Shown: positions 1 through 38,004, counted from the stretch's first letter. The stretch is DNA of 38,004 bases from Microbacteriaceae bacterium (GCA_025464895.1 JAODMG010000028.1:1-38004); one strand, 5' to 3'. Notes: generated by a model not told the origin, from the sequence alone. A program made the numbers and translations.

Positions 1-2
1 AC

Positions 3-107
3 GGGCATCGCAGCGCCGCCGAGCGCTCGGGCGAGCCGGCACCGGCGCACGTCGGGATCAGCAGCGAGCTGTGGTCGTACGAGGTGGCTGGCGGCTCGTC
101 GCACTAG
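3..107 (+). CDS. C-terminal end of an unidentified protein (partial, runs off left edge)
   Basis: Frame 3 is open from the window edge to TAG at 105-107 (...APAHVGISSELWSYEVAGGSSH*). Coding-like composition, but too short to assign. Confidence 0.4.
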   Translation, partial: GHRSAAERSGEPAPAHVGISSELWSYEVAGGSSH

Positions 108-129
108 TCGCACCCGCCTCCTGGTGAAC

Positions 130-225
130 GCTCAAATGCAGGACCGCAGCCGGTCTAGCGTGCAGGAGTTGCCGGAATCCTGGAGTCTTGCCACAAACAA
201 GTGGGCTGCGGTCCTGCATTTGAGC
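130..225. repeat. 22-bp perfect inverted repeat with 52-nt spacer
   Basis: gctcaaatgcaggaccgcagcc (130-151) and its exact reverse complement ggctgcggtcctgcatttgagc (204-225). A small nested 5-bp stem (cagga/tcctg) lies in the spacer. Confidence 0.85.
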
Positions 226-272
226 TGGTTGATGCCAGTTCGCTGCCGCGACCTCGACTTTGTGCAGGCAGG

Positions 273-1328
273 TCAGGCGGTGCGGATGTCGGCGTCGTCG
301 ACGCTGATCCAGACGGTGTCTCCTGCCGTGATCGGCGCCGCGGCCATCGTCGCGGCGGTAATGTCCGCCATCACGTTCTGGCCGTCCGGTTCCGTGCGCA
401 CGACGATGCGAACCTGGGCCAGCTGCTGTTCGATGCTCGCGACGGTTCCCCGCCAGCTGCTCGCGGCTGCCGCGCCGGATTCCGGTCGGGCCCTGGTGAC
501 TCGCACTGCCGTCGGCGGGAAAATCCTGCCGACCACCAGGTTCAGGCCCATCAGCTGCGCGACATAGCCGGTCCTCGGCGTGCCGGCCACCTCGGCCGGC
601 GTGCCGCGCTGCACCGCTCTCCCGTTCTCGAGCACGACGAGCTGGTCACCGAGCACGAGTGCGTCGAGCGGATCGTGGGTCACCACGATCGCGCAGCCAT
701 CGAAGTCCCTGAGGTGCGCGGCCAAGTCGGAGCGGAGCTGCGAACGGATCTCAGCGTCGAGCGCCGCGAGCGGTTCATCCAGCAGCAGCATCCGCGGCTC
801 GAGGACGAGCGCACGAGCGAGAGCCACCCGCTGCGCCTGCCCTCCGGAGAGCTCGGCCGGCTTCGCGTCCGCTGCGGCGGTGAGCCCGACCCGGTCGAGC
901 CAGTCGATGGCGCGCGCCCTGGCCGTCTCGCGTCCCGTACCCGTCGCTCGAAGTCCGAATGCCACGTTCTCGACGACGGTGAGATGCGGAAAGAGCAGGT
1001 AGTCCTGCGGAACCAACCCAACCCTGCGGAGTTCCGGCGGGAGGAACGACGCGCGGTCGGCGTCATCCAGCACTGTCCCGGCGATGCTGATCCGACCACG
1101 CGAGAGCCGCACGAGGCCCGCGAGCGCTCGAAGGACCGTCGATTTTCCCGCGCCGTTCGGGCCGAGCAGCGCGAGAGTTCTTCCGGCCGCGACCTCCAAC
1201 TCGACCTGAAGGGCGAACGCCTCCCGCTCGACGACGATCTCGGCCTGAAGGCCGGTTTGTGCCAGTCTGCTCTGTTCCAGTGTGCTTTGTTCCGGCCCGT
1301 TCTGTGCCGGCCCGTTCGACTTCCTCAC
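273..1328 (-). CDS. modC: Molybdate ABC transporter ATP-binding protein
   Basis: Walker A LLGPNGAGKST, signature LSGGQAQRVALARAL, Walker B MLLLDEPLAALD, C-terminal TOBE-like region. Likely GTG start at 1326-1328 overlapping the modB stop; the longer 599-aa ORF is over-extended. Confidence 0.9.
   Translation of the reverse strand: MRKSNGPAQNGPEQSTLEQSRLAQTGLQAEIVVEREAFALQVELEVAAGRTLALLGPNGAGKSTVLRALAGLVRLSRGRISIAGTVLDDADRASFLPPELRRVGLVPQDYLLFPHLTVVENVAFGLRATGTGRETARARAIDWLDRVGLTAAADAKPAELSGGQAQRVALARALVLEPRMLLLDEPLAALDAEIRSQLRSDLAAHLRDFDGCAIVVTHDPLDALVLGDQLVVLENGRAVQRGTPAEVAGTPRTGYVAQLMGLNLVVGRIFPPTAVRVTRARPESGAAAASSWRGTVASIEQQLAQVRIVVRTEPDGQNVMADITAATMAAAPITAGDTVWISVDDADIRTA
1257..1316 (-). 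repeat. Degenerate 15-nt tandem repeat (4 units) at the modC N-terminus
   Basis: Minus strand units AACGGGCCGGCACAG / AACGGGCCGGAACAA / AGCACACTGGAACAG / AGCAGACTGGCACAA encode NGPAQ-NGPEQ-STLEQ-SRLAQ. Confidence 0.75.
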
Positions 1329-2221
1329 GCCGTGACCCCGGATACCCAGCGATCGCGCAGGCTCACCAGCACCGCGATCGAGACCACCAACAGCAGCAGG
1401 GAGAGGACGATCGCCCCGTCCGGATTGGTCTGCATGGCGAGATATGCCGAAATCGGCATGGTCTGGGTGACCCCGGGAAGGCTGCCGGCGAAGGTGATGG
1501 TCGCACCGAATTCTCCGAGTGCCCGCGCGAAGCAGAGCACCGCTCCGGCGGCGACGCCCGGCGCGATCAGCGGCAGGGTCACCCTGCGGAAGATGTACCA
1601 GCGCGAGGCTCCGAGGGTGGCCGCGACATCCTCGAACCGCCGGTCCGCGCCCCGCAACGCCCCGTCGACGGCGAGCACCAGGAACGGCATTGCCACGAAC
1701 GCCTCGGCGATCACCACCGCAGCGGTGGTGAATGGGATGGTGATGCCGAACCACCGGTCCAGGTAGACGCCGATGATGCCGTTTCGGCCGAGCAGCAGCA
1801 GCAGTGCGATCCCTCCGACCACTGGCGGCAGAACGAGCGGAACGAGCACCAGAGCCCGAAGCAGTCTCCGCGGAACCGCCGGCCAGTTGCCCGACCTGGC
1901 GAGCACCCAGGCGAGCGGCACGCCGAGGACCAGGCAGAGCGCCGTCGCCGAGAAGGCACTGACCAGTGAGAGCCAGAGGGCAGCGCCGACGGCCGGACTG
2001 AACAGCTGACCCGGCAGAGTCCCCCACGGAGTCCTGACTACCATCGCGACCAGCGGAAGCACCAGGAAGCACAGCGCGACGCCGGCCGGCAGCCAGAGCA
2101 GTCGAGGGATGCCGCTCCCCCGCGCGTCGATAGTGGAACGGACCCGGCGGCTGCCACGCGAACGAGCACCGTGGGACCGGATGCCGCGCGGCCGCGACTC
2201 AGGGGAGGTCAAAACCGGCAC
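1325..2221 (-). CDS. modB: Molybdate ABC transporter permease
   Basis: Multiple hydrophobic segments; EAFVAMPFLVLAVDGALRG...ATLGASRWYIFRRVTLPLIAPGV EAA-loop typical of ModB; between modA and modC. Confidence 0.9.
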   Translation of the reverse strand: MPVLTSPESRPRGIRSHGARSRGSRRVRSTIDARGSGIPRLLWLPAGVALCFLVLPLVAMVVRTPWGTLPGQLFSPAVGAALWLSLVSAFSATALCLVLGVPLAWVLARSGNWPAVPRRLLRALVLVPLVLPPVVGGIALLLLLGRNGIIGVYLDRWFGITIPFTTAAVVIAEAFVAMPFLVLAVDGALRGADRRFEDVAATLGASRWYIFRRVTLPLIAPGVAAGAVLCFARALGEFGATITFAGSLPGVTQTMPISAYLAMQTNPDGAIVLSLLLLVVSIAVLVSLRDRWVSGVTA

Positions 2222-2984
2222 CGGAGAGCAGTGAACGACCGTGTTTCGACAGCACCCATTTCACGAACGCCGCCGCGACCTTCGAATTGCCGGAACTCTT
2301 CAACGCGGCGATGGGATAGTCGTTGATGGCGTCGGCGGCCTCCGGGAACGGGATGCCGGTGACCTTGTCGCCGGCCGAGATCACGTCGGTGCGGTAGACG
2401 AGCGCCGCATCCACCTCGCCCAGCTCCACCTTGGTCAGCGCGGCCGCGACGTCCTGCTCCAGCGTGTCGGGCCGCGGAGTCAGCCCCGCTCGCGCGAACA
2501 CCGTCGCCGCCGCCGCACCGCACGGCACCTCGACCGCACAGAGCGCGATGGTCTCGTCCGGGTTGGCGAAGTCGGCAAGGCCGGTGATCCGGCCCGGGTT
2601 GCCAAGAGGCACAGCGATTTCCAGCCGATTGCGCACAAAGATCGTTGGAGTGCCGCTAGTTTCGGCGGCATCCGTGACGGTCTTCATCGTTTGCGGGTTC
2701 GCGGCGGCGAAGACGTCGGCCGGCGCCCCGGAGACGATCTGGGTGGCGAGCGCCGAACTGGCGCCGAAGTTAAAGGTCACGGTCGCACCCGGATTGGCCG
2801 CATGAAACTGCGCACCGAGCCTCTGGAAGGTGCCGGTCAGCGACGACGCCGCATCCACCACTATCGTTCCGTGCAGCCCCGCGCGAGCCTGCTGTTCCGG
2901 TGCGTTCGCGCCGCATCCGCTGACCGCGATGCCGATCAGGATGACCGCCGCGAACACTCCAGTACGCTTTCCCAGCACCTGCAT
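2199..2984 (-). CDS. modA: Molybdate-binding lipoprotein
   Basis: Lipobox (GIAVSGCG), DAASSLTGTFQRLGAQFHAANPGATVTFNFGASSALATQI, GAPADVFAAANPQTM; ModA hallmarks. Confidence 0.92.
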   Translation of the reverse strand: MQVLGKRTGVFAAVILIGIAVSGCGANAPEQQARAGLHGTIVVDAASSLTGTFQRLGAQFHAANPGATVTFNFGASSALATQIVSGAPADVFAAANPQTMKTVTDAAETSGTPTIFVRNRLEIAVPLGNPGRITGLADFANPDETIALCAVEVPCGAAAATVFARAGLTPRPDTLEQDVAAALTKVELGEVDAALVYRTDVISAGDKVTGIPFPEAADAINDYPIAALKSSGNSKVAAAFVKWVLSKHGRSLLSGAGFDLP

Positions 2985-2986
2985 CC

Positions 2987-3412
2987 CTACCGACCACCCG
3001 GTTCAGGCAGGTCAACGACCACCATCGTCGCCTTGACGCTGGCGATGGCGATGGCTCCCACCTCGAGTCCGAGTTCGTCCACGGCCTCTCGGCTCATGAG
3101 CGACACCAGCCGAAACGGGCCGGCCTGCAGTTCGACCTGGGCCATCACCGTGTCCTTGGTCACTCTCGTGACGATGCCACGCATCCGATTGCGGGCGGAG
3201 GATTTCGACGGAATAGACGAGGCCGCATCCTGCCCGGCCGACGTGGCCACCGATGTTGCCACCGCCGCAAGCTCAGCCCCATCGATCATCTGGCGCCCAC
3301 TCTCGCCCTTGATCATGGTGAGCCGGCCGGACTCCGCCCAGCGCCGAACGGTGTCATCGCTGACGCCGAGGATCTCTGCTGCCTCGCTCACTCGAAATTG
3401 GTGGGTTGCCAT
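2987..3412 (-). CDS. MerR/excisionase-type HTH + TOBE (Mop-like) molybdate-responsive regulator
   Basis: N-terminal VSEAAEILGVSDDTVRRWAESGRL HTH; C-terminal RNRMRGIVTRVTKDTVMAQVELQAGPFRLVSLMSREAVDELGLEVGAIAIASVKATMVVVD Mop/TOBE domain; upstream of modA. Confidence 0.85.
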   Translation of the reverse strand: MATHQFRVSEAAEILGVSDDTVRRWAESGRLTMIKGESGRQMIDGAELAAVATSVATSAGQDAASSIPSKSSARNRMRGIVTRVTKDTVMAQVELQAGPFRLVSLMSREAVDELGLEVGAIAIASVKATMVVVDLPEPGGR

Positions 3413-3559
3413 GCTCCAACAGTACGCAGTGGATCCGCACCTGCGGTGGTTTCGGTCTCGATTCCCCGCATTTGCGCTAGTCGTGCTTCAGGACCGGGCC
3501 GGTCGACAGCGTGCCATCCAACCGTGTCGGACCGAGCCCGAGGTGAAAGAATCGTGATC

Positions 3560-4729
3560 ATGCAAAATCTTCCCGCTGCCGTCTCCCCCGGGCCGGAACT
3601 GGACGCCGAGCGAGCGGCCCGGTACGCCCGCCAGGTGATCCTGCCCGGCTTCGGAACCGAGTCCCAGCGTCGCCTCGCGAACGCGCGGGTGCTGGTCGTC
3701 GGTGCCGGAGGAATCGGCAGCAACGTCATCCCGTCGATCGCCGCGGCGGGAGTCGGCACCATCGGAATCATCGATGCGGATGTCGTCGAGCCATCGAACC
3801 TCGCCAGGCAAACGATCCACGGCCCGGCCGACATCGGGCGCAGCAAAGTCGCCTCAGCGACGGATTCTGTACGGATCATTGACCCGCTGGTGCGGGTAAT
3901 CGGATTCGAGACGGCCATCACCGCGGCGAACGCCATCGACATCCTCCGCGACTTCGACCTTGTCGTCGACGGCAGCGACAACTTTCCCACCCGCTACCTG
4001 GTCAACGACGCGGCGGCGATCGTCGGCATCCCGCTGGTGTGGGGTGCGGTTCACCAGTACGGCGGCCAGGCCGGCGTCTGCTGGGCCGCGCACGGCCCGC
4101 ACTACCGCGACTTGTTCCCGGTTCCTCCGGCTCCAGGTGAGATTGCGAGCTGCGCGGAGGCCGGCGTGCTGTCGAGCGTCTGCGCGGTGATCGGCGCCAT
4201 CCTCTCGGCCGAGACGATCAAGCTGCTCACCGGAGTGGGAACGCCCCTCCTCGGCCGGGTCACCAGCTACGACGCGAGGCAGGGCACCTTCCGCGAGCTG
4301 GACTACCAGCGAGACCCGGACGCCGCCGCGATTACGGAGCTAACCAACACGGAGTTGACCACCATGAATGAGCCCGAAACCGAAACCGAACCAGAAAGCG
4401 TTCCGCAGCCGCCGCTCGGAATCACCGCGACGGAACTCGATGGGCTGCTCACCGAAGGAGCACCGTTCAGCCTCATCGACGTTCGCGAGCCGTGGGAGGC
4501 CGCTATCGCGGCGATCGACGGCTCGCGGCTGCTGCCGATGCAGGAAATCCTCGACGCCATCGACACCATCGATCGGTCGATCCCGCTCGTGCTGTACTGC
4601 CACCACGGGCCTCGCTCGAACAGCGCGGCAGAATACCTTCGCAAGAACGGCTTCCCCGGCGCCCAATCGCTCGTCGGCGGCATCGACGCGTGGGCGCGCG
4701 ACGTCGATCCGACCCTTCGCACGTACTGA
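3560..4729 (+). CDS. moeB: MoeB/MoeZ-type adenylyltransferase with C-terminal rhodanese domain
   Basis: RYARQVILPGFGTESQRRLANARVLVVGAGGIGSNV, DGSDNFPTRYLVND, SCAEAGVLSSVCAVIG; rhodanese loop CHHGPRS. Confidence 0.9.
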   Translation: MQNLPAAVSPGPELDAERAARYARQVILPGFGTESQRRLANARVLVVGAGGIGSNVIPSIAAAGVGTIGIIDADVVEPSNLARQTIHGPADIGRSKVASATDSVRIIDPLVRVIGFETAITAANAIDILRDFDLVVDGSDNFPTRYLVNDAAAIVGIPLVWGAVHQYGGQAGVCWAAHGPHYRDLFPVPPAPGEIASCAEAGVLSSVCAVIGAILSAETIKLLTGVGTPLLGRVTSYDARQGTFRELDYQRDPDAAAITELTNTELTTMNEPETETEPESVPQPPLGITATELDGLLTEGAPFSLIDVREPWEAAIAAIDGSRLLPMQEILDAIDTIDRSIPLVLYCHHGPRSNSAAEYLRKNGFPGAQSLVGGIDAWARDVDPTLRTY

Positions 4730-4738
4730 CAAGCGAGC

Positions 4739-5941
4739 ATGATGACCTCCGTAGAAGAACACCGGGCGCGCATCGCGGCTTTGCTCGCGCCGGCGCTCCT
4801 CGTCGCGGACGAATCGGATGACCTGCCGCTGCTCGACGCACTCGGCCGGGTCACCTCCGCCGAGGTGCTCTCCCCGGTGGATCTCCCGCTGTTCCGCAAC
4901 TCGCAGATGGACGGCTTCGCGGTCAACTCCGCAGACCTCGGCACGATCCCGGTCGAGTTGCCCGTCGTCGGCGACCTTCCCGCTGGTCCGTCGTCGCCCG
5001 CCGCGCTGATCCGCGGAACCGCCATCCGGATCATGACCGGCGCCGTCGTTCCGGATGGCGCGGACTGCATTGTGCCGGTCGAGGATGTGGCGGTCGAGAA
5101 TACCGACCATGGGGGTAGAACCGTCACCATCCTGCGCGGCCGCTCCCCCGGCGAATTCGTCCGCAATCGGGCGAGCGATCTCGCGGCCGGCGACCGGCTG
5201 CTGCCAGCGGGCCTGACGCTTGCCCCGCGTCACCTGGCCGCCGCCGCGGCCGCCGGAATCACCACGATCGCGGTGCGGAAGCGGGTGCGGATCGCCGTCA
5301 TCAGCACCGGCTCTGAGTTGGTCGCCCCCGGCGAGACCACAAGTTCCGGACAGATCTTCGACTCGAACCTGGTGGCCCTCTCCGCCGCGGTGATCGAGGC
5401 CGGCGCGGAACTCGTGCTGGCCGAGCGCAGCGACGACGAGCCCGAGACCTTCGGCGACATCCTGCACCGGGCGACGGGCCTCGCGGATCTAGTGATCACC
5501 TCCGGCGGTATCTCCGAGGGCGCATACGAAGTGGTGCGGGAGGTGCTCGAACCTCTCGGGGCGACGGTCGGGCATGTCGCGATGCAGCCGGGAGGACCGC
5601 AGGCCACCGCTCTCGTCGACGGCGTCCCTGTGCTGAGCTTTCCCGGCAATCCGGTGAGCACCCAGGTGTCGTTCGTCGTGTTCGCACGGCCACTGCTGCT
5701 CGCCGCGGCTGGCACGCCCCAGGTCACGGTCAACGCGCTCCCCGCGGCCGGCGATCTCACCTCCATTCCGGGCAAACGCCAGTTCCTCCGCGGGCGGGTC
5801 ACCGACGACGGAGTCGAACCGGTATCGTCTGCCAGCTCCCATCTGGTCGCGGGAATGGCTCGCGCGGACCTCCTGATCGACATCCCGGCCGAAACCACCA
5901 TGGTTCGCGCGGGCGACAACGTGAGAGTGTGGTTGCTATGA
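4739..5941 (+). CDS. moeA: Molybdopterin molybdenumtransferase
   Basis: LPLFRNSQMDGFAV, IMTGAVVPDGADCIVPVED, VISTGSELV, TSGGISEGAYEVVREVL, SFPGNPVSTQVSF. Confidence 0.93.
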   Translation: MMTSVEEHRARIAALLAPALLVADESDDLPLLDALGRVTSAEVLSPVDLPLFRNSQMDGFAVNSADLGTIPVELPVVGDLPAGPSSPAALIRGTAIRIMTGAVVPDGADCIVPVEDVAVENTDHGGRTVTILRGRSPGEFVRNRASDLAAGDRLLPAGLTLAPRHLAAAAAAGITTIAVRKRVRIAVISTGSELVAPGETTSSGQIFDSNLVALSAAVIEAGAELVLAERSDDEPETFGDILHRATGLADLVITSGGISEGAYEVVREVLEPLGATVGHVAMQPGGPQATALVDGVPVLSFPGNPVSTQVSFVVFARPLLLAAAGTPQVTVNALPAAGDLTSIPGKRQFLRGRVTDDGVEPVSSASSHLVAGMARADLLIDIPAETTMVRAGDNVRVWLL

Positions 5942-6906
5942 GCGATCTCACACACCTCGACGACCGCGGTCGGGCAAGGATGGTGGATGTCGGCGACAAG
6001 TCGGAGACCGATCGAATCGCCACCGCGGCCGGCCGACTGAGCACCACAGGCCAGGTCATCTCGCTGGTGCGGGCGGACGACCTGCCGAAAGCCGATGTGC
6101 TCGCGACCGCCAGGATCGCCGCGATCGGTGGCGCCAAGCGCACCTCTGAGCTGATCCCGCTCTGCCACCAGATCAACCTCACCTCGGTGAAGGTCGAGTT
6201 CGAACTCGGCGTCGACTCGATATCGATTCTGGCGACGGCCAAGACCCACGGCCGAACAGGCGTCGAAATGGAAGCCTTGACCGCGGTCGCGGTGGCAGGC
6301 CTGACGCTGCACGACATGATCAAGGCGGTCGATCCCTCCGCGGTACTCGGTGACATCCGGCTGCTCTCGAAGAGTGGCGGTAAACGCGGCAACTGGACCA
6401 GGGAACGACCGACCGAACCGGTGGCCTTTCGGCCGGGAGCGGCCGTCGTCGTCGTCGCGTCAACGGCGGCCGCCGCCGGAGAGCGGGAGGACACCACCGG
6501 GCCGGTGATCGCCGCCTGGTTGACAGAACGCGGCTACCTGGTCGATGGGATCACCGTGGTCCCGGACGCCGAGATCGCCTCGGAACTCGCGGCGGCACTC
6601 GCGACCGCGCCCGCCGTCATCCTCACCACGGGAGGAACCGGGGTGTCCCCGTCCGACCGCACTCCGGAGGCGACCGCGGCGCTGCTCGACCGCGAGTTGC
6701 CCGGTATCGCCGAGGCGCTCCGCAGCAGGGGCCTCGAGTCGACGCCGACCGCATCCCTGGGCAGGGGTCTCGCCGGCACCAGCGGCAGGACCGTGATCGT
6801 GAACCTCCCTGGCTCGACCGGCGGTGTCCGTGACGGCCTGGCGGTACTCGACGGAGTACTCGATCACCTGGTAGCACAGACCTCTGGCGACCCGCGGCAT
6901 GCCTGA
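5938..6906 (+). CDS. moaCB: Bifunctional cyclic pyranopterin monophosphate synthase (MoaC) / MogA-MoaB domain fusion
   Basis: MoaC: MVDVGDKSETDRIATAAG, TSELIPLCHQINLTSV, GRTGVEMEALTAV, HDMIKAVD. MoaB/MogA: ILTTGGTGVSPSDRTPEA. One continuous frame; 4-nt overlap with moeA. Confidence 0.92.
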   Translation: MSDLTHLDDRGRARMVDVGDKSETDRIATAAGRLSTTGQVISLVRADDLPKADVLATARIAAIGGAKRTSELIPLCHQINLTSVKVEFELGVDSISILATAKTHGRTGVEMEALTAVAVAGLTLHDMIKAVDPSAVLGDIRLLSKSGGKRGNWTRERPTEPVAFRPGAAVVVVASTAAAAGEREDTTGPVIAAWLTERGYLVDGITVVPDAEIASELAAALATAPAVILTTGGTGVSPSDRTPEATAALLDRELPGIAEALRSRGLESTPTASLGRGLAGTSGRTVIVNLPGSTGGVRDGLAVLDGVLDHLVAQTSGDPRHA

Positions 6907-7327
6907 CCCCAACTCCGCCGGCACCTTCTCCGCGATCTCGGCGACGCCCATCGACGCGTCGGCGGTCGAGGACTTCGTGCTGTCCGCCGAGAACGGGGCG
7001 CTCGTGGCGTTTCGGGGGATCGTCCGCAACCACGATCGGGACGGCGCGGTGACCGGTCTCGACTACCAGGCCCATCCGGATGCCGAACGCTTCCTGCGCG
7101 AGTGCTGCGAGACGGTCGCCGCCGCCACCGGTCTCCGAGTTGCCGCCGTCCACCGCACCGGATCGCTCGCGATCGGCGAGGTCGCCCTCGTCGCCGCCGT
7201 CGCCGCCCCGCACCGGGCCGAGGCGTTCGCCGCCTGCGCAGAACTGGTGGACAGCATCAAGGCAAGCGTGCCGATCTGGAAACGCCAGCACTTCGCGAGC
7301 GGCAGCTCGGAGTGGGTGGGGCTCTAG
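6899..7327 (+). CDS. moaE: Molybdopterin synthase catalytic subunit
   Basis: GALVAFRGIVRNHD, LDYQAHPDAERFL, HRTGSLAIGEVAL, VDSIKASVPIWKRQHF. Start overlaps the moaCB stop. Confidence 0.93.
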   Translation: MPDPNSAGTFSAISATPIDASAVEDFVLSAENGALVAFRGIVRNHDRDGAVTGLDYQAHPDAERFLRECCETVAAATGLRVAAVHRTGSLAIGEVALVAAVAAPHRAEAFAACAELVDSIKASVPIWKRQHFASGSSEWVGL

Positions 7328-7330
7328 AGC

Positions 7331-7527
7331 ATGGACGCCTCCTGGACGGAGATCGCGACCGGCGTGCACCAGCGACGCTCCGAACCACTCGATGTCCGTT
7401 GGGTGGCGAACACCCACGCCCACTTCGACCACAGCTTCGGCAACCAGCGCCTCGGTCCGGGATCCGAGCTCGACATCGGGTCGTCGACCACGCCTTCGAT
7501 CGAGGACTGTCCGAGCTACAGCACTGA
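7331..7527 (+). pseudogene. Collapsed MBL-fold (metallo-beta-lactamase) hydrolase remnant
   Basis: MDASWTEIATGVHQRRSEPLDV joins directly to RWVANTHAHFDHSFGNQRLGPGSEL (HxHxD motif); a C-terminus-like segment (HRVVDHAFDRGLSELQH*) is in another frame and ends at 7527. Confidence 0.6.
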
Positions 7528-7548
7528 ACTGCCCAGCCGAGCCGCGCC

Positions 7549-7824
7549 TCAGCCGCCCGCGAACGGCGGCAGCACATCCACCCGCTCGCCGAGTGCCCTG
7601 TCCGGGTCTCGGCTGACGATGCCATCGAGCAGGAACGATCCGGAGCGAAGCACCCTCTCCATCGGGTCGCCGTAGCGAGCGAGCAGCTCATTCCGAAGTC
7701 CGCCGAGCGTGTCATCGGCGAGCACGATCCGCTCCTCGTCGAGGCCGGTCGCGTCGGCCGCTGCCGCGAAGTAGCGCACCAGGATCCCCGGCTCCTCGTT
7801 GCCAATCACAGCGTTGTCAACCAC
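7549..7824 (-). CDS. moaD: Molybdopterin synthase sulfur carrier subunit
   Basis: [22 protein letters not shown]...[13 protein letters not shown]-terminal Gly-Gly. GTG start overlaps the moaA stop. Confidence 0.88.
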
Positions 7825-8884
7825 CGATCGCCCCCATGCTACGTTCAGGACGGACGAAGCCGGCAGAGTCGATTCCGTGGCCTGCCTGCTTCCCCCACAT
7901 CGCCGCCCGCCAGAACCGGGCCAGCTCCGCGTCATCCGCACCGGATCGCAACAGTCCGCGAAGATCGGTCTCGTCGTCGCCGAACAGGCACGAGCGCACC
8001 GTGCCCTCTGCGGTGATCCTGGTGCGATCACATTCCGCGCAGAACGACCTGGTCACCGAGGCGATTATCCCGAGGGTCGCAGGGCCCCCGTCGACCAGCC
8101 ACTCCTCTGCCGGAGCGGACGGATCATCCCTGCCGATCTCGGTGAGGACGAATCGAGCCGAGAGCGTGTCAAGCAGTTCCCTCGCATCCACCATCTGGAC
8201 TCGCACCCAGGCCTGGTCGGCGTCGAGCGGCATCTGCTCGATGAAGCGCAACCTGCTGCCGGTCTCGATCGACCAGGCCAGGAGATCCGCGGCTCCGGCG
8301 AGCGTCTCCCGCATCAGCACCGCGTTGATCTTCAGCGGCGTCAGTCCCGCCAGGTGGGCCGCGCGGATGCCGGCGAGGACCGCGGGGAGCCGGTCGCGGC
8401 GGGTCAACGCAGCGAAGTGGGTGCGGTCGACGGTGTCGAGCGACACGTTGATCCTGGCGAGACCGGCTGCGACCAGCTCGTGCACCCGGTGCTCCAGGCC
8501 GACTCCGTTGGTGGTCAGCGAGATGTCGATTCCGGGCGCAGCGTCGGCGCTCCGGCCGATGATCTCGGCGAGATCCGCCCGCATCAGCGGCTCGCCCCCG
8601 GTGAAGCGCACCTCGCGGATTCCGAGATCGCGAGCGCCGATGCCGACCAGGCGGGCGATCTCGGCCGCCGTCAGCAACTCGTCGCGCGGAATAGCCGGAA
8701 GGCCGCCCTCCGGCATGCAATAGGTGCAGCGCAGCGAGCATTTCTCGGTGACAGAGACCCTCAGGTCTCTGGCGACCCGACCGAATCTGTCGATCAGTCC
8801 GGGCACATCCGGTCGTCCATCGGTTTCGGGCAGACTCGATTTCGGAGCGCGATAACGCGGGATGCCGAGGTCGAGCCGAGTCAT
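7817..8884 (-). CDS. moaA: GTP 3',8-cyclase
   Basis: Radical [25 protein letters not shown]; second cluster motif [30 protein letters not shown]. Confidence 0.95.
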
Positions 8885-9006
8885 TGTTTTACCCTAACCC
8901 CGCCACCCGCCTAGACCGCCGACAGTACCGGTCCTAAGATTTGGCCAGCGCGAACTTCGTCGCTCCGCCACACGGAGCCGACGACCGGGATCGGAGGCGG
9001 ACCAGC

Positions 9007-9600
9007 ATGGGATTCTTTTCATCGGGCTTTTCCGGGCGAGGTCGCTCGGACAATCCGGACCTGCCTCCCGGCCAATACCTCACCGAGAGTTTTCCGGTGC
9101 TCTCGGCCGGTCCGACGCCCCGGATCGCAACCGACGACTGGGAATTCACCATCGCCACGGAGACCGGGAAAGTGCACCGGTGGAACTGGGCGGAGTTCAG
9201 GGCGCTGCCGGCCGAGGACGTGACGACGGACATCCACTGCGTGACGAGCTGGTCGAAACTCGGGACCGGCTGGCGCGGGGTCTCCCTCGACACGCTCTTC
9301 TCCGGCGTCGAGACCAGCGCTGAGTTCACGATGGCGCACTCCTACGGCGGTTACACCACCAACGTTCCGCTCGACGACCTGCTCGGCGGAAAGGCCTGGG
9401 TTGCCTTCGATTTCGACGGCGAGGCTCTCGAACCGGAGCACGGTGGCCCCGCTCGGCTGCTCGTTCCGCATCTCTACTTCTGGAAGAGTGCGAAGTGGGT
9501 GCGCGGCATCCGGATGATGCAGAGCGACGACCCCGGATTCTGGGAGCAGAACGGCTACCACCTGCGCGGGGATCCCTGGCTGGAACAGCGGTACTGGTGA
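9007..9600 (+). CDS. Cytoplasmic sulfite-oxidase-fold (YedY-like) molybdopterin-dependent oxidoreductase
   Basis: No signal peptide; DIHCVTSWSKLGTGWRGVSLDTLF (Mo-ligating Cys region), AHSYGGYTTNVPLDDLL, PARLLVPHLYFWKSAKWVRGIRMM. Confidence 0.88.
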   Translation: MGFFSSGFSGRGRSDNPDLPPGQYLTESFPVLSAGPTPRIATDDWEFTIATETGKVHRWNWAEFRALPAEDVTTDIHCVTSWSKLGTGWRGVSLDTLFSGVETSAEFTMAHSYGGYTTNVPLDDLLGGKAWVAFDFDGEALEPEHGGPARLLVPHLYFWKSAKWVRGIRMMQSDDPGFWEQNGYHLRGDPWLEQRYW

Positions 9601-10328
9601 GCTTCTCCCCAGCCGTCGTGTCCGCCGTGCGCGCGGAGACCGATAATTCGCGCACGCTCACCCTGGATGTCGACGGCTGGCCGGGTCACCTCGCCGGCCA
9701 ACATGTCGACATCCGGCTCACCGCCGAGGACGGGTACACCGCCGTTCGCTCGTACTCGATCGCATCATCTGCCGACTCGAAGGCGCTCGAAGTCACCGTC
9801 GACAAACTGGTCGACGGTGAGGTCTCGCCCTACCTGGTCGATGGTGCGGATGTCGGGGATCGTCTCGAGGTTCGCGGGCCGGCCGGCGGCTGGTTCGTCT
9901 GGCCTGGAACCGACGACCGTCCGGTGCAGCTGATCGGCGGCGGCTCCGGAATAGTGCCGCTGATGGCGATGATCCGCTCCCATGGCGACGCGGGAAGCAC
10001 CGCGCCGTTCCGGCTGCTGTACTCGGTGCGATCGCCGACATCCGCCCTCTATTTCGCGGAGCTGATGCGACGAGCCGTCGACGACGAGCACCTGCGGGTG
10101 GACTTCGCCTTCACCCGCGAAACCCCGCCGGACTGGCCGACGCCGCCGCATCGTCTCACCAGGGACACGCTTGAGGAGAGCGTCTACCCGCCGGAGGACA
10201 TGGCCGAGTTCTTCATCTGCGGCTCGACCCCGTTCGTCGAAAGCGTGGCGAATTGGTTGGTCGATGCCGGGCATCCTCCGGAAAGAATCAAGACAGAACG
10301 CTTCGGCGGAATAGGAGTGTCACCATGA
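9597..10328 (+). CDS. FAD/NAD(P)-binding oxidoreductase (ferredoxin reductase-like)
   Basis: VRSYSIASS FAD motif, LIGGGSGIVPLMAMIRSH nucleotide-binding motif, FFICGSTPFVESV. GTG start overlaps the upstream stop by 4 nt. Confidence 0.87.
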   Translation: MSFSPAVVSAVRAETDNSRTLTLDVDGWPGHLAGQHVDIRLTAEDGYTAVRSYSIASSADSKALEVTVDKLVDGEVSPYLVDGADVGDRLEVRGPAGGWFVWPGTDDRPVQLIGGGSGIVPLMAMIRSHGDAGSTAPFRLLYSVRSPTSALYFAELMRRAVDDEHLRVDFAFTRETPPDWPTPPHRLTRDTLEESVYPPEDMAEFFICGSTPFVESVANWLVDAGHPPERIKTERFGGIGVSP

Positions 10329-10597
10329 TGACGGCTGACAACGTCCTCGACGGGAACGCGGCTGCCGGTCCGCTGCTGGAGATCTTCTCGGTCGACCTCA
10401 CCGCAGCGCACGGTCGCTGCGACGAGTGCGGGAGGGTCTGCGCCCTGGCCGAGACCGTGCTCTACAACCACGCACCGGGGCTCGTGATTCGCTGCGTCGG
10501 CTGCGACGCGGTGCTGCTGCGCCTCGTTGACAACGGCACACGCGCCTGGCTCGACCTGCGCGGCCTCAGCTACCTGCAGATCGACCGCGCCCAGTAG
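10325..10597 (+). CDS. DUF6510-like small protein with two CxxC motifs
   Basis: GRCDECGRVCAL...LVIRCVGCDAVLLRLV; ATGA overlap with the upstream reductase gene. Confidence 0.75.
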   Translation: MMTADNVLDGNAAAGPLLEIFSVDLTAAHGRCDECGRVCALAETVLYNHAPGLVIRCVGCDAVLLRLVDNGTRAWLDLRGLSYLQIDRAQ

Positions 10598-10646
10598 CCC
10601 GCCTTTGCTCCGACGGTGATCGCTTCTCCGCTCGGCTTGTCGACCG

Positions 10647-13169
10647 CTAGAGCTGGTCGACCGCGGTCACGCGAAGCACCGCGACGCCCTGCTCGTTCGA
10701 CTCTGCGAGATCGACGGTCGCGCTGATTCCCCAGTCGTGGTCGCCGGCCGGGTCCGCGAGAATCTGGCGCACAGTCCAGAGCGTCGGCCCCTCCTCCACG
10801 ATCAACATCGCCGAGCTCCGTGCATCCGCATCGATGCCAACGCTGCCGTGCTCCTCGAAGTACTCGTTCATGGCATCCGCCCACACGTCGGCCGTGAAGC
10901 CGGATGCGGCATCCAATTCCCCGAGCGCGTCGTAATTCTCGAGAGCGGCCAGTTGCACCCGCCGGAACAGCTCGTTGCGGACCAGGGTGCGGAATGCCCG
11001 CAGGTTGGTGGTGACCCGGTGCGGGGCGGGCGGTAGCACTGGAGCGTCCGGCGCGAGTGCCGCGGTCGGATTGATCAGCTCCTCCCACTCGTCGAGCAGG
11101 CTCGAGTCGACCTGGCGCACCAGTTCGCCGAGCCACTCGATGAGGTCGAGCAGTTCCTCGGTCTTCGCCTCGTTCGGGATGGTCTGCCTCGCAGCCCGAT
11201 AGGCGTCGGAGAGGTAGCGCAGGACGAGCCCCTCTGAGCGGCTCAGCTTGTAGAACCCGATGTAGTCGTTGAAGGTCATCGCCCGCTCGTACAGGTCACG
11301 CACCACCGATTTCGGGCTGAGCTCGAAGTCCCCGACCCACGGCTGTGACGCGCGATACCGGGAGAACGCTTCCTCCAGGAGGCCCTCGAGCGGTTTCGGA
11401 TGCCGGATCTCCTCGAGCAGCTCCATCCGCTGGTCGTACTCGATTCCCTCGGCCTTCATCGCCGCGACCGCCTCGCCCCTGGCCAGGAACTGCTGGGCGG
11501 AGAGCACCGGCCTCGGGTCGTCCAGGGTCGACTCGAGCACCGAGATCATGTCGAGGGCGTAGCTCGGCGAATCCTGTTCGAGCAGGTCGAACACGGCGAG
11601 CGCGAACGGCGAGAGCGGCTGGTTCAACGCAAAGTTCGGCTGCAGGTCGACGGTCAAGCTGATCCGCCCGTCTGCCGCCTGCTGCACGATCTCGGCGGTG
11701 CGAAGAGTTCGATAGATGGAGAGTGCCTGGCGCGCGAGTTCGAGCTGGCGCGGCCGGGGTTCGTGATTGTTCTCGATCAGCTCGCGAGCGGCCGAGAACG
11801 CGTCGCCGCCGCGGCCGATCACGTTCAGCAGCATCGAGTGGCTCACCTGCATGCTCGACACGAGCGTCTCCGGTTCCGCCGCGACCAGGCGGTTGAAGCT
11901 CGGCTCACCCCACGAGACGAAACCGTCCGGCGCCTTCTTGCGCACGATCTTGCGAATCTTCTTGATGTCATCGCCGGCTTTGGCGATGGCCTTCTGGTTC
12001 TCGGATTCGTGGTCGGGGGCCTGCACAACCACCGTTCCAGCGGTGTCGTAGCCGGCCCGACCGGCTCGTCCAGCGATCTGGTGGAACTCCCGAGCGCTCA
12101 GCTGGCGCATCTTGACACCGTCGAACTTGGTGAGGGCGGTCAGGAGGACCGTTCGGATGGGCACGTTGATGCCGACGCCGAGGGTGTCTGTGCCGCAGAT
12201 GACCCTGAGCAGTCCGCGCTGGGCGAGCTGTTCGACCAGGCGCCGGTACTTGGGCAGCATCCCCGCGTGGTGGACACCGATACCGGCGCGGAGCAGCCGG
12301 GACAGCGTGCGCCCGAAGGCGGTGGTGAACCTGAAGCCGCCGATCAGGTCCGCGATCGCGTCCCGCTGCTCACGGCTGGCGACCTTGACGCTGGTCAGCG
12401 CCTGGGCGCGTTCGAGCGCGGCCAGCTGCGAGAAGTGCACGACGTAGATCGGGGCCTGGCCGGTCTCGAGCAGGTCCTCGACCGTCTCGTGTACCGGCGT
12501 CTTCGCGTAGTAGTAGTGCAGCGGCACCGGGCGGTCGACCCCGACTACCACGGCGGTCTCCCGACCGTTTCGTTCGCTCAGGTCCTTGGCGAGCCAGTCG
12601 ACGTCCCCGAGAGTCGCCGACATGAGGATGAACTGCACCCGCGGCAGCGTAAGCAGCGGCACCTGCCAAGCCCACCCTCGCTCGGGGTCGGAGTAGAAGT
12701 GGAACTCGTCCATCACCACCTGGTCGACCGGTGAGTCCGCGCCGTGGCGCAACGCCAGGTTCGCGAGGATTTCTGCCGTACAGCAGATGATCGGCGCATC
12801 CGCGTTCACGCTTGAATCGCCCGTGACCATCCCGACGTTCTCCGCACCGAATACCTCGACCAGTGCGAAGAACTTCTCGGAGACGAGCGCCTTGATCGGC
12901 GCGGTGTAGAAGCTGCGCTTTCCCTCCGCGAGCGCGGCGAAGTGGGCGCCGACGGCCACGAGCGACTTACCGGTTCCGGTCGGCGTGCTCAGGATGACGT
13001 TTGCGCCGGAGACGATCTCGATGAGCGCTTCGTCCTGGGCGGGATAGAGGGCCAGCCCACGGTCGAGCGACCATTCGACAAACGCCGCATAGATGGCATC
13101 CGGCTCCCCCGTGGCCGGCACCCGGTCGAGCAGGGGCGCGGAGATGCCGTTCGCCGAATCGGTAACCAT
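10647..13169 (-). CDS. DEAD/DEAH-box RNA helicase with DUF3516-type C-terminal region
   Basis: STPTGTGKSLVA (Walker A), VMDEFHFYSD (Walker B), LMSATLGD, HHAGMLPKYRRLVE, QIAGRAGRAGYD. Confidence 0.9.
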   Translation of the reverse strand: MVTDSANGISAPLLDRVPATGEPDAIYAAFVEWSLDRGLALYPAQDEALIEIVSGANVILSTPTGTGKSLVAVGAHFAALAEGKRSFYTAPIKALVSEKFFALVEVFGAENVGMVTGDSSVNADAPIICCTAEILANLALRHGADSPVDQVVMDEFHFYSDPERGWAWQVPLLTLPRVQFILMSATLGDVDWLAKDLSERNGRETAVVVGVDRPVPLHYYYAKTPVHETVEDLLETGQAPIYVVHFSQLAALERAQALTSVKVASREQRDAIADLIGGFRFTTAFGRTLSRLLRAGIGVHHAGMLPKYRRLVEQLAQRGLLRVICGTDTLGVGINVPIRTVLLTALTKFDGVKMRQLSAREFHQIAGRAGRAGYDTAGTVVVQAPDHESENQKAIAKAGDDIKKIRKIVRKKAPDGFVSWGEPSFNRLVAAEPETLVSSMQVSHSMLLNVIGRGGDAFSAARELIENNHEPRPRQLELARQALSIYRTLRTAEIVQQAADGRISLTVDLQPNFALNQPLSPFALAVFDLLEQDSPSYALDMISVLESTLDDPRPVLSAQQFLARGEAVAAMKAEGIEYDQRMELLEEIRHPKPLEGLLEEAFSRYRASQPWVGDFELSPKSVVRDLYERAMTFNDYIGFYKLSRSEGLVLRYLSDAYRAARQTIPNEAKTEELLDLIEWLGELVRQVDSSLLDEWEELINPTAALAPDAPVLPPAPHRVTTNLRAFRTLVRNELFRRVQLAALENYDALGELDAASGFTADVWADAMNEYFEEHGSVGIDADARSSAMLIVEEGPTLWTVRQILADPAGDHDWGISATVDLAESNEQGVAVLRVTAVDQL

Positions 13170-13220
13170 GATGATTCGATACTGCCTTACGGGGCGGTTG
13201 TGGGATTACCGGCGGGGCGA

Positions 13221-14156
13221 TCAGCCCTGGCGATGCTTCGCCGCGACCAGACCGTAGACGTGCTCGACGTAGGCCCAGAAGCCCGCGACGTCGAGCTCGA
13301 TCGGAACAAGCGCATTCGGCTCACCCGAGTCGAAGTCGACGACGGTCATCCCCGCGGTGAACTCTCCCGTGGTCTCGATCTCGACCCTCGCCGGCCGTGA
13401 CGCGAACAGGTCGGGTCGCGCAACGTAGGCGACGGCGCAGACGTCATGAACGGCCTGCCCGTCCCGGTCCGGGTCCTTCGGATCGAAATAGAAGGTCGCG
13501 AGCGGCACGATCAGGTCGTCTGCGAGGGCGCCGAGCTGCTTCATCCGCTCGATCACCCGCCCGTTAGCCTGTGCTTGCAGGGTGAGGTCGAGGCCGACCA
13601 TGACCACCTGCCAGTCTGCTGCGAAGACGATTCGCGCCGCCTCCGGGTCGGCGTGGATGTTGAATTCGGCCGCCGGTGTCGCGTTGCCGCGGGTGAACGA
13701 TCCGCCCATGATGACGAAGGATGCCACCATCCGCGCGATCGCCGGGTCCTTCTCGAGCGCGATCGCGATGTTGGTCAGTGGACCGGTCGCGACCAGGTGT
13801 ATCGCTCCGGGCGCCGCTCGGATGGTGTCGATGATCAGGTCGGCCGCGTGCGATCCGGTCACGCCGAGGGTCGCGGCAGGCAGCACGATGTCGCCCAATC
13901 CACGCTCCCCGTGCACCCTGGCGGCGTTGATGCTCTCACGCACCAGCGGAGCGGCGGCGCCCACGGCGATCGGCACCTTCGGAAACCCCAGGTACTCCCG
14001 CAGCTCGAGCGCATTCTTGGTCACCGCGGTCAATCCGACGTTTCCGCCGACCGTGGTGACACCGACGAGGTCCAGCGCCGGATCCCCATGGGCGAGCAGC
14101 AGGGCAAGCGCGTCGTCGAGGCCGGGGTCGCAATCGATGAGAATCCTTTTCGCCAT
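13221..14156 (-). CDS. Nucleoside hydrolase (inosine/uridine-preferring family)
   Basis: ILIDCDPGLDDALALLLAHGDP; VTTVGGN; IVFAADWQVVMVGLDLT. Confidence 0.93.
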   Translation of the reverse strand: MAKRILIDCDPGLDDALALLLAHGDPALDLVGVTTVGGNVGLTAVTKNALELREYLGFPKVPIAVGAAAPLVRESINAARVHGERGLGDIVLPAATLGVTGSHAADLIIDTIRAAPGAIHLVATGPLTNIAIALEKDPAIARMVASFVIMGGSFTRGNATPAAEFNIHADPEAARIVFAADWQVVMVGLDLTLQAQANGRVIERMKQLGALADDLIVPLATFYFDPKDPDRDGQAVHDVCAVAYVARPDLFASRPARVEIETTGEFTAGMTVVDFDSGEPNALVPIELDVAGFWAYVEHVYGLVAAKHRQG

Positions 14157-14218
14157 GACTCAACCGTGCCACACGCGCGGGCATGCAGGACAGGCCCGGC
14201 CGCCGTTATCGTATTGGC

Positions 14219-14539
14219 ATGGCTGAGGAATGGAGGCGCGTCGTCGCGGCCCTCGGCAACGCAGAGAGCCGACGGAGTTACGCAGAGGTGGTCCTCGGCA
14301 TCGAACCTGACCCCTCCAAGCGCGGTGAACGAGCCCGGACGATCCTCGCTGCCGCCGGCCTCATCCGGCAGGACTCGGATGGCGCCTGGCGACCGAACGA
14401 TGACACTCTCCCGGCACTCACCGACGATGTCGCGCTGCTGCGTCGCTACCTGGTCGACCATGGCGTCCTGTCCAGGACCCCAGACGGCTCGTCCTATCGC
14501 CGCGGTGCCGATGACCACCCCAGCGAGCGCTCGACGTAG
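14219..14539 (+). CDS. Small DUF2087-like / winged-helix protein
   Basis: MAEEWRRVVAALGNAESRRSYAEVVLGIEP...DVALLRRYLVDHGVLSRTPDGSSYRRG; divergent from the nucleoside hydrolase. Confidence 0.6.
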   Translation: MAEEWRRVVAALGNAESRRSYAEVVLGIEPDPSKRGERARTILAAAGLIRQDSDGAWRPNDDTLPALTDDVALLRRYLVDHGVLSRTPDGSSYRRGADDHPSERST

Positions 14540-14547
14540 AATTCCCT

Positions 14548-16005
14548 GTGCCCTCAGACTCCGCCATCGACCCGACCGACCTCGAGGTGACCCTCCGCGT
14601 CCTCGCGACGATGGACGGGATCGACGAGGAGCATCCGGATTTCGTCGCCGTCCGCCGGGCGACGGCCCGCATGTTCAAGTCGGTCAAGAAGAGCCGCCGC
14701 CTCGAGAAGCGTGCGGAGATCGCGGATGCCGACCGGGCGGTGGTTGCCGCGACCGCGACCGGTGCGCCGGACCGCATCGACGACGAGACCCGCGGTATCC
14801 CGCTCGCCATCACTGTCGCCGCGCCCACAGCGGGCATACTCCTGAAGGCCCGATCCTGCTACATCTGCAAGCAGCCGTTCACGATCGTCGACTCGTTCTA
14901 CCACCAACTCTGCCCGGACTGCGCCGCCATGAGTCACGCCAAGCGTGACGCCCGCGCGGACCTCACCGGCAAGGCAGCACTGCTGACCGGCGGCAGGGCA
15001 AAGATCTGCATGTACATCGCGCTCCGGCTGCTCCGGGATGGAGCGCACACGACCATCACGACCAGGTTCCCTCGGGATGCCGTCCGACGCTTCGCTTCCC
15101 TGCCGGATGCCGGCGACTGGCTGCACCGGCTGCGCGTCGTCGGGATCGACCTGCGCGATCCGGCCCAGGTGATCGGCCTGACCGAGGCCATGATCGAGGC
15201 CGGACCGCTCGACATCCTCATCAACAACGCCGCGCAGACGGTTCGTCGCTCCCCCGGCTCATACGCACCGCTGTCAGAGGGCGAGTCGGCGCCGCTGCCG
15301 GACGGTCCGTTGCCGGAGCTGTTGACCTTCGGCCACACCAACGACGCGCACCCGCAGGCGCTGGCGGCGTCGGTGGCCTCCCATCCGATCCTCGCGAATG
15401 CCGGTGGGCTGAATGCCGATGAGCTGACGGCGCTCGCGATGGCGGCCGGATCCTCGTCGCTCGCTCGCCTCGCGGCGGGAACCGCGATCGATGCGGGCGG
15501 CCTCGTGCCCGACCACCACGACGCCAACAGCTGGACCCAGTACGTGCACGAGGTCGATCCGCTCGAAATGCTCGAGGTGCAGCTCGCGAACGTGACAGCA
15601 CCGTTCCTCCTGGTGAGCCGGCTGCGCCCTGCTCTTGCGGCGTCTGACGCCAGGCGCAAATACATCGTGAACGTGTCGGCGATGGAGGGCCAGTTCGGGC
15701 GCGGCTACAAGGGTCCCGGGCATCCGCACACCAACATGGCGAAGGCGGCGCTCAACATGCTCACCCGCACCAGCTCGAAAGAGATGCTCGAGACCGACGG
15801 CATCCTGATGACCAGCGTCGACACCGGCTGGATCACGGATGAGCGTCCGCACCCGACGAAGGTGCGCCTCGCGGAAGAGGGCTTCCATGCCCCGCTCGAC
15901 CTCGTGGATGGTGCTGCGCGCGTCTACGACCCGATCGTGCGGGGCGAAAACGGCGAAGACCTCTTCGGCGTCTTCCTCAAGGACTACCGGCCGGCGGCCT
16001 GGTAG
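14548..16005 (+). CDS. Atypical SDR-family oxidoreductase with N-terminal zinc-ribbon-like extension
   Basis: GTG start; CYIC-X14-CPDC, then LTGGRAKICMYIALRLLRDGAHTTITTRFPRD, DILINNAAQT, NVSAMEGQFGRGYKGPGHPHTNMAKAALNML. Confidence 0.8.
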   Translation: MPSDSAIDPTDLEVTLRVLATMDGIDEEHPDFVAVRRATARMFKSVKKSRRLEKRAEIADADRAVVAATATGAPDRIDDETRGIPLAITVAAPTAGILLKARSCYICKQPFTIVDSFYHQLCPDCAAMSHAKRDARADLTGKAALLTGGRAKICMYIALRLLRDGAHTTITTRFPRDAVRRFASLPDAGDWLHRLRVVGIDLRDPAQVIGLTEAMIEAGPLDILINNAAQTVRRSPGSYAPLSEGESAPLPDGPLPELLTFGHTNDAHPQALAASVASHPILANAGGLNADELTALAMAAGSSSLARLAAGTAIDAGGLVPDHHDANSWTQYVHEVDPLEMLEVQLANVTAPFLLVSRLRPALAASDARRKYIVNVSAMEGQFGRGYKGPGHPHTNMAKAALNMLTRTSSKEMLETDGILMTSVDTGWITDERPHPTKVRLAEEGFHAPLDLVDGAARVYDPIVRGENGEDLFGVFLKDYRPAAW

Positions 16006-16033
16006 GCGCTACACGGGTAGCGCCTACCAGGCC
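15996..16033. terminator. Strong bidirectional hairpin (17-bp perfect stem, 4-nt loop)
   Basis: ggcctggtaggcgctac-acgg-gtagcgcctaccaggcc, between convergent SDR and permease genes and covering the SDR stop codon. Confidence 0.85.
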
Positions 16034-16058
16034 TACTTCGCTGGTCTTTACTCGGTCC

Positions 16059-16898
16059 CTACTTCACCGATCCGGCGGTCAGCCCGGCGACGAAGTTCTT
16101 CTGCAACAGCAGGAACCCGATCACCACCGGAACGCTCACCACGAGCGACGCCGCCATGATCTGGTTCCAGTAGACGTTCACCTGGGTCGAGTACTCACCG
16201 AGGCCGACCGCGAGCGTTCGACTGTCCTGCGTCGTGAGCACAGAGGCGAACAACACCTCACCCCACGATGTCATGAAGCAGTAGATCGCCACCGCGACGA
16301 GCCCGGGTCTCGCCACCGGCAGAATCACCCGGAACAACACCCCCATCGCCGATGACCCGTCCACCCTGGCCGCCTCGTCCAGTTCCTTCGGAATGTTGTC
16401 CAGATAGCCGGCAAGCATCCAGATGGCGAAGGGCAACGAGAAGGTCAGGTAGGTGATGATCAGCCCGGTGCGGGTGCCGACCAGCTGGATGCCGAAGGTC
16501 TGATTGATGTTGATGAAAATCAGATACAAGGGCAGCAGGAAGAGCACACCGGGGAACATCTGGGTGGCGAGCACCGTCGTCGTGAACGTCGATCGCCCGC
16601 GGAACCGATAGCGGGAGACCGCGAACGAGGCGAAGATCGCGATGACGACGCTGAACAGCGTCGCCGACGACGCCACGATCACGCTGTTCATGAAGTATTG
16701 CCCGAGCGGCACCGTCGTCCAGATGTCGATGAACGGCTGGATGGTGAGGTTGCTCGGCCACCAGGTGAAGTCCCCCTGCACGTCGCCGAGCGGCTTCAGC
16801 GCCGACGTCACCATGACATACAGCGGCGTCGCCGTGAACAGCGACAGGATGACGAGCACCACGACGCGGAACGCCTTTGACCCTGTTGTCTCACGCAC
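16059..16898 (-). CDS. Carbohydrate ABC transporter permease (MalG-like)
   Basis: EAA-loop ELDEAARVDGSSAMGVLFRVILPVARPGL; six-TM permease pattern. Confidence 0.9.
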   Translation of the reverse strand: MRETTGSKAFRVVVLVILSLFTATPLYVMVTSALKPLGDVQGDFTWWPSNLTIQPFIDIWTTVPLGQYFMNSVIVASSATLFSVVIAIFASFAVSRYRFRGRSTFTTTVLATQMFPGVLFLLPLYLIFININQTFGIQLVGTRTGLIITYLTFSLPFAIWMLAGYLDNIPKELDEAARVDGSSAMGVLFRVILPVARPGLVAVAIYCFMTSWGEVLFASVLTTQDSRTLAVGLGEYSTQVNVYWNQIMAASLVVSVPVVIGFLLLQKNFVAGLTAGSVK

Positions 16899-17856
16899 GA
16901 CGCGACCTCCGATTCAGAACGAACAGATACACGCCGGTGACCAGAAGCAGGAACAACAGGAGCAGCACGGACATCGCCGAGCCGAACCCGAAGTTCAGCG
17001 TGAGGAATGACGCCGAGTAGATGTGGAACGAAATCAGGTCCCCGGTCGGAGGTTGGGCACCGCCGAACAGGATGTACGGCGTATTGAAGTCGTTGAAGGT
17101 CCACAGGAACATGACCAGTACCAGCACGCGGTTAACCGGTCCGAGCATCGGCACCGTGATGCTTCTCCACTGTCGGAATGGTCGAGCTCCATCGACGGCC
17201 GACGCCTCATACAGCTCCTCCGGGATGCTCTGCAGCCCGGCCATCAGCATGAGAAACGCGAACGGCCACATTCGCCAGATCGTCACGACGACCACCGCCA
17301 CGAACGCGTTGTCCCCGATCAGCCAGAACGGCTTGTCGCCGGCGCCGATCAGGTGCAAGTTGTCTGCGAGCAGGTGATTCACCGCTCCGGTGTCTTTCTG
17401 GAACATGAATTTCCACGCGATGATGCCCGCGTACACCGGTATGGCGTACGGAACGAGAAACAGCGTGCGGAAGAATCCCCGACCCCAGAAGGTGCGTTGA
17501 AGCACCACCGCGCCGGCCATCCCCAAAATCCAGGAGATGGAGACGACCAGCGCGGTGAATGCACAGGTGATCGCGAACGAGTTCAGCAACGACGCACCGA
17601 GGGCGCCGTTGACGTCCAGGGCGAGGTGGTAGTTGTCGAAGCCGGCGAACGGAGCCGCCGACCAGTTGGCGATGTAGAACTTGGTCAGCTTGACCACGCT
17701 CATCCAGACTCCGACTGCCATCGGAGTGACGTGAATCAGTAATTCGAAGACGACTGCCGGTGCGATCAGCGCAAACGGCAACCACCATCCGTGAGGTCGT
17801 TTTCTCTTCTTCGGCCCGCTGCCGAGTGACAGCGGGCGCGTGCTGGTAGCAGTCAT
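16891..17856 (-). CDS. Carbohydrate ABC transporter permease (MalF-like)
   Basis: ELYEASAVDGARPFRQWRSITVPMLGPVNRVLVL; multiple TM segments. Confidence 0.9.
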   Translation of the reverse strand: MTATSTRPLSLGSGPKKRKRPHGWWLPFALIAPAVVFELLIHVTPMAVGVWMSVVKLTKFYIANWSAAPFAGFDNYHLALDVNGALGASLLNSFAITCAFTALVVSISWILGMAGAVVLQRTFWGRGFFRTLFLVPYAIPVYAGIIAWKFMFQKDTGAVNHLLADNLHLIGAGDKPFWLIGDNAFVAVVVVTIWRMWPFAFLMLMAGLQSIPEELYEASAVDGARPFRQWRSITVPMLGPVNRVLVLVMFLWTFNDFNTPYILFGGAQPPTGDLISFHIYSASFLTLNFGFGSAMSVLLLLFLLLVTGVYLFVLNRRSRRA

Positions 17857-17860
17857 TCTG

Positions 17861-19171
17861 CTAGCCCATTGTCGCCGTGACCTGATCCTGCGCAGTCTTC
17901 AAGGCCGCTTTTATGTCGGCCTTCGAGACTGTCCCTCCCGTCGCAATCGTCGCGAACATGCTGTTCATCGCCTTACCCACCGTGCTCTCGAACTGGTCTT
18001 CGGCCGGTACCAGGGGCAGCGGCTTCGACTTGGTGCTGTAGATGTCTTGGAAGGTCTTCGCCAGGTCCGCATTGTCGGTGAAGGTGGGGGTGACACCCTG
18101 CAGCACCGGCAGCGAGGAGAACGGCTTGTCCAGCGTCGCCTGGGTGGCTTCGCTGGTCATGAACTTGACGAACTGGAGCGCCGCGTCCTGGTTCTTGCTG
18201 TTCTTGAAGATGGAGAGGTTGATTCCGGCGATGAACGTCGCGATCTTCTCGCCGCTGGCCGGGGCCGGGAACGGCACGACGCCGTATGCATCGGGCGACA
18301 TGCCCGCTGCGGCGATGCTGTTGCCCGCGTTGTTCTGGTTGATGACCATCGCGGCCTTGCCGTTCGCGAAGTCACTCACCGATTGGGTGCCATTGTCGTA
18401 CTGGGCATTTGCGACGTTGACCACCTTGTCGCTCTGCATAAGCGAGAGATAGCGATCGATGCCGTCGACAACGCCAGCCGAGGTGAAGGTCGGCTTGCCC
18501 TTGGAGTCGAAGAGGTCCGCGCCGTTCTGGGCCGAGTTGATGAACGCGAAATGACAGTTCTCGGTATAGCTGCCGGCCGCGAGGGTCATGCCGTAGACGC
18601 CGGATGCCGGGTTGGTGAGCTTCTTCGCGTCTGCGACCATGTCTTCCCACGTTGTCGGCGGGGTGAGTCCAGCGTCGGAGAACATCTTCTTGTTGTAGTA
18701 GAGGCCGTAAGCCAGTCCGTAGAGAGGAACCGACGTCACCGTCTTACCGGGTGCTCCACCGGTATCGAGCGCCGTCTTGACGAACTTATTCGCTCCGCCG
18801 ATCGCTTTCATCTGCGCGTCACCGAAAGGAAGGAATGCGCCGGTCGCCTGGAGCGAGGTCGCCCAGGTGTTTCCGATGTTCACGACGTCCGGCGCCTGGC
18901 CGGAGGTGACAGCAGTCTGGATGCGCGTCTGCAGGTCATTCCACCCGATTACCTCGAGCTTGACCTTGATTCCGGTCTCTTTCGTGAATTTCGCCAGTTC
19001 CGGCGCGAGCACCTCTTTGTCGTTCTCGAGGCTGGTCCCCTGGTTACTCGCCCAATAGGTCAAGGTCTTTCCCGCACCCGATGGCGATGATCCTCCACCA
19101 CTACTGCAGGCTGCCGTTGACATCACGACCGCCGCAATCGCGGCCATCGCGGCAATGGTTCTCATCTTCAT
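17861..19171 (-). CDS. Carbohydrate ABC transporter substrate-binding lipoprotein
   Basis: Lipobox VMSTAACSSGGG; LTYWASNQGTSLENDKEVLAPELAKFTKETGIKVKLEVIGWNDLQTRIQTAVTSGQAPDVVNIGNTW; family-1 SBP pattern. Confidence 0.92.
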   Translation of the reverse strand: MKMRTIAAMAAIAAVVMSTAACSSGGGSSPSGAGKTLTYWASNQGTSLENDKEVLAPELAKFTKETGIKVKLEVIGWNDLQTRIQTAVTSGQAPDVVNIGNTWATSLQATGAFLPFGDAQMKAIGGANKFVKTALDTGGAPGKTVTSVPLYGLAYGLYYNKKMFSDAGLTPPTTWEDMVADAKKLTNPASGVYGMTLAAGSYTENCHFAFINSAQNGADLFDSKGKPTFTSAGVVDGIDRYLSLMQSDKVVNVANAQYDNGTQSVSDFANGKAAMVINQNNAGNSIAAAGMSPDAYGVVPFPAPASGEKIATFIAGINLSIFKNSKNQDAALQFVKFMTSEATQATLDKPFSSLPVLQGVTPTFTDNADLAKTFQDIYSTKSKPLPLVPAEDQFESTVGKAMNSMFATIATGGTVSKADIKAALKTAQDQVTATMG

Positions 19172-19265
19172 GCTGACTCCTCTGTCTGCGCTCCGCCCGT
19201 GCCGGCTCTCCGATGAGCTGGCACTTCCCCGACGTCCTTCCACGTTACGTCATGGGAGCGTTCTC

Positions 19266-19284
19266 CACCCCCCGAAGGGGGGTG
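19266..19284. promoter_or_regulatory. GC-rich hairpin in divergent intergenic region
   Basis: cacccccc-gaa-ggggggtg, perfect 8-bp stem, 95 nt upstream of the sugar-SBP start codon. Confidence 0.6.
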
Positions 19285-19430
19285 TTTCGCGATTGATGCC
19301 CGACCGAGCACGCGGTCGTCGCCTGTTCCTTGCAAAACGTTCAGGAAAGTGCCGCCTTTCTCTCGTGAGCGCCCCATTCTGGCTGGTTAGCGTGTAGACC
19401 GAAAGTGGAGCCGAAGCGACGAAAAGGGTC

Positions 19431-21050
19431 GTGAGCAGCGCTCCGCCCAGATACCCGACGAGGCCGAAGTACGGGCCCGAACCTAGCGCGGTGAACGTCA
19501 CACTGAACAGCTTGACCCTCTCCAGACCACGGACGACGGAAACGAAGTCATCGTCGCCCGTGGCTCCGTATCGCACGGCCATCATCTTCGGATTGCTCGC
19601 AGCTGTCCTCGCGGCACTCGGATCGTGGATCCCGTCGCTCTGGGGCGACGAAGCGGCAAGTCTGCTCTCGGCCCAGCGTCCGATTCCATCGCTGTTCTCG
19701 ATGCTCGGCCGCGTCGACGCGGTTCACGGGACCTTCTACCTCCTGTTGCACTTCTGGCTCGACCTGGTCGGGTATACCCCGTTCAACATCCGTCTTCCGA
19801 GTGCCATCGCGGTGGGAATCACCGTTGCGGGAGTCGTCATCCTGGCGAACAGGCTCGCCGGATACCGCACCGCCGTCGTGGCCGGCATCGTCTGCATGAT
19901 CCTTCCGAGGGTCACCTATATGGGCGAGGAGGCCCGCTCATACGCGCTCAGCGCGGCCTGCGCGGTCTGGCTCACGATCATCCTGGTGCGGCTGATCGGG
20001 CGCGGCGAACTGCGGAAGTCGCGCTGGCTGCTGTACACCATCGTGCTCGCCGTCTCCGGGTATGTCTTTCTGTTCAGCCTGCTGATCATCGCCAGCCACG
20101 CCGTAGCCGTCTGGTCGGCGCGGACGGACCGCGCGGTGAGGAAGGCGTGGCTCCTGTCCACGATCGCCGGGGTGCTGCTGACCGCTCCGGTCGGCATCTG
20201 GGGGTTCATCGAGCGCGGACAGATCTCTTATCTGTCGACATCGGATGCCGTCAACTTCAAGGTGATCGCCGTTGACCAGTGGTTCGGCAACGCGAACTTC
20301 GCGATCGTCGCCTGGACCATCATCGGCCTCTGCGTCATCGCTGCGGTCGTCGCCGTTGTGCGGATCCGGCGGAAGACCGTCTCCGTCGAGGACACCGTGT
20401 TGCGCAGGCAGACATCCGGCGTCCCCAGCCTGTTCGCGGTCGCGCTGTCCTGGCTCGTCCTTCCGGTCGTCCTCCTGCTCTGCATGAATGCCGTCTCCGC
20501 CGTGTACACCGTGCGGTACTTCTCCTTCGCGTCCCCCGCGGCCGCCCTGCTGATCGGGCTGGCCATCGCGACCCCGTCGCGGCGGTGGATCGCGCCGATC
20601 GCCATCGTGCTGCTGGTCGCAACAGCGGCGCCAAGCTACCTGTTCCAGCGCACCGCCTACTCGAAGAACAACAGCGACTGGGCGAGCGATGCCGCGGTGC
20701 TCCAGGTGCATGCTCGGGCAGGCGATGCCGTGCTCTTCGACGAGTCCGCCCGGCCGTCCAGGCGCCCGAGGCTCGCCAAGTACACCTATCCAGCCGCTTT
20801 TCGCGGCCTCGACGACATCGCGCTGAAGACGCCGTACACCAAGAGCGCGACCTGGATGGACACGACCTATCCGCTGACCAGCGTCCTCAACAAGCTGGAC
20901 ACGGTGAACCGGGTCTGGATGATCGAGTACCGCTCACCTGGCGGCACGATGGACACCTACGACCTGCAGACGCTGAAAAGCCTCGGATTCGCTATAACGA
21001 AAGAGTTTCCTGAGCATGCGAGTGTGGTTCTTCAGCTGGATCGGCAGTAG
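19431..21050 (+). CDS. GT-C fold (ArnT/PMT-like) membrane glycosyltransferase
   Basis: Many TM segments; SLWGDEAASLLSAQRPI...HGTFYLLLHFWLDLVG near the N-terminus (acidic D-E pair of GT-C enzymes). Confidence 0.8.
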   Translation: MSSAPPRYPTRPKYGPEPSAVNVTLNSLTLSRPRTTETKSSSPVAPYRTAIIFGLLAAVLAALGSWIPSLWGDEAASLLSAQRPIPSLFSMLGRVDAVHGTFYLLLHFWLDLVGYTPFNIRLPSAIAVGITVAGVVILANRLAGYRTAVVAGIVCMILPRVTYMGEEARSYALSAACAVWLTIILVRLIGRGELRKSRWLLYTIVLAVSGYVFLFSLLIIASHAVAVWSARTDRAVRKAWLLSTIAGVLLTAPVGIWGFIERGQISYLSTSDAVNFKVIAVDQWFGNANFAIVAWTIIGLCVIAAVVAVVRIRRKTVSVEDTVLRRQTSGVPSLFAVALSWLVLPVVLLLCMNAVSAVYTVRYFSFASPAAALLIGLAIATPSRRWIAPIAIVLLVATAAPSYLFQRTAYSKNNSDWASDAAVLQVHARAGDAVLFDESARPSRRPRLAKYTYPAAFRGLDDIALKTPYTKSATWMDTTYPLTSVLNKLDTVNRVWMIEYRSPGGTMDTYDLQTLKSLGFAITKEFPEHASVVLQLDRQ

Positions 21051-23568
21051 AAGCGCCGATCGCACGATAGAACTGCTCGACCACGGCGTTGTTGTATGCC
21101 TCGTCGTCGAACGGAGTGATCGCGACCTCACCGTGGAGGAACGAGCGAAGGCCATCCGCCAACCCCTGGTCGGTGCTCGGCACGATCAGGCCAGACCCCT
21201 CCGGCAGGGCGTCGCGAACGGATCCGAACGACACGGTCACGACCGGGAGGTCGAGCACGAGCGCCTCGAGGATCACCATCGGCTGGCCCTCGTAGTCGCT
21301 CGAGAGCACGAAGCAGTCCGCTCGCGAAAGGATGGCCGCCGGGTTCGACTGGTGCCCGGCGAGGAATGCGACATCGCTCAACCGGAGCTTGCGGATGAGA
21401 CGCGCGAGGTCATCGTAGAGGGGGCCGTCCCCCACCAGTAGCAGCCGCGCTCCCGGCTCGGTCGCGTGCACGTCGGCGAATGCACGGAGCAGCCTGGCCT
21501 GGTTCTTCTCCGGTGACAGCCTGCCGACGCTCACGAAGGTCGTCGTCGCCTCATCCACCAGGTGCTCGAGCCAGACGGGAACCTCACCGGTCTCCTCGTC
21601 GAGCACCGCGTCGGGCATCGCGGCTGCGGCATCCTCCCTGATCCTCGTGGCGTTGACGAGATTCAACGCAGCAACGAACTTGTCCCTCGCAATGATCGGC
21701 GAGAAGCTGTCGGCGTTGATCTCCGCGAGGGCCGGCGACACGGACACCAGGCGGTCGAACTCCGGGTACAGGGCGGCGACGGCGCTCAGGCTTCGCAGCA
21801 TCTTCGGCTTGCCGTCGGTGAGGCGATGCGCATCGGCCACCATGTCGTTGTGCAGCCAGATCGAACGCTGGGCCTCCGGTGAGTGCAGAAGCAGGGCGGC
21901 CCAGAACGGTCCGTATCCGCTGAAATCCACCACATAGTCGAACCGGCTCGCTCCGAAACAGCGCGCCCACTCGTCGTCCCACAGTGCCTTCTGGCGCGGA
22001 TCCGTGCTGTGCCGTGCCATCCGGCCGCGACGGAAGTCGAGGTGGCGGGCCAGATGCCAGAGCTTGCTGCCGTTCATGCCGCCCACCCGCGGAATCTGGC
22101 GGACGGCCGGGTTGACCTCTCGCTGCTTCGCCACGGCTAGTGGACTGCGCGGGTTCGCGAAGAAGGCGGAGACATCGAACCGCTCGTGATCGATGTGGTC
22201 GAGCATGTTCAGGACGGATGACGTGATGCCGTTCGGCCGCATCCCTCCGAGGTAGAGCAACATCGACTTCCTGCTGTCGCCGAGCTCGCGTATCCGATAG
22301 CCGTCGGCCTGTTTCCTGAAGACGATGTCGACAACGCGCCGGGCGACGCCGCCGTCTTCGTTGGACGCGAACCGCTCCACCGCCGCAAGGTACCGCTCAT
22401 CCGGCTGCCAGGTCTCGCCGAGCGCTGCGATCTCCGTCGCGAGCTCGTCGACGGTGCGCGACACCGGCCCCGGCCACTCGCCCGGCTCGAGGTACAGTCC
22501 GCGATATCCCGCATAGTCGTCGATGTCAGGTGTCAGGAACAGGATCGGGCGTCTGGTCGGCAGGAAGTCGAAGAAGATGCTGGAATAGTCGGTCACCAAT
22601 ACGTCAGTGGCACCGAGCAGTTCATTGGTCGGGATCTCGTTCGGCACCACCCTTCCGCGAAACGCCGGGCGGTGCGCCGTGAGCTGATGCACGATCTGGT
22701 GGGTCTTCAGAAGCACGACGTAACGCTCGGTGTCGATCTGCGACTCGAGTTCGCCGACCCGGCGAATCAGCTCTTCTGCGTCATCTTCCGGTTCGCTGAA
22801 CGATGTGCCCTTCCAGGTTGGTGCGTAGAGGATGATCTCCCGTCCGCCGAGCTGGAGCCCGGCCGCCTCGAGCCTGTCGCGCACCGCGGATCTGCCAGCG
22901 GCATCCAGGAACTGGCGGTCGATTCGCGGGTAACCCTCCTCGATGACGGTGCCGCGGAAGAGGCCGTTCAGCTTGTACGCGATTCCGTACATCTGCTCGG
23001 TCATGAAGCTGTTCGCCGCGAGCAGATAGTCGGCGGAGAGAAAGTTGCGGATGGTGTTGGCCGTCGCGAGGACGCCGTCCTCGATGTCGTACCCCATTCG
23101 CTTCAGCGGGGTGCCGTGCCAGGTATTGAGGTACACCTGCTCCGGCCGCTTGCCGAACTCCGGCGGAAAGGTGGCGTTGTTGACCAGGTAGCCGCTCGTC
23201 GCGAGCGCCCGATGGTATGCGACAGAGCCGGCTCGCACGAAACGCACGTTCGGTACTGTGGCGAACTCGCGCACGGTCTCTTTGTACTCGTGGAAACTCG
23301 AGAGGACCCAGACGTGCTGGAAGTCGGAGAAGTCGGATGAGCCCAGCAGTTCGCGGAACAGCGCTTCGGGGTTGCACAGCATCCCGTTCCCGGAAAACGA
23401 CTCGTACAGTACCGTCTTCGGCTCGACCGGCCGGCTGCGCCAGTACGCGTAGATCTCATACCTGACCGCCCTGCGCACCCGGCGGACGAATCGCCGCGGT
23501 TTGGCAATCACTGAACTCCCGAACATCGAACTGCTCCCATCGGCGGGGGTGATCAACGCACGACCCAT
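20992..23568 (-). CDS. Fused CDP-glycerol glycerophosphotransferase / GT4 glycosyltransferase
   Basis: N-terminal half: YLNTWHGTPLKRMGYD, LYAPTWKGTSF, VTDYSSIFFDFL. C-terminal half: FVSVGRLSPEKNQARLLRAFADV, LLLVGDGPLYDDLARLI, FVLSSDYEGQPMVILEAL. Confidence 0.88.
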   Translation of the reverse strand: MGRALITPADGSSSMFGSSVIAKPRRFVRRVRRAVRYEIYAYWRSRPVEPKTVLYESFSGNGMLCNPEALFRELLGSSDFSDFQHVWVLSSFHEYKETVREFATVPNVRFVRAGSVAYHRALATSGYLVNNATFPPEFGKRPEQVYLNTWHGTPLKRMGYDIEDGVLATANTIRNFLSADYLLAANSFMTEQMYGIAYKLNGLFRGTVIEEGYPRIDRQFLDAAGRSAVRDRLEAAGLQLGGREIILYAPTWKGTSFSEPEDDAEELIRRVGELESQIDTERYVVLLKTHQIVHQLTAHRPAFRGRVVPNEIPTNELLGATDVLVTDYSSIFFDFLPTRRPILFLTPDIDDYAGYRGLYLEPGEWPGPVSRTVDELATEIAALGETWQPDERYLAAVERFASNEDGGVARRVVDIVFRKQADGYRIRELGDSRKSMLLYLGGMRPNGITSSVLNMLDHIDHERFDVSAFFANPRSPLAVAKQREVNPAVRQIPRVGGMNGSKLWHLARHLDFRRGRMARHSTDPRQKALWDDEWARCFGASRFDYVVDFSGYGPFWAALLLHSPEAQRSIWLHNDMVADAHRLTDGKPKMLRSLSAVAALYPEFDRLVSVSPALAEINADSFSPIIARDKFVAALNLVNATRIREDAAAAMPDAVLDEETGEVPVWLEHLVDEATTTFVSVGRLSPEKNQARLLRAFADVHATEPGARLLLVGDGPLYDDLARLIRKLRLSDVAFLAGHQSNPAAILSRADCFVLSSDYEGQPMVILEALVLDLPVVTVSFGSVRDALPEGSGLIVPSTDQGLADGLRSFLHGEVAITPFDDEAYNNAVVEQFYRAIGASTADPAEEPHSHAQETLSL

Positions 23569-23699
23569 CGCCTACGCGCATTCAACCGTACAGGAAACCC
23601 GCAGACGGAGGCTCCGCCGGCAGCGGCCCGAGAAGGCATTGCGGCCCGAGACGCGAGCCTGGCTGGCAGGCGCGTTCACAAGGTCCGGCGGAAGTACAG

Positions 23700-24446
23700 C
23701 TAGACGATTCCCGACGTGCCGAGGAGGAGCCCGATCCCATAGGTGACCGCGAGTGCTATCGCTCCACCCACCACGACCCTCACCACAGCCCGACCCGTCG
23801 AACTGCCCCCGATCCGCGCACCCACCGCTCCGGTGAGCGCGAGCGCGATGAGCACCGCCGCAAACGTTACGGGAACCCGCCACGCCTCCGGGGGAAGCAG
23901 CACCGCCACCAGGGGCAGCACGGCGCCGATGGTGAACGCGACCGCCGATGCACCGGCCGCGTGCCACGGGCTGACGACATCCAGTTCGTTGATGTTCAAC
24001 TCGGCAGACAGGTGCGCGCCGAGGGCGTCGTGCGCCGTGAGTTCTACGGCGACCTGGTGTGCGGTCTGCTCGGACAGCCCCTTGGACTGATAGATGCCGG
24101 CGAGTTCCGCCAGTTCTTCTTCGGGAGTCTCCTCCAGCTCACGCTTCTCTTTTGCGATGAGTGCGCGCTCGCTGTCGCTCTGGCTGCTGACCGACACGTA
24201 TTCGCCGAGGGCCATCGAGATCGCCCCGCCGACCAGTCCCGCGACTCCGGCGGTCAGGATGGGGGCGGATGCCGTCGTGACACCGGCGACACCGACCACG
24301 ATCGCGGCGACCGAGACGATCCCGTCGTTGGCTCCGAGCACTCCAGCGCGCAACCAATTGAGGCGCTGGGCCACACCCTCGCGGTGCGGCTCGTCATCGT
24401 GCTGGTTCGGCGGATCTCCGCCCAGCGAGGTCTTTTCCATGCTCAT
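23700..24446 (-). CDS. VIT1/CCC1-family Fe/Mn transporter
   Basis: LRAGVLGANDGIVSVAAIVVGVAGV; GAISMALGEYVSVSSQSDSERA; C-terminal TM segments. Confidence 0.92.
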   Translation of the reverse strand: MSMEKTSLGGDPPNQHDDEPHREGVAQRLNWLRAGVLGANDGIVSVAAIVVGVAGVTTASAPILTAGVAGLVGGAISMALGEYVSVSSQSDSERALIAKEKRELEETPEEELAELAGIYQSKGLSEQTAHQVAVELTAHDALGAHLSAELNINELDVVSPWHAAGASAVAFTIGAVLPLVAVLLPPEAWRVPVTFAAVLIALALTGAVGARIGGSSTGRAVVRVVVGGAIALAVTYGIGLLLGTSGIV

Positions 24447-24493
24447 GAGGCCACTTTAACAACGTGGCAGGGTGCGATTCCAGCGAGGAAAGG

Positions 24494-25189
24494 CTAGCCT
24501 GCCTTCTCCAATCGGGATCGCGCAACCATCTGGCCGAACGCGGAATCGTCGAAGCGGGCGAGCATCGCCACCACCTCGTCGCGATCGACGCTCGCACCGA
24601 ATAGTTCGGTCTTCGGTTCGAATCGCACCCCCTCGGCCAGGGTGCCTGCATTTACGGCATCGAAGCCCATTGCATCGATGACTCCCGCAACGGCCTCGAC
24701 GTCGTCACGGTCGTCCCCGGCGATCGCCAAGGCCTTTCGGTCGGGGTCCCCGGGCGCACGTCCATCTTCGTCGAGTTCGTGGTAGCCCATGTGATTGAAG
24801 GTCTTCACCAGTCGTGCCTCGGGGATGAACGACCGCACGATCTCGCTCGACGACGTGGCTGCATCCTCGAATTCGGAGAGGATCCCATCGATCGGCCACC
24901 AGTAGTTCATCGCATCCACGACCAGCTTGCCGCGGAGGAGCGGCGCCTTGATCGAGCGGAATTTGCCGAGCGGAATGGCGAGGATGACGACATCGGACTC
25001 GGCGATGGCGGTCTCTGCCGTCACGGCATCGGCCCCCGGCGCCAGCACCTGGGTGATCAGGGAGATCTTCTCGGCCGGCCCTGAACCCGCGACCAGGACG
25101 CGATAGCCCGCCGCAATGGCGAGGCGGGCGAGCACGGTGCCGACCTTTCCGACGCCGAGAATCCCAATGGTTCTAATAGCTGTACTCAC
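24494..25189 (-). CDS. F420-dependent NADP reductase-like (NADPH-binding) oxidoreductase
   Basis: GILGVGKVGTVLARLAIAAGYRVLVAGSG Rossmann motif; DVVILAIPLGKF; LVDAMNYWWPIDG; likely GTG start at 25187-25189. Confidence 0.78.
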   Translation of the reverse strand: MSTAIRTIGILGVGKVGTVLARLAIAAGYRVLVAGSGPAEKISLITQVLAPGADAVTAETAIAESDVVILAIPLGKFRSIKAPLLRGKLVVDAMNYWWPIDGILSEFEDAATSSSEIVRSFIPEARLVKTFNHMGYHELDEDGRAPGDPDRKALAIAGDDRDDVEAVAGVIDAMGFDAVNAGTLAEGVRFEPKTELFGASVDRDEVVAMLARFDDSAFGQMVARSRLEKAG

Positions 25190-25298
25190 ACAATGAACAA
25201 TCGATTCGAGGGCCACGACATTCCGCACGGCACCGTTTCGCGGCCAACCGTCATGGCAGACGCTCCCGAATCGCCCAGCGACCCGTCACGGTCATTTA

Positions 25299-25352
25299 TT
25301 CCGAACGTAACAAGCCGGAAAGAAACTGGCGCTACTGTAACCATTACTACGA
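25299..25352 (+). promoter_or_regulatory. Conserved 54-bp element, copy A (upstream of peptide SBP)
   Basis: TTCCGAACGTAACAAGCCGGAAAGAAACTGGCGCTACTGTAACCATTACTACGA; 42/54 identical without gaps to copy B. Confidence 0.75.
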
Positions 25353-25475
25353 CTAGTCATCGCGCTCTTCGAGGAGCGATTCCGCCGGACAGCCCTACAC
25401 GGACCGGGTCGTGGACGTACTGCCGAATTTTCCCATCACCGCATCCGACGGATGCAGAGAGTAGTGAGGCACTCA

Positions 25476-27035
25476 ATGAAGAAAAGGTTAGGAGCCGTCG
25501 TCGCGATCGCCGTCACGGCGGCGTTGGCGCTTGGAGGCTGCAGTGCTGCAAGCACCGGGTCGACAAGTTCGAGTGGCACTCCCACGAAGGGAGGGAACCT
25601 GACGATCGCGCGGTCAGCGGACATCATCTCGATGAACAACACGACCAACTTCGACAACAACTCGATTCGCGTCATGGAACAGATCATGGAACCCCTGTTC
25701 ATGGTCAGCGCGGATGGCAAGAAGCTGGAGCCGTGGCTCGCCACCAAGTACACGGTGTCGAAAGACAATCTCACCTACACGATCGACCTCCGCAAGGGAG
25801 TGAAGTTCTCGAACGGTAGCCCGATGACGGCCGCCGACGTCAAGTTCTCCATCGACCAGGACACGGCCACCGGCTCAGCGGGTTGGGGCTTCATCAACAC
25901 CGCGATCGACAAGGTCACCGCGGTTGACGACTCCACCGTCACGATCCAGCTGAAGTACCCATGGGCTCCATTGATCGCCGATCTGTCGCTGTTCAGCAAC
26001 GCCATCGTCCCGAACAACTACGGCGGCAAGACCTCCGCAGAGTTCTACACGGCTCCGGTCGGCACCGGTCCGTTCGTCTGGGGCTCCTGGACCAAGGGAC
26101 AGTCGGTGAAGGTGACCAAGAACCCGAACTACTGGCAGGCCGGCAAACCGTACCTGAACAGCGTCACCTGGACTGTCGTCCCGGACGCGAACACGCGGAA
26201 GCTGCAGGTGCAGGGCAAGCAGATCGATGTCGACGACACGCCGGACTGGTCGAGCCTCGCATCGTTGAAGACGACCCCCGGCATCAACGCCGTCACCTTC
26301 CCGTCCACCCAGATGGACTACATCGTCTTCAACGAGCAGAAGGCGCCATTCAACGACGTGCACATTCGTCAAGCCATTTCCTACGCGATCGATCGCGAAG
26401 CGATGGTTAAGGCCGTGCTGTTCGGCAACGGATCGGCCGCGAACTCGCTTCTGGCGCCCGGCGTGCCGTACTACGACAAGAACGCGGGCGGAGCGACCTA
26501 CGACGTGAAGAAGGCCAAGGCGGCGATGGCGCAGTCATCCAAGCCCAACGGATTCACGACCACCCTGCTGATCCGCTCAGGTGACCCGAACCAGACCTCG
26601 ATCGCGCAGATCATGCAGGCCGAGCTCAAGGCAATCGGAATCACTATGAACATCCAGCAGCTCGACCCAACCGCGAACAAGCAGGCCAGACTGGCCTCGA
26701 ACTTCGAAATGGCCTGGTCGTCCTGGACGATGGACATCCCTGACCCGGATGAGTGGACCTCGTTCGCGGTCGACCCCAACGGTGGATCGCACTCGGCGTT
26801 CAGCTACTACAACAACCCGGCGGTCATCTCGCTGAACAGCCAGGCTCAGAAGGAGATCGACCCTACCAAGCGCGCCGACCTCTACGCGCAGCTGCAGGAG
26901 CAGACGAGCAAGGACGCGTTCCTCGCTTACCTCTTCTACTCGCCGTATGTGTACGCCATGACCACCAGCGTCAAGGGTTTCCAGGTAACTCCTCTTGGCA
27001 ACTACCACCTCGAGGATGTCTACAAGACCCCGTAG
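25476..27035 (+). CDS. Peptide/nickel-type ABC transporter substrate-binding lipoprotein
   Basis: Lipobox ALALGGCSAAS; KGGNLTIARSADI; YTIDLRKGVKFSNGSPMTAADVKFSID; NEQKAPFNDVHIRQAISYAIDREAMVKAVLFG. Confidence 0.93.
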   Translation: MKKRLGAVVAIAVTAALALGGCSAASTGSTSSSGTPTKGGNLTIARSADIISMNNTTNFDNNSIRVMEQIMEPLFMVSADGKKLEPWLATKYTVSKDNLTYTIDLRKGVKFSNGSPMTAADVKFSIDQDTATGSAGWGFINTAIDKVTAVDDSTVTIQLKYPWAPLIADLSLFSNAIVPNNYGGKTSAEFYTAPVGTGPFVWGSWTKGQSVKVTKNPNYWQAGKPYLNSVTWTVVPDANTRKLQVQGKQIDVDDTPDWSSLASLKTTPGINAVTFPSTQMDYIVFNEQKAPFNDVHIRQAISYAIDREAMVKAVLFGNGSAANSLLAPGVPYYDKNAGGATYDVKKAKAAMAQSSKPNGFTTTLLIRSGDPNQTSIAQIMQAELKAIGITMNIQQLDPTANKQARLASNFEMAWSSWTMDIPDPDEWTSFAVDPNGGSHSAFSYYNNPAVISLNSQAQKEIDPTKRADLYAQLQEQTSKDAFLAYLFYSPYVYAMTTSVKGFQVTPLGNYHLEDVYKTP

Positions 27036-27047
27036 TACGCCTCACCT

Positions 27048-27080
27048 GAGGGGGCGGTTCCTCGTCGGAGCCGCCCCCTC
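27048..27080 (+). terminator. Intercistronic hairpin after SBP gene
   Basis: gagggggcggttcc-tcgtc-ggagccgccccctc: 14-bp stem with one T-G wobble, 13 nt after the stop codon. Confidence 0.75.
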
Positions 27081-27128
27081 GTTCCACCACCGGCACGTAT
27101 CGGTGACCGCACCAGCAAGCAGGTATTC

Positions 27129-28403
27129 ATGGATGACAGGACCGTCGATACGGACCGATCGCTCGCCGAGCGCCAGGCGCAGGCCCGGTTGAACCTGGCC
27201 GAGGCATCGGAGCGACTCGAGCGATTGGGACGCCCGCTGAACGCCGTCGTCAGATCCATCTCCACTCCACCGCGCGCATCCGACGGGCCGCTGCTCGGTA
27301 TGCCGATCGCCGTGAAAGACATGTTCGATGTCGCCGGCCAGCCGCGCGGCAATGGCAACCCTGAAGACATGGTCGGACCGACCGCTCTGGCCGATGCGCC
27401 CGCCATCACCGCCCTGCGCGCCGCCGGTGCCGATGTCTTCGCGCTCGCGGCGATGCTCGAATACGCGGCGGGTGCCCAGCATCCTGACCTCGCGGAGGCA
27501 CGGAACCCGGTCGACCCCCGGCTGACCGCCGGAGGATCGAGCGGAGGTTCCGCGGCCCTCGTCGGCGCCGGCGTGTGCCCGGCAGCCCTCGGAACCGATA
27601 CCGGCGGCTCGATCCGGCTTCCCGCACACTACTGCGGCGTGGTCGGGTTCAAGCCGAGCTTCGGCACCCTCCCGGTCGACGGCGTACAGCCACTCTCCCC
27701 CACCCTCGACCACGTCGGCATCATCGCCAAAGACGTCCAGACGACCGCGACCGTGTTCGACGCCATGCGCGGCGGTGCAGGCGAGCCGGTGGTTACACCT
27801 CATCTCACGATCGGCGTGCTGGTCGGACAGTTGGCCGACCCCAGGCTCGACCCAGAACTCGCCGCCATCGTGTCGAGTGCTGTCGACACCCTGCGCGCCA
27901 GCGTGACGATCGTCGAAGTCGACTCGACCGCGCTCGATGCGGTGAACGCCTGGATGGGCGACATCATCAGCTACGAGGTCTGGCAGATCCACGGCGCCGC
28001 GATGACCGATCGGCCGGATCATTTCGGTGCGCCGACGGCTCGCAGGTTCCGTTCGGCAGGAACGATCACCGAAACGGAGTATGAGGCGGCGCTCTCCGCG
28101 CGCGACTCCCTTCTCCCCGCGGCGCTCGCCCTGCTCGACGGCGTCGACGTCCTGGTCGGACCTGCCGGACCGTATGTCGCCCCTGCAGTCTCCCCGCCGG
28201 GAGACACCCCCGAAGGAGCGATCGAGGGCATCTTCACCCAGCCATACAACATGACCGGACAGCCGGCGATCGTGCTCCCCTGCGGCACAACGGCAGACGG
28301 ACTGCCGGTCGGGTTGCAGCTGGCCGCAGCCGTCGGGGCGGACGATCTGCTGCTGGCCGCGGCATCCGTGGTCGAACGAACCATCGGGGGAGGCCGACGA
28401 TGA
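27129..28403 (+). CDS. Amidase-signature family hydrolase
   Basis: GMPIAVKDMFDVAG; PRLTAGGSSGGSAALVGAG; LGTDTGGSIRLPAHYCGVVGFKPSFG (Lys/cis-Ser/Ser triad motifs). Confidence 0.93.
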   Translation: MDDRTVDTDRSLAERQAQARLNLAEASERLERLGRPLNAVVRSISTPPRASDGPLLGMPIAVKDMFDVAGQPRGNGNPEDMVGPTALADAPAITALRAAGADVFALAAMLEYAAGAQHPDLAEARNPVDPRLTAGGSSGGSAALVGAGVCPAALGTDTGGSIRLPAHYCGVVGFKPSFGTLPVDGVQPLSPTLDHVGIIAKDVQTTATVFDAMRGGAGEPVVTPHLTIGVLVGQLADPRLDPELAAIVSSAVDTLRASVTIVEVDSTALDAVNAWMGDIISYEVWQIHGAAMTDRPDHFGAPTARRFRSAGTITETEYEAALSARDSLLPAALALLDGVDVLVGPAGPYVAPAVSPPGDTPEGAIEGIFTQPYNMTGQPAIVLPCGTTADGLPVGLQLAAAVGADDLLLAAASVVERTIGGGRR

Positions 28404-28418
28404 CGACATGGGCGCGTC

Positions 28419-28472
28419 TTCCGTACGTAACAAATCGGAAAAGAAAACCCGATACTGTAACCATCAATACGA
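28419..28472 (+). promoter_or_regulatory. Conserved 54-bp element, copy B (upstream of permease operon)
   Basis: TTCCGTACGTAACAAATCGGAAAAGAAAACCCGATACTGTAACCATCAATACGA; ungapped match to copy A. Confidence 0.75.
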
Positions 28473-28536
28473 ATCGCGAGACGGAAGCCCACGCGACGTC
28501 CGGCGGTTCCGACGCAAACACAAGGGAGGTGTGACC

Positions 28537-29496
28537 ATGCTCCATCGACTCAGGTTCATCCCGGGGCGCTTGGTCCAATCGATCCCGGTCGCATTCGGTG
28601 TGACCCTGATCGTGTTCTTCATGGCCCGTCTGCTGCCAGGCAATGCCGCACTGGCGATCCTCGGCCAACAGGCGAACGCCGCCAGCGTGGCGGCACTGAG
28701 CAAACAGCTCGGGCTGAACCAGCCGCTGTGGGAACAGTACTTCCTGTTCATCGGACGACTGTTCCAAGGCAACCTCGGTACGAGCCTCACCTACCAGATA
28801 CCGGTGAGCGAGCTGCTCTCCCAGGCGATACCGGTCACCCTGTCCCTCCTCGGACTGGCACTGCTGCTCGCTCTCGTCATCAGCGTCCCCCTCGCCGCCC
28901 TCGCCGCGTTTCGCCCGGGAAGCCCCCGGGATCTCGGCGTGCGCGCATTCACCCTCCTCGGGCAGGGAATGCCGCAGTTCTGGCTCGGCATCATGCTCAT
29001 CCTGCTGCTCGCGATCGGCGTGCCGCTGTTCCCTGTCGGCGGCTACGGCAACTCGCCTGCCGATCATCCGTACTACCTGTTCCTACCGTCACTCACGCTC
29101 GCGATCGCCATGTGCCCGACCATCATCAGGAGCCTTCGCTCGTCGATGATCGACGTGCTGGGGTCCGACTACGTCGGAACGGCACGCTCGAAGGGCTCCT
29201 ATGGGGCCGCGCTGTTCCGCGGCCACGTGCTTCGCAACGCGGCGATCCCGACCGTGTCGGTGATCGGCGTCAACCTCGGCTTCCTGGTCGGCGGATCGCT
29301 CGTCATCGAGAAGGTGTTCGCCCTGCCCGGCCTCGGTTCGATAATGATCAACGCAATCTTCACCAGGGACTTCCCCACCGTCCAGGGGGTCACCCTCTTC
29401 GTCGCCCTCTTCGTCGTCGTCGTCGGAATCCTGACAGACGTCGTCTACACCATGCTCGATCCCCGAGTGGACCTCAGCGGCAAGGAGAACGCGTGA
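28537..29496 (+). CDS. Dipeptide/oligopeptide ABC transporter permease (DppB-like)
   Basis: VTLIVFFMARLLPGNAA; SDYVGTARSKGSYGAALFRGHVLRNAAIPTVSVIG. Confidence 0.92.
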   Translation: MLHRLRFIPGRLVQSIPVAFGVTLIVFFMARLLPGNAALAILGQQANAASVAALSKQLGLNQPLWEQYFLFIGRLFQGNLGTSLTYQIPVSELLSQAIPVTLSLLGLALLLALVISVPLAALAAFRPGSPRDLGVRAFTLLGQGMPQFWLGIMLILLLAIGVPLFPVGGYGNSPADHPYYLFLPSLTLAIAMCPTIIRSLRSSMIDVLGSDYVGTARSKGSYGAALFRGHVLRNAAIPTVSVIGVNLGFLVGGSLVIEKVFALPGLGSIMINAIFTRDFPTVQGVTLFVALFVVVVGILTDVVYTMLDPRVDLSGKENA

Positions 29497-30377
29497 CCAC
29501 CCCAACAGCCATGCTGGTCGCCCACAAGGAGCGACGCCGCGCCACCCGCACCCGCTCGATCAAGGCCTGGTACCGAAACGGTTCGCTCATGGCCGGCATG
29601 ATCATCACCGGTCTGCTCGTCCTGGTTGCCGTCCTCGCGCCGGTGATCGCCCCGTACAGCCCGATCACCCAGCACCTCACCGACGCACTCCAGCCCACGA
29701 GCCCCGCGCACTGGCTCGGCACCGACAAATATGGTCGGGATGTACTGTCCCGGCTCATCTGGGGCGCCCAGGTCGATCTGCGGGTCGGCTTTCTCGCGGT
29801 TCTCATCCCGTTCGTCATCGGTTCGATTCTCGGCGGGATCGCCGGCTACTTCGGCGGGTGGCTCGATACGGTGCTGATGCGGATCGTCGATATCTTCTTC
29901 GCCTTCCCGTTCTACGTCATGGTCATCGTCCTGGTCTTCATCTTCGGCTCAGGAGAGTTCAGCATCTACATCGCCATCGCTGCGGTCTCCTGGGTGTCCT
30001 ACGCGAAAATCGTTCGAGGCGAAGTTCTCATCGCCAAGAAGCAGGACTACGTCGTCGCCGCCCGTCTCGGCGGCATGTCCCACGCACGCATCCTGGTCAG
30101 GCACATCGGGCCGAACGTGCTGTCGCAGGCGATCATCTACGGCATGAGCGACATCGTGATGGACATCATGGCGATCGTCACGCTCGGCTACCTCGGACTC
30201 GGCATCGCACCACCCACCGCCGAGTGGGGAAGCATGATCAACGACGGCCAGGAATTCATCACCACCCATTGGCAGCAGGCGACCATCCCCGGTCTCGTAG
30301 TGGTCGTGACCAGCCTCGGCCTCTCCTGGCTCGGCGATGGCCTCTCTGACCTGCTCAGCCCCGAAAGGAGGAAGTGA
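29493..30377 (+). CDS. Dipeptide/oligopeptide ABC transporter permease (DppC-like)
   Basis: HWLGTDKYGRDVLSRLIWGAQVDLRVG; QDYVVAARLGGMSHARILVRHIGPNVL; GTG start overlapping upstream stop. Confidence 0.93.
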   Translation: MTTPTAMLVAHKERRRATRTRSIKAWYRNGSLMAGMIITGLLVLVAVLAPVIAPYSPITQHLTDALQPTSPAHWLGTDKYGRDVLSRLIWGAQVDLRVGFLAVLIPFVIGSILGGIAGYFGGWLDTVLMRIVDIFFAFPFYVMVIVLVFIFGSGEFSIYIAIAAVSWVSYAKIVRGEVLIAKKQDYVVAARLGGMSHARILVRHIGPNVLSQAIIYGMSDIVMDIMAIVTLGYLGLGIAPPTAEWGSMINDGQEFITTHWQQATIPGLVVVVTSLGLSWLGDGLSDLLSPERRK

Positions 30378-30379
30378 CC

Positions 30380-31368
30380 ATGGCAACACCACTGCTCAGC
30401 GTGTCATCGCTCACCATCGGCATCCGTCGCAAAGGCCAGCCGGACACGGTCATCGTGGACAGCCTGTCGTTCGACATCCAGAAGGGCGAGCGATTCGGGA
30501 TCGTCGGCGAATCCGGTTCTGGAAAGTCCCTGACTCTCCGCGCCATCGCCGACCTGCTTCCGAAGGGCGTCGAAGTGCTCTCCGGCAGCATCCGCTACGA
30601 CGGTGCAGAACTGATCGGCATGCCGGCGGCCCAGCGACGAAAGCTGATGGGTCCGGAGATCGCAATGATCTTCCAGGAGCCGATGACCGCGCTCAATCCG
30701 GTCGTCCGGGTCGGCGAGCAAATCGCGGAGGGGCCCCGTCGCTACCTCGGGCTGTCGAAGCAGGCCGCCGCGGAGCTCGCCATCGAGATGATGGCGAAGA
30801 CCGGCATCCCCGATCCGGCTCGCCGGGCCCGTGCCTACCCGCACGAACTCTCTGGCGGACTCCGACAGAGGATCATGATCGCGATGGCGCTGTCCTGCGG
30901 CCCGAAACTCCTGCTCTGCGACGAACCGACCACCGCCCTCGACGTGACGGTGCAGCACCAGGTGCTCAGGGTGCTCGAAGAGCTGTGCGCCGACTCGGGC
31001 GCATCACTCGCCTTCGTCACCCACGACCTCGCCGTGGTGAATCAGACCTGCACGGACCTCGCGGTCATGTATGCCGGCCACATCGTCGAATCCGGGCGAG
31101 TCGCCGAGGTGTTCTCCGATCCGCGTCATCCGTACACGAAGGGCCTGCTCGACTCCGCTCCGGACTTCGACCAGCCCGATCGTGAACTGGTTTCGATCCC
31201 CGGATTCCCGCCGAACCTGGCCGCGCGGCCGAGCGGATGCCCGTTCGCCCCCCGGTGCCAGTTCGCGGTCGAGGCCTGCACGACGGCGATGCCACCGACG
31301 GACGAGGTGGCACCAGGCCACTTCGCGGCCTGCTTCGAGTCCGCCCGTATCTTCGAGGGGGCTGCAGC

Positions 31369-31372
<4 letters not shown>
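30380..31372 (+). CDS. Oligopeptide ABC transporter ATPase (DppD-like)
   Basis: [45 protein letters not shown]-terminal cysteine-containing oligo_HPY-like region. Confidence 0.93.
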
Positions 31373-32388
<1,016 letters not shown>

Positions 32389-32399
32389 GAGCACCACAG

Positions 32400-33236
32400 G
32401 TGAAGGTTTGGATGTCGTTGGACATGGAGGGCGTCGCCGGCGTCGTCGATTGGGAGCAGTGCCGCCCGGGAAGCGGCGCAGCGTATGCGCTCGGTTGTGA
32501 GCTACTGCAGGACGAGGTCAACGCGGCGATCGAGGGCGCCATCGCCGGCGGAGCGACCGAGATCGTCTTGAACGACTCGCACAGCAGGATGGCCAACCTC
32601 GACCCGCGGAAGATCGCCGGAGGCGCGCAGTACCTCTCCGGGCGGCACAAGCCGCGGTACATGATGCAGGGCCTCGACGAGTCATTCGACGCCGCATTCT
32701 TCGTCGGCTACCACGGTTCGATCTCTGGCAGACCGTCGACCATGTCGCACACCTACAACCCCGAGGTATTCTCCGGGGCCAAGATCAACGGGACGTACGT
32801 CGGGGAGAGCGGCATCAACGCCCTCGTCGCCGACCACTATCGGGTTCCGATCGCGTTCGTCTCCGGCGACTCGGTCACCTGGGAGGAGACTGAGCCGTTC
32901 GCGGCGGGCGGGGTCAACGTCGTGACCAAGACCTCGATCACGAGGGCGAGCGCCCTGAACCTGCATCCGACCGAGTCCTGCCGACTGATCCGGGAAGGCG
33001 CGGAGCTCGCGCTCACCCGGGTGGCCGGCGGCAGCGTGGCACTGCCGAACATCGCACGCCCCGCGGTCCTCGACCTCGAATTCCAGACCGCGGACATGGC
33101 GGAGGTCGCGACCTGGGCGCGTGACGTCGAACGCACCGACGAGCGCGGGGTGCGCATCGAGGGCGACGATCTCCTGTCGATCTTCACGTCATTCGTCGCC
33201 GTCAACTACATCACTCGTCAAGCTGGGGGTCGCTAA
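32400..33236 (+). CDS. M55-family D-aminopeptidase (DppA-like)
   Basis: VKVWMSLDMEGVAGVVDWEQ; IVLNDSHSRMANLDP; FFVGYHGSISGRPSTMSHTYNP; GESGINALVADHY. GTG start. Confidence 0.9.
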   Translation: MKVWMSLDMEGVAGVVDWEQCRPGSGAAYALGCELLQDEVNAAIEGAIAGGATEIVLNDSHSRMANLDPRKIAGGAQYLSGRHKPRYMMQGLDESFDAAFFVGYHGSISGRPSTMSHTYNPEVFSGAKINGTYVGESGINALVADHYRVPIAFVSGDSVTWEETEPFAAGGVNVVTKTSITRASALNLHPTESCRLIREGAELALTRVAGGSVALPNIARPAVLDLEFQTADMAEVATWARDVERTDERGVRIEGDDLLSIFTSFVAVNYITRQAGGR

Positions 33237-33239
33237 GAA

Positions 33240-34190
33240 ATGCCTGTCCACGAAGAAGCAATCGCTCGTCCTGCCGGCATCCGGCTCTGGGATGTCGCGC
33301 CGCAGAACGGTTTCGCTCTCGCCCTTCACGGCGGAGCCGGCGGCCTGATCGAGGAGCTGTCGAGCGAGGGGACGGATGCGTTCGAAGAGGGCCTGGCCAT
33401 CGCCCACGCCGCCGGTCGCGCGATTCTGGAGCGAGGCGGCCACGCACTGGACGCCGTCTGTGCCACTGTCGAGCAATTGGAGAACCACCGGCTGTTCAAC
33501 GCGGGACGCGGCGCGGCACTGACCGCGCTCGGCGGGGTCGAACATGACGCATCGGTCATGGACGGATCCGGCGAGGCCGGCGCGATCGCGGCCTCCCGCC
33601 ACGCCAAGAACCCGGTCTACGTCGCCCGCAGCGTGATGGAGAAGAGCCCGCACCTGTTCCTGGTCTCCCCCAGCAAAGAGATGGTGATCGACTGGGGCCA
33701 CGAGACCGCCGAACAGGAGTACTTCATCACAGAGCCGCGTCAGCGCCAGCTGGCAAGGATCCAGGCCAGCCAGCTGGTCGCGCCGAGGCATGGAACCGTC
33801 GGAGCGGTTGCCCGCGACTCCCATGGACGGGTGGCAGCGGCCACCTCGACCGGCGGCATGGTCAACCAGCAGCTCGGTCGGGTCGGCGACACGCCGATCA
33901 TCGGCGCGGGCAACTACGCTCGCAACGAGTTCGCCGCAATCTCCTGCACGGGAGAGGGAGAGGCATTCATCCGCGGCGTCGTCGCGTACGACATCGTCGC
34001 CAGGATGCGCTACCTCGGCTCAGAGCTGCCGGAGGCGGTCGCCGCGACGATCGAAACCGAACTCACGGCGAATCACTCGAGTGGCGGCCTGGTCAGCGTC
34101 GGCGGGGACGGCCGAGTCGTTGTCGCACACAACTCCCCACGGATGTTCGCCGCGTTCGAAGACGAGAACGGACTGGTACTGCTTACCTGA
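33240..34190 (+). CDS. Ntn-hydrolase isoaspartyl peptidase / plant-type L-asparaginase
   Basis: FALALHGGAGG; FNAGRGAALTALGGVEHDASVMDG; APRHGTVGAVARDSHGRVAAATSTGGM (Thr nucleophile). Confidence 0.92.
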   Translation: MPVHEEAIARPAGIRLWDVAPQNGFALALHGGAGGLIEELSSEGTDAFEEGLAIAHAAGRAILERGGHALDAVCATVEQLENHRLFNAGRGAALTALGGVEHDASVMDGSGEAGAIAASRHAKNPVYVARSVMEKSPHLFLVSPSKEMVIDWGHETAEQEYFITEPRQRQLARIQASQLVAPRHGTVGAVARDSHGRVAAATSTGGMVNQQLGRVGDTPIIGAGNYARNEFAAISCTGEGEAFIRGVVAYDIVARMRYLGSELPEAVAATIETELTANHSSGGLVSVGGDGRVVVAHNSPRMFAAFEDENGLVLLT

Positions 34191-34199
34191 CACCATCCC

Positions 34200-34233
34200 G
34201 GCGGATGCAGACCGGTCACGGTCGGCATCCGCC
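34200..34233 (+). terminator. Hairpin between asparaginase and RpiR genes
   Basis: ggcggatgc-a-gaccg-gtca-cggtc-g-gcatccgcc: 9 bp + one mismatch + 5 bp, 4-nt loop. Confidence 0.7.
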
Positions 34234-34273
34234 CCGACTCCTCCTCATACCGGGCATTCACGAGAAAGTGAGC

Positions 34274-35164
34274 ATGGCGATGATCAACGACGAGATCTTC
34301 ACGCGCATGGGTGAACTCAGCCCAGCGGAGAAAAAAGTGGCACGCGCGCTGCTCTCCAGCTACCCGGGAGCGGGTCTGGAGAGCGCGGCGACCCTCGCCA
34401 AGTCGGCTGGCACCAGCACGCCGACGGTTCTCCGCCTGGTCAGCCGTTTGGGGATCGGAAGCTATCCAGACTTCCAGCGCAGGCTGCGCGACGAGATCAC
34501 CAACCACATGAAGAGCCCGGTGAGCCGCACCGAGCACGGCAAACTTCACCGGGACGAGGACGGCCTCCTGCAAGGGGCGGTCGCCGACAAGGTGGCCATG
34601 ATCGAGAGCATGGCCCTCAGCGTGCCGCCGAGTGAGTTCGACCGTGCGGTACAGGTGCTCGCATCCAGGCCACGCCACGTCACCATCTCCGGCGGATACT
34701 TCACCAGGTACCTGGCGATGCTGCTCGCGACCCAGCTGGACCAGGCCATCGACAACGTCGACTTCATCGCAGAGCCACTCGGGCGGGACGTTGGCAAGTT
34801 CCTGAGGCTCGGCCCCGGATCGGTGGCGATCATCCTCGACTTCCGTCGGTACGAGCTGTTGTCCACCCGCGCGGCGGAGCTCGCGAAGAGGCAGGGCGCG
34901 ACGGTCATCGTTATCACCGACCAGGAGCTCTCCCCCGCTGTAGACAGCGCGGACATAGTGCTCCCGGTCACCGTCGACGGCATCCCGTTCGACTCGGTCG
35001 TCGGCGTCGTTGCCCTCCTCGAGACCCTCGTCGAGGCGGTGCTGCTCGCCGCGGGCGATCGGGGAATCGCCCGGATGAAGCTTTGGGAAGAATCCGTGCT
35101 CCTTGCGCGTGCGTACCGCGACTCCGCGGAGAACCACAGTATCGAAGAGAGAGAAGAAGACTGA
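34274..35164 (+). CDS. RpiR/MurR-family transcriptional regulator (HTH + SIS domain)
   Basis: ELSPAEKKVARALLSSYPGAGLESAATLAKSAGTSTPTVLRLVSRLGIGSYPDFQRRLRDEI; SIS-type C-terminal half. Confidence 0.9.
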   Translation: MAMINDEIFTRMGELSPAEKKVARALLSSYPGAGLESAATLAKSAGTSTPTVLRLVSRLGIGSYPDFQRRLRDEITNHMKSPVSRTEHGKLHRDEDGLLQGAVADKVAMIESMALSVPPSEFDRAVQVLASRPRHVTISGGYFTRYLAMLLATQLDQAIDNVDFIAEPLGRDVGKFLRLGPGSVAIILDFRRYELLSTRAAELAKRQGATVIVITDQELSPAVDSADIVLPVTVDGIPFDSVVGVVALLETLVEAVLLAAGDRGIARMKLWEESVLLARAYRDSAENHSIEEREED

Positions 35165-35165
35165 C

Positions 35166-35864
35166 ATGGCAGAACTCGACGGAATGGTCGCGGTAGTGAC
35201 CGGGACGGCCCAGGGCATCGGACGCGAGATCGCCGATCGAATCAAGGCGAGCGGTGCGACGGTGCACGAGGTCGACAAGGATACGGTCGACCTCAGCGAC
35301 TCGGCCGCGGTCGAAGCGTTCTTCGCGGGCATCGGCGACGTCGACATCCTGGTCAACGTCGCGGGTGGGGTCGTAGGCCAGACGCACAAGCCGATCGACG
35401 AGGTGACCGATGACTCGTGGAACGCGGTGATCGCCGCGAACCTGACGACCACGATGAATTGCACGAGGGCTGCCGCCAGGGTGATGAAGAAGCGCGGATA
35501 CGGCCGGATCGTGAACATCTCCTCCGGAGCGGGACGCAGCGTGAGCCTCACCGGCATCCAGGCCTACACGACGGCGAAGGCCGCCCAGATCGGATTCACC
35601 AGGCAGATGGCTCACGAACTCGGCCAGTACGGCATTACCGTGAACTGCATCGCCCCTGGATTCGTCCTGTCGAACCCGACCACGCAGGCACAGTGGGAGA
35701 GCTACGGCGAGGACGGGCAGCGCGCACTCCTCGAGCGGATCGCCACCCGCAAGACCGGAACTCCGGCGGACATCGCCAGGGGGGTCGAGTTCTTCGTCGC
35801 CCCCGACGCCGGCTGGGTTAGTGGCCAGACCATCTCGATCGACGGGGGGCACTCGCTCTTCTAA
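35166..35864 (+). CDS. Classical SDR oxidoreductase
   Basis: VVTGTAQGIGREIADRI; VNVAGG; NISSGAG...YTTAKAAQIGFTRQMAHEL; YxxxK motif intact. Confidence 0.92.
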   Translation: MAELDGMVAVVTGTAQGIGREIADRIKASGATVHEVDKDTVDLSDSAAVEAFFAGIGDVDILVNVAGGVVGQTHKPIDEVTDDSWNAVIAANLTTTMNCTRAAARVMKKRGYGRIVNISSGAGRSVSLTGIQAYTTAKAAQIGFTRQMAHELGQYGITVNCIAPGFVLSNPTTQAQWESYGEDGQRALLERIATRKTGTPADIARGVEFFVAPDAGWVSGQTISIDGGHSLF

Positions 35865-35894
35865 GCCACCAGGCAGGGAAGACGGCGAACAATC

Positions 35895-37601
35895 ATGACG
35901 ACTCCAGAATCGGATGCCTCCGCGCGCCTCGCCGCGCTTGGCGAAAGCTACTTCACCACTCAGCACAGCTACGACCCGTACAACGCAACCCTGCTCGGCC
36001 TCGGCGAGTTCGATTACCTGCCGGGTGACCCGAGCCTTGATGCCAGCGAGAAGGCGTCGGCCGATCTCGCCGCAATCGGAGAACAGGTTGCCGCTATCGA
36101 TTCGGCTGCCCTGAGCGAGGCCGACCTGATCGACCACAGCGTTCTGACGGTCCTGGTGCGCGGTGCGCAGCAGGAGGCACAGCACTCGCTCTGGGCCGGC
36201 AACGCTTCCGCGAAGAGCTATGTGAGCCGCCAGGCTCTCATCTTCCAGACCATGCCGGCGATGACCGTCACCGACGACGACAGTGCAGAGCGCTACCTCG
36301 ATCGTCTCTCCGGCGTCGGCGGGGTGCTGGCATCCCTCGGCGACCGTTACGCGGTCGAAGCCGGTCGCGGACGGATTCCCACCGCGCTCGGCATCACCCA
36401 CTCCGTGCAGCAGCTCGAGGGATACCTTGCCCTCGGCGTGCAGGGCGACGCGCTTCTTGCGCCGGTCCGGGCATCCGGAAACGCGGCGGCCATCGAGCGG
36501 GCGACGAGCATCCTGGAGAACGACGTGCACCCGGCCATGGCGGCTCTCGCCGCACGCCTGCGCACCGAATTCCTGCCAGGGGCGCGTCCAAACGACCAGG
36601 TAGGCATTAAGTTCATCGCCGGCGGAGACGAAGGCTACGCTGCGACGGTCGCCCGTCACACGACGACAACCCTCACTCCAGCGGAGATCCACCAGATCGG
36701 GCTCGACGTGCTCGAGGAGATGAAGCCGGAGTGGAGCGAGGTCGGCCAGCGCGCAATCGGCGAGGGCGACTTCACCGTCATCGCAGAACGGATGCGCGCG
36801 GACCTGTCGCTGCGGTTCGACACGAGCGAGCAGATCGTCGGGATGGCGCAGTCCGCCCTCGACCGCGCCAACGCGGTTCGCAGGCAGTACTACCCGGACT
36901 ACGACATCCCCGAGTGCGTCATCGAGGAGATCAACCCGATCGATGCGGAGCACACGGCGCTCGCCTACTATCGGCCGCCGGCCGTTGACGGCAGCAGGCC
37001 CGGCGCGCACTGCCTGGTCGCATCCGACCCGCAGGAACGGTTCCGCTTCGAATACGAAGCGCTCGCCTTCCACGAGTCGGTTCCTGGCCACCACATGCAG
37101 CTCGCGATGGCGCAGAAGCTCGACATCCCACGCTACCGCCGGTACCTCGACGTCGAAGCCTGCAGTTTCAACGAGGGCTGGGGCCTCTACTCCGAGCAGT
37201 TCGCAGACGAGATCGGGCTGTATAGCGACGATGTCTCCCGGCTCGGGATGCTGTCGTTCCGAGCGCTCCGCGCCTGCCGCCTGGTCGTCGACACCGGCAT
37301 CCACCACTTCGGCTGGTCCAGGGAGCGGGCGATCGAGTTCATGTGGGACCACACCGCGACGACGCGTTCGCATGTGCGCAACGAGATCGACCGCTACATC
37401 GCCTGGCCAGGCCAGGCACTCGCCTACATGATCGGCCGCCGCGAGATCCTGCGGCTTCGCGAGCAGGCAAAACAGCAGCTCGGCTCTCGCTTCTCGATCA
37501 TCGATTTCCACGGCACGCTGCTCGGCAGCGGCTCGGTTCCGCTCTCGGTACTCGGCGACAACGTCGCGCGCTGGACATCCAGCGTCGCGCAAGACAACTA
37601 A
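35895..37601 (+). CDS. DUF885-family protein (putative metallopeptidase)
   Basis: ALAFHESVPGHHMQLAMAQ (HExxx..HH) and FNEGWGLYSEQF, both typical of DUF885. Confidence 0.9.
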   Translation: MTTPESDASARLAALGESYFTTQHSYDPYNATLLGLGEFDYLPGDPSLDASEKASADLAAIGEQVAAIDSAALSEADLIDHSVLTVLVRGAQQEAQHSLWAGNASAKSYVSRQALIFQTMPAMTVTDDDSAERYLDRLSGVGGVLASLGDRYAVEAGRGRIPTALGITHSVQQLEGYLALGVQGDALLAPVRASGNAAAIERATSILENDVHPAMAALAARLRTEFLPGARPNDQVGIKFIAGGDEGYAATVARHTTTTLTPAEIHQIGLDVLEEMKPEWSEVGQRAIGEGDFTVIAERMRADLSLRFDTSEQIVGMAQSALDRANAVRRQYYPDYDIPECVIEEINPIDAEHTALAYYRPPAVDGSRPGAHCLVASDPQERFRFEYEALAFHESVPGHHMQLAMAQKLDIPRYRRYLDVEACSFNEGWGLYSEQFADEIGLYSDDVSRLGMLSFRALRACRLVVDTGIHHFGWSRERAIEFMWDHTATTRSHVRNEIDRYIAWPGQALAYMIGRREILRLREQAKQQLGSRFSIIDFHGTLLGSGSVPLSVLGDNVARWTSSVAQDN

Positions 37602-37617
37602 AGAGGACGGATAGACC

Positions 37618-38004
37618 ATGGATGTAACCATCAACGGAGCACGACTCAATGTCGAGGTGTTCGGACCAGAGGACGGACCGGTGCTGATCGCTCACCACGG
37701 CGGTGGCGGAATCGGCTCCCTCGCCGAACCGAAGGGCACCTTTGGCCCTCTCGCCGACCGCTTCCGCGTCATCGTCTTCGACGCGCGCGGCTGTGGCCTG
37801 AGCGAAGGAATCGCCCCGTACTCGCACGAGCAGTGGGCAGCGGATGTCGACGGCCTCAGGCAGTGGGCCGGTGCGGACAAGATCGTGGTCGCCGGCGGCT
37901 CGTACGGCGGATTCATCGCCCTGGAGTACGCGGTCCGCTACCCGGAGCACGTCTCCGCGGTCATCCTGCGCGATACATCGCCGGATGGCGCAAACCTCGA
38001 GATC
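37618..38004 (+). CDS. Alpha/beta hydrolase, proline iminopeptidase-like (partial, runs off right edge)
   Basis: VLIAHHGGGGIGS; VIVFDARGCGLSE; VVAGGSYGGFIALEYAVRYPEHV nucleophile elbow; open to the end of the window. Confidence 0.85.
   Translation, partial: MDVTINGARLNVEVFGPEDGPVLIAHHGGGGIGSLAEPKGTFGPLADRFRVIVFDARGCGLSEGIAPYSHEQWAADVDGLRQWAGADKIVVAGGSYGGFIALEYAVRYPEHVSAVILRDTSPDGANLEI

Follow-up and report, generated by a model that had tools for sequence, protein, structure and literature searches.

Two 54-bp elements in a peptide-utilization gene cluster of a Microbacteriaceae bacterium (GCA_025464895.1) are probably, on the basis of comparative sequence evidence, tandem operators of an RpiR-family protein that the cluster itself encodes (positions 34274 to 35164), which would most likely repress the promoters of the solute-binding protein (SBP) gene and of dppB. 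The window (i.e., the whole 38,004-nucleotide stretch analyzed, JAODMG010000028.1:1-38004) carries the cluster SBP-amidase-dppBCDF-M55-asparaginase_2-RpiR-SDR-DUF885 with every gene on the + strand. The initial annotation placed one element before the SBP gene and the other before dppB, which holds, but the "split" transport system that it described is a single same-strand cluster. The features are as follows.

25299 to 25352, + strand: module copy 1, upstream of the SBP gene, with orthologous copies in relatives
25306 to 25321, + strand: block 1 of copy 1, CGTAACAAGCCGGAAA, defined by column conservation and self-similarity at offset 30
25336 to 25351, + strand: block 2 of copy 1, TGTA-N8-TACG, HexR/RccR-like, at the best palindrome center
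25476 to 27035, + strand: peptide-type extracellular solute-binding protein (SBP_bac_5; Pfam PF00496)
27047 to 27081, + strand: strong RNA hairpin after the SBP stop codon (fold z = -4.3)
27129 to 28403, + strand: amidase (Pfam PF01425), found between SBP and dppB in some relatives only
28419 to 28472, + strand: module copy 2, between the amidase stop and the dppB start, with orthologous second copies in relatives
28426 to 28441, + strand: block 1 of copy 2, defined by column conservation and self-similarity at offset 30
28456 to 28471, + strand: block 2 of copy 2, TGTA-N8-TACG, with TACTGT at 28453 to 28458
28537 to 32388, + strand: dppBCDF-like permease and ATPase genes (Pfam)
32400 to 33236, + strand: M55 D-aminopeptidase (Pfam PF04951)
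33240 to 34190, + strand: asparaginase_2/beta-aspartyl-peptidase-like gene (Pfam PF01112)
34274 to 35164, + strand: RpiR-family regulator, HTH_6 and SIS domains (Pfam PF01418 and PF01380, above cut-off)
35166 to 35864, + strand: short-chain dehydrogenase (SDR), with its own module copy in Homoserinimonas
35895 to 37601, + strand: DUF885 protein (Pfam PF05960)
Window end, + strand: putative alpha/beta-hydrolase-like ORF, named from reading its sequence

The two elements align without gaps at 42/54 identity, and the alignment decays beyond their edges. Compared with all other 54-mers on both strands of the window, either copy reaches at most 28/54 (mean, about 13; standard deviation, about 3). 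The pattern TTCCGNACGTAACAANNCGGAA with up to three mismatches has two matches in the window, i.e., both elements (shuffles expect 0.00), and a 69-position model built from orthologous sites likewise has only these two matches in the 2.83-Mb, 239-contig assembly. The element pair, its block structure, the exact 30-nt spacing between GTAAC boxes in both copies, and the fading similarity outside the element were all claims of the initial annotation and were all reproduced here; it had also named a genome-wide scan as a check for a dispersed repeat, a reading that is rejected because there are only two copies genome-wide. Other matches in this genome with one or two mismatches were dropped, as the second block is absent. 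At the other dpp operon of the genome (L005/L082), ACGTAACACGACTGAA upstream of the dppB-like gene has a different spacing and a PWM score at background.

Over 31 sites, the consensus reads TTCCRAACGTAACAAn4GAAAAn10TAYTGTAATnAnnnTACR, with TTCC, GTAACA, GAAA, TA-TGTAA, and TAC constant. Self-comparison of the profile singled out one direct repeat, at offset 30 (-3.9, against -11.4 for the runner-up); the best-scoring palindrome center, 45.5, corresponds to TGTA-N8-TACR at positions 38 to 53. The module thus consists of two related 16-bp blocks (positions 8 to 23 and 38 to 53), which lie 30 bp apart and span 46 bp. Block 1 of copy 1 is the upstream half of this direct repeat, preceded by the conserved TTCC at 25299 to 25302, and block 2 of the same copy overlaps a TAnnnT -10-like sequence, TACTGT (25333 to 25338). 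Block 2 is a pseudopalindrome of the HexR/RccR type, i.e., TGT(A)..(T)ACA arms around a 7- to 8-nt center, and reads TGTA-N8-TACA at 17 sites, TACG at 13, and GACG at 1; block 1 alone has weak symmetry and is not of this type. The TTCCG/CGGAA inverted repeat that was initially proposed survives in part. Its TTCC is kept in relatives, but the constant part of the other arm is GAAA rather than CGGAA, since position 19 is G in just 12 of the 31 sites. We therefore ruled it out as the key inverted repeat; it is partly a chance feature of the window copies. Similarly, the second GTAAC is present in both window copies, but relatives usually carry GTAAT there.

A pattern scan of 300 Microbacteriaceae genomes gave about a dozen matches with the second block at the same spacing, in neighborhoods with the same cluster and the element upstream of SBP; strong module matches were found in 13 of 400 genomes of the family. 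Footprinting of 31 named loci, taken via the RpiR alignment, showed that orthologous SBP and dppB upstream regions keep both the blocks and their spacing, and this conservation, together with the lack of dispersal, supports the original reading of the element as an operator/promoter module. The element occurs in Curtobacterium, Clavibacter, Glaciihabitans, and (as a variant) Homoserinimonas and, beyond Microbacteriaceae, in Modestobacter, Klenkia, a Geodermatophilaceae genome, and an Actinoallomurus metagenome-assembled genome (MAG). A profile trained on 23 Microbacteriaceae sites only gave scores of 20 to 57 for the sites of other families and of Homoserinimonas (background maximum, -0.6 over 417,000 positions) and a weak score of 5 for the Microlunatus site. 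Most relatives have the SBP copy alone. A second copy upstream of dppB occurs in seven clusters with an amidase between SBP and dppB (i.e., the window, G201, G220, G113, G123, G237, and G285); it was not seen upstream of dppB in G392, where the amidase is present, and Clavibacter has it there without the amidase. In a class-wide scan of 395 genomes, no confident module was found outside the window's own genome, and six weak partial matches near E 0.03 were obtained besides the window's sites. Weak matches in G216, in G268:C6, and in a few genomes of the class (15 to 16 bits) were counted as noise.

In the Microbacteriaceae MAG RYN_99 (G237), a paralogue of the SBP-dppBCDF operon is also preceded by a module (L080:7969-8022; PWM score, 36.7; background, <0); the regulon is therefore expanded in this genome. 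In the Actinoallomurus MAG, a near-identical promoter segment precedes an M55 gene and a dppB-like gene on separate contigs (L105:164-217 and L149:359-412), reflecting either a promoter duplication or an assembly artifact.

Four lines of evidence uphold the initial suggestion that the RpiR protein is the regulator: co-occurrence, modules located with RpiR but without dpp, an unlinked M55 site in Microlunatus, and covariation with the RpiR helix-turn-helix (HTH). An RpiR protein of at least 54% identity is encoded in 12 of the 13 module genomes, compared with 18 of the 400 family genomes overall (Fisher P = 8e-18, a value confounded by linkage), and the contig of the 13th module genome stops before the RpiR position. 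As most of these cases are linked clusters, the co-occurrence is not independent evidence; the comparisons below, including that with the glnA boxes, address the link more directly. In the Actinoallomurus MAG, the module lies upstream of M55-asparaginase-RpiR, and in Microlunatus a weak one lies upstream of asparaginase-RpiR, with dpp genes absent from the contig in both cases. The only two matches at E <= 1 in the 5.1-Mb Microlunatus genome are this asparaginase-RpiR promoter and an M55 gene on another contig; both sites are weak (E about 0.02 to 0.03), and the M55 site has a 31-nt spacing.

Three variant sites occur in Homoserinimonas, one ahead of each of two SBP genes and one ahead of the SDR gene; they retain the 30-nt spacing and still rank as the top three of the locus when this genome is left out of the model. 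Its block 1 reads GTTAT, and its RpiR HTH is altered (LAK/R to LAD and LRL to LRF). Wherever a site was detected alongside an LA[K/R] HTH, GTAAC is retained, even at 54 to 57% RpiR identity. These data support a model in which the operator changes along with the RpiR HTH, although the independent events are few and Frigoribacterium (RpiR identity, 57%), in which no confident site was found, is only suggestive. No module was found in the 11.8-Mb genome of Nonomuraea, whose RpiR is 69% identical with a canonical HTH (150 of 191 candidates scored), and the module scan of Arthrobacter, where RpiR is present, gave no match. Distant RpiR genes (<40% identity; L097 to L100) were set aside, having neither an orthologous dpp cluster nor a site. 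Two further sequences were recorded at these loci: a fourth, weak site in Homoserinimonas (L122:11786-11839; TGTAATCAATAATACA; score, -1.3), about 60 bp upstream of an alpha/beta-hydrolase gene, and, upstream of asparaginase_2-RpiR in Arthrobacter silviterrae (L128:8955-9000), TTGTATCGAATATTACAA, a HexR-like palindrome (TTGTA-N8-TACAA) without the tandem module.

A repeat without regulatory function, whether recently duplicated or dispersed, is an extremely improbable explanation of the two copies. They are similar and near each other, and a duplicated promoter segment is present in the Actinoallomurus MAG, but the genome has two copies only, these diverge mainly in their spacers, and orthologous positions are kept block by block at a fixed spacing over divergent genera. 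We also consider unlikely a composite promoter, with block 1 serving as a GlnR (or MtrA) box that activates under nitrogen limitation and RpiR binding block 2 only. As in the GlnR/MtrA boxes of actinomycetes, GTAAC is followed six bases on by GAAA- (PMC10704036, PMC12323332); block 1 reads GTAAC-n6-GAAAA in 20 of the 31 sites, while two sites of Modestobacter have GTAAC-n6-GTAAT, sequences close to the GlnR boxes gTnAc-n6-GaAAc and GTnAC-n6-GTnAC (PMC10704036), and nitrogen control of peptide use is physiologically sensible. Measured against GTnAC-n6-GnAAC with a terminal C and 11-bp phasing, however, block 1 fails over the 31 sites: the terminal C (position 24) occurs in only 1, and the 11-bp phased array with a third box, as in the genome's own glnA promoter GTAACATCCCGGAAACAATAGCGACAC, is absent. 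Moreover, block 1 resembles block 2 at offset 30, and its conservation reaches upstream to TTCC. GTAAC-n6-GAAAC is retained at glnA in this genome, Homoserinimonas, Frigoribacterium, Glaciihabitans, Microlunatus, and Nonomuraea; the altered block 1 therefore does not track GlnR. In Homoserinimonas the glnA box is perfect while block 1 is GTTAT, and in Frigoribacterium the glnA box is constant while block 1 was not found; specificity across genomes is therefore not that of GlnR. The joint shift of block 1 and the RpiR HTH in Homoserinimonas, which the glnA box does not share, argues against GlnR/MtrA. The MtrA site GTAACCNNNNNGTAACC was not found in the window copies, and the sequence nearest to it is the second copy of Clavibacter (GTAAC-n6-GTAAC). 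Tested against glnA promoters and phasing, GlnR/MtrA as the sole regulator is disfavored. At its glnA promoter (L150; C238:575-601), this genome has a phased array of GlnR boxes of canonical form, usable as a nitrogen-control marker.

With RpiR as the regulator of both blocks, the two related 16-bp sites, 30 bp apart, would face about the same side of the helix and could be bound by one RpiR dimer each or by a single tetramer bridging both over the 46-bp span. If TAnnnT (TAYTGT) serves as the -10 element, block 1 would fall at roughly -39 to -24, around the expected place of a -35 element, and the downstream TGTA-N8-TACR site would cover the -10-like hexamer. We infer this promoter position, since scanning the element for a sigma-70 consensus promoter gave none; ECF-type and sigma-70 readings of GTAAC were likewise discarded for lack of a fitting spacing or consensus. 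RpiR would thereby repress the SBP promoter and an internal dppB promoter, and hence its own gene, until an effector derived from imported peptides relieves the repression. Repression by occlusion with autoregulation is most likely, because block 2 covers the -10-like hexamer, the layout is MurR-like, and block 2 is HexR/RccR-like. Most characterized RpiR proteins are repressors, which counts against a rather doubtful alternative, namely, that RpiR bound to the module activates transcription, as proposed for SpNanR, an RpiR-family activator (PMC12713135). Activation would suit the absence of a recognizable -35 hexamer and the position of block 1 near that of a class II activator; on the other side, block 2 overlaps TACTGT, the -10-like sequence, as well as the predicted start, the occlusion geometry proposed for MurR (PMC12713135). 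The hairpin after the SBP gene may act as an attenuator or a 3'-end stabilizer and would be consistent with higher SBP expression (i.e., SBP-versus-permease stoichiometry) and with an internal promoter being required.

Among NCBIfam models, HexR is nearest to the RpiR protein, although the score is far below cut-off. HexR and RccR of Pseudomonas bind TTGT-N7-8-ACAA and TGTAGT/ACTACA sites, respectively (PMC5489143). Block 2 is a similar TGTA/TACA-type pseudopalindrome with a 7- to 8-nt center (PMC5489143), and the systems share an RpiR-family HTH and a local metabolic regulon that includes the regulator's own cluster. In contrast, block 1 of the module is weakly symmetric, its two sites are arranged as a direct repeat at a fixed 30 bp, the targets are peptide uptake genes rather than central carbon genes, and the sensor has DxRRxEL in place of the SxSGxS phosphate loop. 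For Escherichia coli MurR, a tetramer bridging two adjacent operators over the -35 and -10 elements, 47 bp, has been proposed (cited in PMC12713135). The layout is comparable (two adjacent sites with a 46- to 47-bp span, predicted over -35 and -10), whereas the target genes differ and the window sites form a direct repeat with a 14-bp gap instead of 17 bp. IolR of Caulobacter, which recognizes GGAA-N6-TTCC (PMC2597717), is also an RpiR-family protein with a local catabolic regulon and two motif copies in one promoter, but its arm order is opposite, its spacing differs, and the TTCC..GGAA pairing of the window is not conserved.

Alignment with PDB entry 8ju9 showed that the SIS phosphosugar loop (S-x-S-G type) is absent from the RpiR protein (34274 to 35164). 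Opposite the phosphate loop ISQSGRS, the protein reads LDFRRYE (around residues 188 to 195), and DxRRxEL is invariant in seven RpiR orthologues. RpiR-family entry 3sho also lacks the loop in this alignment, so the loss does not exclude membership in the family. Each of the four family members compared by structure senses a phosphorylated carbohydrate (PMC12713135); since the loop is replaced by the invariant DxRRxEL, a phosphosugar effector is doubtful here. We tentatively propose an RpiR subfamily that may have lost phosphosugar sensing, may respond to a peptide- or D-amino-acid-derived ligand (e.g., a beta-aspartyl or D-amino dipeptide), and may control an uptake and degradation regulon via the fixed 30-bp tandem operator.

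The module thus appears to represent a conserved operator type with a small peptide-utilization regulon, apparently undescribed, within the known class of RpiR-controlled catabolic operons; a literature search of limited reach found no description of such a regulon. For a D-aminopeptidase/beta-aspartyl-peptidase/dipeptide-transport cluster in actinobacteria, it offers an operator, a regulator, and a small regulon that can be tested. The cluster with the module occurs in soil- and plant-associated actinobacteria, including Curtobacterium and Clavibacter. An RpiR protein that lacks the phosphosugar loop and is encoded among peptide genes makes the question of its effector concrete. In addition, an NADP/F420-type oxidoreductase gene (24494 to 25183) lies divergent from SBP in the window, and a 49% homologue adjoins asparaginase_2-RpiR in A. 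silviterrae (L128:8148-8855); the oxidoreductase possibly belongs to the same pathway as the cluster.
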